Shown one piece after another: positions 1 through 64,000 of a stretch of DNA of 64,000 nucleotides (positions within the stretch are counted from its first letter, which is position 1; every line of letters starts with the position of its first letter). Origin of the DNA: Deferribacter desulfuricans SSM1 (GTDB lineage Bacteria; Chrysiogenota; Deferribacteres; Deferribacterales; Deferribacteraceae). Both the position numbers and the translations under genes were made by a program. The notes beneath the pieces are model-generated. The model saw only the letters and a program-made list of their open reading frames with translations, was not told the origin of the DNA and did not search any database. The stretch is taken from the NCBI RefSeq assembly GCF_000010985.1, contig NC_013939.1, positions 1,579,501 to 1,643,500 of the forward strand, given 5' to 3'.

Positions 1-910
1 AAAACATCTCAAATCTTGTATCTGGAGCATCATGGCCATATTTTTCCATAGCCTCTGTATAACTCATCCTTGGAAAAGGTCTTTCTATCTTTAAACCCAA
101 AACCTTATCAAATATTTCCACAAACATCTCTTCTATTAAATCCATTAAATCTTCTCTGTCAATAAAAGACATCTCCATATCAAGCTGAGTAAACTCAGGT
201 TGTCTATCAGCTCTTAAATCTTCATCCCTAAAACACTTTACAATTTGAAAATATTTATCAAAACCAGAAATCATTAAAAGCTGTTTAAACATTTGTGGTG
301 ACTGTGGTAAAGCATAAAACTTTCCTGGATTTACCCTACTTGGTACAAGATAGTCTCTAGCACCCTCTGGGGTGCTCTTTGTCAAAAAAGGAGTCTCAAT
401 ATCCAAAAACCCTTTTTTGTACAAAAACTCCCTTATAGTTCTAACAAGATTATGCCTCAAAATTAAATTTCTTTGAAGTGGTCTTCTTCTCAAATCTAAG
501 TATCTATATTTTAGCCTTATATCTTCGCCAACATTCGAATACTCATCTAGTGTAAATGGTAAGACTTTTGAAGTATTTAAAATTTTAAGCTCACTAACCA
601 TTACCTCAATTTCACCAGTTTTCAATTTTGGGTTTTCTGTGCCTTCAGGCCTTTTACTAACAACCCCTTTTACTGCGATAACATATTCAGTGCGAAGCTC
701 TTCTGCTTTTTTATGAGCATTTTCATTGTATTCTGGATTAAAAACTACTTGAGTAATCCCTTCTCTATCTCTTAAATCAACAAAAATAACACCACCATGA
801 TCCCTTCTTTTTTGAACCCAACCCATTAAAATTACTTCTTCATTCAAATTATTAATATTTAACTCACCACAAGTATGAGTTCTTCTCCAACTTCCTAAAT
901 TCTCTAACAT
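1..910 (-). CDS. aspS: Aspartyl-tRNA synthetase, partial (C-terminus beyond window)
   Basis: Charges tRNA-Asp with aspartate in the cytoplasm. The first 303 codons are present, from the ATG at 908-910; the rest runs off the left edge. An N-terminal OB-fold anticodon-binding domain opens with RTHTCGEL and contains [11 protein letters not shown]. It is followed by the class II catalytic core with [20 protein letters not shown] and motif 2, [18 protein letters not shown]. An AGGAGG Shine-Dalgarno lies just upstream of the ATG. It follows hisS by 9 bases on the same strand, so the two synthetases are probably co-transcribed. Whether it is discriminating or also charges tRNA-Asn cannot be told from this part. 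Confidence 0.96.
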
Positions 911-919
911 TTTTTCCTC

Positions 920-2179
920 CTAATTTTCCTGTAAAAACTTAATTATTTCATCTCTATTTATTTTAAACTGTTCTCCACTATTCATATCTTTTAATGTAAA
1001 TTTACCACTACTGATTTCATCTTCACCTATTATTAACACATATCTACTATTTAATCTATTTGCTTTTTTCATTTCTGATTTAATACTTCCAAGATCATAA
1101 CCTAAATTTACCTTAAAACCAGCATCTCTTAATTCATTTGAAATATTTATACCTACCTCTGTAAACTCTTCAAAAGTAATTATATAAATATCTACCTCGT
1201 CTTTTTTTAATTCATTTTTCATTTTGATGAGCTCTACCAGTCTATCCACACCAATGGCAAAACCTATCCCTGGAATATCTGGACCACCCAGTTCTTTAAT
1301 CAGGCCATCATATCTCCCACCAGCACCAACCGCCGAAGAAGCTCCCAATTTATCAGTTACCATTTCAAATGCAGTCCTTACATAATAATCAAGCCCTCTA
1401 ACAATATATGGATTTACATTGTATTCAACACCAAATTGATTTAAATAACTTTTCAATTTCCTAAAATGGTTATCACACACATCACACAAATTATCCAAAA
1501 TTATCGGAGCATCTTTTACAATCACTTTACAACTTTCAACCTTGCAATCAAGTATTCTCAAAGGATTCTTTTCAAGTCTTCTTTTACAATCTTCACATAG
1601 GTCTTCGTAATTATTTTTAAAATATTGGATTAATTTATCCCTATATTTTGGTCTACATTCTGGACAACCAATAGAATTTATCTCCATTCTTAAAAAATCT
1701 TTTAAATCAAAATCGTTTAAAAATTTATATAATAAAAAAATTATTTCAGCATCTAATAAGGGTGACTCTGAGCCAAAAGCTTCAATACCTATTTGATAAA
1801 ACTGCCTAAATCTACCCTTTTGAGGTCGCTCTCTTCTAAACATCGGACCATAATAGTAATATTTCCTTATTGCAGGGGGCTCATAAAGCTTATTTTCAAT
1901 AAACGCTCTTACCACCGAAGCCGTACCCTCTGGCCTCAATGAAAGATAAGAGCCATCCCTATCCTTAAAAGTAAACATCTCTTTTTCTACAATATCAGTA
2001 GTATCGCCTATCCCCCTAACAAATAATTCTGTTTTCTCAAGGATAGGTAATTTTATCTCTTCATAACCAAATGTGGGAAATAACTTTTTAAAACTATCTT
2101 CAATTAAATGCCAATATCTAATATCATCTCCAAAAATATCTCTAAAACCTTTTACTTTTTTAAACAAAACAACCCCCAA
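920..2179 (-). CDS. hisS: Histidyl-tRNA synthetase
   Basis: Class IIa synthetase that charges tRNA-His. The KGFRDI start, motif 2 (GPMFRRERPQKGRFRQF), the histidine-binding motif RGLDYYVRTAFE and GAGGRYDGL/GIGFAIGVDR are all present, followed by a C-terminal anticodon-binding domain from about residue 330. The length of 419 aa is typical. There is no ATG near the 5' end: TTG at 2179 gives the longest form, while TTG at 2167 has a G-rich stretch (2172-2176) just upstream and would begin FKKVKGFRD, closer to family starts. A good promoter lies upstream (2215-2243). It is the first gene of a hisS-aspS pair. Confidence 0.96.
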   Translation of the reverse strand: MGVVLFKKVKGFRDIFGDDIRYWHLIEDSFKKLFPTFGYEEIKLPILEKTELFVRGIGDTTDIVEKEMFTFKDRDGSYLSLRPEGTASVVRAFIENKLYEPPAIRKYYYYGPMFRRERPQKGRFRQFYQIGIEAFGSESPLLDAEIIFLLYKFLNDFDLKDFLRMEINSIGCPECRPKYRDKLIQYFKNNYEDLCEDCKRRLEKNPLRILDCKVESCKVIVKDAPIILDNLCDVCDNHFRKLKSYLNQFGVEYNVNPYIVRGLDYYVRTAFEMVTDKLGASSAVGAGGRYDGLIKELGGPDIPGIGFAIGVDRLVELIKMKNELKKDEVDIYIITFEEFTEVGINISNELRDAGFKVNLGYDLGSIKSEMKKANRLNSRYVLIIGEDEISSGKFTLKDMNSGEQFKINRDEIIKFLQEN

Positions 2180-2214
2180 TCTATAAAAATATGCTATAAT
2201 ATATTAGCTACAGG

Positions 2215-2243
2215 TTTATAAGACAGATTAACATTACTGTCAA
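2215..2243 (-). promoter_or_regulatory. Sigma70-type promoter for hisS-aspS
   Basis: On the minus strand a perfect TTGACA (-35, at 2238-2243) and TATAAA (-10, at 2215-2220) are separated by 17 bases. Transcription would start near 2208, about 30-40 bases before the TTG start of hisS. Confidence 0.75.
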
Positions 2244-2263
2244 TATATTGTAGTGAGGGGATT

Positions 2264-2689
2264 ATGATAAAATATAATATTAAAAACGTTTATAGAACCA
2301 GATTAAAAAAAGATGATGATCTTTACTTTGCCATTATGAGAGAGATTAATAAACTTGAAATAAACTCAGGAATAGTTATTGGTATTGGAGCTGTACAAAA
2401 GGCAAACATTGCATATTTCAATCAAAACAAAAAAGTTTATGAAAATTTCCATTTTAATGAGCCGATGGAAATTGTTTCATTGAAAGGTAATATTTCAATT
2501 AAAGATGATAAACCTTTTGGACATTTTCATATATCTTTAGGTCGTAGTGATTTTACTGTTGTAGGTGGACATCTCTTACCGGACACAATAATTTATGCAT
2601 GTGAAATTGATATTATTGAATTTGAAGGTAAAACACTAATGAGAGGATTTGACCCAGATACAAATCTGTATTTATGGGATATTAATTGA
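2264..2689 (+). CDS. PPC/DUF296-domain protein
   Basis: Small (141 aa) single-domain protein of the PPC (plant and prokaryote conserved, DUF296) family. The conserved core is visible as a glycine-rich IGIGAVQKA segment near residue 40, a PFGHFHISLGR stretch with the histidine motif at about residues 86-95, and VVGGHLLPDTII. Family members form trimers; bacterial forms are associated with DNA binding, but their ligand is not established. The ATG is preceded by GTGAGGGG. It is transcribed divergently from hisS and is followed by a dispersed repeat. Family assignment is firm, function is not. Confidence 0.85.
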   Translation: MIKYNIKNVYRTRLKKDDDLYFAIMREINKLEINSGIVIGIGAVQKANIAYFNQNKKVYENFHFNEPMEIVSLKGNISIKDDKPFGHFHISLGRSDFTVVGGHLLPDTIIYACEIDIIEFEGKTLMRGFDPDTNLYLWDIN

Positions 2690-2745
2690 TACAATTATCA
2701 AGGTTGTCTTAATAATTTTTATTATACCTATGAACTAAACAAAGC

Positions 2746-2850
2746 CATTACACAATAAAAACCAACTTTTTGATAATGCTTAGCTACCCCCGCAATGACC
2801 CATTTCCCAGTCATTGCGAGGAGCAAAAGTGACGAAGCAATCTCATAAAA
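2746..2850. repeat. Dispersed palindromic repeat, copy 1
   Basis: Member of the window-wide repeat family. The core hairpin CGCAATGAC / GTCATTGCG sits at 2791-2799 and 2810-2818 and is followed by GACGAAGCAATCTCA. An ACACAATAA-like outer end is visible near 2750. It lies between the convergent PPC-domain and rubredoxin genes and may double as a transcription stop. Confidence 0.8.
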
Positions 2851-2883
2851 TTTAATATTAGAAATTATATTACAAAATAACCA

Positions 2884-2991
2884 CTAAATTTCTACAAATT
2901 CAGAAGCTGGAGCATGACATACAGGGCATGTCATAGGTGGCTCTTCTGCTTCTACTATATAACCACAAACTTTACATTTCCATTTTTTCAT
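2884..2991 (-). CDS. Mini-rubredoxin (35 aa)
   Basis: Very short electron-transfer protein with one mononuclear iron site. The four cysteines are at residues 6, 9, 22 and 25: CKVCGY near the N-terminus and CPVCHAP near the C-terminus. The 12-residue spacing between the pairs matches the C-terminal rubredoxin domain of rubrerythrins rather than free ~52-aa rubredoxins. A strong AGGTGAGGTG ribosome-binding site precedes the ATG at 2989-2991. It lies 52 bases after nfu on the same strand, so it is probably the last gene of the Fe-S operon. It could donate electrons to rubrerythrin or serve in Fe-S assembly; both are inference. Confidence 0.88.
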   Translation of the reverse strand: MKKWKCKVCGYIVEAEEPPMTCPVCHAPASEFVEI

Positions 2992-3043
2992 TATACACCT
3001 CACCTAAAAAGGCAGTCAAAATTGTTGACTACCAAACTTTTAA

Positions 3044-3271
3044 TTAAAGAGCCACTACCTCTTTAACTTCAGGTATCATCTCTTTTAATCTCATTTCAAT
3101 ACCATGTTTCAATGTCATAGTGCTAAAAGGGCATGATCCACAAGCACCAGTCAATTGTACCTTTACAACACCATCTTCTGTAACATCCAATAACTCCACA
3201 TCACCACCATCAGCCTGTAAACCAGGTCTAACTTGATTTAAAACTTCTTGAACTCTTTCCTTTAATGTCAT
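3044..3271 (-). CDS. NifU C-terminal-domain (Nfu-type) Fe-S carrier
   Basis: 75-aa Nfu protein that binds a transient Fe-S cluster between subunits and passes it to client apoproteins. The CGSC motif (C44, C47) followed by [12 protein letters not shown] is the family signature, and the N-terminal [13 protein letters not shown] stretch is also typical. It lies 13 bases after the iscU-like gene on the same strand and belongs to the same operon. It is a stand-alone NifU C-terminal domain; the N-terminal scaffold domain is encoded by the neighbouring gene. Confidence 0.93.
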
Positions 3272-3284
3272 GAAAATACCTCCT

Positions 3285-3725
3285 TTAACTAGCTATTTCA
3301 GTTTTTATTTTTTCTTTCATTTCATCTACTATTTTTGGATCTTTACCTATCCTCTGATAATAATCTTTTAACGCGGCTTCAATTGCCTCTTCAGCCATAA
3401 CAGAACAATGAATTTTCGCTGGTGGTAAACCATCAAGAGCTTCAACTATAGCCTCATTTGTTAATCTTAAAACATCTTCAACCCTTTTACCTTTAATAAG
3501 TTCTGTAGCCATTGAGCTTGAAGCAATAGCAGCACCACAACCAAAGGTTTTAAATTTCACATCCTCTACGATACCCTCATCATTGATTTTCATATAAAGC
3601 TTCATTACATCACCACAAGCAGGGTTTCCAACTTCACCTACTGCGTTGGCATCTTCAATTTCACCCATATTTCTTGGGTTCATAAAATGATCCATTACTT
3701 TTTCACTATATGGTCCTTTAGCCAT
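3285..3725 (-). CDS. iscU: Fe-S cluster assembly scaffold, IscU/NifU N-terminal type
   Basis: Scaffold on which [2Fe-2S] clusters are built. The cluster ligands are conserved: C37 and D39 in NPACGD, C63 in FGCGAAIAS and C107 in KIHCSVM. The N-terminal [14 protein letters not shown] is a standard IscU/NifU start. At 146 aa it is slightly longer than IscU because of a C-terminal helix rich in lysine and glutamate. It lies 15 bases after the NifS/IscS-like gene and just before nfu, the usual donor-scaffold-carrier order. Confidence 0.95.
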
Positions 3726-3740
3726 AATTTCCTCCTAATC

Positions 3741-4925
3741 TTACTTTTTGTTATAATATGGTGACATTTCACACAATCTATTTACTATCGCTGGAGTTAT
3801 CTCCAATACATAATCCACGTCTTTTTCCTCGTTATATTTTGACATGGAAAATGTAAGTGAGCCAGCGCAAATATCGTTTGGAACCCCAACAGCAGTTAAA
3901 ACATGAGAAGCTTCAAGCTCATCCTCATCTTCTGCCAATATATTGGAAGAACAAGCTGAACCACTAGCAGCTGCTACACCTTTTAATGAATATGATAGCA
4001 AAAGTGATTCACCTTCTATATATTCTATCCAAAAACTCACATGCCCAGGTAATCTCTGCTCTGGATGACCAGTAAAATGCAAGAAATCAAACATTTTAGC
4101 AAGCCCATCCCAAAGTTTTTTCCTCAACTGAATCATTTTTGGTGCATAAATATGCATCTCTTCTTTAGCAATTCTTGCCGCTTCACCCATCCCAACTATT
4201 GCTGGGACATTTTCACTACCACTCCTATATCCTCTTTCCTGAAATCCACCATCAAATAATGGTGTTAATTTCACACCATCTCTTATAAACAGGGCAGCAA
4301 CACCTTTTGGACCATAAAAGTTTTGTGATGCTATACTTAAAAGATCGCATTTAAATTTTTCCACATCAACTTCAACATGACCACAACTTGCAACAGCATC
4401 AACATGAAATAACACACCCTTCTCTTTGCAAATCTCACCAATCTTTTCTATATCTTGAATAGTACCTATTTCAGGATTTGCATGCATGATTGAAACAAGC
4501 AAAGTGTCTTCACGTATTGCATTTCTTAAATCTTCCAATGAAACCAAACCTGTCTCATCAACTTTTAGTTTTGTAACTTCAAAACCTAAATTTGTAAGCT
4601 TTAATGCAGTATTTTGAACTGAATAATGCTCAATTTCACTAATTATAATATGTTTTTTACCTTCGTATTCTGAGTTAAAAGCAACCCCTTTGATAGCAAG
4701 GTTATTACTCTCTGTACCACATGATGTAAACACAATATTGTCACTTTTCGCATTTATCAGAGATGCAACATGCTCCCTCGCCTCTTCAATAGCTTCAAAA
4801 GACTCTCTACCCAAAGGGTAAAAATGCGCACTTGGATTGCCATATTTCTCTTCAATAAAAGGCAACATCTTTTCTACAACTCTTTTATCAGGTTTTGTCC
4901 CTGCTACATTATCCATATAAATCAT
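3741..4925 (-). CDS. Cysteine desulfurase-like protein (NifS/IscS family) lacking the PLP lysine
   Basis: NifS/IscS homologues take sulfur from cysteine for Fe-S assembly, using PLP bound to a lysine. The ATG at 4925 has GAGGAG six to seven bases upstream; an ATG at 4949 would overlap the preceding gene. Numbering from 4925 (394 aa), the catalytic loop Cys325 (SGSACSS), His100 (IEHYSV) and Asp176 (HVDAV) are conserved. The Schiff-base lysine is not: the usual GHKxYGPKG reads ASQNFYGPKG, with Asn202 in its place. Two further PLP contacts are changed, Asn-Asn-Glu to Asn-Pro-Glu (Pro151) and the Gln after HVDAV to Ala179. The otherwise intact sequence and its place before iscU argue for a functional protein of the type known from Archaeoglobus, not decay. 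Confidence 0.9.
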   Translation of the reverse strand: MIYMDNVAGTKPDKRVVEKMLPFIEEKYGNPSAHFYPLGRESFEAIEEAREHVASLINAKSDNIVFTSCGTESNNLAIKGVAFNSEYEGKKHIIISEIEHYSVQNTALKLTNLGFEVTKLKVDETGLVSLEDLRNAIREDTLLVSIMHANPEIGTIQDIEKIGEICKEKGVLFHVDAVASCGHVEVDVEKFKCDLLSIASQNFYGPKGVAALFIRDGVKLTPLFDGGFQERGYRSGSENVPAIVGMGEAARIAKEEMHIYAPKMIQLRKKLWDGLAKMFDFLHFTGHPEQRLPGHVSFWIEYIEGESLLLSYSLKGVAAASGSACSSNILAEDEDELEASHVLTAVGVPNDICAGSLTFSMSKYNEEKDVDYVLEITPAIVNRLCEMSPYYNKK

Positions 4926-4938
4926 TTCACACTCCTCA

Positions 4939-5712
4939 TCATAGTTCATCTATTATCTGTTTTATAATTATTTTCAAATAATCACCAACCAGAGTTGTTT
5001 TAACACCATTCTTCATTACCACAACTTTCTCTTCTTCAAGAGCATCATGCAAGCTGTAAACATGTTTCTTCACAAAAAAATCATCCTCTTCAAAGTCAAT
5101 ATCGCCAAAAATATCAATAATAAACCCTGTAGATACAGGCAGCTGTCTTAGTTCAAAAGGAAAATCTAACTTATTATCTAAAAAGGAAAAGTAATTTTTA
5201 TAAAGTTCATCAGATCGTTCTAGAAAAAAAACATTAAATGCCAACATCCTATCAAAAACTTTATAATCATTTCTTACAAAAGAGAATATATCCCTCGTTT
5301 GGTTAAGTAAATCATCCACAGCAGCCTTCCCAAATATTGCTGCAGGTAAATTAATAACCGCATAATCAGGATTTCTCTCATCTAATAGATTTTCAAAACA
5401 ATAAACAACAGGCTCTTCAATATGAACCACATTATTTACATTAACCACAGTGCCAGAAAAATCTATGACTTTACCTTTAAATTCTTTTATCTTATCTAAT
5501 ATTTTACTCGCATCATTTAATACAATTAAAACATCATCTTCAAAACTTTCGCTAATACCAGTAATTCTAACATTATCAATTTGTTCTAAAGTGTCTAAAT
5601 AACCTTTATCAGTATAAATAGTAGTAAATAGTGAAAGATAATCTTTGTTTATCTTCTCTACTAACTCAGACAAAACCAAACTATCATTTGAATATATACC
5701 AATTCTTTTCAT
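4939..5712 (-). CDS. Uncharacterised protein, possible degenerate aspartate-semialdehyde dehydrogenase (Usg-1) fold
   Basis: 257 aa and not firmly recognised. Features that recall the Usg-1/ASADH-like family are an N-terminal beta-strand MKRIGIY, a KVIDFSG segment near residue 85 where ASADH has its ViDlSs motif, and a later stretch VDDLLNQTRDIF ... MLAFNVFF ... LPVSTGF resembling the ELxxQT/AFN/PVfxGh pattern of the dimerisation domain. The nucleotide-binding GxxGxxG is absent (IYSNDSLV), as is the catalytic cysteine. It is the first gene of the Fe-S block, 13 bases before the NifS-like gene, so a link to sulfur or Fe-S metabolism is possible. The fold call is tentative. Confidence 0.5.
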   Translation of the reverse strand: MKRIGIYSNDSLVLSELVEKINKDYLSLFTTIYTDKGYLDTLEQIDNVRITGISESFEDDVLIVLNDASKILDKIKEFKGKVIDFSGTVVNVNNVVHIEEPVVYCFENLLDERNPDYAVINLPAAIFGKAAVDDLLNQTRDIFSFVRNDYKVFDRMLAFNVFFLERSDELYKNYFSFLDNKLDFPFELRQLPVSTGFIIDIFGDIDFEEDDFFVKKHVYSLHDALEEEKVVVMKNGVKTTLVGDYLKIIIKQIIDEL

Positions 5713-5804
5713 AAATCATACCTTTTTAGTCTTTTTTAAAAGATATACAGATTTAATAAAAAAGCAAGCACAATTTAAAATCAACACCCCAAAATAATCC
5801 AAAA

Positions 5805-6653
5805 CTATTTAACTTTTTCATACATCAAATAATTATCTTCATTAACAGTAAAGTATAAGTTTTTTACTGGCTGCCTAAAACCACCAAATCTAGAAAAAGT
5901 TAGATTATCATATTTAATAGTTAGCGCTGCTGCATTTCCTATATCGATTAAAAAATATTTTTTAAATTTAATACTTTTCTTAGTTCCAGGATTTGCTATA
6001 AAATCTAAAACAGTCTTATTATCTATTTTTATATTTACCCAACAGATATCATTAAATTCTAAAACGGCTTCATGAAATGTTTCATTATCTACTACTTCTT
6101 TTTTATTTATCTGCTCCACAATCTTCTTAGGATCAATCTTATCTATCTTTTCCTCCACAATAGCTTTTATGTCTTTAGACTTATTGTCACTATTAATAGT
6201 CTCATTTTCTAATGGGACAACATTTGCTGTTTTATTTTCAACAGTAAGATTCTTTATCACTTGCTTTTTGTTTACATTTAAAAAGTAATATACCAGAGCT
6301 ATTATCAAGATTACTACAATAATAAAAAATACAAAAAACTTATGTATATTTTTAAGATTTACCTCTTTTTGGATAATTTCATCACTTTCTATCTTAACAT
6401 ATTTTTTTTGAAAATCCTCTTTCTTGCAAGCTTCATCAAATAATGGTTTTAATTCATCAAAATTAAAACCCAAATATTCTGCATAACTTTTACTAAACCC
6501 ATAGGCATGTACATAAGAGGGTAATTTATTAAATTCCCCTTTTTCGATTAATTCCAAGTAATGAGTTGTAACTTTGATTGCTTTAGAGACATCACTTAAG
6601 CTTAAATTTAAGCTTTCTCGTTTATCTCTTAAAACTTTGGAAAACTCACTCAT
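5805..6653 (-). CDS. rodZ: RodZ-like helix-turn-helix membrane protein
   Basis: Single-pass membrane protein likely involved in cell shape through the MreB cytoskeleton. Residues 1-70 form a Cro/CI-type HTH (HTH_25) with LSLSDVSKAIKVTTHYLELIEKGEF. A transmembrane helix spans about residues 105-125, a linker follows, and residues about 195-282 form the periplasmic beta domain (DUF4115-like). The length of 282 aa is normal. Its start overlaps the end of the upstream lipoprotein gene by four bases. The RodZ family is clear; the role in shape is from family knowledge. Confidence 0.82.
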   Translation of the reverse strand: MSEFSKVLRDKRESLNLSLSDVSKAIKVTTHYLELIEKGEFNKLPSYVHAYGFSKSYAEYLGFNFDELKPLFDEACKKEDFQKKYVKIESDEIIQKEVNLKNIHKFFVFFIIVVILIIALVYYFLNVNKKQVIKNLTVENKTANVVPLENETINSDNKSKDIKAIVEEKIDKIDPKKIVEQINKKEVVDNETFHEAVLEFNDICWVNIKIDNKTVLDFIANPGTKKSIKFKKYFLIDIGNAAALTIKYDNLTFSRFGGFRQPVKNLYFTVNEDNYLMYEKVK

Positions 6654-7399
6654 TTATAAATACCTAAAGACTTCAAGTAAGTTGCAGCTTTTTTTGCTTC
6701 TTCACTTTTTGGAAATTTAATAATTATATCTTCAAAAACTGATGCAGCATCGTTATATTTTTTCTCATTATAGTAATGTTCTCCAAGTTTTAACATTAAT
6801 ACTCTACTTGCAGGGTTATTATCTACAGCTTTTTTCAATATTTTTTCAGCTTCTGCCATATTCATCTCTTTATTATATATTTCATAAAGCATAAGATAAG
6901 AATTTACAAAAAATCTATTTGCTCTAATAGAACTTTTAAAATACTTTTTCGCCTCTTCATAATCATTCATATTATAATAGGCCAGGCCGATATTATAATA
7001 AACAAGCGGGATATTAGGATATGTAGGGTCATTTAATATCTTCTTCCAATTTAATATTGCATTTTCTAAATCACCTTTCGCAGCAAGTATTGAAGCATAA
7101 GTATTTAAATACTCAGAATTATTGGGTGAGATGGAAAGAGCTTTTATTATATATTGCTCTGCTTTTCCTATCATATTTTTCTTTAAATAAAATGCTGAAA
7201 TTGCATAATATATTCTATCATCTTTTGGATTATATTTTAACGCCTCTTCAAACTCGCCCAATGCTCTAAAATCATTTTCACTGGATAAATATGCCAACCC
7301 AAGTTTATAATGAGACTCAGCAATCTTAGATTTATCAACTCTTTGTGCACAACCTAATATCAAAGAAACAAATATTATTAAACTAACAATTTTTTTCAT
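6650..7399 (-). CDS. TPR-repeat outer-membrane lipoprotein, PilF/PilW-like
   Basis: 249-aa lipoprotein with signal peptide and lipobox LILGC (acylated Cys17). It consists of about six tetratricopeptide repeats starting at residue 30 (HYKLGLAYL, YYNIGLAYYN and similar). The pattern YLNTYASILAAKGDLENA followed by NDPTYPNIP resembles PilF/PilW, the pilotin that helps assemble the type IV pilus secretin. No other pilus gene is in the window, so a general TPR lipoprotein is the alternative. It lies between coaX and rodZ with short overlaps on both sides, consistent with one operon. Confidence 0.75.
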   Translation of the reverse strand: MKKIVSLIIFVSLILGCAQRVDKSKIAESHYKLGLAYLSSENDFRALGEFEEALKYNPKDDRIYYAISAFYLKKNMIGKAEQYIIKALSISPNNSEYLNTYASILAAKGDLENAILNWKKILNDPTYPNIPLVYYNIGLAYYNMNDYEEAKKYFKSSIRANRFFVNSYLMLYEIYNKEMNMAEAEKILKKAVDNNPASRVLMLKLGEHYYNEKKYNDAASVFEDIIIKFPKSEEAKKAATYLKSLGIYK

Positions 7400-8156
7400 A
7401 AATAATCCTCAACCCTTCTAATGTTAAATTTGGTTCATATACCTTTAAATATTTAGATTCTCTAACAAAAATACTACCTAACCCACCGGTAGTTATTACT
7501 GATAAATTTTTTATATCACAACCAAGTTCATCAATAATTTTCTCTATTATACCATCAACCATAGATAAATAACCGTAATATATACCAGACTGAATAGATC
7601 TAATAGTATTTGTCCCAACAACTCTATCAGGTTTCTCTATCTCCACTTCAGGGAGTTTAGCGGTTCCAGTGTGTAATGCTTTTATCGATAATTTTATCCC
7701 TGGGCAAATTAATCCACCCACATAGCAAGAGTTTTTATCAACCACATCAAAAGTAGTAGCTGTCCCAAAATCAACAACTATAACCGGCGCTCCATATTTA
7801 TTAATTGCCGCAGCAGCATTTACAATCCTGTCTGCCCCAACCTCCCTAGGGTTATCAATATGAATCTTTACCCCTGTTTTAACTCCTGGTCCAACTACTA
7901 TAGGTTCTGAATTAATATATTTTCTACAAAGCTTGCTAAATGTATATATTAATGAGGGAACAACACTGGAAATAATCACTCCCCTAACACCTTTTATATC
8001 AATATTATTTTTCTCCATTAAAAGCATAATAATGGATGCATATTCATCTGTAGTTTTGAAATGGTCCGTTGCTAATCTAAAATTTGCAATAAGTGTTTCA
8101 TCTTTAAAAACACCTAAAACTATATTTGTATTTCCTATATCAATTGCCAAAATCAT
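7383..8156 (-). CDS. coaX: Type III pantothenate kinase
   Basis: Phosphorylates pantothenate in the first step of coenzyme A synthesis. The ASKHA-fold signatures are present: the phosphate-binding loop AIDIGNTN at residues 4-11, GADRIVNAAAA near residue 105 and VVDFGTATTFDVV near residue 125. The length of 257 aa is typical. Its start overlaps birA by 17 bases and its end overlaps the TPR lipoprotein gene by 17 bases. The birA-coaX pairing is common in bacteria and joins two cofactor functions. Confidence 0.95.
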   Translation of the reverse strand: MILAIDIGNTNIVLGVFKDETLIANFRLATDHFKTTDEYASIIMLLMEKNNIDIKGVRGVIISSVVPSLIYTFSKLCRKYINSEPIVVGPGVKTGVKIHIDNPREVGADRIVNAAAAINKYGAPVIVVDFGTATTFDVVDKNSCYVGGLICPGIKLSIKALHTGTAKLPEVEIEKPDRVVGTNTIRSIQSGIYYGYLSMVDGIIEKIIDELGCDIKNLSVITTGGLGSIFVRESKYLKVYEPNLTLEGLRIIYEKNC

Positions 8157-8907
8157 AACCTATTTCCCCATAATAAACTTTTTTAAGCACACCCTTTTTG
8201 TCTTCTATAATTAGTGCACCATCATCTGTTATACCTTTTTCAATAAACTTTTCAATACTATTATTGTAATGAAATGAGATTTCTTTATTGTAGTATGCTG
8301 AATATTTATCCCATAACTTGTTTATATCGCCATCCCAGTTTTTCCACTTTATAAAGTGTCTCAAAAATCTTTTTAAAAATTCTAATTTATCTATCTTTTT
8401 CCCTGTCTCAAGAAACAATGTCGTAGCTCTATTTTTTATCTCATCTGCTATCTTATCAGCATTTAAATTTATACCAACCCCTAAAACAATTCTATTCAAT
8501 TTATTCCCCTCCATTTTAGCCTCTAAAAGTATACCCGAAATCTTCTTCCCATTATACAAAATATCATTTGGCCACTTAACCTTTACATTAACAGAATAAA
8601 CATCTTTCATTGTATCACACAAAGCATAAGCTGTAATTATATTTAAGCGAAATAAAGTTCTTATATTTTCATTATTATCTAACACAATAGTAAAATACAA
8701 ATTTCCTTCATTATCTGATATCCAAGTTCTACCTTGTCTACCCTTTCCTTTTAATTGTTTATTAGCAATAATAATAGAATAAATATCTAAACTACTATCT
8801 AAAGCAAACTGGTTTGTAGAAGTTAGAATTTCATAGATGTAAAGCCTAAATATTATATCATCAACAACAACTTCTTGATAAGAAAAATCAGTATTATTTT
8901 TTCCCAT
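8140..8907 (-). CDS. birA: Biotin--[acetyl-CoA-carboxylase] ligase
   Basis: Activates biotin as biotinyl-AMP and attaches it to carboxylase carrier proteins. The adenylate loop KGKGRQGRTW lies at residues 53-62, KWPNDIL near 114 and KISGILLE after that. At 255 aa it has only the catalytic and short C-terminal domains; the N-terminal DNA-binding domain of E. coli BirA is missing, so it is not expected to act as a repressor. It overlaps coaX by 17 bases and the receiver gene upstream by 14 bases. Confidence 0.94.
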   Translation of the reverse strand: MGKNNTDFSYQEVVVDDIIFRLYIYEILTSTNQFALDSSLDIYSIIIANKQLKGKGRQGRTWISDNEGNLYFTIVLDNNENIRTLFRLNIITAYALCDTMKDVYSVNVKVKWPNDILYNGKKISGILLEAKMEGNKLNRIVLGVGINLNADKIADEIKNRATTLFLETGKKIDKLEFLKRFLRHFIKWKNWDGDINKLWDKYSAYYNKEISFHYNNSIEKFIEKGITDDGALIIEDKKGVLKKVYYGEIGYDFGN

Positions 8908-9253
8908 TTATAGCTAAATTAACTGTATCTATTAATTTCTCAATATCAGAGCTTTTTTCAATTAAATACAAGTTACTATGTAAATCTTCTATACCATCAT
9001 AATTATCTATATTTGCTGAATAAACTATGACAGGAATATCACTTTTATTTGAAATAACCTCTAACACTTTGTCACCTTTAAGTTTAGGCATATTTAAATC
9101 CAAAATAACAAGGTCAATCTGGTTCTCATCAAAAGATATCAGCGCTTCTTCCCCATCCACTGCAGTTATAACATTGAGTCCAATATCATTTAACTCATCT
9201 CTAAGTAAAAGTCTAACTGATGAATCATCATCAACTACTAATACAGTTTTCAT
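8894..9253 (-). CDS. Stand-alone response-regulator receiver protein (CheY-like)
   Basis: Single 119-aa receiver domain. The acidic pocket Asp8-Asp9, the phospho-acceptor Asp52 in ILDLNMP, Ser79 in place of the conserved Thr/Ser, and Lys100 are all present, so it should be phosphorylated by a histidine kinase. No kinase is next to it. It lies 34 bases after the HD-GYP gene on the same strand and overlaps birA. The neighbouring HD-GYP protein could be a partner, but CheY function cannot be assumed. Confidence 0.92.
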   Translation of the reverse strand: MKTVLVVDDDSSVRLLLRDELNDIGLNVITAVDGEEALISFDENQIDLVILDLNMPKLKGDKVLEVISNKSDIPVIVYSANIDNYDGIEDLHSNLYLIEKSSDIEKLIDTVNLAINGKK

Positions 9254-9287
9254 AAAAAATCACCTTCGATTAAATCAGTTAATTATA

Positions 9288-10712
9288 TTATACCATATTG
9301 TATATTTTTTTATCTATAAAAAAATTGGTAATTTTTTTATCAAGCTTACCTTTATCCGCTTCTTCTTTAATAATTTTCAAGGCAATGTCAATAGGAACTG
9401 CTTTTTTATACGGTCTATCTTTAGCAGTCAATGCATCATAAATATCAGCAATTGCCATTATTTTTCCAAATATATGTATTTCATCAGATTTAAGACCAAA
9501 AGGGTAACCAGTGCCGTCCAACTTTTCGTGATGTAAACAAGCAATTTTAGGTACATCTTTCAACTCTTTTGTCCATGGAATTTTAGTTAAATATTCATAA
9601 GTATGTAATACATGAGACTCAATCTCTCTGCGCTCTTCATCAGTCAGGGTACCCTTTTTCACAGAAAGTTGTTTAAATTCTACATCATCAATTAATTGAT
9701 ATTCTTCTCCATAACAATCTTTAAACTTTAATCTATAATATTTTTCTATCTTTTCAGATAAATCATCTTCCAATAGTGAAGGCTCATTAGATTTACTAAT
9801 ATCTTCGATTAAATCGCTGTACTCTGATTGTGTTAGATTGTTTAAACATGCATATAGTTTAGCTTTGTATAATAATTTTTCAAATTGATCATTATACAAC
9901 TTTTTAGGTTTCATTAAAACAGCTTCTCTCACCCCAATTTTTCCGAAATCGTGTAAAAGTGTGGCATATTTTAATAATTTCCAGTCAACATCGCTCATTT
10001 TAAAATCGGGAAAGAGTGTGTCATCCTTATCCATTTCCTCAGCAATTTTCCAAGTAATTCGGTATACCCTCTCAGTATGACCCTTTGTAATAGGGTCCCT
10101 TGATTCAACAGCCTGTATACTGGCTCTTATAAAACCTTCAAACATGTTTTCAATACTTTCGTACAAAAGACTATTTTCTAAAGCTACTCCAATAATACCA
10201 CTTAATGAATGTATAATTTCCAAATCACTTTCATTAAACGCAATAACATCACTTTCAAAATCACCTACTTTTTTACCAAAAGGGGTTTGCTTCTTGTTTA
10301 TAAGCTGCAAAACAGAGATCAAATTATTTTTTGCATCAAAAATTGGTACTAACAACATACTTTTAGTTCTATAACCAGAAATTTTATCAAAATCTTTATT
10401 AAATCTAAAAGGGTATTTTTCATCAAGCATGTAAACATCATCAATTTTAAAAATCTCTTTTTTCAAAGCACAGTATCCCGCAATACTATTTTCATCCACA
10501 GGGATCGCGAACTCATTAAAAGCCACATTTATGGTATCATTTTGAGTATATTTAAAAATCAACTCATCTTTATCTTCATCATATAAATACACACTACCTG
10601 CATCAGCATTAACCACTTCTCTAATCAAATTAAGCATTTCATCAATTAATTCATTAAAATTCTTTTTGCTTACAAGTAAAGAAGTAATCTCTAAAAGTTT
10701 TTTAATATCCAA
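9288..10712 (-). CDS. GAF domain-HD-GYP cyclic-di-GMP phosphodiesterase
   Basis: Predicted cytoplasmic hydrolase of cyclic di-GMP with a sensory domain. Residues about 10-185 form a GAF domain (NADAGSVYLYDEDKDELIF). Residues about 195-450 form the HD-GYP domain, with KGHTERV at 210-216, HD at 254-255 and HHEKLDGTGYP at 394-404. About 75 extra, lysine- and aspartate-rich residues (roughly 275-350) separate the HD and GYP halves, which normally lie closer. All expected metal ligands appear to be present. Its start overlaps the upstream membrane-protein gene by 11 bases. Confidence 0.9.
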   Translation of the reverse strand: MDIKKLLEITSLLVSKKNFNELIDEMLNLIREVVNADAGSVYLYDEDKDELIFKYTQNDTINVAFNEFAIPVDENSIAGYCALKKEIFKIDDVYMLDEKYPFRFNKDFDKISGYRTKSMLLVPIFDAKNNLISVLQLINKKQTPFGKKVGDFESDVIAFNESDLEIIHSLSGIIGVALENSLLYESIENMFEGFIRASIQAVESRDPITKGHTERVYRITWKIAEEMDKDDTLFPDFKMSDVDWKLLKYATLLHDFGKIGVREAVLMKPKKLYNDQFEKLLYKAKLYACLNNLTQSEYSDLIEDISKSNEPSLLEDDLSEKIEKYYRLKFKDCYGEEYQLIDDVEFKQLSVKKGTLTDEERREIESHVLHTYEYLTKIPWTKELKDVPKIACLHHEKLDGTGYPFGLKSDEIHIFGKIMAIADIYDALTAKDRPYKKAVPIDIALKIIKEEADKGKLDKKITNFFIDKKIYNMV

Positions 10713-11718
10713 TTTTGCCCCTTTTATACTGGAATGCTAAATACATTATACCAGAAAACAAGAAAAATATAAATGAAACATATAAAAATATTCTTTTCTC
10801 CAATACGAAATATACAGAAATTATTATTAATGAGAGCAGTAAAAACAATATTGTAAGAAATCTTATCTTTTTATCCTTAACAAAGAGAAAAAATAATCCA
10901 AAAGACGCCCATGCATAATGAGCAAAATGAGCATGTAATAGTAATATTACTCTGTCACCACCACTTTTAAATACAGTTAGTAAATACCAAAAACCAAAAA
11001 TACCAGTAAGCAATAACCCCATAAAATTAAAAAAAAGATATTTTTCATTTATATAACCTGACTTTATAAAATAATACACAATTAAACATAATAGTATTGA
11101 TGCACTAAATATTTCCACAAATTTTGATTTCAATAACATGCCAAAAAACAGTAGTAAAACACCACCCACAAGAACCAAAACAGAAAATATAACTTCTGTC
11201 TTTTTTACTTTTAAGTATTTTATAAACTCAGAAAAAAGTATTAATGACAATGGAAAAGAAAACGACAGATAATTATATGAAAATTTCGTTTGCATAATAA
11301 AAAATTTTTCAAAGTTTAGTGAATAAATAAAATAAATCCAATCTAAAAACAAAATCATAAAAGAGCTTTTAACAAAAAATCTTTCTAGACCTGCATAAGG
11401 TGAATTGTATCTCAGCATCAATGGTATAGTAAATATCAAAAATATAAATGAAATAATTGTAATCAAAATAGTATTTTTCAAAAAAATAGAAATCATCAAA
11501 ACCAAAGAAAGATAAAAATAAATTTTATCTAGTACATCGAAAACGGAAGGGAAATTTCTTTTATTAACTACAACTGCTAAATATCCTGTGATAGCAAAAC
11601 CTAAGATACCTACGAGACCGTGGATATAAACACCATCATTTACTCTAAAATAATCATTATAGAATAATGAAGTAACTGCCGTCAGAAAAAAGTAAAAAAC
11701 AAACAGTTTTTTTAACAT
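10702..11718 (-). CDS. Polytopic membrane protein of unknown function
   Basis: 338 aa with about ten hydrophobic segments and very short loops. Histidines fall inside or at the edge of predicted helices: NDGVYIHGLVGILGF near residue 33, and LLHAHFAHYAWASFG near residue 262 with three histidines in eight residues. That arrangement recalls haem- or metal-binding membrane proteins such as oxidase subunit I-like families, but I cannot assign a family. It overlaps the HD-GYP gene by 11 bases and is probably co-expressed with it. Confidence 0.7.
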   Translation of the reverse strand: MLKKLFVFYFFLTAVTSLFYNDYFRVNDGVYIHGLVGILGFAITGYLAVVVNKRNFPSVFDVLDKIYFYLSLVLMISIFLKNTILITIISFIFLIFTIPLMLRYNSPYAGLERFFVKSSFMILFLDWIYFIYSLNFEKFFIMQTKFSYNYLSFSFPLSLILFSEFIKYLKVKKTEVIFSVLVLVGGVLLLFFGMLLKSKFVEIFSASILLCLIVYYFIKSGYINEKYLFFNFMGLLLTGIFGFWYLLTVFKSGGDRVILLLHAHFAHYAWASFGLFFLFVKDKKIRFLTILFLLLSLIIISVYFVLEKRIFLYVSFIFFLFSGIMYLAFQYKRGKIGY

Positions 11719-11755
11719 AAACTCTTTTTAACACAATAATATTAATATTACAACT

Positions 11756-12169
11756 TTATTGGCACTTTTCACATATGTAATACAGTGTTGTTTCAAATTT
11801 TTTTGGTTTTATCCCAATAGCTTTTTCAAAAAAATTTATTATATCATTTTCATCGATTTCGATATCTTTTATTGAGTTACATATTTCACATACCAAATGT
11901 ATATGGTCAGTTTCATTAAACTCATACAATATTTTACTTCCAGAAAGTTTAACAGTTTTTATTATATTATTTTTCAATAAAAGATTTATATTGCTATAAA
12001 CAGTGGCCAATGAAATACTTGGTAGTTCTTTTTTTATTTCATCATAAATTTCATCAATTGTTGTATGCCCACTATCAATCAATATCTCTAAAATCTTTAC
12101 CCTTTGCGGAGTGGCCTTTAAATCATTCTTTTTCAAAACTTCTAAAATATATTCTTTCTGTTTTTTCAT
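11756..12169 (-). CDS. Fur-family regulator, PerR-like
   Basis: 137-aa Fur-family repressor. The winged helix contains KATPQRVKILEIL and SLATVYSNINLL. The structural zinc site is seen as two pairs, C94-x2-C97 (HLVCEIC) and C133-x2-C136 (CEKC), and the regulatory metal site includes His35, His89 and His91. It is divergent from rubrerythrin, the commonest target of PerR in anaerobes, across a 153-base AT-rich gap. This points to a peroxide sensor rather than a global iron regulator; the PerR call rests on context. Confidence 0.88.
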   Translation of the reverse strand: MKKQKEYILEVLKKNDLKATPQRVKILEILIDSGHTTIDEIYDEIKKELPSISLATVYSNINLLLKNNIIKTVKLSGSKILYEFNETDHIHLVCEICNSIKDIEIDENDIINFFEKAIGIKPKKFETTLYYICEKCQ

Positions 12170-12227
12170 ATAGCTATATTAAACATTATGAAAACAATTT
12201 CAACAATAAATTTTTATCAATAATTTT

Positions 12228-12273
12228 TATTAATTAATATTTTTATTTGACAAAAATATTTTTTTACTATACT
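12228..12273 (+). promoter_or_regulatory. Rubrerythrin promoter with adjoining palindrome
   Basis: A perfect TTGACA at 12247-12252 is followed by TATACT at 12268-12273, a short spacer of 15 bases. A 12-bp palindrome TATTAATTAATA (12228-12239) lies directly upstream and is a candidate PerR operator. In such AT-rich DNA the palindrome could be chance. Confidence 0.45.
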
Positions 12274-12322
12274 CTAATCTTACAATCTGCTATAATTAAA
12301 TGAATAAAACAAGGAGGAAAAA

Positions 12323-12922
12323 ATGACTAAAAAAAGTTTAGAAGGAACAAAAACACTAGAAAACTTAATGAAATCTTTTGCAGGGGAATCTCAAGCACGA
12401 AACAGATATACCTTTTATGCATCAGTTGCTAGAAAAGAAGGGTATCGCCAAATAGAAGCACTTTTCATCGAAACTGCTGACAATGAAAGAGAACATGGTA
12501 AGAGGTTTTATAAACATGTTATTGAAAACCTTAATCTTAGCGAACCACTGATGGTTGACATTAAAGCATCATACCCTGCTCAACTAGGCAACACATATCA
12601 GAATTTATTAGCAGCTGCTGCAGGAGAGCATGAAGAATTTGTGGTACTTTACCCAGAATTTGCTGAAATCGCTGAAGAAGAAGGTTTCCCTGAAATAGCT
12701 CATCAGTTTAGAACGATAGCTGAAGTGGAAAAATGGCATGAAAAAAGATTTTTAAAACTAGCTGAAAATGTTGAAAAAAATAAAGTTTTTAAAAGAGATA
12801 CCAAGGTATATTGGAAATGTAGAAACTGTGGTTACATTTTTGAGGGTTTTGAAGCACCTGCAACTTGCCCAGCATGTACACATCCACAAGAGCACTTTGA
12901 ACTTTTTGTTGAAAACTATTAA
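12323..12922 (+). CDS. rbr: Rubrerythrin
   Basis: Non-haem di-iron peroxidase that reduces hydrogen peroxide to water in anaerobes. Residues about 8-150 form the ferritin-like four-helix bundle with glutamate/histidine ligands (AGESQARNRY, ETADNEREHGKRF, EVEKWHEKRF). Residues 160-199 form the rubredoxin domain with C166, C169, C182 and C185. The length of 199 aa is normal. AAGGAGG lies eight bases before the ATG. It stands alone, opposite the PerR-like gene, and is followed by a hairpin repeat. Confidence 0.96.
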   Translation: MTKKSLEGTKTLENLMKSFAGESQARNRYTFYASVARKEGYRQIEALFIETADNEREHGKRFYKHVIENLNLSEPLMVDIKASYPAQLGNTYQNLLAAAAGEHEEFVVLYPEFAEIAEEEGFPEIAHQFRTIAEVEKWHEKRFLKLAENVEKNKVFKRDTKVYWKCRNCGYIFEGFEAPATCPACTHPQEHFELFVENY

Positions 12923-12929
12923 ACAAATA

Positions 12930-13040
12930 AAGTTTGCTGCACAGAAGTTAAACTTGTTAATATTATCTTCTTAGCTTTTGCTCCTCGCAATGACCCGGAA
13001 ATTGGTCATTGCGAGCGTAGCAAAACATTCTTGTATTTTG
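12930..13040. repeat. Dispersed palindromic repeat, copy 2
   Basis: The core is a perfect 12-bp inverted repeat CTCGCAATGACC / GGTCATTGCGAG at 12984-12995 and 13004-13015, with an 8-base loop. Outer GCTGCACAG at about 12937 resembles the GTTGCACAA ends of copies 4 and 5. It may also end transcription of rbr. Confidence 0.8.
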
Positions 13041-13179
13041 AGTAGCTATAATGTATCAAACCTCAATATTCTCAAATCATTAAAGAGAGAGTACCCCTTT
13101 TTAACAAATTTTGAGCTACTTATTTTAATAATCATAAAATTAGTTTGACATAAATATCAAATATTGTTTAAATATTCAT

Positions 13180-14349
13180 ATGAAAAACCTTTATTTAAAA
13201 AAATCTTGCGATAAACGAGCTCAAAACGGTTATTTATGGATATTTTCAAATGAAATAGAAGATATAGGCAATTATTCTCCAGGAGAAGTTGTACGTATCT
13301 TTAATAGCTCAAAAGAATTTATCGGTATAGGATACATAAATCCACATTCTTTAATTTCAGTTAGAATCTTGAGTAGAAAAGATATTAATATTGATGAAAG
13401 TTTCATAGAAAATAGGATAAAATCTGCGTTGGCTCTCAGAGAAAAATTGTACCACAAGCCGTTTTATCGTCTACTGTATAGTGAAGGTGATTTTTTACCA
13501 GGAATTATAATTGACAGGTACAATGATATATTTTCCATACAACTAAATACATATTGGGCTGAAAAAAATAAGGATTTAATAATAAATACCTTGTACAATT
13601 TATTTGGTAATAACATAAATATCGTATTGAAAAATGATAATAAAATGAGACTACTTGAAACACTCCCTTTAAAAGTTGAATCTTTAAACAAAGATTTCAA
13701 CGGAGATATTATTTTAGAAGAAAATGACATAAAAATGTATGTTAATATACTCAAAGGTCAAAAAACTGGTTATTACTTTGATCAAAGAGAAAATAAAAAG
13801 AAAATATCTTTCGTCTCAAAAGATAGTTATGTTGTTGATGCTTTTTCGTATATAGGTGGATGGGGGCTTAACGCCTTAAAACATGGAGCTAAAAAAGTTG
13901 ATTTTGTCGATTGCTCCTCATATGTTCTGGAATGTGCAAAACAAAATGTATCCCTAAACAAATTTTCTGCACAAACAGACTTCATAAAAATGGATGTAAT
14001 AGATTTTTTAAAAAATTTATCACAAGAAAAAGAGAAACCTGATGTCTTAGTTATAGATCCACCAGCTTATGTTAAATCTAAGAAAAAAATCAATGAAGCT
14101 ATCAAAGGTTATATCAACTTAAACAAATGGGCCTTTAAATCTATTAAAAAGGGCGGTTTTATCTTTACATGTAGCTGTTCTCAGCATATAGATTTTGAAA
14201 AATTTATATGGATTATAAATGCTGCAGCAAGATCTGCTGGTAAAAAATTTAAAATTCTATCACCATTATCTCAAGGGTTTGACCATCCCATAAATCCAAA
14301 AATGTCAGAAACAAATTATCTGAAAGGGCTTTTTATTCAGGTATTATGA
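13180..14349 (+). CDS. rlmI: 23S rRNA (cytosine-C5) methyltransferase, RlmI-type
   Basis: SAM-dependent RNA methyltransferase of the RlmI (C1962) family. An N-terminal PUA-like domain occupies residues about 1-75. The Rossmann methyltransferase domain has the SAM loop VVDAFSYIGGWGLNALKHGA near residue 223 and the catalytic motif VIDPPAYVKSK near residue 290. A C-terminal CSCSQH motif holds the conserved cysteine. The length of 389 aa fits the family. The stop overlaps the start of the helicase gene by four bases. Confidence 0.9.
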   Translation: MKNLYLKKSCDKRAQNGYLWIFSNEIEDIGNYSPGEVVRIFNSSKEFIGIGYINPHSLISVRILSRKDINIDESFIENRIKSALALREKLYHKPFYRLLYSEGDFLPGIIIDRYNDIFSIQLNTYWAEKNKDLIINTLYNLFGNNINIVLKNDNKMRLLETLPLKVESLNKDFNGDIILEENDIKMYVNILKGQKTGYYFDQRENKKKISFVSKDSYVVDAFSYIGGWGLNALKHGAKKVDFVDCSSYVLECAKQNVSLNKFSAQTDFIKMDVIDFLKNLSQEKEKPDVLVIDPPAYVKSKKKINEAIKGYINLNKWAFKSIKKGGFIFTCSCSQHIDFEKFIWIINAAARSAGKKFKILSPLSQGFDHPINPKMSETNYLKGLFIQVL

Positions 14350-17129
14350 TAAAATACCTTATCCCTTATCTAAAAAAAGGGAAGATTGGGCAGTATATAG
14401 TCTTTGAAAGAGAAATTGGTGAAAATAAAGCTAAATATAAATCCATTGATATAATACAAAACCAAACGATAAAAGATGCACTAAACAAAAATGGAATTGA
14501 AAATCTATATTTACATCAAGCTAAAGCGTACCGTCTCTTAAAAAATGGTGAAAATATACTTATCACAACCCCAACTGCTTCAGGCAAAACATTATGCTAT
14601 AATTTACCTATTTTAGAAGATATTTTAGAAAATAGAGCCAAAGCACTTTATCTTTTCCCAATGAAAGCATTAGGGTATGACCAAAAAGAAAAATTACTTG
14701 AGATTGCAAAATTCATTCCTGATTTTAAACTCAACGTACAAATTTTAGATGGTGATACCAGTAAAGTTAAACGCAGGAGAATCTTATCTTCGGAACCAGA
14801 TATAATTATTACCAATATTGATATTGTTCATTACTATCTGTTGCCTAAAATGGATGAGTGGTATAATTTTATCTCTAACCTAAAATATATCGTGATAGAT
14901 GAGCTTCATGTTTATCGAGGAGTTTTTGGCGCACATTTCAAAAACATCTTTGACAGATTAAAGAGATTTATACCTGATGTCCAAGTCATTGCATCTTCAG
15001 CAACTGTTGGTAACCCTCTCGAATTTACAAATGACCTTCTAAATATAAATTTTAATCACATTACAGAAAGTGGAGCTCCTACTGCAAAAAAGTACTTTTT
15101 ACTAATCAACCCAGAGGATATCCCACCTGCTAATATTGCAACATACTTAATTAAAACATTAATTGAATCTGGAATAAAAACTCTTTGTTTTACAAAATCA
15201 AGAATGCAAACAGAATCAATCTATAAAAGTCTCATTAATAATAAAAATATCAAAAAAGATAGTGTGTCTTCATACAGAGCTGGTTTTCTCCCAGAAGAAA
15301 GAAGAGAAATCGAAAAGAATTTCAGAGACGGTAATTTAAAAGCTGTAATCTCAACAAGTGCTTTTGAACTGGGGATAGACATAGGAGGAATCGACGCTAC
15401 AATTTTAGTGGGTTATCCTGGTTCATTGATGAGCCTATGGCAAAGGGCTGGAAGAAGTGGGAGACACGGAAATGACAGTTTAATAATTTTAATACCCACT
15501 AATGATGCTCTTGATCAATATTTTGTAAAATACCCTGAAAAACTTTTTAACTCCAGTTTTGAAGACGCAATCATTGATAAAGAGAATGAGCTCATTAATA
15601 AACAGCATATATTCTGTGCTGCATATGAAAAACCTATATCAGTTCAAGAAAATTACTACTTTTCAAATAAAAAACTCATCTCTTCAATGGTAGAAAACAG
15701 CGAACTGTTTTATGTTGAAGATAAAAACAGTTTAATAACATTGAAAAAGTTTCCACATAAAGAAGTTGATTTAAGAAACTCCGGTCATACGTATACAATT
15801 ACTTTTAATAACAAAATTATCGGAACAAACTCAGCAAAAAAAGCCTATACAGAAAACTATAAAGGAGCAATTTATTTACACAGAGGAGAAACATTTATTG
15901 TAGATGATATTGATCACGATAAAAGAGAAATCAAAGTTTATCCTGCAAAACCAAACTATTACACGAGAGCATTGATTGAAAAAGAGACAGATATTTTAGA
16001 AACATACTCTACTAAAAATTATGAAAAATACACATGTAAATTTGTCAGATTAAAAGTTAAAGAGCAACTAAAAGGGTATGAAAAAATAGAAGAGAATACT
16101 GGTGTAAAACTGGGTAAAGTGGAGTTAGAAGAAAATCCCATATACTTTGAAACAAAAGGTATAGTTATAGAGTTTAATTATAATTCAGAAACAAACCTGA
16201 TGGGCTCTATTCACGCGTTAGAGCATGGCTTAATAGCAATGATTCCTTTAAAAATACTGTGCGATAGAAATGACATAGGGGGTATTTCATATCCTGAACA
16301 TCCACAAACAAATAAAACATCAATCTTCGTTTATGATGGTTACCCAGGTGGGATAGGTATTGCTAACAGGATATTTAACAATATTGACACACTTTTGAAT
16401 TTGACTCTAGATAATATAAAAAACTGTAACTGTGAAAATGGTTGTCCAGCTTGTATCTATTCCCCAAAATGTGGCTCAGGCAATTACCCACTTGATAAAA
16501 ACGGAGCAATAGAGTTGTTAAATTTTCTTTTAAACAAAGAGGTCCCTTATAAAAAGAATAGGCAAAAAAATATTATTAAAGATGATGTAATTATTTTTGA
16601 TATTGAAACTAAATATTCAGCGGATGATGTTGGTGGTTGGAAAAATGCACATAAAATGGGTATAGCAATACTCGTTGCCTATTCATACAAAAACAATAAA
16701 TATTTTATTTATGATGAAAAAAACATATCAGACTTTAAAAGTTTACTTGATAAATCAAAGGTAATTATCGGTTTTAATATTATAAATTTTGATTTAAAAG
16801 TTTTGACCCCTTATATAAAATTTGACTTTAAAGAAACCTACATTTTGGATATTTTAACTGAAATAAAAAATATCACAGGTAGAAGGTTTTCACTGGACAA
16901 CATTGCATCTTCAACTTTAAATACAAAAAAATCAGCAAATGGACTGCAATCCATTAAATGGTTTAAAGAAGGAAAAATCGATAAAATCATTGAATACTGT
17001 AAAAAAGATGTTGACATCACTAAATCTATTTTTGAATATGGAATAAAACATAAGAAAATATATTGCAACTTAAAAGATTTAAAAGTAGAAATCCCCGTAA
17101 ACTGGGATAAATATGGCTGGAGGGACTAA
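14346..17129 (+). CDS. MrfA (YprA)-type superfamily 2 helicase fused to an MrfB (YprB)-type DEDD exonuclease
   Basis: 927-aa DNA-repair fusion. The helicase has Walker A TPTASGKT (75-82), DELH (185-188), SSAT (217-220) and motif VI QRAGRSGR (366-373). Its DUF1998-type C-terminus carries the four metal-binding cysteines C694/C696, C700, C703 and C709. From about residue 745 comes a DEDD 3'-5' exonuclease-like domain with D752 and E754 in IFDIET, D816 in INFDLK and D888 in YCKKDVD. In Bacillus subtilis the homologous MrfA helicase and MrfB exonuclease are separate proteins that act together on mitomycin C damage. The gene overlaps rlmI and is followed directly by an M29 peptidase gene. There is no frameshift at the junction. 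Confidence 0.9.
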   Translation: MIKYLIPYLKKGKIGQYIVFEREIGENKAKYKSIDIIQNQTIKDALNKNGIENLYLHQAKAYRLLKNGENILITTPTASGKTLCYNLPILEDILENRAKALYLFPMKALGYDQKEKLLEIAKFIPDFKLNVQILDGDTSKVKRRRILSSEPDIIITNIDIVHYYLLPKMDEWYNFISNLKYIVIDELHVYRGVFGAHFKNIFDRLKRFIPDVQVIASSATVGNPLEFTNDLLNINFNHITESGAPTAKKYFLLINPEDIPPANIATYLIKTLIESGIKTLCFTKSRMQTESIYKSLINNKNIKKDSVSSYRAGFLPEERREIEKNFRDGNLKAVISTSAFELGIDIGGIDATILVGYPGSLMSLWQRAGRSGRHGNDSLIILIPTNDALDQYFVKYPEKLFNSSFEDAIIDKENELINKQHIFCAAYEKPISVQENYYFSNKKLISSMVENSELFYVEDKNSLITLKKFPHKEVDLRNSGHTYTITFNNKIIGTNSAKKAYTENYKGAIYLHRGETFIVDDIDHDKREIKVYPAKPNYYTRALIEKETDILETYSTKNYEKYTCKFVRLKVKEQLKGYEKIEENTGVKLGKVELEENPIYFETKGIVIEFNYNSETNLMGSIHALEHGLIAMIPLKILCDRNDIGGISYPEHPQTNKTSIFVYDGYPGGIGIANRIFNNIDTLLNLTLDNIKNCNCENGCPACIYSPKCGSGNYPLDKNGAIELLNFLLNKEVPYKKNRQKNIIKDDVIIFDIETKYSADDVGGWKNAHKMGIAILVAYSYKNNKYFIYDEKNISDFKSLLDKSKVIIGFNIINFDLKVLTPYIKFDFKETYILDILTEIKNITGRRFSLDNIASSTLNTKKSANGLQSIKWFKEGKIDKIIEYCKKDVDITKSIFEYGIKHKKIYCNLKDLKVEIPVNWDKYGWRD

Positions 17130-18253
17130 TGAAAGAACATACTCTTAATATAGTAAAAAATATATTTGAATTAAAATATAATGAGAAGTTTCTGATTTTA
17201 TCTGAAAAATATTCAGAAAAATCAGATGTAAATGAAAAAGATAAAATCAGATGGAAAAATTTAAATGAATTTACGAAAAAACTTTATAACGAAATAAAAA
17301 ATTTGCATAACAATACCATACTTTTAGAATACAATTCCACCTTAGGTCATGGTAAAGAACCGGAGTTAAAAGTATGGGAAAATGTCTTTGGTGAAAACTT
17401 CATAGAATTTCTAAATAAAGAATCTTTAACTACAAAGATCTTAAATAAACAACTAAATGAAGATGAAAAACAGAATATTGAAAATTTTATCAAAATAAAT
17501 CCTCCAAAGTATCAAGCTATTATGGCATTAACAAACTATTCCACGAGCCATACATTTTTTAGGAAACTGTTTACTCAGTACGGGAAAGGAAGATATGCAA
17601 GTATGCCTCTATTTGACCCAGAGATGTTTAACAGTTCAATGAAAGCAAATATTGATGAATTGGCAGATTTTACTACAAAATTAGCAAATTATGCCTCACA
17701 ATTTACTAAATTTCATATTGTAAGTGAAAATGGTACTGATTTAGTAATTGTAAGAGGGGAAAGGAAATTGATTCCTGATACTGGGAAATTAAATAAGCCT
17801 GGTTCTTTTGGAAATCTACCAGCTGGTGAAGCTTTTGTTGCACCAGTGGAAGGTGAAAGTTATGGTGTACTGGTAATAGAATATGCACCAACAAGAAAAC
17901 TAAAATCTCCTTTGAAGCTAATCATTAAAAATGGGGTTTTAGTAGATATTGAAGGCAACGAAGAGTATTCCAATGAGTTAAAATCAAAAATTTCTGAACA
18001 CCCTAACAATAAATTTGTTGCAGAGCTTGGTATAGGTACAAACAAATATGCAAAAATGTTAGATAATATTTTAGAATCAGAAAAAATTTATGGAACGGTG
18101 CATATTGCTTTTGGCGACAATCACGCTTTTGGTGGAAAAAACCAAGCACCATTTCACGAAGACTACCTCGTTTTAAATCCTACTGTTTATGGTATTAATG
18201 AAAATGGGGATAAAAAAATTCTTTTAAAAGATAAAGTATTCTATTTAGAATAA
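17129..18253 (+). CDS. M29-family (thermophilic aminopeptidase type) metallopeptidase
   Basis: 374-aa zinc aminopeptidase of the AmpS/aminopeptidase T family. The typical segments GNLPAGEAFVAP, AELGIGTNKYA and GTVHIAFGDNHAFGG are present in order, supplying the Glu, His and Asp metal ligands. The N-terminal 100 residues are more divergent. It starts one base into the stop of the preceding fusion gene, indicating translational coupling. It is followed by a repeat. The substrate is unknown. Confidence 0.87.
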   Translation: MKEHTLNIVKNIFELKYNEKFLILSEKYSEKSDVNEKDKIRWKNLNEFTKKLYNEIKNLHNNTILLEYNSTLGHGKEPELKVWENVFGENFIEFLNKESLTTKILNKQLNEDEKQNIENFIKINPPKYQAIMALTNYSTSHTFFRKLFTQYGKGRYASMPLFDPEMFNSSMKANIDELADFTTKLANYASQFTKFHIVSENGTDLVIVRGERKLIPDTGKLNKPGSFGNLPAGEAFVAPVEGESYGVLVIEYAPTRKLKSPLKLIIKNGVLVDIEGNEEYSNELKSKISEHPNNKFVAELGIGTNKYAKMLDNILESEKIYGTVHIAFGDNHAFGGKNQAPFHEDYLVLNPTVYGINENGDKKILLKDKVFYLE

Positions 18254-18261
18254 AAAAGTTA

Positions 18262-18415
18262 TAGTCATTGCGAACGAAGTGAAGTTATCTCCCAAACAGA
18301 GTATATTGTACAGTAATAGTTATTCAAGTCCCTAGATTATTTTGCTCACGCTAGCAATAATGGCATTTTATGGTCATTGCGAGGAGTTTTAGCGACGAAG
18401 CAATCTCAAATTCAA
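18262..18415. repeat. Dispersed palindromic repeat, copy 3
   Basis: GTCATTGCGAACGAAGTGAAG at the left and GGTCATTGCGAGGAG...GACGAAGCAATCTCA at 18372-18409 are two units of the repeat family, separated by a CTCACGCTAGCAAT segment. The copy lies between convergent genes. Confidence 0.75.
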
Positions 18416-18454
18416 GATAGTTCCAAAATTAGACTATTATGTAATATCCTCAAG

Positions 18455-20377
18455 TTATAAACCAACAATTCTTGCAAAATGTCTTCTTGCTGAATCTTGA
18501 AATTTATCTGTAACTCTAAAAGCTTCCTTTAATGCTTCCTGCTCATCTTTACTTAAAGAGTAAGGGTCTAAATAATGACTTGGCCCTTGCCCTTTTTCAA
18601 TAAGCTCTACTTCATTTTTCAACCTTAAATAAGTAAAAAACTCCAAAGCTGCTTTCAAGTTTTCAACGGTTACACTGTTAAAAACACCTTTTTCTAAAAG
18701 CTTCTCCATCCTTTCCATAGTGTTTGTATTATGAATACTGTGCTCAAGTGCATACATCCTTATACAGTCCACTATAAAAATACTTCCATTCTCTTTGACA
18801 GACAATTTACCTTTTTTATCAGGTTCATTAGAGGTAATAAATCTACCCAAAACACCTAAAGGAACTTTATGCTTATAATCTACTTCCATTAATTGATATA
18901 AAAATATTGCATTCTCTTTTACCTCTTTGAAAATAAAATCCCTTAATCTATTACATAAATCGCCATCACCTATCAAAGGGACAAAATCAAAAAATATCGT
19001 AGAATACCTAACCCATTGAGGTTCTGGCACTTCAATCCATTTACTTACTCTTTTCTCCCATTCACTATATCTTCCAACCCACAATGGATTTGTAACCATA
19101 ACATTACCGTGACATTTAGGATATCCTACATATTCCAAAGCATCTACTAATTTGTGAGAAAATATCGACATATATTTCTTAACTTCTTCATCCTTCTCAT
19201 CAGGATAATCTTCAAAAATCATCCCATTATCCTGATCTGGACCGAGCAGCATCTCTCTTCTTCCACCACTACCCATTATCAAAAAAGCAAACTTTACATC
19301 GGGAAAGTTGTATCCGTTTATTTCCATCTCCCTTTTTACAAGTTCAAAACATCTTTGAATAATTATATGATGAATATATGATAATATTTCCATGGTCTCT
19401 AACTGAGACCTATTTTCCATTAACAAAACTTTTGCCACAAAAATCAATTCTTTTTTAATCTGTTTCAACTCATCAAGAGTCTTAGCCTCTTTAGCCCTAC
19501 CAACCAGCAAAACAGTTTTTTGACTTCTAAATCGTAGTAAATCTCTGACCGTTACAATTCCAAGGATTTTGCCATTTTCTACCACAGGCAAGTGTCTTAT
19601 ACCATGAGAAATCATAAATGCTGCAGCCTCATACATATAAGAATCAGGAGATATAACAAATGGGTTAGGAGTCATAACATCTTTAGCTTTAGTATCTCTT
19701 AAACAAACACCAATTTCTCTAGCTAATACTTTAGTCACCAAATCTCTTTCAGTAATTATACCTAACAACTTACCAACACCATCACATACCAATACAGAAC
19801 CTATCCCTTTTAACGTCATTACTCTCGCAATTTCTGACACAGTAGCTTCAGGTTTGCACGTTTCCACAGGTGAAGACATTATTTCACTAACTTTCTTTTG
19901 AAATGGATACGCCTCAACCTGAGCAATAGGATCTAATACTTGGGTTTTTACAACTTCTTGGTATAGTTTTTTTATCCTTGAAAAAACAGACTTACTAAAA
20001 TATCTTGCAACTTCTGGAAATTTACCTGATATTTTTAATATAATTTCTTTTGGTATTAAAAGTGCTTCTACTTCATCAGCTGTTCTTGCACCTGCTGTAT
20101 AACCGCTATCACTAAAAATTGGCGTCCAGCCAAAGAAATCGCCTTCATACCTTCTATCTACTGTTATCTCAACACCTTCATCCGTTTCTGTAATGATTTC
20201 CACTTCACCTCTTGAAATAAAATAGAGATAACCAGTAGGTTCGTCATACTGAGAAAAAACAATTGTACCAGGCTGATATATTTTAACTTTAGAGTGTTTT
20301 TCTATTAGCTCGAAAACATCATCTGGAAGGTTATCAAAAGGTTTTACACTTCTTAATTTTTTTACAGCATCATACAT
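18455..20377 (-). CDS. cNMP-binding/CBS/DUF294 nucleotidyltransferase-like signalling protein
   Basis: 640-aa cytoplasmic regulator. Residues about 10-130 form a cyclic-nucleotide-binding domain (FSQYDEPTGYLYFISRGEVEI). Residues about 165-285 hold two CBS domains (IMSSPVETCKPEATVSEIA; VMTPNPFVISPDSYM). Residues about 320-450 form a DUF294 nucleotidyltransferase-like domain with MGSGGRREMLLGPDQDNG, and a DUF294 C-terminal domain follows. Proteins of this type are often encoded next to VC_2705-type symporters, as here, and are thought to regulate uptake; the ligand is unknown. It lies 12 bases after the small membrane protein gene. Confidence 0.92.
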   Translation of the reverse strand: MYDAVKKLRSVKPFDNLPDDVFELIEKHSKVKIYQPGTIVFSQYDEPTGYLYFISRGEVEIITETDEGVEITVDRRYEGDFFGWTPIFSDSGYTAGARTADEVEALLIPKEIILKISGKFPEVARYFSKSVFSRIKKLYQEVVKTQVLDPIAQVEAYPFQKKVSEIMSSPVETCKPEATVSEIARVMTLKGIGSVLVCDGVGKLLGIITERDLVTKVLAREIGVCLRDTKAKDVMTPNPFVISPDSYMYEAAAFMISHGIRHLPVVENGKILGIVTVRDLLRFRSQKTVLLVGRAKEAKTLDELKQIKKELIFVAKVLLMENRSQLETMEILSYIHHIIIQRCFELVKREMEINGYNFPDVKFAFLIMGSGGRREMLLGPDQDNGMIFEDYPDEKDEEVKKYMSIFSHKLVDALEYVGYPKCHGNVMVTNPLWVGRYSEWEKRVSKWIEVPEPQWVRYSTIFFDFVPLIGDGDLCNRLRDFIFKEVKENAIFLYQLMEVDYKHKVPLGVLGRFITSNEPDKKGKLSVKENGSIFIVDCIRMYALEHSIHNTNTMERMEKLLEKGVFNSVTVENLKAALEFFTYLRLKNEVELIEKGQGPSHYLDPYSLSKDEQEALKEAFRVTDKFQDSARRHFARIVGL

Positions 20378-20389
20378 AATAAAACTTAA

Positions 20390-20755
20390 TTAAGCTGCTC
20401 TTTTCTTTTTAGGCACAATGGGATGAGCTTGAGTTTTAATAATAAAATCTCCTATAATTTTAAACCAGATTGTTAAACCAGCAATTTCTGTCCAAACTTC
20501 ATAAGGATACGCAAAAACTACAACTCCTAATATTGCCCAAGCAGCTGCAAGTCCAGCTATAAGATTTAATCCACCAACATATGGGGCCCATTTTGCAGGA
20601 TTTTTTGGTGGTTCCCCTCTTTTTAATGCAACATCAGAATAATCTTTTTTTATAAAAATTCTATATGCTCTTCTTAGCCAAAAATAAGCCATTGGGTAAA
20701 GCCCCAAAAATAAAATCCATGTCATAACGGTAAAAACATCTATTTGCAGCTCCAT
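20390..20755 (-). CDS. Small membrane protein linked to the symporter locus
   Basis: 121 aa with three predicted helices: residues about 8-27, 64-85 and 90-108. The loop has KRGEPPKNPAKW, and the C-terminus is basic (VPKKKRAA). I do not recognise a family. It sits between the actP-like gene and the cNMP/CBS/DUF294 gene, suggesting a role with one of them. A terminator hairpin separates it from actP, so it is transcribed by read-through or from its own promoter. Confidence 0.72.
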   Translation of the reverse strand: MELQIDVFTVMTWILFLGLYPMAYFWLRRAYRIFIKKDYSDVALKRGEPPKNPAKWAPYVGGLNLIAGLAAAWAILGVVVFAYPYEVWTEIAGLTIWFKIIGDFIIKTQAHPIVPKKKRAA

Positions 20756-20814
20756 TAAACACCCCTTTTATTATTATAACATATATTTTGTGTTTGTTAA
20801 GAAAACAATTTTCT

Positions 20815-20845
20815 AAAGAAAAGCCCCCTCTAAAAGAGGGAGCTT
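20815..20845 (-). terminator. Rho-independent terminator after the actP-like gene
   Basis: On the minus strand AAGCTCCCTCT pairs with AGAGGGGGCTT around a TTT loop (one mismatch) and is followed by TTCTTT. Confidence 0.75.
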
Positions 20846-20856
20846 ATCAGATATTA

Positions 20857-22656
20857 TTAATGTCCAGCAGCTGCCTCACCAGCACCTTTTGGATAACGTA
20901 CATTTTCAACCATTTCAGCGATATCTTCAGGAACAGGAGCTGTCATATTCTTAACGATGAAAGCAACTATAAAGTTAAGTAACGCACCGATTGCTCCGAT
21001 AGCGTTTGGCTCAATACCTAAGAACCAATAACCATTGACAGGTTTTGGGAAATAAGCTGTACCTTTTATAAAGAAAAGTCCTTTATAACCAAACACGTAG
21101 AACATTGTAAATATAATACCAGCAAGCATACCAGCGATAGCACCCTGTCTATTCATAGTTTTACTGAATATACCCATCATAATAGCTGGGAATAATGAAC
21201 TTGCAGCAAGACCAAATGCTATAGCAACTGTACCAGCAGCGAAGTCAGGTGGGTTCAAACCAAGATAACCAGCAACGATAATTGAACATGCCATAGCTAT
21301 CCTACCAGCCATCAATTCACCTTTTTCACTCAAGTCTGGCATAAGGAAATTTTTCAACAAGTCGTGAGAAATAGCTGATGAAATTGCAAGCAATAAACCA
21401 GCAGCGGTTGATAATGCAGCAGCAAGACCCCCTGCAGCAACCAAACCGATTACCCAGTTAGGAAGCTTTGCAATTTCAGGGTTAGCAAGAACCATAATAT
21501 CTCGGTTAACTACTAATTCATTACCTTTCCAACCAGCAGCTTCAGCTTTTGCCTGGAATGCTTTATTCTTATCATTATAGTACTGAATACGGCCATCGCC
21601 ATTTTTATCTGTAAACTTAAGAAGTCCAGTTACTTCCCAACGCTTAAACCAGCCAGGTCTATCTTCATATTTAATGTTATTCTCAGGTGCAAAAACATCT
21701 CCACCAGTTAATAATGCTTTGTTTAGAGTAGTATGAAGATTAAGTCTTGCCATAGCACCAACAGCAGGAGCTGTTGTATAAAGAATAGCAATGAAAAGAA
21801 GTGCCCAACCAGCTGATGCACGAGCATCCCTAACTTTTGGCACTGTAAAGAAACGCATAATAACGTGTGGCAAACCAGCAGTACCAATCATCAGAGATAG
21901 TGTATAAACAAACATATTTAGCTTACTGATTCTCACACTTGTTGAATATTTAGCAAAACCAAGCTCTGTAACAACTTGATCCAATTTATCCAACAAGTAC
22001 ATATCACTACCGGTAAAATGTGAACCAAGACCAAGCTGTGGTATTGGATTACCAGTTAAATGCATTGATATGAAAATAGCAGGGATAACATAAGCAATAA
22101 TTAATACACAGTACTGAGCAACCTGAGTATAAGTAATACCTTTCATACCGCCAAAAACCGCATATGTAAAAACTATTGCCATACCAACGATTACACCAGT
22201 AGTTTTGTCAACTTGCAAAAATCTTGAAAATGCAACACCAACACCAGTCATCTGACCAATAATATATGTAATAGAAGCGATCAAAAGACATAAAACAGCA
22301 ACAACTGCTGCACCATTTGAATAGTAACGTGTTTTGAAAAAGTCAGGTACTGTATATTTTCCAAACTTTCTCAAATATGGTGCAAGCAATGTAGCAAGTA
22401 AAACGTAACCACCAGTCCACCCCATAAGGAAGAGTGAACCACCATAACCCATAAATGCAATAAGACCAGCCATAGATATGAAAGATGCTGCAGACATCCA
22501 GTCAGCTGCAGTAGCCATACCATTTAAAACTGGATGTACACCACCGCCAGCTACATAAAACTCTTTAGTACTACCAGCTCTTGACCAAATAGCGATACCT
22601 ATATAAAGTGCAAATGTAAGACCAACAATTATATAAATAGTAGTTTGTAAACCCAT
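20857..22656 (-). CDS. Sodium:solute symporter (ActP-like, VC_2705 subfamily)
   Basis: About 599-aa, 13-14-helix transporter of the SSS family, probably importing acetate or another short carboxylate with sodium. The typical N-terminus (EFYVAGGGVHPVLNGMATAADWMSAASF) is present. The chosen ATG at 22656 has GGGAGG six bases upstream; an ATG two codons earlier abuts the site. A periplasmic loop contains the EF-hand-like calcium-binding sequence DKNGDGRIQYYND at about residues 350-362. It follows the DUF4212 small-subunit gene by 11 bases and ends at a terminator. The substrate is inferred from family only. Confidence 0.9.
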   Translation of the reverse strand: MGLQTTIYIIVGLTFALYIGIAIWSRAGSTKEFYVAGGGVHPVLNGMATAADWMSAASFISMAGLIAFMGYGGSLFLMGWTGGYVLLATLLAPYLRKFGKYTVPDFFKTRYYSNGAAVVAVLCLLIASITYIIGQMTGVGVAFSRFLQVDKTTGVIVGMAIVFTYAVFGGMKGITYTQVAQYCVLIIAYVIPAIFISMHLTGNPIPQLGLGSHFTGSDMYLLDKLDQVVTELGFAKYSTSVRISKLNMFVYTLSLMIGTAGLPHVIMRFFTVPKVRDARASAGWALLFIAILYTTAPAVGAMARLNLHTTLNKALLTGGDVFAPENNIKYEDRPGWFKRWEVTGLLKFTDKNGDGRIQYYNDKNKAFQAKAEAAGWKGNELVVNRDIMVLANPEIAKLPNWVIGLVAAGGLAAALSTAAGLLLAISSAISHDLLKNFLMPDLSEKGELMAGRIAMACSIIVAGYLGLNPPDFAAGTVAIAFGLAASSLFPAIMMGIFSKTMNRQGAIAGMLAGIIFTMFYVFGYKGLFFIKGTAYFPKPVNGYWFLGIEPNAIGAIGALLNFIVAFIVKNMTAPVPEDIAEMVENVRYPKGAGEAAAGH

Positions 22657-22667
22657 AACCATCCTCC

Positions 22668-22928
22668 CTAATCTTCATGCACGTCGAATTCACGATCGAC
22701 TTTATTCATTATGCTGGTATAAACGAAAATGAGAATCACAAATATAACTTCAGAACCCTGATTAGCAAACCAGAAACCGAGACCATAACCACCAATTTTA
22801 ATTGCATTTAAAGCATCATAAAAAAGAATACCAAAAAGATAAGACACAACAAACCAAATTATCAGAATATTTCTGATAACTGATAAATTCTTCTTCCAAT
22901 AGGCTTCCAACTTCTCCTTATCCATCAT
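22668..22928 (-). CDS. DUF4212 small subunit of the sodium/substrate symporter
   Basis: 86-aa partner of the ActP-like symporter with two transmembrane helices (LIIWFVVSYLFGILF and a second near residues 55-75) and the DUF4212 signature LEAYWKKNLSVIRNIL. The ATG at 22928 is chosen because GAGAGGTG lies six to eight bases upstream; the longer reading from a TTG at 22943 would start inside that site. It is the first gene of the symporter operon. The intergenic region upstream holds a promoter and a 33-bp palindrome. Confidence 0.88.
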   Translation of the reverse strand: MMDKEKLEAYWKKNLSVIRNILIIWFVVSYLFGILFYDALNAIKIGGYGLGFWFANQGSEVIFVILIFVYTSIMNKVDREFDVHED

Positions 22929-23100
22929 AAAAACACCTCTCAAAAAAATTTTTAAAAAGACAAAAACTAAAAACAGTAAAACTCGTGCTTCCTACTTTTC
23001 TGCTACCACCTCCTTTCATTGTTCTTATAAATATATTCATCAACTCACCCCCACACTGTTATATTTAATACATTGTTTTATCTTTGTCAATATTTAATCA
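22929..23100 (-). promoter_or_regulatory. Leader and promoter of the DUF4212-actP operon
   Basis: On the minus strand TTGACA (23085-23090) and a weak TAAATA (23062-23067) are spaced by 17 bases. Inside the leader a 40-codon reading frame (ATG at 23040, stop at 22918) is preceded by GGGGGTGAG and overlaps the DUF4212 start. It also contains an unused-looking AAGGAGGTGG near 23010. The small frame may be a leader peptide, but nothing about its sequence confirms it. Confidence 0.4.
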
Positions 23101-23127
23101 CTACAAACAAAACCAATATTTTACCCT

Positions 23128-23160
23128 ATTGCATACTGTATATTGTATACAGTATGCAAT
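23128..23160. promoter_or_regulatory. 33-bp palindromic operator, probable FadR/GntR-family site
   Basis: Two perfect 15-base arms, ATTGCATACTGTATA and TATACAGTATGCAAT, are separated by TTG. The right 18 bases (23143-23160) recur exactly at 59305-59322, beside two FadR-type regulator genes. It lies upstream of the DUF4212-actP promoter and about 200 bases before the hsp20 promoter. Confidence 0.7.
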
Positions 23161-23363
23161 ATGCTACAATATATTGTCATTACATATATTTTTATACACA
23201 AATATTATCACATTGTTCTAATTTGTGTTTGTTGATATTTTTTTATTTATAACTAGATTTTATTTTTTAAATTATAACCATTATAATCTACGACAATTAA
23301 AAACAATGCTTTAAAACAGCAATGCTATTCACAATAAAAGTGAGTCCACCCAACAAAAAATAC

Positions 23364-23391
23364 TTGACATAAATTGACTCAGATTTATTTT
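23364..23391 (+). promoter_or_regulatory. hsp20 promoter
   Basis: TTGACA at 23364-23369 and TATTTT at 23386-23391 are spaced by 16 bases. The predicted start of transcription, near 23398, lies downstream of the longest possible start codon and supports the ATG at 23430. Confidence 0.55.
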
Positions 23392-23429
23392 AATTTATGG
23401 AAATAAAAAATAGTAAAAGGAGGTGGGTT

Positions 23430-23894
23430 ATGTTGGAAAGATTCAGAGGCAACAAACCTGCTGTAGCAAATCCTTTTAGAGAACTATTAACTTTTCAAGA
23501 AGAAATTAACAAATTGTTTGATGACTTCTTTAGAGCACCTAAAGCGTTAGATGATACAGTTGCATTTGCACCAGATATAGACATTGCAGAAACTAAAGAT
23601 GCATTTATTGTGAAAGCAGATCTTCCAGGAATGACTGAAAAAGATATTGAAGTAAGCTTAACCAACAACATTTTAACAATTAAAGGTGAAAGAAAAGAGG
23701 AAAAAGAAGAAAAAGACAAAAACTATTTCAGAAAGGAAAGAGTATTTGGAACATTTTTAAGAGAAATCCAAATTCCAAAAAGGGTTCAAACAGATAAAGT
23801 AAAAGCTAAATTTAAAAATGGTGTTTTAGAAATAGAACTTCCAAAAGCTGAAGAAGAAAAAGAGAAAACTGTAAAAATCGAAGTAGAAAAATAA
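23430..23894 (+). CDS. Small heat-shock protein, Hsp20/alpha-crystallin family
   Basis: ATP-independent chaperone that holds unfolding proteins. The alpha-crystallin domain spans about residues 45-140, with VKADLPGMTEKDIEVSL, NILTIKGERK and the closing GVLEIELPK motif (the family's GVLxLxLPK). The ATG at 23430 has a perfect AGGAGG six bases upstream; an ATG at 23397 lies at the predicted transcription start and is rejected. The resulting 154 aa is typical. It is a single-gene transcript ended by a strong hairpin. Confidence 0.94.
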   Translation: MLERFRGNKPAVANPFRELLTFQEEINKLFDDFFRAPKALDDTVAFAPDIDIAETKDAFIVKADLPGMTEKDIEVSLTNNILTIKGERKEEKEEKDKNYFRKERVFGTFLREIQIPKRVQTDKVKAKFKNGVLEIELPKAEEEKEKTVKIEVEK

Positions 23895-23906
23895 GTAGAC
23901 AATAAA

Positions 23907-23946
23907 AGGTGGGTAAAGTATCCCTTTACCCACCTCCTTTCTTTTT
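23907..23946 (+). terminator. Rho-independent terminator after hsp20
   Basis: Perfect 12-bp stem AGGTGGGTAAAG / CTTTACCCACCT (23907-23918 and 23924-23935) with a 5-base loop, followed by CCTTTCTTTTT. Confidence 0.9.
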
Positions 23947-24023
23947 AAATAATACTCAATTTTAAAAATCCCCACCAAAATAATCCTCTTTAAATTCATC
24001 TCAAAATATATTAAGATTTAAAT

Positions 24024-25616
24024 ATGACTAAAATAGATAAATATTACGATCTTATAATAATTGGTGGTGGTGCAACAGGAGCTGGTGTAGTATTAGATGC
24101 TGCATCCAGAGGTATTAAAACACTTTTGATAGAAAAAAACGATTTTGCTTCTGGTACAAGTAGCAGAAGTACAAAATTGTTACACGGTGGAGTTAGATAC
24201 TTAGAAGCAGCAATTAAACATTTTGATAAAGAGCAATACCACCTGGTAAAAGATGGTTTAAAAGAGAGATATCTCTTGATAAAAAACGCTCCACACCTAT
24301 GTCACAAAATTTCTTTGTTAACCCCATTGTACAAATGGTATGAAATCCCATATGTTTTTGCAGGCTTAACAATCTATGATCTCCTTTCTAAAGATAAAAG
24401 TTTAGGCAGGAGTAGATTAATCGGCAAAAAAAATGCAATAAAAGATTTCCCTGCACTAAAAAAAGAGGGGCTCAAAGGCTGCGTTTTATACTATGATGGG
24501 CAATTCAACGATATGCGAATGAATATTTCTATTTTAAAAACTGCTGAAAAATTTGGTGCTCATATTAAAAACTATACCGAATTAAAATATTTCGTTAAAA
24601 AAAATGGTAAAATAACTGGCGTCATAGTTCATGATAAAATAAAAAATGAAGAAATAGAAATTGATTGCAAAGCTGTTATAAATGCAACCGGTCCTTTTAC
24701 CGATTTAATAAGAAAGATTGATAACCCAGACTGTGAAGAAATTATGGAAGTGTCCTCAGGGATTCATATCGTTATAGATAAATCGTTTGCATCTGAAAAA
24801 ACAGGTTTGTTGATACCAAAAACTGATGATGGAAGAGTTTTATTTGTCTTACCTTGGGAAGATGCTTGTCTTATCGGCACAACTGATGAAGAAGCGGAAG
24901 TTTCAGAATATCCAAAACCTAAAGAAACTGAAATCGATTATCTTTTAAAGCATATTAACAGATATTTTGACTTAAAGGTTACAAAAAACGATATAAAATC
25001 GGTATGGTCAGGGTTGAGACCACTTGTAAAGCATAAATCAACAAACTCCACAGCTTCAATAGTAAGAGACCATTATATCGAAGTTTCAAACTCTGGCTTA
25101 ATAACTATCACTGGTGGTAAATGGACTACATTTAGAAAAATGGCTCAAGACACAGTGAATAAAATGATTTCTGTTAATCAATTTGATAATGTAAAAGACT
25201 GTATTACAGAATCCATAATTTATCATGGTAGCGAAGGGTTTAACGACAACTTTATTAAAGAATTTTATCAGTTTTGTAAATTAGATAATGATATAAAAAA
25301 CCATCTTTTAAAAAATTATGGTATACATGCAAAAGATGTCTATGAATATGCTATTCAAAATAACCTGACTGATAGACTGTTAGAAAATAAGCCAATAATA
25401 TTAGCTGAAATTTACTATGCAATTAACCACGAATTTGCCAAATTCCCTCTTGATTTTATAGCAAGAAGAATATCTCTCGCAGAAACAGATGTAAAGTCAG
25501 CTAAAAATGCTTTAGATAAAACTTGTGATATATTTGCAGAGCTTTTTGGCTGGAGTATTGAAGAAAAAACAAGTATAAGAAATAGTTCTTTGGAAATTTT
25601 AAATAATGCATTCTGA
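24024..25616 (+). CDS. glpD: Aerobic-type glycerol-3-phosphate dehydrogenase
   Basis: Membrane-associated FAD enzyme that oxidises glycerol 3-phosphate to dihydroxyacetone phosphate and passes electrons to quinone. The FAD loop IIGGGATGAGVVLDAASRG is at residues about 11-29, followed by SGTSSRSTKLLHGGVRYLE and the later GLRPLV and TGGKWTTFRKMA segments. The length of 530 aa is typical. It overlaps the downstream phosphodiesterase reading frame slightly, suggesting a two-gene unit that uses glycerophosphodiesters. No clear Shine-Dalgarno is seen. Confidence 0.94.
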   Translation: MTKIDKYYDLIIIGGGATGAGVVLDAASRGIKTLLIEKNDFASGTSSRSTKLLHGGVRYLEAAIKHFDKEQYHLVKDGLKERYLLIKNAPHLCHKISLLTPLYKWYEIPYVFAGLTIYDLLSKDKSLGRSRLIGKKNAIKDFPALKKEGLKGCVLYYDGQFNDMRMNISILKTAEKFGAHIKNYTELKYFVKKNGKITGVIVHDKIKNEEIEIDCKAVINATGPFTDLIRKIDNPDCEEIMEVSSGIHIVIDKSFASEKTGLLIPKTDDGRVLFVLPWEDACLIGTTDEEAEVSEYPKPKETEIDYLLKHINRYFDLKVTKNDIKSVWSGLRPLVKHKSTNSTASIVRDHYIEVSNSGLITITGGKWTTFRKMAQDTVNKMISVNQFDNVKDCITESIIYHGSEGFNDNFIKEFYQFCKLDNDIKNHLLKNYGIHAKDVYEYAIQNNLTDRLLENKPIILAEIYYAINHEFAKFPLDFIARRISLAETDVKSAKNALDKTCDIFAELFGWSIEEKTSIRNSSLEILNNAF

Positions 25617-25623
25617 GGTTCCT

Positions 25624-26361
25624 ATGAAAATTATAGCTCATAGAGGTGCTTCATTTTACGCTCCTGAAAATACAAAAGCAGCTTTTAATCTTGCAGTACA
25701 GTTTGGTGTTGATGGTCTTGAAATGGACGTTCATCTCACCAAAGACAATCAAATTGTGGTTATACATGATGAATCCACAGGACGAACTGGCGTCAAAAAC
25801 TTTAGAATAAAAAGAAGCAAATATTCCACCTTGAAAAAAATTGATGTGGGAAGCTGGTTTGATCAAAAATATAAAGGTGAAAAAATCCCTCTTTTAGAAA
25901 ATATCATCGATTCTGTCCCAGACTATCTCGATTTATATATCGAAATAAAGTGTGGAACAGAAATACTAAACGCTATCTCTTTGTTGATAGATAAATATAA
26001 CAATAGAGTCGATAGATTTATATTTTTTAGTTTCAATTATGAAGTCGTTGAAAACCTTAAAAAACTCTTTCCAAATATCAAAGTACTTTGGATAGTTGAA
26101 TACGGATACAATGTACCAAACCACCCCAAAATGTACAAAGATGTTTACAAAAAAATAGAATCTGCAAATTTAGACGGGATTTCCACTTTAGCTGACTTAA
26201 CGCATTGTATTAGGATGGCCAAAGAAATAAAAAAGCACAACTGGATGTGGAACGTATGGACAGTGGATAACCCTCATCTTGCTAAGCAGTTTATGAACTT
26301 AGGTGTCACTTCCTTATCCACCAATAGACCAGACTGGATAATCAATCACCTCAACGCCTAA
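25624..26361 (+). CDS. ugpQ: Glycerophosphodiester phosphodiesterase
   Basis: Hydrolyses glycerophosphodiesters to glycerol 3-phosphate and an alcohol, feeding the preceding glpD. The catalytic signatures IAHRGASFYAPENT (residues 4-17), LEMDVHLTKDNQIVVIHDES and YIEIK near residue 105 are intact; the TIM-barrel ends with WNVWTVDN. The ATG at 25624 is preferred because GAGG lies five to six bases upstream and the family starts with MKIIAHRG; an ATG at 25606 overlaps glpD. There is no signal peptide, so it is cytoplasmic. Its end overlaps the convergent potC by four bases. Confidence 0.93.
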   Translation: MKIIAHRGASFYAPENTKAAFNLAVQFGVDGLEMDVHLTKDNQIVVIHDESTGRTGVKNFRIKRSKYSTLKKIDVGSWFDQKYKGEKIPLLENIIDSVPDYLDLYIEIKCGTEILNAISLLIDKYNNRVDRFIFFSFNYEVVENLKKLFPNIKVLWIVEYGYNVPNHPKMYKDVYKKIESANLDGISTLADLTHCIRMAKEIKKHNWMWNVWTVDNPHLAKQFMNLGVTSLSTNRPDWIINHLNA

Positions 26362-27215
26362 TCATCTTTCTTTTTGCTAAAATAAAGGTTGATCAGGGCC
26401 AACGTAGAAGTAAATACAATCATCAAAAATGAAATGGCATTTATTACAGGTGTACTACCATCTCTTACCTGTAAATAAAGATTTATAGGAAGTGTTGGCT
26501 CAGAACCTACAAGAAATAAGGTTGTATTAAAGTTTTCAAAACTCATTAAAAATGCAACAGAACCAGCTCCAATTAACGCAGGCTTTAAATATCTCAAAGT
26601 TATATGCCATATCACCTCAAACCTATTAGCCCCAAGATTTAATGCAGCCTCTTCTAATGTTCTATCAAACTTTTTCAATCTTGCTGATACAACCAAAACT
26701 ACAAATGTTGTAATAAATGAAAACTGTCCCAGCACAACAAGCCAAAATCCTGGTGCAAAAATGGGAGCCTCAATCCCCAATTTTTCTTCCAAAAACAGTC
26801 CCACACTATTACTTGCAAGAAGTATTGAAATACCAAGGATAACTCCAGGGATTACAAGTGGCGCAAGTGTTAAAAAATATAGTGCTTGTTTAAATTTAAA
26901 CTCTTCCTGCTCAAATAAAAATGCCCCCATAGTCCCCACAATTAAAGATAGTATTGAAACAATAAAAGCAGTCTTTATACTAACCCAAATACTTCTTAAA
27001 TTATTTACATCATGGAAAAGCCCTACTCTGTGACCATCATTTGCAAAAAACCAATCAAGTGTAAACCCTTTCCATGGCAGACTTGGAAAATCTGAATTAT
27101 TAAAGGCAAGTATACAAGTTATTACAAGTGGTGCAAAAAGAAAAATATAAAATAATGCAATATATATTTTAAAAGAGATTGTATATTTTTTACTCTTTGG
27201 AAGACTCCTTATCAT
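26358..27215 (-). CDS. potC: Spermidine/putrescine ABC transporter permease
   Basis: 285-aa inner-membrane permease with six predicted helices. The binding-protein-dependent transport signature EAALNLGANRFEVIWHITLRYLKPAL near residue 200 contacts the ATPase. It overlaps potB by four bases and is the last gene of potDABC. Its stop overlaps that of the convergent glycerophosphodiesterase gene by four bases, with no terminator visible between them. Confidence 0.92.
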   Translation of the reverse strand: MIRSLPKSKKYTISFKIYIALFYIFLFAPLVITCILAFNNSDFPSLPWKGFTLDWFFANDGHRVGLFHDVNNLRSIWVSIKTAFIVSILSLIVGTMGAFLFEQEEFKFKQALYFLTLAPLVIPGVILGISILLASNSVGLFLEEKLGIEAPIFAPGFWLVVLGQFSFITTFVVLVVSARLKKFDRTLEEAALNLGANRFEVIWHITLRYLKPALIGAGSVAFLMSFENFNTTLFLVGSEPTLPINLYLQVRDGSTPVINAISFLMIVFTSTLALINLYFSKKKDD

Positions 27216-28066
27216 TGTACCACCTTGCTTAAATTTTGTTTAGTTATTTTAAGCCCAAGCCAAATTATAAATGAAGAAAGCAGTAACAACAAGAATCCAA
27301 ATGCAGCACCCTGATTCCAGTTAAAACTTGCAATAAATTGCGTGTATATCTGCTCTGTAAACCAGAGAGAGTTTTTGCCACCAATTAAATTAGGTGTTAA
27401 GTAATTCCCAAGTGTAAGCATAAAAACTACAATGGAACCCGAAGTAAGTCCTGGTTTTGCATGTGGTAAAATAATTTTAAAAACTATATCTTTAGTGGAT
27501 GCACCTAAATCGTATGCAGCTTCTATTAAATGATCATCAAGGCTCTCCATAACTGATATCAAAGGTACAACCATAAACAGCATAGATGTATAAACAAGCA
27601 CCATAATCATAGAAACATCATTGTATAAAAACTCTATAGGTTTATCCAGTATCCCAAGCTTTAATAAAAAGTGATTTATCACTCCACTTTCTCTAAGCAA
27701 AATCATCCAACCATAAACTCTAACTAACTCGCTCACCCAAAAAGGCATTAACAATAAAATAGACAAAAAATTACTATAACGAGGATTAACAACTTTAGTG
27801 ATATAAAAAGATACAGGCAAAGCAATAATTGCTGTAATTATTGTAACAATAATTGAATAAACCGCAGTCCTAACAAAAGTAAACCAATAAACAGGCTCTA
27901 CAAAAAAGTTTTTATAGTTTTGTAGACTCCAAACAAGCTCACCTAAATCATTTTCAGATTTTAAAGACATAATAAGCAAATCTATATGTGGTATAACTAT
28001 CAATAAAAATAACCATAAAACAACAGGTATCAAAAAAATATAAAAACCCAATCTAGCATGTTTCAT
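27212..28066 (-). CDS. potB: Spermidine/putrescine ABC transporter permease
   Basis: 284-aa inner-membrane permease with six predicted helices, pairing with PotC. The cytoplasmic EAA-loop is IEAAYDLGASTKDIVFKIILPHAKPG near residue 180. The N-terminus LGFYIFLIPVVLWLFLLIVIPH is a typical first helix. It begins directly after the potA stop codon and overlaps potC by four bases. Confidence 0.92.
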   Translation of the reverse strand: MKHARLGFYIFLIPVVLWLFLLIVIPHIDLLIMSLKSENDLGELVWSLQNYKNFFVEPVYWFTFVRTAVYSIIVTIITAIIALPVSFYITKVVNPRYSNFLSILLLMPFWVSELVRVYGWMILLRESGVINHFLLKLGILDKPIEFLYNDVSMIMVLVYTSMLFMVVPLISVMESLDDHLIEAAYDLGASTKDIVFKIILPHAKPGLTSGSIVVFMLTLGNYLTPNLIGGKNSLWFTEQIYTQFIASFNWNQGAAFGFLLLLLSSFIIWLGLKITKQNLSKVVQ

Positions 28067-29155
28067 TTAGTCATCCCTCTTTTCAAAAGCAACACAGTTG
28101 TCAGGAAACCAACCAACCTCAATTACATCACCAGGTCTAATGTAATCAAATTGTTTGTTTTGAGGAAGAGCAACAATTATCTCCTTACCACTATTTTCAA
28201 TTACCGTTAACAACCTACTGTTTGCACCATCAAAAAGGATAGTTTTAACTCTCACATTAACTCTGTTTAAACCTTCTAACTTTTTATCTGGCTTTATAAT
28301 GAAGGCTTCAGGCCTAACAAAAAATTCACAATCTTTTTTTGATAATTTATTCAAAATTTTTACTTTAAACTCAAACCCTTCATTTGTTTTAACAAATGCA
28401 AAATTATCTTCTTGTGATAATAAATCAGCATCCCAACTGTTGTTATCACCCACAAAGCTTGCTACAAATGATGTCTGAGGATGATGATACAAGTTTTGTG
28501 GAGTATCTACCTGCTCAAACCTTCCAGCATTCATCACAGCCACGTAATCAGACATAACTAGTGCTTCGGACTGATCATGGGTTATATAAACAAAAGTTGT
28601 TCCAACTTCAGTCTGAAGCTTTTTCAGCTCCACTTTCATTTGCTCTCTAAGTTTCAAATCAAGAGCACCCAAAGGCTCATCCAACAATAAAACGGAAGGC
28701 TCAAGCACAAGACACCTGGCAATTGCAATCCTCTGTTTTTGACCACCAGATAACTGATTTATAGATTTTTTCTCAAATCCAGGCAAACCTACTCTTTCCA
28801 AAATATCTTTTACCCTTTTTTTAATCTCACTATTTGGGACTTTTCTTCTTTTTAAACCAAATGCAATATTTTCTTCCACATTCATCATTGGGAAAAGAGC
28901 AAGATTTTGAAAAACGAGGTTCACAGGCCTTTTGTTTGGTGGAATTCCATTTACCAGATTTCCTCGGATATAGATTTCCCCTTCTGTTGGCTCAATAAAA
29001 CCTGCAATCATCCTAAGCAAAGTTGTTTTACCACACCCTGAAGGGCCTAAAATAGAAAAAAATTTACCCTGCTCTACCTGAAAAGATACACCTTTTACAG
29101 CCTTGAAATCACCAAATTTTTTTACCACATTACGCACTTCTAAATCAAACTGCAT
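28067..29155 (-). CDS. potA: Spermidine/putrescine ABC transporter ATPase
   Basis: 362-aa ATPase energising polyamine import. Walker A GPSGCGKTTLL, signature LSGGQKQRIAIARCL, Walker B VLLLDEPLGALDLKLR and a C-terminal TOBE domain (from about residue 280) are all present. The ATG at 29155 with GGAG upstream is preferred to a TTG at 29161. It is separated from potD by 67 bases that hold a terminator-like hairpin. Confidence 0.93.
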   Translation of the reverse strand: MQFDLEVRNVVKKFGDFKAVKGVSFQVEQGKFFSILGPSGCGKTTLLRMIAGFIEPTEGEIYIRGNLVNGIPPNKRPVNLVFQNLALFPMMNVEENIAFGLKRRKVPNSEIKKRVKDILERVGLPGFEKKSINQLSGGQKQRIAIARCLVLEPSVLLLDEPLGALDLKLREQMKVELKKLQTEVGTTFVYITHDQSEALVMSDYVAVMNAGRFEQVDTPQNLYHHPQTSFVASFVGDNNSWDADLLSQEDNFAFVKTNEGFEFKVKILNKLSKKDCEFFVRPEAFIIKPDKKLEGLNRVNVRVKTILFDGANSRLLTVIENSGKEIIVALPQNKQFDYIRPGDVIEVGWFPDNCVAFEKRDD

Positions 29156-29186
29156 TAGCAAACTCCAATATTGGTTTTATTAAACA

Positions 29187-29211
29187 TAAAAAAGAGGGGG
29201 AATCCCCCCTC
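29187..29211 (-). terminator. Terminator/attenuator hairpin between potD and potA
   Basis: On the minus strand GAGGGGG-ATT-CCCCCTC is followed by six Ts (complement of 29187-29193). As it lies inside the operon, it probably reduces read-through so that the binding protein is made in excess over PotABC. Confidence 0.85.
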
Positions 29212-29222
29212 GTATTAATGTG

Positions 29223-30284
29223 TTAACGTGCTGATTTTACTTTATCAAGGATTTTAGCTTCAATTGACTCAATATTTGCTGGTACTGGAGGATACCATTT
29301 AATATTATCTATATCAACTTTTGTAAAAGAGCGTTTCAAATTATCTTTAACTTCAGGTTTTAAGTATTTTTCAGCATCCTTTGAAGCTGTAAAATAACCC
29401 TCTTTGTTTGTAAAATATGCTGCATTCTCTGGTCTCAACATAAAATTTATCCATTTATATGCTGCATCTAAATTCTTTGATTTTGCAGGAATTGCAAAAG
29501 TATCAATCCAGCCAAGTGCACCACTCTTAGGAGCTACAAAATCTATATTTGGGTTTTCTTTGTGGAGTTTCCAACCACCACCATCCCAACCCATTGCTAC
29601 ATACACTTCTTCCGATCTTAAAAGTTGTAACAACGCATCACCATTTGACCAGTAATTTTTTACTAAATCTTTAGCTTCGATAAGTTTTTGACCGATTTTT
29701 TCCATCAAAGCTTTGTACTCTTTAGGCTTGCTATACAATTCAAAAGGGTTATGTCCAAGAGCAAAAGCAAGGGCTATCAAAGTTGGTCTTTTAAGTCTAT
29801 AACTAATTCTCCCTTTGTATTTTGGATCAAGAAGTGCTGTGTAATCTTTAGCATCAGGAGCATATTTTTTGTTTATTATCAATCCTGATGTTCCCCAGCA
29901 GAAAGGCACAGCATAAGATTTACCATTTACCAAAGTATTTTTCTTAACAGCACTAAGCATAGAAGGGATAATTTGATCAGTTTTTATTTTACTGTAATCC
30001 ATTGGTCTGTATATTTTATACTTTTTCTGAACAGAAGAAATTCTATCCTGACTTGGCTGAGCAAGATCAAAACCAGCACCTCTTGTTGCTCTAAGCTTTG
30101 CAATCATCTCTTCATTGTTAGAATATGTAACTTCAACTTTTATACCAGTTTCCTTTTCAAATTTGTCCACTAATTCTTTTGGTGCGTACCCTTTCCAAGT
30201 CAACAGCCTTAATGTACCACCAGCATAAGCAGATGTTATACCAAAAGCTAAAACCAACAACATTACCAAAATACGTTTGCTCAT
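29223..30284 (-). CDS. potD: Spermidine/putrescine-binding periplasmic protein
   Basis: About 353-aa secreted binding protein of the polyamine transporter. A signal peptide (KRILVMLLVLAFGITSAYA) is followed by GTLRLLTWKGYAP, the typical PotD start with a polyamine-contacting Trp, and later AVPFCWGTSGLIIN and VAMGWDGGGW. The ATG at 30284 is chosen because AGGAGG lies six bases upstream; an ATG at 30290 abuts it. It is the first gene of the operon. Substrate preference cannot be settled from sequence. Confidence 0.92.
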   Translation of the reverse strand: MSKRILVMLLVLAFGITSAYAGGTLRLLTWKGYAPKELVDKFEKETGIKVEVTYSNNEEMIAKLRATRGAGFDLAQPSQDRISSVQKKYKIYRPMDYSKIKTDQIIPSMLSAVKKNTLVNGKSYAVPFCWGTSGLIINKKYAPDAKDYTALLDPKYKGRISYRLKRPTLIALAFALGHNPFELYSKPKEYKALMEKIGQKLIEAKDLVKNYWSNGDALLQLLRSEEVYVAMGWDGGGWKLHKENPNIDFVAPKSGALGWIDTFAIPAKSKNLDAAYKWINFMLRPENAAYFTNKEGYFTASKDAEKYLKPEVKDNLKRSFTKVDIDNIKWYPPVPANIESIEAKILDKVKSAR

Positions 30285-30328
30285 AAGCATCCTCCTATAT
30301 TTTTTAAAAACATCACTTACAATATACC

Positions 30329-30356
30329 TTCATAAGCATAATATCCAATAAGTCAA
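30329..30356 (-). promoter_or_regulatory. Probable promoter of potDABC
   Basis: Minus-strand TTGACT (30351-30356) and TATGAA (30329-30334) are spaced by 16 bases, about 45-70 bases upstream of the potD ATG. The -10 match is moderate. Confidence 0.45.
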
Positions 30357-30445
30357 GTGCAACTTAACCAGTAATATCTTAATTTTTGTCAAAAAACATT
30401 TTTTATTGAAATAAAAATTAAAAAGGCTTAAATAGATTTGAGGAT

Positions 30446-30566
30446 GTTGCACAATAAATGTACAAATTTTTAAGATTGCTTCGTTAAAACTCGCAATGAC
30501 AAAATTTTAAAATCATTGCGAGGCAACGTAAATTTCCGAAGCAATCTCATGATAATTTCGTGCAAC
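30446..30566. mobile_element. Dispersed palindromic repeat, copy 4 (MITE-like, complete ends)
   Basis: 121-bp element bounded by GTTGCAC (30446-30452) and GTGCAAC (30560-30566). Nested inside are AGATTGCTTCG / CGAAGCAATCT (30473-30483 and 30537-30547) and CTCGCAATGA / TCATTGCGAG (30490-30499 and 30513-30522). It encodes no protein. Terminal and nested inverted repeats make it look like a non-autonomous element. Confidence 0.8.
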
Positions 30567-30588
30567 AGCTTCGATTTGTTTACTTTAC

Positions 30589-30616
30589 TTGAAAAATAAG
30601 AATATTTATCTATAGT
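30589..30616 (+). promoter_or_regulatory. Promoter of the yqeY-cvpA-mutS2 operon
   Basis: TTGAAA at 30589-30594 and TATAGT at 30611-30616 are spaced by 16 bases. GGAGGT follows just before the ATG of yqeY. Confidence 0.6.
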
Positions 30617-30640
30617 TGAAAAACAAACACGGAGGTAAAA

Positions 30641-31093
30641 ATGGGGCTTAAAGAACAAATTTTAGAAGATATGAAAACTTATATGAAAGAGAAAAACAGT
30701 GTAGCACTTGGTGCTATCAGGATGCTTAGAGCCGAAATTAAAAATGCAGAAATTGAGAAAAAAGGTGAATTGACTGATGAAGATGTTATCAAAGTAGTTC
30801 AAAGTGCAATCAAAAAAAGGAAGGAAGCTGCTGAACAGTATGAAAAAGCAAACAGACATGAGCTAGCAGAAAAAGAAAAAAAGGAAATTGAAATTTTATC
30901 AAAATATTTACCTGAGCAATTAAGTGAAGAAGAATTAAAAAAAATCATCGCTGAAGAAATAAATAAATTTGAATCGAAAGATAAAAAATTCTTTGGGCAG
31001 GTTATGAAAAATGTTATGGCTAAAGTAAAAGGTAGAGCTGATGGAAAAATAGTTAATAAATTAGTTAGCGAGGCTTTCGATGGGGATAATTGA
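30641..31093 (+). CDS. yqeY: GatB/YqeY-domain protein
   Basis: 150-aa protein of the YqeY family, related to the tail domain of the tRNA-dependent amidotransferase subunit GatB. It contains the typical N-terminal helix MLRAEIKNAEIEKKGELTDEDVIKVVQSAIKKR and the C-terminal FGQVMKNVMAKVKGRADGKIVNKLV. Stand-alone YqeY may bind tRNA; its precise role is unknown. A GGAGG site precedes the ATG. It overlaps cvpA by 14 bases and heads a likely operon. Confidence 0.93.
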   Translation: MGLKEQILEDMKTYMKEKNSVALGAIRMLRAEIKNAEIEKKGELTDEDVIKVVQSAIKKRKEAAEQYEKANRHELAEKEKKEIEILSKYLPEQLSEEELKKIIAEEINKFESKDKKFFGQVMKNVMAKVKGRADGKIVNKLVSEAFDGDN

Positions 31094-31598
31094 TATAGTT
31101 TTACTCATCATTATTGGTGTCTTCGCCATAAAAGGTTTATTTAGAGGACTAATTGGAGAAGTATTTGGAATTTTAGGCTTAATACTTGGTTATTTACTTG
31201 CATATCAATATTACCAATTAACTGCTAAATTTGCCTCTGCTTTAGGATTTAACAAATCTGTTTCCGATGTTGTGGGGTTTGTAATCACATTCATCATTAT
31301 ATATACAATCATTATTATTATCTCTATTATATTAAAAAAGTTTTTTAAAAAGATTCAACTTGGATGGGCAGACAAATTAGGTGGATTTCTATTTGGTGCT
31401 TTAAAATCATCCATCATACTTGCACTTGCTTTATCTTTTTTGGTAAAAACACTTCCACCATCATTCAAACTTAATAAAGATTTACACAAATCACCTGTCG
31501 CTAAAAACCTTTTGAAAATTACTCCTTACGTTTTTGACTATTTAAATAAACTACCAAAAGAGAAAAAAAGAAACCCTTTTAGAAATATAAGATTTTGA
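31080..31598 (+). CDS. cvpA: CvpA-family membrane protein
   Basis: 172-aa inner-membrane protein with four predicted helices. The family pattern is visible in IDIVLLIIIGVFAIKGLFRGLIGEVFGILGLILGY at the N-terminus and DKLGGFLFGALKSSIILAL near residue 100. CvpA was first linked to colicin V production and is connected to envelope homeostasis; mechanism unknown. It overlaps yqeY and mutS2, so translation of the three is probably coupled. Confidence 0.9.
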   Translation: MGIIDIVLLIIIGVFAIKGLFRGLIGEVFGILGLILGYLLAYQYYQLTAKFASALGFNKSVSDVVGFVITFIIIYTIIIIISIILKKFFKKIQLGWADKLGGFLFGALKSSIILALALSFLVKTLPPSFKLNKDLHKSPVAKNLLKITPYVFDYLNKLPKEKKRNPFRNIRF

Positions 31599-33877
31599 TG
31601 ATAAACACTCAGCAACTCGAATTTGAAATATACAAAGATTTAATTAAAAAAAAGTTTATATCTTCTTTTTCTATCAAGTATCTTGAAAATTTAAAACCGT
31701 ATCAGGTTTCAAATAAAATTATCGAAACACAGCAATATATTAACGAAATACTCAATTTTTTAGCAGCAGAATCTATAAAAATAGAAAATGATAGCGATTA
31801 TTTTTCATTTTATAACAAACTGATGGATCCTTACGAATCTTTTACATCGAAGGATCTTGTAATATTCAAAAATTTTCACACTTATTTAAGAGATATAAAA
31901 AAGATACTTACCGAAAGCAAACAGATAAACAAACTAAAGAATATCCTAAAAGAGATATATACCTTTTCAAATTTAACTCAAGAAATTAATGAGAAAATTG
32001 GCAATGATGGAACAGTAAAATCAAATGCAACAGCTGAGCTTGCAAAAATCAGAAAAGATATACAAAGCGTTAGTAAGCAACTGGATACAATATTAAAAAA
32101 AATATTGTATGGGAAAAACTCAGACAAATTCATACAAGAGAGAACTATAGTTATTAGAAATGATAGATTTGTCATACCTTGTAAACCAAACTTTAGACAG
32201 TTTTTAAACGGAATAATTCACGATTTATCAAAAACTGCTCAAACTGTTTTTGTAGAACCATCAGAAACTGTAGAGCTTAACAATAAATATCAATCACTAA
32301 AAATAGCAGAAGATGAAGAAATTAGAAAAATTATCAACGAAAGTATCACTAAAATAAAATCTCATAGATTAGAATTAAGTAATACCATTTCAAACTATGA
32401 AAAACTTATTTTCTTTTTAGAGTATGCACTTTTTGTTAAAGATTTTGATATTACATTCCCAGAAATAAACGATAATATAAAGTTTAAAAAGATACACCAT
32501 CCCATAATTTTTCTACATAAAAAAGAGGGCTCTATACCAATTGATATAGAATTTGAAAATAATAAAAATTTAATAGTGATAAGTGGACCCAATACAGGAG
32601 GGAAGACAGCCGCACTTAAATCGCTTGGGTTGAATCATATTTTAGCTATGTGTGGTCTACCACTATTTGGGCAATATGCAGAAGTAAAAATCTTTAAAAA
32701 TATTCTTGCAGATATTGGTGATAATCAATCATTGATAATGGATTTAAGCACATTTTCTTCACACATGGTTAATATAAAAAAAATAATAGAGTCATCTGAT
32801 AATAATTCGTTAATTTTATTGGATGAGCTTGGCACAGGCACAGATCCAAAAGAAGGGGCAATATTAGCTGTAGCAATTTTAAAATATCTTGTAGATAAAG
32901 GTGGATATATTGCAGTTACCACTCATTTTAATGAAGTAAAAGAATTTGCTTTAAAAAACAGTTTTGCAGAAAATTATGCTGTTGATTTCGACTATGAAAC
33001 ATTTACACCAAAATACAACCTTTTAAAAGGTGTTTTAGGTAAATCAGATCCAATCTTAATAGCAAAAAAACTAAAATTTAACCCAGAGGTTATAGAAATT
33101 GCTGAAAAATTATTAAAAGAAAAAAAAGGTTCTATAGAATTTGAAATAGAAAAAATCAACGAAATAAAATTGGAAACAGAATTACTAAAAAAATCGTTAG
33201 AAAATAAAAAAGCAGAACTTGAAGAAAAAGAAAAACAATTAGAAGAAAAAATCAAAGAATTTAACAATAAACTACAGCAAAAAGAAGAAAAGCTGTTGGA
33301 AGAAGCTTTTACTCTATTACAAAAAGGAAAAAATCTAATAAAAAATAGTAAACAATATTCTCCAAATGAAATTGATAAGGATTTAAAAATTGTCAGTAAA
33401 AAGTTGAATAAAATAAAAGAAAAAAAACCTAAAATAACAGATATTAAAATAGGTGATAAAATCCTTTTGGAAAAATATAATAAAATAGCTGAAATTTTGG
33501 AAATAAAGAAAGATACTGTTTACGTAAATCTTGAAGGGATTAAAATAGAATTGAAAAAATCTGATCTCATTGGAGAAAAGATAAAGAATAAAACTTTTAA
33601 TAAAAAACTTGATATAAAGAGTGATGTAAAAAAAGACACATCTTGGGAAATCAATGTCATAGGTAAAAGAGCCGATGAAGCGTTAAGTGAGGTAGATAAA
33701 TTTATAGATAAAGCCGTACTCTCTGGAGTAAACAGTGTATATATTATTCATGGTAGAGGGACAGGGATATTGAAAAACATTATCAGAGATTTTTTAAAAA
33801 ATGACCCACGAGTAAAAAGTTTTAGAGCTGGGACTTTTCACGAAGGAGGAGATGCTGTAACTGTAGTAGAATTTTGA
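31595..33877 (+). CDS. mutS2: MutS2-family ATPase/endonuclease
   Basis: 760-aa MutS2 protein, implicated in suppression of recombination and rescue of collided ribosomes. The ABC-type ATPase has Walker A GPNTGGKT (331-338) and Walker B LILLDELGTGTDPKEG near residue 408. A long lysine/glutamate coiled coil covers about residues 505-600. A KOW-like segment follows, then a C-terminal Smr nuclease domain with IHGRGTGIL near residue 720. The N-terminal mismatch-recognition domain of MutS is absent, as expected. The gene overlaps cvpA by four bases. Confidence 0.93.
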   Translation: MMINTQQLEFEIYKDLIKKKFISSFSIKYLENLKPYQVSNKIIETQQYINEILNFLAAESIKIENDSDYFSFYNKLMDPYESFTSKDLVIFKNFHTYLRDIKKILTESKQINKLKNILKEIYTFSNLTQEINEKIGNDGTVKSNATAELAKIRKDIQSVSKQLDTILKKILYGKNSDKFIQERTIVIRNDRFVIPCKPNFRQFLNGIIHDLSKTAQTVFVEPSETVELNNKYQSLKIAEDEEIRKIINESITKIKSHRLELSNTISNYEKLIFFLEYALFVKDFDITFPEINDNIKFKKIHHPIIFLHKKEGSIPIDIEFENNKNLIVISGPNTGGKTAALKSLGLNHILAMCGLPLFGQYAEVKIFKNILADIGDNQSLIMDLSTFSSHMVNIKKIIESSDNNSLILLDELGTGTDPKEGAILAVAILKYLVDKGGYIAVTTHFNEVKEFALKNSFAENYAVDFDYETFTPKYNLLKGVLGKSDPILIAKKLKFNPEVIEIAEKLLKEKKGSIEFEIEKINEIKLETELLKKSLENKKAELEEKEKQLEEKIKEFNNKLQQKEEKLLEEAFTLLQKGKNLIKNSKQYSPNEIDKDLKIVSKKLNKIKEKKPKITDIKIGDKILLEKYNKIAEILEIKKDTVYVNLEGIKIELKKSDLIGEKIKNKTFNKKLDIKSDVKKDTSWEINVIGKRADEALSEVDKFIDKAVLSGVNSVYIIHGRGTGILKNIIRDFLKNDPRVKSFRAGTFHEGGDAVTVVEF

Positions 33878-33889
33878 TGGGAGCTACTC

Positions 33890-35065
33890 ATGAGAAAAGT
33901 AATATTAATAGCAATTTTCATAATTTTATTACTATCTATTGTAAAACTTTTCTTACCCAAAAAACAATCAAATGAAATTTTTGTAAATGGTAGGATAGAA
34001 GCTGATATAGTTGATATATCCCCAAAAATCCCCGGAGAAGTGATTAAAGTTTACTTTGATGAAGGGGATTCAGTAAAAAAAGGGGATTTATTGGCTGAAA
34101 TTGATAGAAGAGAGTTATTGGAAAAATTAAACCAATTAAAATCACAAAAAAATCAAATAACAAATTTAATAAAAGCTAAAACTAAAGAATTACAATCTCT
34201 AAAAATAAAGCATGAGCAAACAAATATAAAAAAAGAAAAAGCTGAAAAGGAGCTTTCTATAGCTATTAAAGTGGCTGAAAATAATTTAAATATTGCCAAA
34301 GAAAAAATTTCTATTATCGAAAATAAGATTTCTGTAGCCAAACAGCAACTTCAAAAAATAAAAAACGACTTGTCACGATACAAAAAGCTTTACAACGAAG
34401 GGGGGATATCAAAATCTAAGTTTGAAGAAATATCCTTAAAATTTGAAGAAATTGACAAACAATATAACACTTTGCTTAAGGAAAAGGATGTAGCCATAAA
34501 TAATTATGAAAATGCAAAAAAGAATTTAGAAAATACAAAACTGAAAGATAAGGATATATCAATATTAGAAAAAGAGCTAATGAATATAAAAACAGCAATT
34601 TCTGCTAAAGAGTATGAACTGGATATAACAAAAAACAGATTAAACGAAATAAACCATATCATTTCACAAACTAAAATAAAATTAGATGATACATTCATAA
34701 AATCCCCAATAAATGGGATTATTATGACAAAATCAATTGAAGAAGGGGAAATTGCAACAAATCTCACAACACTTTTTTCAATTTATGACCCAGAAAAAAT
34801 CTATTTCAAAGGTTATTTCCCAGAAAAATATTTAAGTAAGATAAAAATTGGTGATAAGGCCTCAGTTTTTATAGATGGCCAAGACAAACCCTTTAAGGCA
34901 GTTATAAGCTATATCAGCAGTAAAGCAGAATTTACTCCTAAAGAAATTCAATCTAAAGATGAAAGAGTCAAACAAGTCTTTGCTATAAAGGCCTATTTTG
35001 AAAATTCAAGTGAATATTTAAAGCCGGGTATGCCTGCTGACCTTATCATTAACTTAGAAAAGTAA
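33890..35065 (+). CDS. HlyD-family periplasmic adaptor (YbhG-like)
   Basis: 391-aa membrane-fusion protein of a drug or lipid exporter. One N-terminal transmembrane helix (about residues 3-23) is followed by the biotinyl-lipoyl half GRIEADIVDISPKIPGEVIKVYFDEGDSVKKGDLLAEID. A long coiled-coil hairpin spans about residues 75-260, and the second half with TFIKSPINGIIMTKSIEEGE closes the domain. It begins 12 bases after mutS2 and is translationally coupled to the ABC ATPase gene. No outer-membrane TolC partner is in the window. Confidence 0.92.
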   Translation: MRKVILIAIFIILLLSIVKLFLPKKQSNEIFVNGRIEADIVDISPKIPGEVIKVYFDEGDSVKKGDLLAEIDRRELLEKLNQLKSQKNQITNLIKAKTKELQSLKIKHEQTNIKKEKAEKELSIAIKVAENNLNIAKEKISIIENKISVAKQQLQKIKNDLSRYKKLYNEGGISKSKFEEISLKFEEIDKQYNTLLKEKDVAINNYENAKKNLENTKLKDKDISILEKELMNIKTAISAKEYELDITKNRLNEINHIISQTKIKLDDTFIKSPINGIIMTKSIEEGEIATNLTTLFSIYDPEKIYFKGYFPEKYLSKIKIGDKASVFIDGQDKPFKAVISYISSKAEFTPKEIQSKDERVKQVFAIKAYFENSSEYLKPGMPADLIINLEK

Positions 35066-36843
35066 TGATAGTTAAATTAGAAAACATCTCTAAACACTAT
35101 AAAAAAACAAATTTTACATTAAACAAAATTAATTTAGAATTAGGAAAAAGTGAGATATTAGGTGTTATCGGTCCAGATGGTGCTGGAAAATCAACTCTTC
35201 TAAAAATTATTGCAAACATAACCGATTTTGATGATGGAAATTTAATCGTATTAGGAAACAACATTTCACCAAAAAAAAATTACGACCACCTAAAAGATAA
35301 AATCGCCTACATGCCCCAGGGGCTTGGTTTAAATCTTTATCAAAGATTGAGTGTCGAAGAAAATATTAATTTTTTTGCAAACCTTAAAGGGTTAGATACA
35401 AAAGAAATAGAAGATAGAAAAAATAAGCTTTTAGAAATTACCGGTTTAAGTAAGTTTAAAGACAGAAAAGCAATTAATTTATCTGGTGGAATGAAACAAA
35501 AACTGGGTATTTGTTGCTCGCTAATTCATAAACCAGAATTAATAATATTAGATGAACCCACAATTGGAGTAGATCCTATATCTAGAAGAGAGCTATGGGA
35601 TCTCTTTATGGAATTTGTTAATATTGAAAATCTTTCAATAATCATATCCACATCATACATGGATGAAGCCGAAAGATGTGATAAGGTACTTTTTTTATTA
35701 GATGGAAATACTAATTTTTATGGCAAAATAGACAATTCTCTTTTTGAAAAAGTATACGTTTATGAAGATAATCTACAAAACCTAAAAAATATCGACCATT
35801 ATTACAAGCAGTATAAAGGTTGCAGGTTAAAAAGAGGCAAAATCCGCTTTGTTTATTTTAATAAAATAAATAAAAAATTAAAAGAACCATATTTTGAAGA
35901 TGTAATTATGTCAAAACTAAATACAAAATATTTAAATATTTATTTCAAACCATTGGATATTGATGTTCCGTATGATAATATAATTGAATTAAAAGGTATA
36001 TCAAAGGCATTTGGAGAGTTTTATGCATTGAAAAACATTACTTTCGATGTAAAAAAGGGGGAAATATTTGGACTTTTAGGACCAAATGGTGCTGGAAAAA
36101 CTACACTTTTAAAAATACTCACTGGTCTTTACAAACAATCCGAAGGTTCTTTTAAAATTTTAGGAAAAGAGAGTATTAAAAATTTAAAAAAGCAGATAGG
36201 TTATATGTCTCAAAAATTCTCTTTATACTCTGATTTAACTGTAAAAGAGAATATCGAATACTATTCCAAAATCTATGATGTTAAAAATTTACATCTCTTT
36301 GAAGAAATAATAAATACAATTGGTTTAAACACATATCTAAATCATCTTGTAAAAGATTTACCTCTTGGTTTTAAACAGAGACTTGCTTTAATATGTTCAA
36401 TTATTCATTTACCACCAATAGTTTTTCTGGACGAACCAACATCTGGTGTTGACCCTGTAGAAAGGGATGTTTTTTGGCAACTTATATTCAAACTTGCAGA
36501 ATCAGGAATTACTTTAATTGTAACAACTCATTATATGAGTGAGGCTGAAAACTGTGACAGAGTAGCTCTTATTTCAAATGGCCAACTCGTCGCCGTAGAT
36601 AACCCAACCAATTTAAAAAATAAACTAATACATGATGCAGGGTCTGTTTATGAAATAACAGATAAAAATTATTTCGATATCTACAGTAACCTAAAAGTAA
36701 ACGGATACAACGTTTCGCTTTATGGAAGAAAAATTAGAGTTTTTTCAAAAACTGAAAGTTTTAAACATTTGTTACCTAAAAGTAGTATAGTAAAGGGAAG
36801 TGAGCCTTATATGGAGGATGTTTTTGTCTACTACACAAAATAA
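35065..36843 (+). CDS. ABC exporter ATPase with two nucleotide-binding domains (YbhF-like)
   Basis: 592-aa tandem ATPase. The first domain has Walker A GPDGAGKST (36-44), signature LSGGMKQKLG and ILDEPTIGVDP. The second has GPNGAGKTT (339-347) and FLDEPTSGVDP, but its signature reads LPLGFKQRL instead of LSGGQ; I recall the same replacement in YbhF relatives, so it is probably a family trait. Gene order adaptor-ATPase-permease-permease matches E. coli ybhGFSR, a multidrug/cation exporter. The substrate here is unknown. Confidence 0.92.
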   Translation: MIVKLENISKHYKKTNFTLNKINLELGKSEILGVIGPDGAGKSTLLKIIANITDFDDGNLIVLGNNISPKKNYDHLKDKIAYMPQGLGLNLYQRLSVEENINFFANLKGLDTKEIEDRKNKLLEITGLSKFKDRKAINLSGGMKQKLGICCSLIHKPELIILDEPTIGVDPISRRELWDLFMEFVNIENLSIIISTSYMDEAERCDKVLFLLDGNTNFYGKIDNSLFEKVYVYEDNLQNLKNIDHYYKQYKGCRLKRGKIRFVYFNKINKKLKEPYFEDVIMSKLNTKYLNIYFKPLDIDVPYDNIIELKGISKAFGEFYALKNITFDVKKGEIFGLLGPNGAGKTTLLKILTGLYKQSEGSFKILGKESIKNLKKQIGYMSQKFSLYSDLTVKENIEYYSKIYDVKNLHLFEEIINTIGLNTYLNHLVKDLPLGFKQRLALICSIIHLPPIVFLDEPTSGVDPVERDVFWQLIFKLAESGITLIVTTHYMSEAENCDRVALISNGQLVAVDNPTNLKNKLIHDAGSVYEITDKNYFDIYSNLKVNGYNVSLYGRKIRVFSKTESFKHLLPKSSIVKGSEPYMEDVFVYYTK

Positions 36844-37954
36844 ATTTTTAAAAAAAATAAAAGCTATTTATCTCAAAGAATTAAAAGAGTTAAAAAGAGA
36901 CAAAATCTCTAGAATCATAGTCTTTGTGGTTCCCTTTGTAATGATGATAATTTTTGGATACGGAATGGCTTTAGATGTAAAACATATCCCTTTTACAGTA
37001 TTAGATGAAGACAAAACCTCATTAAGTAGAGAATTAATCTATAAGTTTATAAACAATAAAGAGTATTTCAATTTTTATAAATACTCTAATAGTCAAAATG
37101 AAATAATAAACTTAATTGACAAAAATATTATTAGATTTGGCTTAGTTATCCCATCAAACTTTACAGAAAGATTGAAAAACCGTAAGACTGCCAAAGTGCA
37201 AGTATTAATAGATGGAGTTTTCCCTTACCGTGCTGATGTGATCAAATCTTATGTTACATCCATGATTAACAGTTTCACATTAGAAATAAATAATATAGAT
37301 TTATCAAGCAACTTAAAAATAAATGTAAGATACTGGTTTAATGAAAATTTAGAAAATATAAAACTCACAACAAGTGGTTTACTAGCGATTATACTATTTA
37401 TAAATCCTGCTATTTTTGCATCTTTACTTATTGTAAAAGAGAAAGAGTATGGTTCTATATACAATATTTATACATCATCAATTTCAAAATTTGAGTATCT
37501 ATTTGGTAAACAGCTTTTTGCAGTATCGGTATCCATCATAAATTTTATTGTCGAATTTTTATTAATAAAATATCTTTTTGGTATCCCTTTTAAAGGGAAT
37601 TTGCCACTGTTTATATTGTCCACCTTTTTGTATATCCTTGTCTCTACCAGTCTTGGATTATTGATGTCAACATTTTTAAAAACACAAGTTTCTGCTATTG
37701 TGGGTATATCAGTCATTGCAATTATTCCTGCTTTTTTATATTCAGGTTATTTGGTGCCTGTGAGCTCCATGAGCAAAGAGGCTTTCATTCAAGCACACAT
37801 TTACCCTACATTTTATTATATGAACATTATAAAAATGAATTATCTAAAAGGGGTTAATATTAACCTTTATACTTTAAATAGTATAATTTTATTAGTTTTT
37901 TATATTATACTATTTTCGCTAACATATTTGCTATTTAAAAAGAAAGAACGATGA
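36800..37954 (+). CDS. ABC-2 type exporter permease (YbhS-like)
   Basis: 384-aa ABC-2 permease with one N-terminal helix, a ~130-residue extracytoplasmic domain and five to six C-terminal helices. KRDKISRIIVFVVPFVMMIIFGYGMALDVKH and a later VKEKEYGSIYNIY are typical. The start is uncertain: GTG at 36800 overlaps the ATPase by 44 bases, whereas TTG at 36824 has GGAGG six bases upstream and loses only eight residues. It pairs with the next gene to form the membrane channel. Confidence 0.9.
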   Translation: MSLIWRMFLSTTQNKFLKKIKAIYLKELKELKRDKISRIIVFVVPFVMMIIFGYGMALDVKHIPFTVLDEDKTSLSRELIYKFINNKEYFNFYKYSNSQNEIINLIDKNIIRFGLVIPSNFTERLKNRKTAKVQVLIDGVFPYRADVIKSYVTSMINSFTLEINNIDLSSNLKINVRYWFNENLENIKLTTSGLLAIILFINPAIFASLLIVKEKEYGSIYNIYTSSISKFEYLFGKQLFAVSVSIINFIVEFLLIKYLFGIPFKGNLPLFILSTFLYILVSTSLGLLMSTFLKTQVSAIVGISVIAIIPAFLYSGYLVPVSSMSKEAFIQAHIYPTFYYMNIIKMNYLKGVNINLYTLNSIILLVFYIILFSLTYLLFKKKER

Positions 37955-39048
37955 AGTTTTTATATTTGGTAAAAAAAGAGCTTTTACTATTTGTAAGAAA
38001 CAAGGGGTTGCTGCTATTTGTTTTGTATCTTTTTACAGGGGATATTTACATAGCAGCAAACGGAATCGACCTAAGTTTAAAACATGCCAAATTTTATACA
38101 TTAGATTATGATATGAGCTATGAGTCAAGAGATATTGTTTCAAAGTTAGTCCCTCCATGGTTTGATTTTAAAGGTTATATAACTGATTCAAAAGAGATTG
38201 AATCTTATTTGATGAGGGATAAAGCTGTTGGGATTATTGTAATACCAGAAGATTTCAGTGAAAAACTAAAAGAAAATAAGCTCGATCTAGCATTTTTTTT
38301 AAATGGCGCTGACGCTAGTACTGGTTATCTTTTTGCTGGATATACTGGAAGCATAATTACTGATTATTATTTAGAAAAAGTCAAAAATTACCAAAGAAAT
38401 TTTTCAAAGATAGATTTACGAAACAGAGTTCTTTACAATCCAAACACAGAGTCAAAATATTTTTTAGGTCTATCAGAACTTTTTTCAGTTATAACGCTAC
38501 TTGTTTTAATATTACCAGCAGCATCAATTATTAGAGAAAAAGATGAGGGGAACATTGAAATGATTCTCATATCCCCATTAAGCATTAGAAAACTTATAGC
38601 AGCAAAACTTGTAGCTATGACAATTATAATACTCTTAGGAACAACAATTAGCGTAAATCTCATATTAAAAACGGTCTTGCACATCCCAGTTAGAGGAAAT
38701 CAATTACTATTTTTAATATTAACAGCAGGATACATTTTTACAACAATGGGTTTATCACTATTTATAGCATCCATATCATCAAATATGCTTCAAGTTTCAC
38801 AGTTAGCTATACTCTTTTTATTACCAATACTTTTCCTCTCAGGGTCTTGGACACCATATGAATCTATGCCACTTATTTTTCAAAAGCTTACATACTTGTC
38901 TCCACTAAAATACTATTTAGATGCAGGTTATGCCATAATTATAAAAGGTTTAGATTTCAGTTTTGTATGGTTTTACATTCTTATGATGTTTCTAATGGGG
39001 TTACCTCTTTTCATTTTCGGAACATTTTTTATCAACAAAAAACTTTAA
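37951..39048 (+). CDS. ABC-2 type exporter permease (YbhR-like)
   Basis: 365-aa partner permease with the same layout as the previous gene: an N-terminal helix, an extracytoplasmic domain (about residues 30-165) and five to six C-terminal helices. IIREKDEGNIEMILISPLSI near residue 190 is the conserved cytoplasmic loop contacting the ATPase, and FLSGSWTPYESMP near residue 290 is typical. It overlaps its partner by four bases and ends the exporter operon. Confidence 0.91.
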   Translation: MKFLYLVKKELLLFVRNKGLLLFVLYLFTGDIYIAANGIDLSLKHAKFYTLDYDMSYESRDIVSKLVPPWFDFKGYITDSKEIESYLMRDKAVGIIVIPEDFSEKLKENKLDLAFFLNGADASTGYLFAGYTGSIITDYYLEKVKNYQRNFSKIDLRNRVLYNPNTESKYFLGLSELFSVITLLVLILPAASIIREKDEGNIEMILISPLSIRKLIAAKLVAMTIIILLGTTISVNLILKTVLHIPVRGNQLLFLILTAGYIFTTMGLSLFIASISSNMLQVSQLAILFLLPILFLSGSWTPYESMPLIFQKLTYLSPLKYYLDAGYAIIIKGLDFSFVWFYILMMFLMGLPLFIFGTFFINKKL

Positions 39049-39122
39049 AATTTTGGATATTTCATTTTTTAAAACAATCATATTGTGCTATAATATTATA
39101 AAATTAACCAGGAGAGAGTTGT

Positions 39123-39566
39123 ATGAAAAAATTTATCATTGTTATCATCTTTCTTATCCAAACCACAATCTATAGTTATGCTGATATGAACAGTATGACA
39201 GACGCTTTAAGCACATTTATCACATCAGATCTTTTAAGTAGCTATGCAACAATCAACACAGTTGCAGATTTGTATGAGTATGGCCATTATGACAACGATA
39301 AAACGCTAAATCTTATCTCCGTTCAAGATGCACTTATAGATCAAAAACAACAATCGATTAAAAAACTTATTGATTCAGATGATTTCGTTGGGGAAGATGT
39401 ACAATTTGGATATGATCTTATACAAACTTATGGTTTTATGAAACAGGAAATAAAATACTTTTACGATTATATGAAAAACAGAAATGACCAAAACGCTGTA
39501 AAAAATTTCCATTATTTTAGAGAAAAAGCTTGGAGCAATATTCAAAGGTTACTCGATTTAAAATAA
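39123..39566 (+). CDS. Predicted secreted protein of unknown function
   Basis: 147 aa starting with a clear Sec signal peptide (KKFIIVIIFLIQTTIYSYA, cleavage near residue 20). The mature part is about 127 residues, mostly helical, without cysteines, and rich in Asp, Tyr and Gln. I recognise no domain. A GGAGAG site precedes the ATG and a TATAAT box sits at 39089-39094, so it probably has its own transcript. It may be a periplasmic helical bundle; no more can be said. Confidence 0.72.
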   Translation: MKKFIIVIIFLIQTTIYSYADMNSMTDALSTFITSDLLSSYATINTVADLYEYGHYDNDKTLNLISVQDALIDQKQQSIKKLIDSDDFVGEDVQFGYDLIQTYGFMKQEIKYFYDYMKNRNDQNAVKNFHYFREKAWSNIQRLLDLK

Positions 39567-39592
39567 TTTAATCATTAACCCCTTATTTACTA

Positions 39593-39940
39593 TCACTGTT
39601 TTTCTATCTGGATTCTATTCTCTTTAATAATGGTCCACCTGTTAGAGAAATTTTTAAGGTAAGTGGTACATTTATTTACAATTATACTGTTTTCCTCAAA
39701 ATCTTGGATAAACTCCTTAGAAACAACTTTTGCAAAACTACCTTTAGTGTCACAATCCAAAATCTCCATTTTCTTTAAGATTACACTTTTCGAAAATTTT
39801 TTCATAAAAATGATATAATCATCTTTTGAAGGATAAAAGTTTTTCATTATGCTTTTATCATCATACATGTCATATATTTTACCAAATTCTTTGTTTTTCA
39901 AATGTTCTGCTCTTTTCAATATTAAGCTAACTGGATCCAT
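39593..39940 (-). CDS. Small protein of unknown function next to hflX
   Basis: 115 aa, soluble, no signal peptide. The opening ILKRAEHLKNKEFGKIYDMYDDKS and the later FAKVVSKEFIQDFEENSIIVNKCTTYLKN resemble the helix-then-sheet layout of NTF2/SnoaL-like or YchJ-like domains, but this is only a pattern impression. It overlaps the 3' end of hflX by 14 bases, so the two are probably expressed together. Confidence 0.65.
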   Translation of the reverse strand: MDPVSLILKRAEHLKNKEFGKIYDMYDDKSIMKNFYPSKDDYIIFMKKFSKSVILKKMEILDCDTKGSFAKVVSKEFIQDFEENSIIVNKCTTYLKNFSNRWTIIKENRIQIEKQ

Positions 39941-41567
39941 TTTTTACCTTTTGTCTAAAAAGTATATAAAATATTCTATTTAATAACTCATTAAATGTTT
40001 TTCTATTTATTGCAGAGATAAAAATCGCTTTTGGAAATTCATTTTTTAGCTCTTTAAGACTTTCTTCATCCAACAGATCTATTTTGTTAAACACTAATAT
40101 TTGTTCCACATCTATCAAATTAAGCTCTTCTAATATTTTGTTTACGCTTTCAATCTGTTTTCTAAATTCTGGATTTGAAATATCAACAACATGTAAAAAA
40201 AGGTCTGCGTCATACAGCTCATCCAAAGTGGATTTAAATGCGTCTTTTAAATCCTCTGGTAAATCTCTAATAAAACCAACAGTATCAGTGATAATAATCT
40301 CTTTTTCTTCAGGAAACCTTAGCCTTTTTGAGCTAGTATCAAGGGTAGCAAACATTAAATTGTCAGCGTAAATACTACTATTAGTTAAACTATTAATCAG
40401 GGTTGTTTTGCCGGCATTCGTATACCCTACAATAGATACAGTAGGTATTTCTCTCTGCAATCTTCTTTTTCTTTGGGTATATCTCACCTTCGAAATTTGC
40501 TTAAGTTTCCTATTTAAAAACGCAATCCTATCTTTTATCCTTCTTCTGTCTATCTCAAGTTTTGTTTCACCAGGTCCTCTACCACCAATACCACCAGTGA
40601 GTCTTGATAAAGAATCATCTTTTACACTCAATCTTGGCATTATATATTTAAGCTGCGCCAATTCAACTTTTAATTTACCTTCATCTGTATGTGCCCTTTT
40701 TGCAAATATATCTAAAATTAGCTGTGTTCTATCCATAATTTTTAACTCAACAATTTTGCTTATTTCTTTTGCCTGTGAAGGTTGTAGATTATTATCAAAT
40801 ATTATATAATCTGCTCCAATTTGATATGCTTTAATAGCTAAATCTTTTAGTTTACCAACTCCAAGTAAATATTTTGGATCAACTTTATTCCTAATCTGAT
40901 AAACTGTATCTAAAACATTGAGTCCAGCACTCCTTGCTAACTCCTTTAATTCTTCAAGAGCCATCTTCGCTTCGGTTTTTGATTTAAACACTCCAGCCAG
41001 TATTGCATTGTTTCCACTGCTTACTTGAAATAATGCTGCTGTTTTATCTTCTATTTCTTTTTCCAGTTCTCTAATAAATTCCAAAAAATTAATATTTTGA
41101 TTATAAACATCTTTTTCATCAAGATAATCATACGTTTTATTTTCTATATTTGGAGGTAATAAATAAATTGTATCCATACTCTTTGGTAAGCCCGCTTCAT
41201 CTACATAAATTGCAGTCAACGAATCTAATCTTAACATTGCCAAATCTGTAATATCATCATCGTTTATCGGTTCACCATATAAATGGGTGTGGACAAGCCT
41301 AAGCCCTCTCAACTTACCAGGAACAAGTCTAAATCTCTTGAGCTCTGGAATAAAAATGGATCTATTGTCGCCAACAATCACATATTGCACTTCATTTTGT
41401 CTATCAATTAATAAACCAATTTGTCTGTTAACTTCTTTAGAAAGAGCAGAAACCTGTTTAGCCAACTCCACAGATATGATATTATCTGTCTTAAACCTTT
41501 TTCTATCAAGTTTTTCTAATCTCTTTATAAAGGATTGTTTTAAATCTTTTAATTCACCTGTTAAAAT
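39927..41567 (-). CDS. hflX: HflX-family ribosome-associated GTPase
   Basis: GTPase that splits stalled 70S ribosomes after stress. An N-terminal HflX domain (LSKEVNRQIGLLIDR; GKLRGLRLVHTHLYGEP) is followed by a middle region and the G domain, with GYTNAGKTTLINSL, DTVGFIRDLP and NKIDL. The 5' end is odd. The frame stays open to 41657, but that part lies in repeat DNA and upstream of the promoter. The ribosome site AGGAGG (41574-41579) is followed six bases later, in frame, by ATT (41565-41567), not ATG. An ATG at 41570-41572 is out of frame by one base. Either ATT is the start or one T is missing from the TTTT run. Confidence 0.9.
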   Translation of the reverse strand: MLTGELKDLKQSFIKRLEKLDRKRFKTDNIISVELAKQVSALSKEVNRQIGLLIDRQNEVQYVIVGDNRSIFIPELKRFRLVPGKLRGLRLVHTHLYGEPINDDDITDLAMLRLDSLTAIYVDEAGLPKSMDTIYLLPPNIENKTYDYLDEKDVYNQNINFLEFIRELEKEIEDKTAALFQVSSGNNAILAGVFKSKTEAKMALEELKELARSAGLNVLDTVYQIRNKVDPKYLLGVGKLKDLAIKAYQIGADYIIFDNNLQPSQAKEISKIVELKIMDRTQLILDIFAKRAHTDEGKLKVELAQLKYIMPRLSVKDDSLSRLTGGIGGRGPGETKLEIDRRRIKDRIAFLNRKLKQISKVRYTQRKRRLQREIPTVSIVGYTNAGKTTLINSLTNSSIYADNLMFATLDTSSKRLRFPEEKEIIITDTVGFIRDLPEDLKDAFKSTLDELYDADLFLHVVDISNPEFRKQIESVNKILEELNLIDVEQILVFNKIDLLDEESLKELKNEFPKAIFISAINRKTFNELLNRIFYILFRQKVKNGSS

Positions 41568-41595
41568 ATCATCCCTCCTAAACTTTTTAATGATA

Positions 41596-41623
41596 ATTAT
41601 AGTAGTTACACTCTTTCTTGCAA
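41596..41623 (-). promoter_or_regulatory. hflX promoter
   Basis: Minus-strand TTGCAA (41618-41623) and a perfect TATAAT (41596-41601) are spaced by 16 bases. Transcription would start near 41589, ten bases before the AGGAGG site, excluding the longer reading frame as the real hflX start. Confidence 0.65.
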
Positions 41624-41640
41624 TACAAATAATTGAGGTT

Positions 41641-41821
41641 GTTGCACAATAGGTCAATTTTTTGATATCAATGTAGTATTGATATTGCTTTCCCCACCAT
41701 TAGCTTTTAAACTTTGATAGTTATACACACACTGAATGGCAGGGTCGCAATGACCAATTTCCCAGTCATTGCGAGCGTCAGCAAAGCAATCTGAGGTGCT
41801 TAACAATTATTATTGTGCAGC
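41641..41821. mobile_element. Dispersed palindromic repeat, copy 5 (MITE-like, complete ends)
   Basis: 181-bp element with ends GTTGCACAAT (41641) and ATTGTGCAGC (41821 side) in inverted orientation. The core TCGCAATGAC ... GTCATTGCGA is followed by GCGTCAGCAAAGCAATCTGA. Its left part, including CAATTTTTTGATATCA and TTGATAGTTATAC, matches copy 6 at 49.45 kb, so both share more than the hairpin. Confidence 0.8.
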
Positions 41822-41898
41822 ACCCTCTAATTATAAATTTTTTGCTTGAGATTGGGATAGATTTTAAATAAACTAAAGAAAATTTAAGAGGTATGAAA

Positions 41899-43116
41899 AT
41901 GATAAACCCATTTGATGCGCTTGAATTAATTTTATCAAACGTTAAAGAGGTAGGATATGAATATATCCCTGTTTTCGATGCTTTAAATAGAGTAGGATTT
42001 GAAAATGTAAAATCTAAGGTTAACCTCCCTTCTTTTAATAATTCTGCAATGGATGGATATGCCATAAAATTTGAAGCATTGGAAAACTATCCTAACGGCC
42101 TTAAAATCATTGGCACTATAAAAGCTGGTGATATGAAAGAATATAATCTCACAGATTCTCAAACATGTTATAAAATTATGACCGGAGCAAAATTACCAGA
42201 AGGTGCAGATACTGTTGTAGAATACGAAAAAACAGAAAATCCCGAACCAGATATATGTAAAATTGTTGGTAATGTAAAACCTGGTGCAAATATTAGAAAA
42301 ATTGGTGAAGATATTAAAGCTGGTGAGATCATTGAGATAAAAGGGAAAAAATTAAAACCTTGGGACATCTCAAGACTTATAAGCTGTGGTTTAACAAATA
42401 TAAAAGTTTATAGAAAATTAAGAGTTGCTGTATTAGCAACAGGTGATGAATTAATTATGCCAGGGGAACAATTAAAAGAAGGTGTTTATGATAGCAACAG
42501 TTTTGCAATCAAAAATCTTTTATTATCAAACAATATAGATGTCAGCTATTTAGGGATATCAAAAGACAATATTGAAGATTTTGAAAAAATATTTGAATCT
42601 TTCTCAAACTATGATGCAATAATAAGTAGTGCAGGTATATCATTTGGTGATTACGATGTAGTTACAAACGTTTTTAAAGAAAAAGGTATTGAATGGATTT
42701 TTAAAAACGTCAAACAAAAACCAGGGAAGCCTTTTTCTTTTGCACTTTTAAATGACGGTACCCCTTATTTTGCTCTACCTGGTAACCCTGTAAGTTCCTT
42801 CTTTTGCACTTTTTTCTATATTCTCCCTGCATTAAGAAAAATGATGGGAGACAATAATTTTAAAAATAAATCTATTTATGCAACATTAGCTGGTGATATG
42901 CTCAAAAAAAATAATAGGTTCCACTTCAATAGGGTAACAGTTAAATACAGCAATGAATCATTTATTGCGATCCCATTTAAAACTCAAGACTCTCATATAA
43001 TATCATCACTCTTTTATGGGAATGCTTTTGCAGTTATCGAAGACGAAAGAACTGGAGTAATAAAAACTGGGGAAAAGGTTAAATGTTATATATACGATTA
43101 TGACTCAGTCTTCTGA
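41899..43116 (+). CDS. moeA: Molybdopterin molybdenumtransferase
   Basis: Inserts molybdate into adenylylated molybdopterin to form the molybdenum cofactor. Typical segments are LPSFNNSAMDGYAI near residue 45, KIMTGAKLPEGADTVVEYE near 95, VAVLATGDEL near 180 and SSAGISFGDYD...VKQKPGKPF...LPGNPVSSF in the MoCF-binding domain. AGAGGT lies six bases before the ATG at 41899; another ATG two codons upstream is too close to it. It overlaps the next gene by 17 bases. Its presence implies molybdoenzymes elsewhere in the genome. Confidence 0.94.
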   Translation: MINPFDALELILSNVKEVGYEYIPVFDALNRVGFENVKSKVNLPSFNNSAMDGYAIKFEALENYPNGLKIIGTIKAGDMKEYNLTDSQTCYKIMTGAKLPEGADTVVEYEKTENPEPDICKIVGNVKPGANIRKIGEDIKAGEIIEIKGKKLKPWDISRLISCGLTNIKVYRKLRVAVLATGDELIMPGEQLKEGVYDSNSFAIKNLLLSNNIDVSYLGISKDNIEDFEKIFESFSNYDAIISSAGISFGDYDVVTNVFKEKGIEWIFKNVKQKPGKPFSFALLNDGTPYFALPGNPVSSFFCTFFYILPALRKMMGDNNFKNKSIYATLAGDMLKKNNRFHFNRVTVKYSNESFIAIPFKTQDSHIISSLFYGNAFAVIEDERTGVIKTGEKVKCYIYDYDSVF

Positions 43117-43759
43117 ATTTTCAATTGTTTATCAAGATAATGATATTATAGTATTAAATAAATCTCACTCAATACTTGTTATCCCTGATAGATACAATAA
43201 AAACATACCCTCAATTAAAAATATACTTCAAAGGGAGTTTAATGAAATTTATGTGGTTCACAGACTAGATTTTGGGACAGGAGGATTAATAGTTTTTGCC
43301 AAAAATAGATATAGCCACAAATCGCTTTCTACTCAATTTTCCAAAAATCAAATAGTTAAAAAATATTTATGCATAACAGATGGAGTTATCAAATATCCTT
43401 TTACTTCCTTGCTCCCAATATCTAAGAGAAATTATCATGGAAAATACAAAATAAATTTCAAAAGTGGAAGAAAAAGTATTACAACTTTTATCCCTATAAA
43501 TTACAACAATAAATACTCATTAATTGAAGCTATACCCAAAACGGGTAGATCGCATCAAATTAGAGTGCATTTAAAAGCTTATAAGGCACCATTGTATCAA
43601 GATTTTTTATACAATAAGAAAATAGATGATAAAAGATTAACACTTTTTGCTTACTATTTAAGTTTTACTCATCCTACAAAAAATAAAAAAGTGGAATTTA
43701 AAATTAAACTAAGCGATTTTATGAATGAAAAATTAAAAGAAACAGGTCTAATCAAATAA
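43100..43759 (+). CDS. RluA-family RNA pseudouridine synthase
   Basis: 219-aa enzyme converting uridine to pseudouridine in RNA. The catalytic-Asp motif HRLDFGTGGLIVFAK is at about residues 52-66, with TGRSHQIRVHLK near 155 and a C-terminal FTHPT motif typical of the family. It has no S4 RNA-binding domain and is shorter than RluC/RluD, resembling RluA/TruC-type enzymes; the target site cannot be predicted. It overlaps moeA by 17 bases. Confidence 0.88.
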   Translation: MTQSSEFSIVYQDNDIIVLNKSHSILVIPDRYNKNIPSIKNILQREFNEIYVVHRLDFGTGGLIVFAKNRYSHKSLSTQFSKNQIVKKYLCITDGVIKYPFTSLLPISKRNYHGKYKINFKSGRKSITTFIPINYNNKYSLIEAIPKTGRSHQIRVHLKAYKAPLYQDFLYNKKIDDKRLTLFAYYLSFTHPTKNKKVEFKIKLSDFMNEKLKETGLIK

Positions 43760-43762
43760 GTT

Positions 43763-43785
43763 GCGGCCACTAACTATGTGGCCGC
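43763..43785. terminator. Hairpin between convergent pseudouridine synthase and MCP genes
   Basis: Perfect 8-bp stem GCGGCCAC / GTGGCCGC with a 7-base loop. It is far more GC-rich than its surroundings. Short T-rich stretches flank it, so it probably stops transcription from both sides. Confidence 0.6.
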
Positions 43786-43792
43786 TCTCAAT

Positions 43793-45790
43793 TTATACCC
43801 TAAACCTTTTTGCCAATTCTGATAATTCTTTGTTTATCTCAACAAGTTTATTAGATAAATTAAACACCTCTTGAACTTTATCACTACATTCCATATTAGT
43901 ATTGTTGATATTATTTAGAGATTCAACAATTGAACTCACAGCCATATTCAATTCTTCTATCATATTTGCTATCGGATTTATCGCATTTATAGATTCTTCT
44001 AATCTTTCAATATTATTACTAAAATTAGTACCTACAGATCTTAACTGCTCGATTTTATCTTCCAATGACAAAATACCATCATTAACAGTTAATACTGACT
44101 CATCGATTTCATGGTTTATTTTTTTTATCATATCAGAAATATCGTTTACCGACTTTGCTGTCTTTTCTGCTAATTTTCTCACTTCATCAGCAACAACTGC
44201 AAAACCTCTCCCCTGCTCACCTGCCCTAGCAGCTTCTATTGCTGCATTTAATGCCAATAAATTAGTCTGATCCGCAATATCTATAATAATACTAATAACA
44301 TCATTTATTTGCTTACTTGCTTCTTTTAGATTTGATAGAGTAACAGAAGCCTTACCAAGATCCTGTGATATAACATTTACTTCATTAATAGAACTATTTA
44401 AATGTTCATTACCTGATAATATATCCTCTCTCACTTCATTTAAATTTGTCAAAGAGTTATTAACATTACTGGCAATTTCAGCCGCACTTTGAGAAAGCTC
44501 TTCGGTTGCTGCAACTGTGGAATCTATATTATAACTAACATCTTTAAAAGAACATGACATATTATTCATCTCTTCTTCTAAAGAATCACCAACTTCTTTT
44601 AACACATTAATAGCATTAAGAATATTTACAATCATTTCTTTTAATTTGTTTTTCATCTCATTTAGTGAATTGCCCAATGTAGCCAATTCATCCTTATTTT
44701 TGACAATAATATCTTCTATATTTAGATCACCCTCTTCAATCTTTTTAGCAACTTTTACAGCATCATTAATAGCTCTACTAATTTTATTAGAAGTAAAAAT
44801 ACCTATCACAACACCTAATATTAATGAAACCACAATTGCTAAAATCAACACATTTGAAGAATTGCCAATCATAGAATCAATAGATTTAAAGGTATTCTTT
44901 ACATTTTTATTTGAAAATTTAACAAGATTTTCTATCTGAACAGCTAACTTCTCATTTAAGTCATCAACTTTCTTGATAATTTCTCTTAAAGAATTGTCTA
45001 CGTTAATTTTATGTAAATAACTCTTATATAATATTTTGGCTTGATTTTGTATTTCGGTATTTAAAGAGATAAGTTTTTTTAAATGTTCTAATTTCTTGTT
45101 ATCATCGATTTTATCAACAACAATACCTTGATACTTGCCACCTTTAATCAAAGTATTGATAGCAGCTACCATTGCTCTCGAATAACTGATCATAGAATCT
45201 TTAGCATCTTCTATATCATATTCATCTGTAAAGCTAATGAGTAAAGAGGAATAAATTTTAATCTGTAAAATATCTTCCATTATCTTGCTTAATAACATTA
45301 AGGTATTGTGATCTTTTACACCTCTACTAACAATAAAAGTTTCCCCTTTTTGTTGTCTATATAAGCTGTCAATTTTATCAAAAACGGCATTAACCTTATC
45401 AACATATTGCAAATACTCTTTTTTTAAGGTTATCAGTTGATTTGAATATTCTGGAATTAGTTTATAATCTTTCTGAATCTTTTTAATATCTTTATGTTTT
45501 ATAAGTTTTATACTATTTTCAGTATTTTTTAAATATTTTGAGAGCTCTTTTTCATAATTTCCTATCTCACTAACATCGTTTGTAACTTTGATATCTTTCA
45601 ATAACGAAGAGATTTTTAAAAACTGAGACTGTAAGTCCTTTAATTGAGTTTGTACATTTATTGCATTTTTCACATCTTTCTCAATTCCGTTGGCAATTTT
45701 CTTAAAAGAGGTTATTGCAAAAAGTCCTGCAATTAGAAAAAGTGCAGTAATTAATAAATAAGATGCAATTATTTTTGTTTTAATACTCAC
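43793..45790 (-). CDS. Methyl-accepting chemotaxis protein
   Basis: 665-aa chemoreceptor. The first transmembrane helix is at about residues 5-27, then a long helical periplasmic sensor of about 280 residues (HBM-size rather than the common 4HB), the second helix near 313-332, a HAMP domain and the signalling domain with the invariant hairpin [20 protein letters not shown] and [16 protein letters not shown]. The GTG at 45790 is chosen: GGGAGG lies seven bases upstream, and the longer frame from 45853 adds no meaningful sequence. It stands alone, with no chemotaxis genes nearby. The ligand is unknown. Confidence 0.93.
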
Positions 45791-45990
45791 AACACACCTC
45801 CCAGAACAAATAAAAAATCGGCTGTATTTCTTGAAACTTAATAAAAATATCATAAAAAACTATGAAAAAAAAGATTAAATAAACTGAATTAATAAAATTT
45901 TTTAATTAAACTATCACATTATATAGTTTTATAACAAATTATAGGTTAAACATTCTTAATATATTTAAATTCTAAATATTTTTTTATAAG

Positions 45991-47106
45991 TTATTGTATA
46001 AACTGCAACTTAGCATATTTATAATAAGACGAGTCCAACAATGCTACAACATACTCTGTTTTATCTCTAAAATCGGCCAAATATTTTTTAGATAATCTTT
46101 TAGTCGGAGATTTAAATCTTAGCGGATTTATCCAACTACCATTTTTCATTATTCTATAATCCACATGTGGACCAGTTGCATACCCAGTCATCCCAACATA
46201 ACCTATAACATCACCTTGTCTTACATAAGAACCAACTCTAATCCCTTTTTTAAACCTCGACATATGTAAATAATACGTATAATACCCGTTATTATGTTTT
46301 AATTTAATATAATATCCATTTGCTTTTGTAAAACCTTTTTTCACCACTTTTCCGTCAGCTGTAGCATGAATAGGTGTACCGATTGGAGCTGCATAATCAA
46401 CTCCATAATGCGGTCTATAAACATGTAAAACAGGGTGTAATCTTCTATACTTAAATGACGATGTAATTCTTCCAAACTTCAAAGGAGCCTTTAAAAACCC
46501 CTTTTTCAAAGAATTCCCTTCTGGTGTAAAGTACCCTTTTGTATATTTATTTTCATAATATAAAGCTCTTATGTGTCTCCCCTGATTAATAAAATCTGCT
46601 CCCAATATCTTGCCATAACCTATAAATTTCCCTCTACAAAAAAGCTTCTCAACCACAACATAAAACTGATCACCCTTTCTAATATCCTTAAAAAAATCTA
46701 TCTCCCACTCGAAAATCTCTGCTAATCTCACAGCAAGAATATCATCCTCTCCTGCTTTTTTGACTGCATAAAAAAGGCTGTCATCTATTTCTCCAGAAAC
46801 TACAGTAACAAGTCTATGTATAGGATATTTTACTTCCTTAACATCTTTATTAATCAAATTGATAACAATATCTCTTGTAATACCATCGTGAACTACTAGC
46901 TCATCTTTTAAAAATTCATATGTTTGTCCAATTTTTAATTCAAATCCCAACTTTTTAATCTTTTTAGATACGGAAAGTATCTCCTGGGGGTTCATATATG
47001 GTGATAAAAGTTGGTAAACTGTATCTCCAGGTTTCACAGTAAGAGCGTACAGCTTTGACGACATTAAAAATAATACAAAAATGATAAGCAATTTTATATA
47101 TTTCAT
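45991..47106 (-). CDS. Secreted M23-family peptidoglycan endopeptidase
   Basis: 371 aa with a signal peptide ([16 protein letters not shown]). A LysM/OapA-like N-terminal region begins with [11 protein letters not shown]. The zinc peptidase domain, from about residue 215, carries [30 protein letters not shown] and the metal-binding HVDYRI near residue 315. It resembles MepM-type endopeptidases that cut cross-links in the cell wall. It overlaps dedA by four bases. Confidence 0.92.
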
Positions 47107-47723
47107 ATTGACCTCTTTCTTCTGTTATAAAAAATATATGCAACAACCAATATTACAATAAATGGGATCAAATATAAAGTGATTTTATGTATATTTGCCT
47201 TTACCAACTCCAAATTATTACCAACAAAATAACCCACATAAGCCAAAATCACAATCCAAATACCCGCTCCAAGCCCAGTAAACAATGTAAATTTAAAAAG
47301 GTTCATTTTTGCTAACCCTGCAGGAAAAGAGATATACTGCCTAATACCTGGTAACAATCTACCAATAAAAGTAGTTATTTCCCCATGTTTATTGAAAAAA
47401 AGTTCAATTTTCCTAAATTTTACCTCATCAATAAAAAGATATTTTCCATATTTTAACAAAAATATTCTACCATATTTATAAGCAATAAAATAATTCAGAT
47501 AAGCTCCAATCAAACTACCTAAAATACCACATAATATAACTAATAAAAGATTCATCTCTCCTTGCGAAGCTAAAAAACCAGCTGGTGGGATAACTACTTC
47601 ACTTGGAAAAGGGAAAAATGAGCTTTCTAAAGCCATTAATACTATTATACCAAAATAACCTATCTGGGCTACACCACCAACAATAAAAGCAACTATCTTA
47701 TCCATTTTCAACCAACAGTTCAT
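47103..47723 (-). CDS. DedA-family membrane protein
   Basis: 206-aa inner-membrane protein with four to six helices, related to undecaprenyl-phosphate and other lipid flippases. Family features are [20 protein letters not shown] near residue 35 with the key acidic/arginine residues, and [18 protein letters not shown] near residue 120. An ATG at 47723 overlaps recN by 26 bases; the ATG at 47705 gives a more usual N-terminus. Neither has a clear ribosome site. It may aid lipid carrier recycling alongside the M23 cell-wall enzyme encoded next to it. Confidence 0.9.
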
Positions 47724-49341
47724 TTGCCTGTTTTAATGAGTGCTCAGATACCTTGCCAGCAATCATTGTAGCTAAAACCTCTTTCTTTTCTTGATCATCT
47801 AATCTTTTTATAGAGGCAAAAGTTTTATTTTCCACTGTATATTTGTTAATATGAAAATGCACATCGCCATATGCTGCCACAACAGGTAAATGCGTAATCA
47901 CAATCAACTGCTTCTTCTTGGAAAGATTTTTAAGCTTTTCTCCAACTTTCTTTGCAGTTTTACCACTAATACCTGTATCAACTTCATCAAAAATCATCGT
48001 ACTTATTCCATCATAATCAGAAAAAATATCTTTTAATGCAAGCATTATCCTCGAAAGCTCTCCGCCTGATGCGATTTTATTCAAAGGTGCAGGTGCAAAC
48101 CCCTTATTTGTTGAAATAAGAAACTCAGGAATTTTACTCCCATAAGCCGTAATTTCACTTTGTTCAATAAAATTAATATCCAAAGTTGCATCTTTAAGCT
48201 CAAGATCTTTCAAAACCTCTTCAACGCTCTTTTTTAGTTTTGAAAAAACTTGTTTCCTTTTAGTATACAACTCATTATCCAGCCTTTTTAGCTCATCAAA
48301 AATTCTATTTAACTCATCCTGCATATCGGTTATAGTATCATCATCTACTGATAACATTTCCAACTCAGCTTTTATTTTTTCTTTATATGCAATAACATCT
48401 TCCAAGGTCGGGCCATATTTTTTACACAATTTATCAAGAGCCATTTTTCTATCTATTAAATCATTTAACTCATCAGGGTTATAAGTATCAAAATCAAACA
48501 TATTCTCCAAACTCACAGTTAAATCATTTAACAGATAGCTTATTTCCTCTACTTTTGAATATGTTTCCAAAAGATTTTCATTTGTATCTTTAACTGACGA
48601 AAGGTGATACAAAACATCCTTCAACATACTTTCAACATTAATTTCAGAATAACTCAAAAGTTGTAGCGAACTATTTATAGCATTCCTGATTTTTTCTATA
48701 TTTGATAAAAACTTAATCCGCTCTTCTAACTTTAAATCATTTTCTATATCAATATTTAATTCATCTATCTCATTTATCTGATTTAACAAATATTCTCTTT
48801 TCAGCTCAATCTCACTCCTGTTTTCAATCAAATGTTTAAGTTTTGTTTTAAGACTTTTATACTTTTCATAATTTTGACGAAATTTTTGCAAAAATTCGTT
48901 ATCAATAAATTTGTCTATAAAAAACTTATGATTTTCAGGGTTTAATAATAACTGATGATCATGCTGACCATGTATATCCACTAAATTAGAGGCTAAATTT
49001 CTTAATTCATTCAAAGTTGCAGAAAATCCGTTTATAAAAACTTTATTTTTACCACCAGAATCTATTTCCCTTCTAATAATCAAAGTGTCTTCAATCTCGT
49101 ATTTATCATTAAGTTCGTCAGATAACTTAATATCTTCAAAAACTGCTTCCAAAACAGTTTTCTTAGCTAAATCTCTTTGCTTCTCTTTTGAAAACCTATC
49201 CCCCAAAACCATTTTAATAGCATCTATCAGCACAGATTTACCAGCACCAGTCTCACCTGTGATAATATTTAACCCATTTTCAAACTCAATAGATGTTTCA
49301 TCAAAAACCGAAAAATTCTTTATTTTCAAATACCTAATCAT
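47698..49341 (-). CDS. recN: DNA repair ATPase RecN
   Basis: 547-aa SMC-like protein for double-strand break repair. The N-terminal half-site [22 protein letters not shown] (Walker A near residue 30), [15 protein letters not shown] near 118, a central coiled coil and the C-terminal signature [14 protein letters not shown] with [10 protein letters not shown] are all in place. The length is normal for the family. It overlaps dedA. A repeat element lies upstream, so its promoter must sit in the short gap at 49342-49450; no SOS box is obvious there. Confidence 0.95.
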
Positions 49342-49450
49342 ACCCTATCATCTACCTAAAATTTGTGCTGTATTTTTATCATTTTTTTCAATTATAATCA
49401 ATATCACATTCTTGGTATCACAACATTTTAAAATAACGCATTTCGAAAAT

Positions 49451-49675
49451 GTTTCACAATGGATCAATTTTTTAATATCACTATAATTTCGAGATTGCTT
49501 CACCCCCCCCATTAACTCATACACCTTGATAGTTATACGTCAATAACACAATATACTCAAAAAAATATAAACTCAACATCTGTCAAGAAATGGCGGAGTC
49601 GCAATGACCCAAAAATGTCGTCATTGAGAGCGTCAGCGAAGCAATCTGAATGTTAAAACAGCTATTAATGAGCAC
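49451..49675. repeat. Dispersed palindromic repeat, copy 6
   Basis: Left end GTTTCACAATGGATCAATTT matches the left end of copy 5. A GAGATTGCTTC arm, a C-tract (CCCCCCCC near 49503), TTGATAGTTATAC and a core TCGCAATGAC ... GTCATTGAGA follow, then GCGTCAGCGAAGCAATCTGA. It fills nearly all of the gap between recN and sfsA. Confidence 0.75.
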
Positions 49676-49691
49676 TTGTCCTAAGCTTATG

Positions 49692-50372
49692 TTAAATAGC
49701 TATTAAATTAGATTCTTTCTTAAAAGGATCAAAAATATGCCTGTAAGTCAAAACTTTTACTCCACAGTCCAAAGCATCTTTATAAGATTTGCAATAATCC
49801 TTATCAATAAATTTAGCACAATCAAATTTAATAGCATTAACTCCAACAACATAAAAAATATAACAAGTGTACCCTTTTTGAGCATACTTTTTTAGCAAAT
49901 CGAGATGTTTTTTCCCTCTCTTCGTGACAGCATCAGGGAAAAAAGCCGTATCATCTTTTAAAAGAGTTACATTTTTGACTTCAACAAGAATTTTATCCTT
50001 GCCTCTTTCTAAAAAGAAATCTACTCGGCTATCTTCAATTTTAAATTCGGGTTTTAAATAATCGTAATATGATAATTCTCTAATAGCATTCTCTTCTATT
50101 GATTTCTTTACGATGTTATTAACATTTACAGTATTTGTATAAACCCAGTTATTATCCAGTTCAAAAGCTTCAATAGTATATTTAAATTTTCTTTTTGGAT
50201 TATCAGAAACAGAAAGGGCTACTCTACACCCTTCATTGAGTAGCCCTTCCATTGAACCAGTATTTGGATTATAAGCAGTAATTATCTCTTCATTCAACTC
50301 ACAATCGACTAAAAATCTTTTATATCTTTTTATAAATTTTGCTATTAAAAACCCGTTATCAAACTTCATCAA
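49692..50372 (-). CDS. sfsA: SfsA-family protein
   Basis: 226-aa protein of the sugar-fermentation-stimulation family, which has an OB-fold-like N-terminal part and a PD-(D/E)XK nuclease-like C-terminal part. Family features include RYKRFLVDCELN, NPNTGSMEGLL near residue 35, and ESRVDFFLE-like EDSRVDFFLERGKDKILVEVKNVTL near 113-137 holding the nuclease-type E-x-K residues. AVTKRGKKHLDLLKK near 145 is also conserved. It overlaps the alanine symporter gene by 14 bases. Its biochemical role is not settled. Confidence 0.91.
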   Translation of the reverse strand: MMKFDNGFLIAKFIKRYKRFLVDCELNEEIITAYNPNTGSMEGLLNEGCRVALSVSDNPKRKFKYTIEAFELDNNWVYTNTVNVNNIVKKSIEENAIRELSYYDYLKPEFKIEDSRVDFFLERGKDKILVEVKNVTLLKDDTAFFPDAVTKRGKKHLDLLKKYAQKGYTCYIFYVVGVNAIKFDCAKFIDKDYCKSYKDALDCGVKVLTYRHIFDPFKKESNLIAI

Positions 50373-51705
50373 TTTTTTCTTTGGTTATCTTTACAAGCAA
50401 ACCAGAAAGAAAAATAAGCCCTATCAAGTTAGGTATAGCCATCATACCATTAAAAAGATCTGCCATATCCCATACAAAAGCAGTCTTTCTAAAAGCTCCA
50501 TAAAAAACACTTAAGCTGTAAACAATTTTGTAAAAATAGCTAAATTTATATCCAAAGAGGAATTTTGCACATTGCTCTCCATAATATGACCAACCCAATA
50601 TAGTGGAATAAGCAAAAAATATTAAGGCAAGGGCTAAAAACATCTTACCGTTACCACCAAAAACTGTCACAAAAGCCATTGCAGTCAACTCTGTGCTGGT
50701 TTTACCACTATCCCAAACCCCAGTTAATAATATAACAAAAGCAGTTAACGAACAAATTATTATTGTATCGAAGAAAACTCCTGTCATAGCAACTAAGCCC
50801 TGTCTAACAGGATTATCTGTTTTTGCAGCAGCATGAGCTATAGGTGCACTCCCTAGACCTGCTTCATTTGAAAATACCCCTCTTGCAACACCGTACCTTA
50901 TAGCATCTTTAACTGCAGCACCTGCAAAACCTCCGACAGCAGCAACAGGTGAAAAAGCTGATTTAAAAATTAATACAAGAACATCTAAGAAGTTTCCAAA
51001 ATTTAAAACAATTATTATAATTGCAAAAATAAAATAAAAAACAGCCATAAAAGGGACTATTTTCTCTGTAACTTTGCCAATTCTTTTAATACCACCAATA
51101 ATAACAAGTGCAGTTAAAACCATTAGTATAAAACCTGTAACACCTTTTGGTAAATTAAAAGCATCATTAACCGCCATAGCTACAGAGTGAGATTGTACCA
51201 TACTACCTATACCAAAAGAAGCAACGATTCCAAAAATAGCGAATAATACACCCAAAATATTTCCTAGAAATTTATTACTTAACCCTTCTTTTAAATAATA
51301 CATCGGGCCACCGATACTGGTGCCATCTTCTAATTTTTTTCGAAAATTAACAGCCAACACAGCCTCGGCATATTTTGTAGCCATACCGAAAAAAGCGGAT
51401 AGCCACATCCAGAAAATAGCTCCAGGACCACCTGTTGCAATAGCTGTGGCAACACCAGCAATATTACCTGTCCCTATTGTTGCTGATAAAGCAGTGGTTA
51501 AAGCCTGAAAAGGTGTAATGTCACCCTGAACGTTTTCGCTTTTCCCTTTAAAAAATATCAACTTTAAAGCTTTAGGTAATAATCTGACCTGGATAAAACC
51601 AAGCCTTAAGGTAATTAAAACACCAGTACCAATTAATAAGACAAGCATAAAAGGGCCCCATACAATTGAGTCCAAATAGTTAATTATTGAATGCAATTTT
51701 TCCAT
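50359..51705 (-). CDS. Sodium:alanine/glycine symporter, AGCS family
   Basis: 448-aa inner-membrane transporter with about ten helices importing alanine or glycine with sodium. The family signature GIASFGIGSMVQ and ATAIATGGPGAIFWMW, GGPMYYL and NEAGLGSAPIAHAAAKT are all visible. The ATG at 51705 has GAGGT six bases upstream; the ATG at 51711 abuts it. It overlaps sfsA. No glycine riboswitch is seen in the short leader. Confidence 0.93.
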   Translation of the reverse strand: MEKLHSIINYLDSIVWGPFMLVLLIGTGVLITLRLGFIQVRLLPKALKLIFFKGKSENVQGDITPFQALTTALSATIGTGNIAGVATAIATGGPGAIFWMWLSAFFGMATKYAEAVLAVNFRKKLEDGTSIGGPMYYLKEGLSNKFLGNILGVLFAIFGIVASFGIGSMVQSHSVAMAVNDAFNLPKGVTGFILMVLTALVIIGGIKRIGKVTEKIVPFMAVFYFIFAIIIIVLNFGNFLDVLVLIFKSAFSPVAAVGGFAGAAVKDAIRYGVARGVFSNEAGLGSAPIAHAAAKTDNPVRQGLVAMTGVFFDTIIICSLTAFVILLTGVWDSGKTSTELTAMAFVTVFGGNGKMFLALALIFFAYSTILGWSYYGEQCAKFLFGYKFSYFYKIVYSLSVFYGAFRKTAFVWDMADLFNGMMAIPNLIGLIFLSGLLVKITKEKIDEV

Positions 51706-51800
51706 AAGCATACCTCACAAAAAATCATTTACAAAAACATTTTTTTGTATATTTTGAATAGAGACAATAAAATAAAATTAAGGAATTTTCAAGATTAACC

Positions 51801-52502
51801 ATGCAAAAATTTAAAAATAATTTGGTACTCAATAGTTTTTTGAACAATTTGTTCTTAATACTGTTTACATACAGTATACTAATATCCGCATTAACCTACT
51901 ATAATATTAATAAAATCAATATGTTAGAGAAACTTACATCAGAAAAAGTAACTGTTCTATCTAGCTTAATAAATAAAAAATCAAAAAACAAATATCTAAT
52001 TTCAAAATATAACCAAATCATAGATATAAATAATGTATTAAGTTATTTAACAAACAAAAATATTAAGTATTCTACTATGGATATATCTTACACAATTGTG
52101 GATGAATCAACAAAAGAGCATATAGACCCATATCTCATACTATCGCTAATTTTAACAGAAAGCTCTTTTAATCATAAAAGCATTTCAAGAAAAGGAGCAA
52201 TTGGTCTGATGCAAATATTACCTAACACTGCTTATTATGTTTCACAACTAAATGACGATATAGATATTTCACATAGAAAAGAGCTGTTTGATCCAATAAC
52301 TAATATAAAAATAGGTATAAGCTATTTCTCATATCTGTTAAAAAAATACAATGGCAACGTAAAATATGCAATTATAGCTTACAATTTAGGTCCTACAAAA
52401 CTAAATTATAGATTGAGAAAAAACAAGAAACTACCAAAATTTTATTACAACAAAGTATTAAGAAACTATCAACTTATATCTACTATCAAAAATAATGCAT
52501 AA
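51801..52502 (+). CDS. Membrane-anchored lytic transglycosylase
   Basis: 233-aa SLT-domain enzyme that cleaves peptidoglycan glycan strands. A single transmembrane helix at about residues 14-35 anchors it in the inner membrane. The catalytic domain, from about residue 105, has SLILTESSFNHKSISRKGA with the catalytic Glu near residue 119, IGLMQILPNTA, and AIIAYNLGP near 205. It stands alone and divergent from the AGCS gene. A weak hairpin with T-run follows. Confidence 0.9.
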   Translation: MQKFKNNLVLNSFLNNLFLILFTYSILISALTYYNINKINMLEKLTSEKVTVLSSLINKKSKNKYLISKYNQIIDINNVLSYLTNKNIKYSTMDISYTIVDESTKEHIDPYLILSLILTESSFNHKSISRKGAIGLMQILPNTAYYVSQLNDDIDISHRKELFDPITNIKIGISYFSYLLKKYNGNVKYAIIAYNLGPTKLNYRLRKNKKLPKFYYNKVLRNYQLISTIKNNA

Positions 52503-52528
52503 AAAAGAGAACTTTTGGCACTCTTTTT
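52502..52528 (+). terminator. Weak terminator after the lytic transglycosylase gene
   Basis: AAAAAGAG and CTCTTTTT (52502-52509 and 52521-52528) form an AT-rich stem around an 11-base loop and end in a T-run. Confidence 0.4.
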
Positions 52529-52529
52529 A

Positions 52530-52660
52530 AATCAAGACTATTACCCAATAAAATGTGATATTTTGAGATTGCTTCGCCGACTCTCGCAATGTCGGCTTTT
52601 TTGGGTCATTGCGAGGCAACAAAAGTTGCCGAAGCAATCTCAAATTAAACTATTACTCAA
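52530..52660. repeat. Dispersed palindromic repeat, copy 7
   Basis: Perfect 15-base outer arms TTTGAGATTGCTTCG / CGAAGCAATCTCAAA (52562-52576 and 52630-52644) enclose CTCGCAATG / CATTGCGAG (52582-52590 and 52607-52615). Located between convergent genes. Confidence 0.85.
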
Positions 52661-52671
52661 CTTTTTAATTC

Positions 52672-53025
52672 TTATGCATTAGAATTTGCAAAATTAACAA
52701 TTTTCACAAATATTTCATCAACATCTTCTTCACCCCAAGAAACAGGTTTACCATTTATCGATACATAAGGAAGGGGTAACCTATTTTCAACAATCGTATT
52801 AACATCATCGATATAATCAAGAACTTCTGGTGTTGAAATATCTACATATTTAAAGTCAACACCATCCAAACCAAACTCTTTGGTCAATTTCGCATCAAGT
52901 TTTTTCGCAATTTCAAAGTATGGATCTTCACTCTCCCCGCAACCTGCAGGAAAATAAGAAGGGCTTCACCCAGAAACAAAATCCATACTGGAGCCAAATA
53001 ATCTTATTTTCATTTTCTCACTCAT
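52672..53025 (-). CDS. Predicted selenoprotein with thioredoxin-like fold (UGA-encoded Sec at residue 20)
   Basis: The gene has 118 codons from the ATG at 53023-53025 to TAA, read through one in-frame TGA (52966-52968). GTGAGGT lies eight bases before the ATG. The N-terminal half continues the same domain as the C-terminal half: strand KIRLFG, the motif SGUSPSYFPAGC with U20 and Cys29, helix DPYFEIAKKL, strand FKYVDIS, a second helix and LPLPYVSING, where a cis-Pro of a thioredoxin fold would lie. This layout recalls the YuzD-like redox family, in which a CxxC takes the place of the U. A SECIS-like hairpin follows the TGA. It starts three bases after the purF stop and is probably co-transcribed. 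A recent nonsense mutation is the alternative. Confidence 0.75.
52926..52962 (-). promoter_or_regulatory. Candidate bacterial SECIS element
   Basis: On the minus strand a 9-bp stem UUUUCCUGC / GCGGGGAGA (52946-52954 and 52932-52940, with G-U pairs) closes an AGGUU loop (52941-52945). A lower CUUC/GAAG stem flanks it. The loop begins 20 bases after the UGA. E. coli fdhF has an AGGUCU loop at a similar distance; the GGU in the loop is what SelB recognises. Confidence 0.7.
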
Positions 53026-53028
53026 AAT

Positions 53029-54429
53029 TTATACCTCACTTTTTGGATTAATACCTAAACCATCTTTATGCAATGTTGGATATTTACCGCTGAAACACGC
53101 ATCACAAAAACTAAAAGGTTTTACACACTCATGCATCCCTTCCAAGCTTAAATATGCAAGAGAATCAGCAGTAATATATTTTCTTATCTCCTCTATCGTA
53201 TGATTAGATGCTATCAACTCACTTCTAGTGGGTGTATCAATACCATAAAAACATGGGTAACAGGTCGGTGGAGAAGAAATTCGCATATGAACCTCTTTTG
53301 CTCCAGCTTCTTTTAGCATTTTAACAATTTTCCTACTAGTTGTACCTCTTACAATAGAATCGTCAACCACAACAACCCTTTTCCCTTCTATAACACTTCT
53401 CACAGCATTGAGCTTCAGTTTAACACCAAAATGTCTAATAGATTGAGCAGGTTCAATAAATGTTCTACCCACATAATGGTTTCTAATTAACCCCATAGCA
53501 TAAGAAATTTTACTATATTCAGAATAACCGAGTGTAGCAACAACTCCAGAATCAGGCACAGGAATTACAACATCAGCATCAACTGGACTCTCTTCTGCAA
53601 GTTTCATCCCAAAACTTTTTCTTACCTCATATACACTTTTTCCAAAAATTCGACTATCAGGTCTGGCAAAATATATAAACTCAAATATACATGGAGTTGG
53701 ATTTACATTTTCAAAAGGCCTTATACTTTGTAAACCATCATCCTTTATAATGACCATTTCTCCAGGATCTATCTCTCTAATAAACTCTGCATCTATTAAA
53801 TCCAACGCGCACGTTTCGCTAACTAAAACATGACCAGACCTAATTTTACCCAAAATAAGCGGTCTAAAACCGTTTGGGTCTCTTAAGCCAATAAGCATAT
53901 CTTTTGTCATAAAAATAAGGCTAAAAGCACCTTTCAACTTACTAACACTACTAATTATTGCATCTATCAGATTATCTTTACCAGATTTTGCCATCAAATG
54001 AATCACTATTTCACTATCTGAAGTTGAAGTAAAAATAGATCCATCTCTTACAAGATCATCCCTCAACTTTTCGGCGTTTACTATATTTCCGTTATGAACT
54101 AAAGCAACCTGTCCCAAATTTATATCTGCAACAATCGGTTGGGTATTTTTCAACAAAGATTCTCCAGAAGTTGAGTACCTGTTATGTCCAATAGCTATAT
54201 CACCAGGTAACCTTTCTAAAGTATGTTTTTTAAAAATATCGGCCACCAAACCAAGCCCTTTTTCAACCCTTATTATATGTCTATCAGAACAGGCTATACC
54301 AGCACCTTCCTGCCCCCTATGCTGAAGAGCATAGAGTGATAGATACACCAAATTGGCTGCATCTTTGTCGCCAAATACACCAGCTATACCGCATTCTTCG
54401 TGAAATTTATCAAATATCATTTCATCCAT
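53029..54429 (-). CDS. purF: Amidophosphoribosyltransferase
   Basis: First step of purine synthesis: transfers glutamine ammonia to PRPP. The N-terminal nucleophile Cys13 ([10 protein letters not shown]) follows a short propeptide that is presumably cleaved. GHNRYSTSG, the PRPP motif [14 protein letters not shown] and cysteines in [15 protein letters not shown] and FCDAC are present, the pattern of the [4Fe-4S]-containing Bacillus-type enzyme. Its start overlaps purL by 13 bases. It is the last recognisable purine gene of the operon purSQLF. Confidence 0.95.
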
Positions 54430-56645
54430 CTTTCAATTTCCCTTTCATACTGAGTAATCAGATTATCCAAATCATAAATAAGAAGTACCCTTCTACCTTT
54501 TTTTACTTTAAATTCTTTACCTCCAGTTATTCCTACCCTCTCAGTCCTTACACCATACTTTGATGCAAGTTGTAAAAATTTCTCTTCCTTAGAAGGTTCA
54601 ACCTCCACAAATGCTAACCCCTGAGTTTCACTAAAAAGATATCTATAATCATCCATTTTATAATCAAAATTTACTTCTACACCTATTCTCCTTTTCACAC
54701 ACATTTCAAAAAGAGAAATAACTAATCCACCCAAGGAAACATCATGTGCACTTAGCAAAACTGACTCTTTAGCTGCATCTACCATAAAATCTATCAATTT
54801 AATATTTTCGTCAATATTAGGATCAGGAACCACCCCTTCGTCCATATCAAGACAATAAGAAGCAAATTCGCTACCACCAATCTCACCTTTATTTTCTCCA
54901 AGCAGATAAATAATGCTCCCTTCCTGCTGAAAAAATGATTCCAACCTTTTCTCTACATCATCTAAAACGCCTACCATAACAACAGTTGGTGTTGGATAAA
55001 TACCTTTTCCATCAGTCTCATTATAAAAACTTACATTACCGCTAACAACAGGAGTATTTAGTTTCTCGCAAGCAAAACTCATCCCCTCAACAGCTTTAAC
55101 AAACTGCCACATCACATCTGGTTTTTCAGGATTACCAAAATTTAGACAATCAGAAATAGCAAGAGGTCTTCCACCTGCCATTGCTACATTTCTTGCTGCT
55201 TCAATAACAGCTATTTGCCCCCCTTTATATGGGTCAAGATAACAATATCTGCTATTGCAATCCATTGATAATACTATCCCTTTTTTACTCCCTTTAATTC
55301 TTAAAACTGATGCATCAGAACCTGGTAAAACAACCGTGTTTGTTCTAACCATATGGTCGTACTGTTCATAAATCCATTTTTTCGAAGAAATATTTGGATT
55401 AGTTAACATCATCTCAAAAGTTTTATCAAGATTAAGATTCACAAAAGCAAAATCGTTATGTTTTAATTCTTTATAATAAGCAGGCTCTTTATAAGGTCTG
55501 TCATATACAGGTGCTTCATCTCCAAGTGGTTTTGCAGGAAGCTCTGCAACAAGCTCACCTTCCCAATACAATTTAACAAACCCATCATCAGTTACACGTC
55601 CAATAATTTCCGCATCCAAATCCCATTTTGCAAAAATCTCCAACACCTTATCTTCATACCCTTTTTTAGCTACAAGCAACATCCTCTCTTGAGATTCTGA
55701 TAGCATAATTTCATAAGGGGTCATCCCTTTTTCTCTACATGGAACCTTATCTAAATAAAGCTCAACACCGGAGCCACTTTTAGAAGCCATTTCAAAAGAA
55801 GAACTTGTTAAACCAGCAGCCCCCATATCCTGTATTCCAACTACAAAGTCATTCTTCATTAACTCTAAACAAGCTTCTAATAACAATTTCTCTTTAAAAG
55901 GATCACCAATTTGGACATTAGGTCTTTTACTCTCCGAATCTGAGCCAAACTCTTCACTGGCCATAGTGGCACCATGGATACCATCTCTACCTGTTTTAGC
56001 GCCCACATAAATAACCGGATTACCAACCCCTTCTGCTTTAGCCTTAAAAATCTTATCCTTTTTAACCAAACCGAGTGCTAAAGCATTAACTAAAGGGTTT
56101 TTAGCAAATGTAGGATGAAAAAAGGTTTCCCCTCCAACTGTAGGTACACCAAAACAATTTCCATAACCAGCTATACCAGAAACAACCCCTTCAAATATGT
56201 ATCTGCTTTTTTCATCTTTTGTAATATCTCCAAACCTTAGGCCATCCATACATGCAATAGGTCTAGCACCCATTGTAAAAACATCTCTCAAAATTCCACC
56301 TACACCTGTAGCAGCACCCTGATAAGGTTCTATATATGAAGGGTGATTATGGCTTTCAACTTTGAAACATGCACATATATCCCCATCAATTTCAATGATT
56401 CCAGCATTTTCACCAGGCCCCTGGACAACCCATGGTGCATCTGTTGGAAATTTCTTTAAATGGACTCTACTACTTTTATAGCTACAGTGCTCACTCCACA
56501 TTGCCGCAAAGATACCAAGCTCTATATAATTCGGTTTTCTACCTAATATTTCAATCGCTTTATTAAATTCATCCTCATTTAGCCCCATCTCTTTTGCTAC
56601 TTCTAACGTCACATTAGGATAATTAAATTTTTCATAAACACCCAT
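54417..56645 (-). CDS. purL: Phosphoribosylformylglycinamidine synthase, small-type PurL subunit
   Basis: 742-aa ATP-dependent amidation subunit of the PurSQL complex. [18 protein letters not shown] (catalytic His near residue 54), [25 protein letters not shown] and the repeated half with [12 protein letters not shown] are typical, and the length matches the small form that needs separate PurS and PurQ. The gene is one base after purQ and overlaps purF by 13 bases. Confidence 0.96.
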
Positions 56646-56646
56646 C

Positions 56647-57345
56647 TTAACCCTCTTTTATGTAATCAATTGCGCTCTTAAATAGATAAAGTCCATCTTT
56701 ACTGCCTAAAATCGATTCTGCAGCTCTTTCAGGGTGAGGCATCATCCCTAAGACATTCCCTCTTTTGTTGATTATACCAGCTATATTTTCTATTGAACCG
56801 TTAGGATTAGATTCCTTTGATATTTCGCCATACTCATCACAATATTTAAACACAATTTGTGAATTCTCTTTCAATTCATTTAAACCTTCTTCATCGATAT
56901 AATAATTCCCTTCCATATGCGCAATAGGTATTTTTATAATTTCACCAATAGAATAAAGGTTTGTAAAAGGTGTAAAATTATTTTCTACTCTTAAATAAAC
57001 AAATTTACAAATAAATTTTAATGACCTATTCTTTAATAGTGCACCTGGGAGTAGTCCAGCTTCTGTCAATACCTGAAAACCATTACAAATTCCAAGTAGC
57101 AAACCGCCTTTTTCTGCATAATTGTAAACAGCATCCATAACTGGCGATTTACTTGCAATAGCACCACACCTTAAATAATCACCAAAAGAAAACCCGCCAG
57201 GTAGTACAATTAAATCATAATTACTTACATCAGTTTCTTTATGCCAGATAAAAGATGTATCGAATCCACACACATGTTTTAAAACATGATAACAATCATG
57301 ATCGCAATTTGAACCAGGAAAAACTACAACACCAGCTTTCATCAC
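56647..57345 (-). CDS. purQ: Phosphoribosylformylglycinamidine synthase, glutaminase subunit
   Basis: 232-aa class I glutamine amidotransferase supplying ammonia to PurL. The nucleophile elbow [19 protein letters not shown] (catalytic Cys near residue 87), the N-terminal [11 protein letters not shown] and the C-terminal MMPHPERA with the catalytic His-x-Glu are intact. It follows purS with no gap and precedes purL by one base. Confidence 0.96.
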
Positions 57346-57588
57346 TTAATCCTCTATTATTTCATAGCTATACTCTTCTACAATTGGATTTACAAGCAAC
57401 TTTTCACAAACTTCTACAATCTTCTGATCTAAATTATCTATATTTTCCACATCCAATTCAATTATCTTACCAACTCTCACATCATTTACAAATTCATATC
57501 CTAATTTATTTAAAGAACCAAGAACAGTCTGCCCTTGTGGATCAAGAACTGTATCTTTTAATTTTACCTGAACTCTAACTTTTGGCAT
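57346..57588 (-). CDS. purS: Phosphoribosylformylglycinamidine synthase subunit PurS
   Basis: 80-aa structural subunit linking PurL and PurQ. The start VRVQVKLKDTVLDPQGQTVLGSLNKLGY and the later VRVGKIIELDV are characteristic. GGGGGG lies five bases before the ATG. It is the first gene of purSQLF. The 370-base region upstream has no riboswitch or PurR box that I can identify. Confidence 0.94.
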   Translation of the reverse strand: MPKVRVQVKLKDTVLDPQGQTVLGSLNKLGYEFVNDVRVGKIIELDVENIDNLDQKIVEVCEKLLVNPIVEEYSYEIIED

Positions 57589-57724
57589 TTTACCCCCCTG
57601 TAATTTTATGTGGTTAATTACCTTAATTTATCTTTTTTTTCAATAAATAAAACTTTTAATAATATTGTAAAGCATATTACCAATAATTTTAAAAGTAAAT
57701 GACTTTGCACTAAGAAAATAAACA

Positions 57725-57900
57725 ATTTTGAAATTGCTTCAACAACTTTTGTTGCCTCAAAATGACCCAAAATGCCTTCATTGATACAAAGTGAAGCAAC
57801 CTCCTACTTCAACTTCTAACCTGAGATCACTTCGTCAGCTTACGCTTCCTCGTGATTATTACCTAGCTGTCATTGCGGACGTTAGCAAAGCAATCTGGAG
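57725..57900. repeat. Degenerate dispersed repeat, copy 8
   Basis: Two units in tandem: GAAATTGCTTC...GCCTCAAAATGACCC...CATTGATACAAAGTGAAGCAA and a second with GTCATTGCGGACGTTAGCAAAGCAATCTGG (57870-57898). Many substitutions suggest an old copy. It accounts for most of the gap between purS and the regulator gene; no other feature is seen there. Confidence 0.65.
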
Positions 57901-57960
57901 AACAAGAACAGCTAATTTTATAATTAAAAAATTCTTTTAAAAATCGTTTAAGCTGTTAAA

Positions 57961-58632
57961 CTACTGTCTTTTCTTAGAAACTCTTGATCTAATAAAATTC
58001 CATCCATTCTGGATATGCTTTTCCACTAACTTTTCCACTAAATCTGCATCTTTTTCTCTAAAAGCTTTTAATATCTCTTTATGCTCTTCTATTACATTAC
58101 CTATCCTACCAGTTTCAGTAAAAGAATATGCAGTTGCCCTTTTAAACTGAGATAACAAGCTTTCTAAAAATTTTATTAATCTCTGGTTTTCTGACTTACG
58201 AATAAAAAAATCATGAAAATCACTATTTGCTTTAATCATACCAGCAACATTCTTATTATTATAAAATCTCTCAAGCTTATTATTATACTCTTCTAATCTG
58301 TCGATATCCACATCGGTCATATTATTCACAGCAAGTTTTGCTGCAAGGGATTCAAGTCTTATTTTTAAAATAAATATCTCATCAACATCCTTATCAGTAA
58401 TTTCTGTAACAACAGCACCTCTCCTTGGGACAATTTCAACAAAACCATCCATTTCTAATAATCTTAGAGCTTCTCTAATGGGAGTTCTACTTATCCCTAA
58501 GATATCAGAAAGTTTTGGCTCTGTTAATCTTTCCCCAGGCTTTAAAACACCTTTCAATATATAATCTCTAATTGTTTCTGCTATTTTTTCACTTAAAGGC
58601 GCATTATCAATACTAAAATCTCTAATTGCCAT
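57961..58632 (-). CDS. FadR-type (FCD) GntR-family transcriptional regulator, copy A
   Basis: 223-aa repressor. The N-terminal winged helix (residues about 10-75) has SEKIAETIRDYILKGVLKPGERLTE and ISRTPIREALRLLE. The C-terminal FCD effector domain carries the metal-binding residues in NSDFHDFFIRKSEN, EEHKEILKAF and VEKHIQNGW. Such proteins usually bind an organic acid. It overlaps the adjacent copy B by 11 bases and the two are clear paralogues over their whole length, implying tandem duplication. Confidence 0.92.
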   Translation of the reverse strand: MAIRDFSIDNAPLSEKIAETIRDYILKGVLKPGERLTEPKLSDILGISRTPIREALRLLEMDGFVEIVPRRGAVVTEITDKDVDEIFILKIRLESLAAKLAVNNMTDVDIDRLEEYNNKLERFYNNKNVAGMIKANSDFHDFFIRKSENQRLIKFLESLLSQFKRATAYSFTETGRIGNVIEEHKEILKAFREKDADLVEKLVEKHIQNGWNFIRSRVSKKRQ

Positions 58633-59290
58633 CGCTCAACATCCTTTCTTTAATATATTGCCAGCTATTCTCAATATGCCACCTAACTTTCATTTCTGCC
58701 TTATTTGGGTCTCTTGACTGAAAAGCTTTAATTATTTCTAAATGTTCATTGTAAGCTTTCAATGCTCTCTCACTTTTAGAAATCAACATCCCTTTTATTC
58801 TCTGAAAGTTCTTTGATAAACCTTCCAATATTTCAATAAGCTTATCATTTTTTGACAATTGTATAAAAACATTATGAAAATCAACATTATATTTTAAATA
58901 TTCTTCTACAACATCTTCATCCCTTTTTGCTAAAAGGAGGAATCTTTCATTTAGTCTTTCCATCTCTTTAATATCATTATCAGATATATATTTTATAGCC
59001 TGTCTAGCAGCCAACCCTTCTAAATTTGCTTTAATCATATACAGATTATCCACATCATCTAAGGTCATTCTTTTTACTACTGCACCTTTACGCGGAATTA
59101 TTTCTATAAAACCTTCATTTTCTAACTGCCTCAGAGCCTCCCTTACAGGGGTTCTACTAATACCAAGATTTTCAGCCAATTTAGGTTCGATTAGCCTCTC
59201 ACCATCTTTATATACCCCTTTTATAATGTCAGCTCTTATTCTATCGGCAATCTTTTCTCTTAATGGTTTAGTCTCCAAAATATCTTCCAT
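58622..59290 (-). CDS. FadR-type (FCD) GntR-family transcriptional regulator, copy B
   Basis: About 222 aa with the same layout as copy A: a winged helix with REKIADRIRADIIKGVYKDGERL and ISRTPVREALRQLE, and an FCD domain with NVDFHNVFIQLSKN, NEHLEIIKAF and VRWHIENSW. The ATG at 59290 is preferred over a GTG two codons earlier. The operator-like 59305-59322 lies 14 bases upstream, which suggests that one or both regulators repress their own operon. The likely common targets are discussed with the operator. Confidence 0.92.
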   Translation of the reverse strand: MEDILETKPLREKIADRIRADIIKGVYKDGERLIEPKLAENLGISRTPVREALRQLENEGFIEIIPRKGAVVKRMTLDDVDNLYMIKANLEGLAARQAIKYISDNDIKEMERLNERFLLLAKRDEDVVEEYLKYNVDFHNVFIQLSKNDKLIEILEGLSKNFQRIKGMLISKSERALKAYNEHLEIIKAFQSRDPNKAEMKVRWHIENSWQYIKERMLSDGN

Positions 59291-59304
59291 AAGCACACCA
59301 AAAA

Positions 59305-59322
59305 TTGTATACAGTATGCAAT
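59305..59322. promoter_or_regulatory. Operator-like site shared with the symporter locus
   Basis: TTGTATACAGTATGCAAT is identical to 23143-23160. It is a near-perfect palindrome centred on A59313 (TTGTATAC / GTATGCAA, one mismatch), the type of site bound by FadR/GntR dimers. It sits between the divergent regulator pair and the patatin gene. Confidence 0.7.
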
Positions 59323-59376
59323 ATTAATACAGAATTTTATTATAGTCAAACACAATTTTTTATGTTATTTATAAAT

Positions 59377-60159
59377 ATGTTTAAAAAAGTTAAAAGAAAT
59401 ATTTCCCTCGCTTTAGGAAGTGGTTCAGCAAAAGGTTTAGCCCACATCGGTGTAATAGAATACTTATTAGAAAAAGGTTATAATATTACAGCTATTGCAG
59501 GCTCAAGTATAGGTTCTGTCATAGCATCTTATTTTGTATTTAATAAATTAGATTTTTACAAAAATTTCGTTCTCTCACTTGATAAAAAAAAGGTATTTTC
59601 ACTTTTTGATATAAATTTTTTACCAACAAAAGGTTTAATCGATGGTGATAAAATATGTGAATTTTTCATGGAAAGTTTAGGCAAGGTAAAAATTGAAGAA
59701 TCACCTATACCCTTATACATTGTTGCAACAGATTTAGAAACAGGAAAACCAGTTATTTTTACCAAAGGGCAGTTAACCAAAGCTGTTAGAGCAAGTATTT
59801 CTATACCTGGAATATTTTCAACAGTTAATATCAATGGACAAATTTTAGTTGATGGAGGTGTTTCAAATCCATTACCAATATCTGTTCTTTCAGAAAATAA
59901 GCATAAAAATATTATTGCTGTTAATTTAAACTCTAAAATCAAACCAAACGGATTCAATAAATCTCCCAATATTATTTCGACTTTTTATCGTGCTTTTAGT
60001 ATAATGAATTATTATCAATCTGAATGCATCATCAATAATGCTACATACCATAAAGTTATTGAACCAAATTTAGATAATGTAGGAATGTTTGACTATCATC
60101 TTGCAAAAGATATTATGCAGGAGGGTTACAATGCAGCAAAAAGAACCCTTGAAGAATAA
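59377..60159 (+). CDS. Patatin-like phospholipase
   Basis: About 260-aa serine lipid hydrolase. The oxyanion loop LGSGSAKGLAHIGVIEYL is at the N-terminus, the nucleophile serine is in AGSSIGSV, and the catalytic Asp is in VDGGVSNPLPIS. There is no signal peptide. A frame upstream to 59305 would start in the operator, so ATG 59377 (or 59362) is more credible; neither has a strong ribosome site. It is divergent from the regulator pair and may belong to their regulon. The 3' end overlaps the SDR gene start by 29 bases. Confidence 0.88.
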   Translation: MFKKVKRNISLALGSGSAKGLAHIGVIEYLLEKGYNITAIAGSSIGSVIASYFVFNKLDFYKNFVLSLDKKKVFSLFDINFLPTKGLIDGDKICEFFMESLGKVKIEESPIPLYIVATDLETGKPVIFTKGQLTKAVRASISIPGIFSTVNINGQILVDGGVSNPLPISVLSENKHKNIIAVNLNSKIKPNGFNKSPNIISTFYRAFSIMNYYQSECIINNATYHKVIEPNLDNVGMFDYHLAKDIMQEGYNAAKRTLEE

Positions 60160-60970
60160 AAATATATTAATTACAGGTGCTACAGACGGTATTGGTAAAA
60201 ATTTAGCGTTAAGACTAGCTAAAAAAGGGCACAACCTAATAATTCACGGTAGAAATGAAGAGAAGCTAAGCAGACTAAAAAATGATTTAGAGAAATATGA
60301 CATAAAAGTATCGATTGTACTTGCAGATTTTTCTAACCTAAAAGATACTTATAATGCTTTTACAAAACTAACTAATTTAAGCATTTCTATATTAGTCAAC
60401 AATGCTGCAACTTTTTCAAAACAATTAACTTTTACCAAAGATGGCTATGAATTAACATATCAGGTAAATTACCTGTCCCATTTTTTAATCACTCATATTT
60501 TACTTGAAAATTTAACATCCTCTGAAGAAGCAAAGATAATAAATGTTTCATCTATGGCTCATTCAAATTATATAAATTTAGATGAAATCAGAAATCATAT
60601 CTTTCCAACCGGTTTTGAAGCGTATGCAGTTTCTAAACTCTGCAATATAATTTTTACTTTTAAATTACATAGATATTTCACAGAAAAAAAGATTAATAAT
60701 ATTACTGTAAATAGCTTACACCCTGGTGTTTTAAATACTAAATTATTAGTGAATAACTGGGGAGCAATAGGCTCTGATCCAGAAAATGGTGCTAAGATGA
60801 TTGAGTTTGTAATGAATCAACCTATAGAAATATCTGGCAAGTATTTTTCAGATTACAAAGAAGAAAAACCTTCACAAATTGCATTTGACACAAAAATTCA
60901 AGATGAATTATATGAGATATCTATTAATCAGTTAATGAAAGCGGGTATACAAATAAACAAGCTACAATAA
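60131..60970 (+). CDS. Short-chain dehydrogenase/reductase
   Basis: 279-aa NAD(P)-dependent oxidoreductase. The cofactor loop TGATDGIGKNLALRLA near residue 15, NNAA near 90, catalytic Ser in INVSSMAHS and YAVSK (Tyr-x3-Lys) are intact. The sequence resembles the retinol-dehydrogenase-like subgroup. The ATG at 60131 has GGAGGG six bases upstream inside the end of the patatin gene, indicating translational coupling. A joint role in lipid metabolism is likely but unproven. Confidence 0.9.
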   Translation: MQQKEPLKNKNILITGATDGIGKNLALRLAKKGHNLIIHGRNEEKLSRLKNDLEKYDIKVSIVLADFSNLKDTYNAFTKLTNLSISILVNNAATFSKQLTFTKDGYELTYQVNYLSHFLITHILLENLTSSEEAKIINVSSMAHSNYINLDEIRNHIFPTGFEAYAVSKLCNIIFTFKLHRYFTEKKINNITVNSLHPGVLNTKLLVNNWGAIGSDPENGAKMIEFVMNQPIEISGKYFSDYKEEKPSQIAFDTKIQDELYEISINQLMKAGIQINKLQ

Positions 60971-61054
60971 AAATATTTAATTAAAGTTTCTTAGCAAATA
61001 TCCTTTAAATTTCCACACTAAATAACTCCAAAAATGTTATACTTTTGATATATT

Positions 61055-61185
61055 GCATAATAGCCTAACTCTTTGAAAATATTTTAAATTTGAGATTGCA
61101 TCAATTCTAAAGCTCCTCGAATAACTTGGAATTTGTCATTGCAAACATAGTGAAGCAATTTGGATAAATTGAGCAACTTTTACTA
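61055..61185. repeat. Degenerate dispersed repeat, copy 9
   Basis: TTGAGATTGCATC ... GTCATTGCAAACATAGTGAAGCAATTTGG corresponds to the family but with many changes. It fills most of the gap between the SDR gene and the fmdB terminator. Confidence 0.6.
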
Positions 61186-61242
61186 TTCAAAGTCCTTAAT
61201 TTATTTTGTAAAAATTAGAAAAAATATTGATATATTAAAAGG

Positions 61243-61264
61243 AAGGCTGGGTTATCCCAGCCTT
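61243..61264 (-). terminator. Terminator after the FmdB-type gene
   Basis: AAGGCTGGG / CCCAGCCTT (9 bp, loop TTAT). Downstream in the minus-strand direction follows CCTTTTAATA. Confidence 0.75.
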
Positions 61265-61271
61265 TAAATAT

Positions 61272-61553
61272 TTAATTATTTTGTGCCGCTGCCGCAGCAC
61301 AAGTTGAGCAACTATCTGATTTTGTATCACAAGATGTTGAGGTTTTTGTGGTATTGCTTCCACCACCATTATTATTCTTATAATCTGTCACATACCAACC
61401 AGTTCCTTTAAGATGAAAAGTTGATAAAGATATGATCCTCTTAGCTGTACCACCACATTTGCTACACTTTCTTTCATAAACATCAGAGTGAATACTTTCC
61501 ATCAACTCAAAAATTTCACCACACTTTTCACACTTATATTCATATATTGGCAT
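61272..61553 (-). CDS. FmdB-family zinc-ribbon protein
   Basis: 93-aa regulator-like protein with a four-cysteine zinc ribbon: CEKC at residues 8-11 and CSKC near 31-34 in PIYEYKCEKCGEIFEL ... RKCSKCGGTAKRIIS. The C-terminal part is low-complexity, with cysteine and serine runs ending in CSTCAAAAAQNN. The ATG at 61553 has GGAGG six bases upstream. FmdB was first linked to formamidase expression; the function of most members is unknown. Confidence 0.9.
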   Translation of the reverse strand: MPIYEYKCEKCGEIFELMESIHSDVYERKCSKCGGTAKRIISLSTFHLKGTGWYVTDYKNNNGGGSNTTKTSTSCDTKSDSCSTCAAAAAQNN

Positions 61554-61625
61554 CACTCACCTCCGAGTGCTAATATTTTGTTTTATATAATAATTATTAT
61601 ATTCTTTTTTTCAAGGCAAAAAATA

Positions 61626-61644
61626 AAGGGGGATATTCCCCCTT
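61626..61644 (-). terminator. Terminator after nuoG
   Basis: AAGGGGGA / TCCCCCTT stem (8 bp) around a three-base loop, followed on the minus strand by TATTTTTT. It ends the complex I-type transcript that enters from the right edge. Confidence 0.85.
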
Positions 61645-61652
61645 AATAGATT

Positions 61653-63890
61653 CTAATTTTTTGGAACTAATACTATCCCTTTTGCAATCCCTTTAGATAA
61701 ACTACAAAGATTTCTATCACATTTAGCGTTTTCACCCACTAAGACAGACCTATCTACATCAAAATAATATTTTCTATATGTTTCATCACTCTTTTTCTCA
61801 ATAGCAGCTTTTGTAGAAAGATGATTGTTGTGGTATTTAGCATTAACAAATACTTCTTTTGTCCCTTTTGGTTCTTCAATATATTTATAATCAGTATTAT
61901 TAACTTTATAAGTTTTATTCTTATAAACAAGTCCATTAACTTCATCATAGTTAATGTCAGGATATCCAAATTTACCTTTAATACAATTATCCCAGACAGC
62001 TTTACTATATGATTCAAGATTTATCCCTTTTGAAAATCCCAATAAATATGCAATTTCAACATCTGATTTAGCATCTACTTCTGGCTCTATCACTTTTACA
62101 TACTTGATGACTCTACCGTCAACAGTAATGTAAGTCCCCTCAGACTCCAAATGAGCTAAAACTGGTAAAATAGCAAATGCATTTTTATTAAAATCGTTTA
62201 AGAATAAATCAGCTGAAATGAAGTAATCTACTTTATTTATCGCATTTCTTAACTTCTTATAATAACCTTTAGTGTCAAATGGATAAAAATCAGCAACAAA
62301 CAGAAACTTAATCTTACCATCTTCAATCTCATTAGTTAACTTATCAACATCATATCTATTAAAAAGGTTTAAATTAAACATAGCGTTTATATTTGGTTTA
62401 TCGAATGTATAGAAAAAGCCATTCAAATTATCATGACCTATATAATCAACAAATGCAAAAACTGATTTATAATTAGCTTCAGCTTCTAAAAATTCATTGC
62501 CAACTATAAATGTTACATTTTTTGCTTTAGAAATATATTCTCTAATATCCTTATATATTTGATCATCATCATTCTTTATCTTTTCAAATTCATTTGCAAA
62601 GTTTCCATAATCAGCAACAATAGAAACATCTGTGTAATAATCATATTCATATCTCTTTAATCCAATTGTAACCAATTTTGAATCGTTATGAACTACACCA
62701 TTTGTTAAAAACCACTTATATCCTAAAGACTCCCTTTGTAAATCAGCTCCAATAACAAAAATCAAATCTGATCTTTTAATATCCTCTAACTTCCCTACAA
62801 CATCATATGTTTCAAACTTTTCGTAATAATCATTAAAAAACTTTTGGTTATAAAAAGCTACATCCGTAACAATCTTTTCACATCCAATAGATTCAGCTAA
62901 CTTTTTATAATTATACAGTGCTTCATTTGATAACCTACTCCCTAAAACAAATGCAACACTATCCTTACCATATCTATCCAAAACTTCATCAAGCTTTGAT
63001 TTTACCACATCAATAGCAGCATTCCACTCTATAGACTTAAATTCGCCATTCTCTTTAACAAGAGGAGTTTTTACCCTATCGCTATGCTCAGTATATTTAT
63101 AAGCATATCTTGCAAGAGAACAAATATAACTATTTTCCCCTTTTTCACTTTTGTATATTACATTTTCATGCTTGCCATATTTTACCGAGCACCCTACAGG
63201 GCAATAATTACAAGAAGTTTCAACATACTCTAAATCCCAATTTCTAACACTATGTTTATAAGGTTTATCAAGCAATGCCCCAACAGGGCAAAAATCAACA
63301 CAAAGACCGCAAAAATCGCAGTCTAATCCAGATTCATTGACTGTAGTAATGAGATTGTTAAATCCCCGCTCCTCAATTTTCAAAGCACTACACCCTGCAA
63401 TTTCATGACATACTTTAACACACCTTTCGCATAAAACACACAAATTAGCATCGTGAATAATCATATCCCAGTCAAACTTGGGCTTATTAGGTTTTGTAGA
63501 TTTTACAGACTCCTCGTTTATACCAAATTCATAAGTTGTATCCTGCAACATACATTCTCCAGCTTTATCACAAACTGGACAATCGAGAGGATGTTTAATA
63601 AGTATAAACTCAAGATTTCTTTTACGCTGTTTCCAAACAGTTTCTGTATCTGTATAAACTTTCATCCCATCTATGGCATAAGTTACACAGGATGCAACAG
63701 GTTTTTCCAACCCCTCAACTTCAACAAGACACAATCTACAAGCACCAGTAGGAGTGATGTCTTTCAAATAACACATAACTGGTATATAGATATCATTTCT
63801 TCTTGCGACATCTAAAACTGTTTCACCCTCTTTAAAATCGTAAGGCTTATCATTTATAAAAATTTTACCCATACCAGTACTCCTACTCAT
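61653..63890 (-). CDS. nuoG: NADH-quinone oxidoreductase subunit G-like protein
   Basis: 745-aa Fe-S subunit of complex I or a related NAD-linked dehydrogenase. Ligands are visible for N1b [2Fe-2S] (CYLKDITPTGACRLC ... ASC), N5 (HPLDCPVCDKAGEC), the paired ferredoxin clusters (CVLCERCVKVC; CDFCGLCVDFCP) and the N7 site (CNYCPVGC ... C). The molybdopterin-type C-terminal domain carries no visible cofactor-binding Cys. ATG 63890 (GGAG seven bases upstream) and ATG 63872 (GGAG eight bases upstream) are both possible. It follows the partial right-edge gene by one base. Confidence 0.9.
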   Translation of the reverse strand: MSRSTGMGKIFINDKPYDFKEGETVLDVARRNDIYIPVMCYLKDITPTGACRLCLVEVEGLEKPVASCVTYAIDGMKVYTDTETVWKQRKRNLEFILIKHPLDCPVCDKAGECMLQDTTYEFGINEESVKSTKPNKPKFDWDMIIHDANLCVLCERCVKVCHEIAGCSALKIEERGFNNLITTVNESGLDCDFCGLCVDFCPVGALLDKPYKHSVRNWDLEYVETSCNYCPVGCSVKYGKHENVIYKSEKGENSYICSLARYAYKYTEHSDRVKTPLVKENGEFKSIEWNAAIDVVKSKLDEVLDRYGKDSVAFVLGSRLSNEALYNYKKLAESIGCEKIVTDVAFYNQKFFNDYYEKFETYDVVGKLEDIKRSDLIFVIGADLQRESLGYKWFLTNGVVHNDSKLVTIGLKRYEYDYYTDVSIVADYGNFANEFEKIKNDDDQIYKDIREYISKAKNVTFIVGNEFLEAEANYKSVFAFVDYIGHDNLNGFFYTFDKPNINAMFNLNLFNRYDVDKLTNEIEDGKIKFLFVADFYPFDTKGYYKKLRNAINKVDYFISADLFLNDFNKNAFAILPVLAHLESEGTYITVDGRVIKYVKVIEPEVDAKSDVEIAYLLGFSKGINLESYSKAVWDNCIKGKFGYPDINYDEVNGLVYKNKTYKVNNTDYKYIEEPKGTKEVFVNAKYHNNHLSTKAAIEKKSDETYRKYYFDVDRSVLVGENAKCDRNLCSLSKGIAKGIVLVPKN

Positions 63891-63891
63891 T

Positions 63892-64000
63892 TTATTTCTC
63901 CAAACCTATCATTGCCATTCTTACACATCTCAAACATCTTGTAGCTTCTAAATAAGCTTGACTTTCAGTATACGGTTTTTCAATCTCTTCAAAATTTCTA
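63892..64000 (-). CDS. C-terminal end of a GltD-like/NuoF-associated FAD oxidoreductase (partial)
   Basis: The last 35 codons of a gene entering from the right edge. The C-terminus carries YLEATRCLRC, a form of the EAxRCLxC motif of GltD-type (glutamate synthase beta-like) Fe-S/FAD flavoproteins, which are often fused or coupled to NuoF in anaerobes. It is read into nuoG, so it is probably the diaphorase part of the same complex. Only the tail is visible, so the identification is tentative. Confidence 0.55.
   Translation of the reverse strand, partial: RNFEEIEKPYTESQAYLEATRCLRCVRMAMIGLEK

Follow-up and report, generated by a model that had tools for sequence, protein, structure and literature searches.

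A probable thioredoxin-fold selenoprotein, distantly related to DUF1462, encoded directly behind purF in Deferribacter desulfuricans

We analysed a stretch of 64,000 nucleotides from the genome of Deferribacter desulfuricans SSM1 (hereafter the window) and found that a small gene within it very probably encodes a selenoprotein with a thioredoxin-like fold. On genomic grounds, the insertion of selenocysteine (Sec, U) at codon 20 of this gene is nearly certain, and the best reading of the window protein is that it represents a new family of thioredoxin-fold selenoproteins.

The frame comprises 117 codons and ends with TAA, the only interruption being a TGA at codon 20, in the motif SGUSPSYFPAGC (Table 1). 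The sequence thus bore out the frame, coordinates, length, motif and TGA position given in an earlier note on this DNA. Only two frames in the window had a comparable layout and the other one was unrelated, which places the layout seen here beyond chance. The gene is the last in a purS-purQ-purL-purF series (PurS was checked, purQ and purL were assigned by eye). As the note had described, its ATG lies 3 nt past the purF stop (53029); the ribosome site that the note had placed after purF is in fact a GAGG within the last purF codons, not beyond them. Purine-rich sites were also present 5' of most orthologues. The note's expectation that a gene caller would retain just 71 codons, from a TTG, agreed with the ordinary ORF list. 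Just 3' of the gene, an inverted repeat occupies 52559-52647, the two 24-nt arms being 88% complementary. It resembles a repetitive palindromic element and may have a part in termination.

Table 1. Position of the candidate selenoprotein gene and associated features in the window
Feature	Position	Strand	Remarks
Candidate selenoprotein gene	52672..53025	-	117 residues, Sec predicted at 20, DUF1462/YuzD-like thioredoxin-fold domain
TGA codon for residue 20, predicted Sec	52966..52968	-	TGA in orthologues and paralogue; Cys in SA0798 and L111
Cys29 codon, proposed resolving Cys (U-x8-C)	52939..52941	-	Kept in all orthologues, not in paralogue L044
SECIS-like hairpin, 7-bp stem, GGU loop (52944-52942)	52935..52951	-	Fold, covariation, codon bias
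Shine-Dalgarno-like GAGG	53034..53037	-	8 nt 5' of the ATG, within the purF 3' end
purF	53029..54429	-	Upstream neighbour at every orthologous locus; Cys of the B. subtilis [4Fe-4S] ligands retained
71-codon fragment, TTG start	52672..52887	-	Ordinary ORF list

The genome (2,542,933 bases, two contigs) was searched for the Sec machinery, as the earlier note had proposed, and selA, selB, selC and selD were all present. The tRNA-Sec (selC) scored 67.4 bits against a cut-off of 47 and was also called by ARAGORN, with anticodon tca. The scores for selB, selA and selD were 318, 518 and 328 bits, respectively, and selA and selB were adjacent. Like known Sec-containing SelD, the selD gene has an in-frame TGA near its own N-terminus (L018 1481-1800, motif KAAGUAAK), followed by a strong hairpin with a stem of the same size as that of the window gene. 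Because of this TGA, Sec appears to be used in at least one further gene of the genome.

Orthologues were found in 19 of the 51 genomes of the phylum, at 20 loci. Each of these contained one TGA, always at the same aligned residue, and was directly preceded by purF. A profile search of the 51 genomes disclosed no members beyond these loci and L044 (G023:C2:132646-132975), a 23%-identical TGA paralogue with the motif CTSGUMP, which lacks Cys29 and lies away from purF; its hairpin has the same stem and loop sizes as those of the orthologues. In one genome (G025), purF and the selenoprotein gene occurred twice, on separate contigs (C7 and C16). Five weak profile matches (L062, L063, L072, L114 and L115) were set aside, each falling inside a long ORF that belongs to another protein; L074 and L075 were rejected for lack of credibility. 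An apparent TGA inside purF of G017 was out of the purF frame. No match was found to plasmids by tblastn with the window protein and a protein of the second phylum described below, and viral contigs contained no relative of the window protein.

The gene is kept in nearly every Sec-using species of the phylum. With selA being detected in 20 of the 51 genomes, both genes were found in 18, neither in 30, and the 3 discordant genomes were one with the gene and no selA (G013, 87% complete), one with selA in which neither the gene nor purF was found (G015, 88% complete), and a Sec-decoding one with selA and purF in which the selenoprotein gene was missing (G050). No Cys version was found 3' of purF in 13 genomes devoid of the gene (12 without selA, plus G050), nor any Cys orthologue within the phylum, so that the case for Sec/Cys exchange rests on distant relatives. 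As the earlier note had anticipated, residue 20 corresponds to a TGA in all orthologues and to Cys in the distant SA0798 and L111; a sense codon other than Cys, which the note had named as contrary evidence, was not met at any of the 20 loci. Decoding of the TGA as another amino acid, e.g., Trp through a reassigned or leaky code, found no support and is extremely unlikely, since the gene tracks selA across the phylum, adjacent genes are read in the standard bacterial code, and distant relatives show Cys, not Trp, at this site.

Among orthologues, pN/pS was 0.29 before the TGA; from the TGA to the TTG it was 0.35, and past the TTG 0.38. Low values on either side of the TGA fit translation of the whole stretch as one protein. 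The in-frame stop, taken alone, might point to a pseudogene or a sequencing error at codon 20, but this is refuted by conservation, the same TGA being present in 19 genomes under purifying selection, and its probability is negligible. A true stop, yielding a 19-residue peptide and a separate 71-codon protein starting from the TTG, would match the output of a standard ORF caller; we consider it very unlikely, because the constraint persists between TGA and TTG, an in-frame start 3' of the TGA is missing or not comparable in several orthologues, the TGA is never exchanged for TAA or TAG among orthologues, and a hairpin with compensatory changes lies behind it.

This hairpin, found right after the TGA of each orthologue, consists of a 7-bp stem and an apical loop of 3 nt (GGU or GGC), and thus has the G-containing loop expected of a SECIS; in the window gene, the loop starts 21 nt past the TGA. 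In an alignment of 17 sequences, 93.3% of the cells were paired, compared with 40-56% when the partner was slid, and two-sided changes were observed at two stem pairs (C-G/U-A and G-C/A-U). None of 500 shuffles, which ignore relatedness, reached as high a covariation score. One stem pair was mismatched in 6 of the 17 sequences, the energy z-scores of single-sequence folds were modest (about -1 to -3), and an Rfam search gave no match to a SECIS family at the hairpin. Further evidence was provided by the choice of codons at synonymous sites of the stem: Gly was encoded by GGG in 18 of 19 cases (12% elsewhere in the gene) and Pro by CCC in 13 of 19 (14% elsewhere), while the Ala, Ser or Thr codon ended with A in 19/19.

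The window protein is supported, by profile comparison and a predicted structure, as a thioredoxin-like domain and a distant relative of DUF1462/YuzD, a group classified as thioredoxin-like (PMC3091736). Its score with PF07315 (DUF1462) was 23.4 bits, under the Pfam gathering cut-off of 25, while the G013 orthologue reached 25.7 bits and 15 of 20 family members matched at E values up to 0.1. A PDB search with the single window sequence returned nothing relevant. The family profile retrieved 1xg8 (S. aureus SA0798) with an E value of 0.001, and a wider profile matched it over the domain with an E value of 4.6e-8, aligning the Sec with a Cys of SA0798. The AlphaFold2 model (mean pLDDT 79.3) showed the element order E-H-E-H-E-E-H, the active-site loop being poorly modelled (pLDDT <50 for most of residues 16-32). 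Its top Foldseek match was again 1xg8, with TM scores of 0.57/0.61 and an rmsd of 6.0, indicating that the likeness is topological rather than close. The beta-alpha-beta-alpha-beta-beta-alpha order of the thioredoxin-like fold and its conserved Pro before the third strand (P86) are thus both found; the CxxC or UxxC of classical thioredoxins is absent, the window protein having U-x8-C. U20 and P22 were invariant, and P86 nearly so, across two phyla. The profile match and the model uphold the earlier claim that the two sides of the TGA form one thioredoxin-like domain, and the Cys aligned in SA0798 and L111 places the TGA where, as also claimed, a redox-active Cys is expected.

Searching distant genomes with PF07315 led to L073, in a genome (G381) of another phylum, probably a Herpetosiphon-like member of the Chloroflexota. 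L073 is a DUF1462-like frame with a TGA in the motif SCGYGUGP and a hairpin with a 7-bp stem and a 3-nt loop. G381, the sole host of the second phylum examined for selA, has this gene. Matches were found in 11 of 400 genomes of this phylum, each of the 11 with a match containing one TGA (L092-L102); these are apparently unlisted selenoproteins. One genome (G656) had a second match, L103, with an uninterrupted frame. The motifs are GUGP or AUGA, SECIS-like hairpins were present in the members that were folded, and the Cys/Sec spacing is C-x3-U or C-x4-U, not U-x8-C. Outside the main genus, identity fell to 22-25%, with U followed by GP (or GA) being kept. Two members scored above the Pfam cut-off for DUF1462 (43.1 and 29.1 bits). 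In another lineage, the frame of L111 (G328) is uninterrupted and has Cys (SCCGP) where the others have Sec. L111 and L112 (G258) are small Cys-rich relatives (FPCGPQSSCCGPIGQSEEE), and a further DUF1462-like frame, L113 (G173), has neither Cys nor TGA at the active-site position.

As to the mechanism, UGA codon 20 would be read as Sec by SelB and tRNA-Sec under the direction of the following hairpin. The Sec would lie in the loop past strand 1, with the conserved Cys nine residues on; Sec20 would attack a disulfide or an oxidised thiol, and Cys29, kept in all orthologues, would resolve the intermediate. The location of Sec20 at the SA0798 Cys site, the conservation of Cys29 and the presence of P86, at a position typical of the thioredoxin cis-Pro, favour a selenol-thiol oxidoreductase, and judging from these sequence features the product is likely a thiol/selenol oxidoreductase. 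In paralogue L044 and in the second phylum, the partner Cys precedes the Sec, so that the position of the resolving residue has apparently shifted between groups.

The main functional rival to this role is metal binding: the Sec protein might bind a metal or metalloid, as an ArsD-like chaperone would, or deliver a cofactor, rather than exchange disulfides. ArsD structures were indeed among the weak Foldseek matches, one second-phylum relative (L101) had a weak Pfam match to ArsD (E 0.008), L112 lies directly 3' of an arsenite-methyltransferase-like gene, and paralogue L044 is devoid of Cys29. Yet it is DUF1462/1xg8 rather than ArsD that matches best, the orthologues lie behind purF, and no ars gene was noticed beside the window gene. 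Metal binding therefore seems quite improbable.

In an alignment, the PurF encoded in the window has Cys at the positions of the four [4Fe-4S] cluster ligands of B. subtilis PurF. PurF of the B. subtilis form is an oxygen-sensitive Fe-S enzyme. With these Cys retained and purF linked to the gene, maintenance of an Fe-S enzyme, here the upkeep of oxygen-sensitive PurF, is a reasonable guess. That PurF is the client of the selenoprotein is rather doubtful when judged from gene order alone. We are equally hesitant about the broader view of an unlisted superfamily of DUF1462-like selenoproteins, spread over at least two phyla, that in the Deferribacter phylum would serve to keep the Fe-S amidotransferase PurF reduced or intact; if this is true, purine synthesis would be coupled to the supply of selenium. 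The strict linkage with purF makes a connection between selenium and purine synthesis testable.

The claim of the earlier note that the selenoprotein was undescribed agrees with an inventory published in 2026 (PMC13188914): the protein is missing from its 119 families and subfamilies of prokaryotic selenoproteins, among which there is no entry for DUF1462, PF07315 or YuzD. A 2022 review (PMC9312934), when searched, likewise gave no such entry. NCBIfam 20.0 had no matching model for the window protein and none near the cut-off, and we found no prior description in the open-access literature on DUF1462, YuzD and selenoproteins of Deferribacter or Herpetosiphon. With the present gene, the prokaryotic catalogue of roughly 119 families would grow by one, whose genes annotation pipelines truncate. 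It suggests that selenium use is possible in DUF1462-like proteins and predicts a catalytic role for the aligned Cys of YuzD/SA0798.

Compared with DUF1462/YuzD proteins (PF07315; SA0798, 1xg8), the window protein shares a thioredoxin-like fold, a similar length and the order of structural elements, and differs by its Sec and its U-x8-C motif. It has about ten extra residues past the Sec motif in comparison with the members of the second phylum. With ArsD metallochaperones it shares a thioredoxin-like fold and a weak structural similarity (Foldseek), the similarity in sequence being very weak and confined to L101; furthermore, ArsD belongs to arsenic operons, whereas the orthologues of the window family stand behind purF. 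In the known thioredoxin-fold selenoproteins (Trx, Grx, Prx-like, SELENOW-like, SaoT and UXX-star, among others; PMC13188914, Table 1), Sec likewise occupies a redox-type loop and is likewise decoded through selABCD and a bacterial SECIS, but UxxC or CxxU prevails among their motifs and none of them is listed as DUF1462-like.

Follow-up and report, generated by a model that had tools for sequence, protein, structure and literature searches.

The window (64,000 nucleotides of Deferribacter desulfuricans SSM1, the whole stretch of DNA analyzed here; G+C, 30.6%; source genome, 2.54 Mb in two contigs) contains a hairpin that is best explained as a bacterial SECIS element, which would direct the insertion of Sec at an in-frame UGA codon and thereby allow synthesis of a 117-residue, probably redox-active selenoprotein. 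We assign a probability of about 94% to this explanation as a whole. It is supported by the conservation of the UGA and of the hairpin, by co-variation at synonymous sites, by the presence of the Sec machinery, and by purifying selection past the UGA. The relevant features are the following:

52672..53025, minus strand: candidate Sec-decoding gene, 117 codons plus TAA, with Sec as residue 20; frame open save for one UGA
52966..52968, minus strand: in-frame UGA, codon 20, predicted from the sequence to be read as selenocysteine; UGA at this place in 22/22 orthologous loci
52926..52961, minus strand: predicted bacterial SECIS hairpin (RNAfold, −16.1 kcal/mol), with seven apical pairs conserved across 18 different sequences, in which they co-vary
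52954-52945 / 52941-52932, minus strand: upper 10-bp stem (RNAfold)
52961-52958 / 52929-52926, minus strand: lower 4-bp helix (RNAfold), not conserved across orthologues
52942..52944, minus strand: exposed GGU triloop, the putative SelB contact; GG and the closing A-U pair in 18/18
53029..54429, minus strand: purF, directly upstream of the selenoprotein gene (list of open reading frames; 3-nt gap)

In its minus-strand frame, the selenoprotein gene starts with ATG at 53025 and ends with TAA at 52674-52672. Within the coding RNA, the hairpin would present its GGU loop, 20–21 nt past the Sec UGA, to SelB, which, when bound there, would direct Sec-tRNA(Sec) to the UGA; translation would then carry on past this codon to yield the selenoprotein of 117 residues. 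Both the binding of SelB and the actual insertion of Sec at the UGA are what we infer from the sequence. A SECIS element at this place would settle that the adjoining gene encodes a real selenoprotein.

RNAfold, applied to the 48-nt segment that begins with the UGA, returned the structure .......((((...((((((((((...))))))))))..))))..... at −16.1 kcal/mol; the energy of the constrained hairpin was −11.4 kcal/mol. The spacing from the UGA is 20 nt when measured to AGGUU and 21 nt when measured to GGU. The same hairpin dominated when segments of 48–300 nt surrounding the UGA were folded, with probabilities of 0.55–1.0 for the apical pairs, and RNAfold revealed no better fold of the window sequence in which the GGU would be hidden. 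The hairpin is thus present where the original prediction had placed it, and the strand, left unstated there, is the minus strand. The 9-bp stem closing AGGUU that had been described is equivalent to the 10-bp stem closing GGU obtained with RNAfold, and the predicted distance of 20 bases between UGA and loop was confirmed, as measured to AGGUU. The lower 4-bp helix was rejected as part of the conserved element because it is absent from most orthologues. As proof, the fold energy of the single sequence is weak (z −1.72; 8 of 200 shuffles folded equally well), and a geometry scan and a synonymous-recoding null were used instead. With SECIS geometry imposed, a hairpin as good followed 6 of the 2396 TGA trinucleotides that occur in any frame on the two strands of the window.

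The model of the bacterial SECIS (bSECIS) places the apical loop 16–37 nt from the UGA, on an upper stem of 4–16 bp, with an MFE of ≤ −7.5 kcal/mol and the loop pattern N1-G-[G/U]-N-N2, in which N1 and N2 are paired (PMC13188914). The window hairpin lies within all four constraints of this model (PMC13188914) and resembles the consensus in its intracoding position 3′ of the UGA, its loop spacing of 20–21 nt, the AGGUU loop, the stem, and the energy. In the SECIS of fdhF, a bulged U17 is found together with G23 and U24 in the loop, and SelB of E. coli needs the bulged U17 (PMC8659212). The likeness to fdhF originally proposed holds for the spacing and the GGU loop but not in full detail: the window hairpin contains no counterpart of the bulged U17, and its GGU triloop is closed by an A-U pair. 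It is, therefore, a bSECIS and not a copy of the E. coli fdhF element.

Relatives of the gene were found in 19 of the 50 genomes of the phylum search, distributed over five families of one order, and also on two public contigs from another collection (a Deferribacteraceae MAG and a Calditerrivibrio MAG), the sequences of which are identical to those of two genome loci. UGA occupies the identical codon in each of the 22 orthologous loci (19 genomes plus the two public contigs). No orthologue with Cys was detected among the 384 genomes searched, nor were relatives outside the order found in these 384 genomes, either with the family profile or with PF07315; plasmid records yielded no relative. 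One genome (G025) carries two pairs of purF and the selenoprotein gene (L020 and L031), located on separate contigs and slightly divergent in sequence.

The source genome encodes SelA, SelB, SelD, and tRNA-Sec, the latter identified by both ARAGORN and Rfam. Its selD is a second Sec gene, with an in-frame UGA of its own (L040:1531-1533, plus strand), 17 nt downstream of which a GGA loop starts on a strong stem (z −4.1). Formate dehydrogenase, the most widespread bacterial selenoprotein, was rejected as a second Sec gene because all Fdh-alpha-like genes of the genome are free of internal stops, and it, therefore, does not explain the retention of Sec in this organism. Across the phylum, SelB matches were found in 18 of the 19 genomes carrying the selenoprotein gene versus 5 of the 31 not carrying it (Fisher p 3e-8). 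The sole carrier without SelB is a draft genome (G008), in which selA is present near a contig end; three of the five non-carriers with a SelB match have no selA. Because genomes G004, G005, and G037 lack selA, the weak SelB-wing matches in them probably do not represent SelB. In the draft genome G013 (87% complete), SelB is only partial and selA was not found. One genus in a carrier family (G020-G022) is devoid of the selenoprotein gene, selA, and selB altogether, and this joint absence suggests that the gene helps to maintain the use of Sec in the order.

If the UGA were a genuine stop or had arisen by nonsense mutation, the remainder of the frame would be a pseudogene or a re-initiated frame of 97 codons, and the hairpin would be incidental. 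UGA does serve as an ordinary stop in 12 of the 44 long frames of the window, and the single-sequence fold energy is unexceptional; yet, the same UGA is found in 22 of 22 loci from five families, the coding sequence 3′ of it is under strong purifying selection (dS ∼10-fold higher than dN), and the presence of the gene follows that of the Sec machinery. Moreover, strand 1 of the predicted fold and an invariant motif, FG.S....SG, precede the UGA, which argues that the halves on either side of it form one protein. A stop at this position is, therefore, extremely unlikely, and the preference for Sec decoding over a nonsense mutation expressed in the original prediction is supported by the 22 shared UGA codons, the co-varying hairpin, the Sec machinery, and the selection past the UGA. 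Hardly more credible is that the UGA is read as some other amino acid, such as Trp or Cys through suppression or reassignment, with no Sec involved. Such a reading draws on the identity of the inserted residue being one that we infer; against it stand that other genes of the window use UGA as a normal stop, that the set of sel genes is complete and SelD itself contains a UGA, that a hairpin of the bSECIS type follows at the correct spacing, and that the genus G020-G022 misses the gene along with selA and selB.

The stem could also have been kept only through conservation of the protein, codons of the PAGCG type pairing by accident. The sequence around the stem is in fact strongly conserved, and when the proteins were held fixed and synonymous codons redrawn according to local usage (a null that ignores relatedness), recoding alone led to pairing of 80.8 of 126 stem cells on average (sd 3.8; maximum of 95 in 5000). 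In the alignment of 18 distinct sequences, which is gap-free over the UGA and the hairpin, 118 of the 126 cells (seven apical pairs in 18 sequences) are paired, ∼10 sd over the null, a distance inflated by the relatedness of the sequences. This excess stems from third codon positions: the choice between TTT and TTC for Phe tracks the pairing base, located just 3′ of GCG; Cys is encoded by TGC where the opposite arm reads GCA and by TGT where it reads ACA; and the fourfold-degenerate base 5′ of GG is A in 18/18. Accidental pairing imposed by the protein is, thus, very unlikely, if a shade less so than the two preceding readings. When applied to the window sequence alone, the synonymous-recoding test was marginal (p about 0.04).

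Maintenance of the bSECIS at the RNA level is also apparent from individual columns, several of the co-varying sites being third codon positions. Columns 18/34 are occupied by CG in eight, UA in seven, UG in two, and GU in one of the sequences, columns 22/30 by GC in eight, AU in four, and other combinations in six. When the 3′ arm was slid by 1–3 columns, pairing dropped from 94% to 39–56%. Double changes at two pairs amounted to 12 cells, a value as high as which was reached in 0 of 500 shuffles; mapped on the PurF tree, they reduce to just two independent double switches for each pair, all toward pairing, so that a sign test is unable to reach significance. The position of the hairpin and its A-GG-Y-U core are invariant across the orthologues: the loop-closing A-U pair, the adjacent C-G pair, and the GG of the loop occur in 18/18, and the third loop base is either U or C. 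Some stems are weaker; in L028, two mismatches produce an internal loop in the stem, and competing longer-range folds are predicted for L018 and L026 and, in part, for L011, L017, and L020. Among the orthologues found, none contained the UGA without the hairpin, and compensatory changes at synonymous sites keep the stem, with GG exposed throughout.

The SECIS is ordinary; the protein, judged from its sequence, looks like a member of an uncatalogued selenoprotein family, the term referring to absence from two sources, NCBIfam and the 2026 inventory. The selenoprotein models of NCBIfam (release 20.0) gave no match (best E 0.13, for one member), and neither DUF1462 nor the window family is among the 119 prokaryotic selenoprotein families of the 2026 inventory (PMC13188914). 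Standard annotation would, therefore, end the gene at the UGA or overlook it. A literature search retrieved no paper linking a selenoprotein with YuzD and nothing relevant for purF or Deferribacter.

The window protein matched PF07315 (DUF1462) with an E of 7.5e-5 and 23.4 bits, which is under the Pfam gathering cut-off (25 bits). Of 17 family members, 15 matched the same model, mostly below the cut-off, which was exceeded by one relative only (25.7 bits; 384 genomes searched). The best match of the family profile was the DUF1462 structure 1xg8 (E 7.9e-4). The AlphaFold2 model of the protein (mean pLDDT of 71.5, that is, medium confidence, and under 50 around Sec) has its secondary-structure elements arranged as beta-alpha-beta-alpha-beta-beta-alpha, which is the order of a thioredoxin fold. 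Its top structural match in both Foldseek and VIA-align was again 1xg8 (VIA-align Z 10.2). DUF1462 had earlier been assigned to the thioredoxin-like folds (PMC3091736). By these profile and model comparisons, the predicted selenoprotein is a distant relative of DUF1462/YuzD and not a member. It shares the thioredoxin-like fold and a similar length with YuzD (PF07315; 1xg8, from S. aureus) but differs from it by Sec and a downstream Cys (SGU-x8-C) and by its linkage to purF.

DUF1462 proteins of Bacilli contain a CxxC motif in the loop that leads from strand 1 to helix 1, which is where the redox cysteines of thioredoxin-fold oxidoreductases reside. In the model, Sec20 is located in the loop joining these two elements (pLDDT <50 there). 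Nine residues past Sec, a Cys (Cys29) is shared by all 16 orthologues aligned from the main family (motif SGU-x8-C), and Pro86, N-terminal to strand 3, would correspond in position to the thioredoxin cis-proline. Most likely, the product acts as a thiol/selenol redox protein, a role deduced from the fold and the position of the residues, as the Sec loop of the model is unreliable. Other, known small selenoproteins of the thioredoxin fold, among them UXX-star glutaredoxin-like proteins, VPGUxxT, HUIPC, and SaoT, likewise carry Sec close to where helix 1 begins; neither the motif of the window family nor its Ux8C spacing, in contrast, is listed in the 2026 inventory (PMC13188914).

In all 22 loci, purF is located directly upstream of the selenoprotein gene, with gaps of 2–21 nt between stop and start codon. 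The purF gene of the window is probably in one operon with purL, purQ, and purS. The encoded PurF has a short leader preceding CGIAG; this leader and the C-terminal letters of the protein we take to be signs of the Fe-S type of the enzyme, the leader of which is cleaved, as in the enzyme from B. subtilis. Gene order suggests that the selenoprotein serves PurF or is co-regulated with it; that it protects or repairs the Fe-S cluster or the catalytic cysteine of PurF is speculation. As it is always encoded beside purF, the protein could be a dedicated redox partner of PurF in purine synthesis. That the family is at once uncatalogued, confined to one order in the genomes searched, always Sec-containing, and always adjacent to purF, and may be such a partner of Fe-S PurF, is put forward only tentatively, the odds being rather against it. 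As an invariant neighbor, purF provides a direct, testable lead to selenium-dependent redox control of purine synthesis.

A distant paralogue with ∼24% identity is encoded in genome G023 (L032:1444-1797, minus strand). Its single in-frame UGA occupies the corresponding position, after CTSG, and the gene is not located beside purF. A GUG-loop hairpin lies 21 nt past this UGA, with an energy no better than that of shuffled sequences. In the window, a near-perfect palindrome of 77 bases (52566-52642; GAGATTGCTTCG...CGAAGCAATCTC) is situated just 3′ of the selenoprotein gene. At least 39 further copies of it, with 79–100% identity, are present in the genome, which characterizes it as a dispersed repeat that may double as a terminator.
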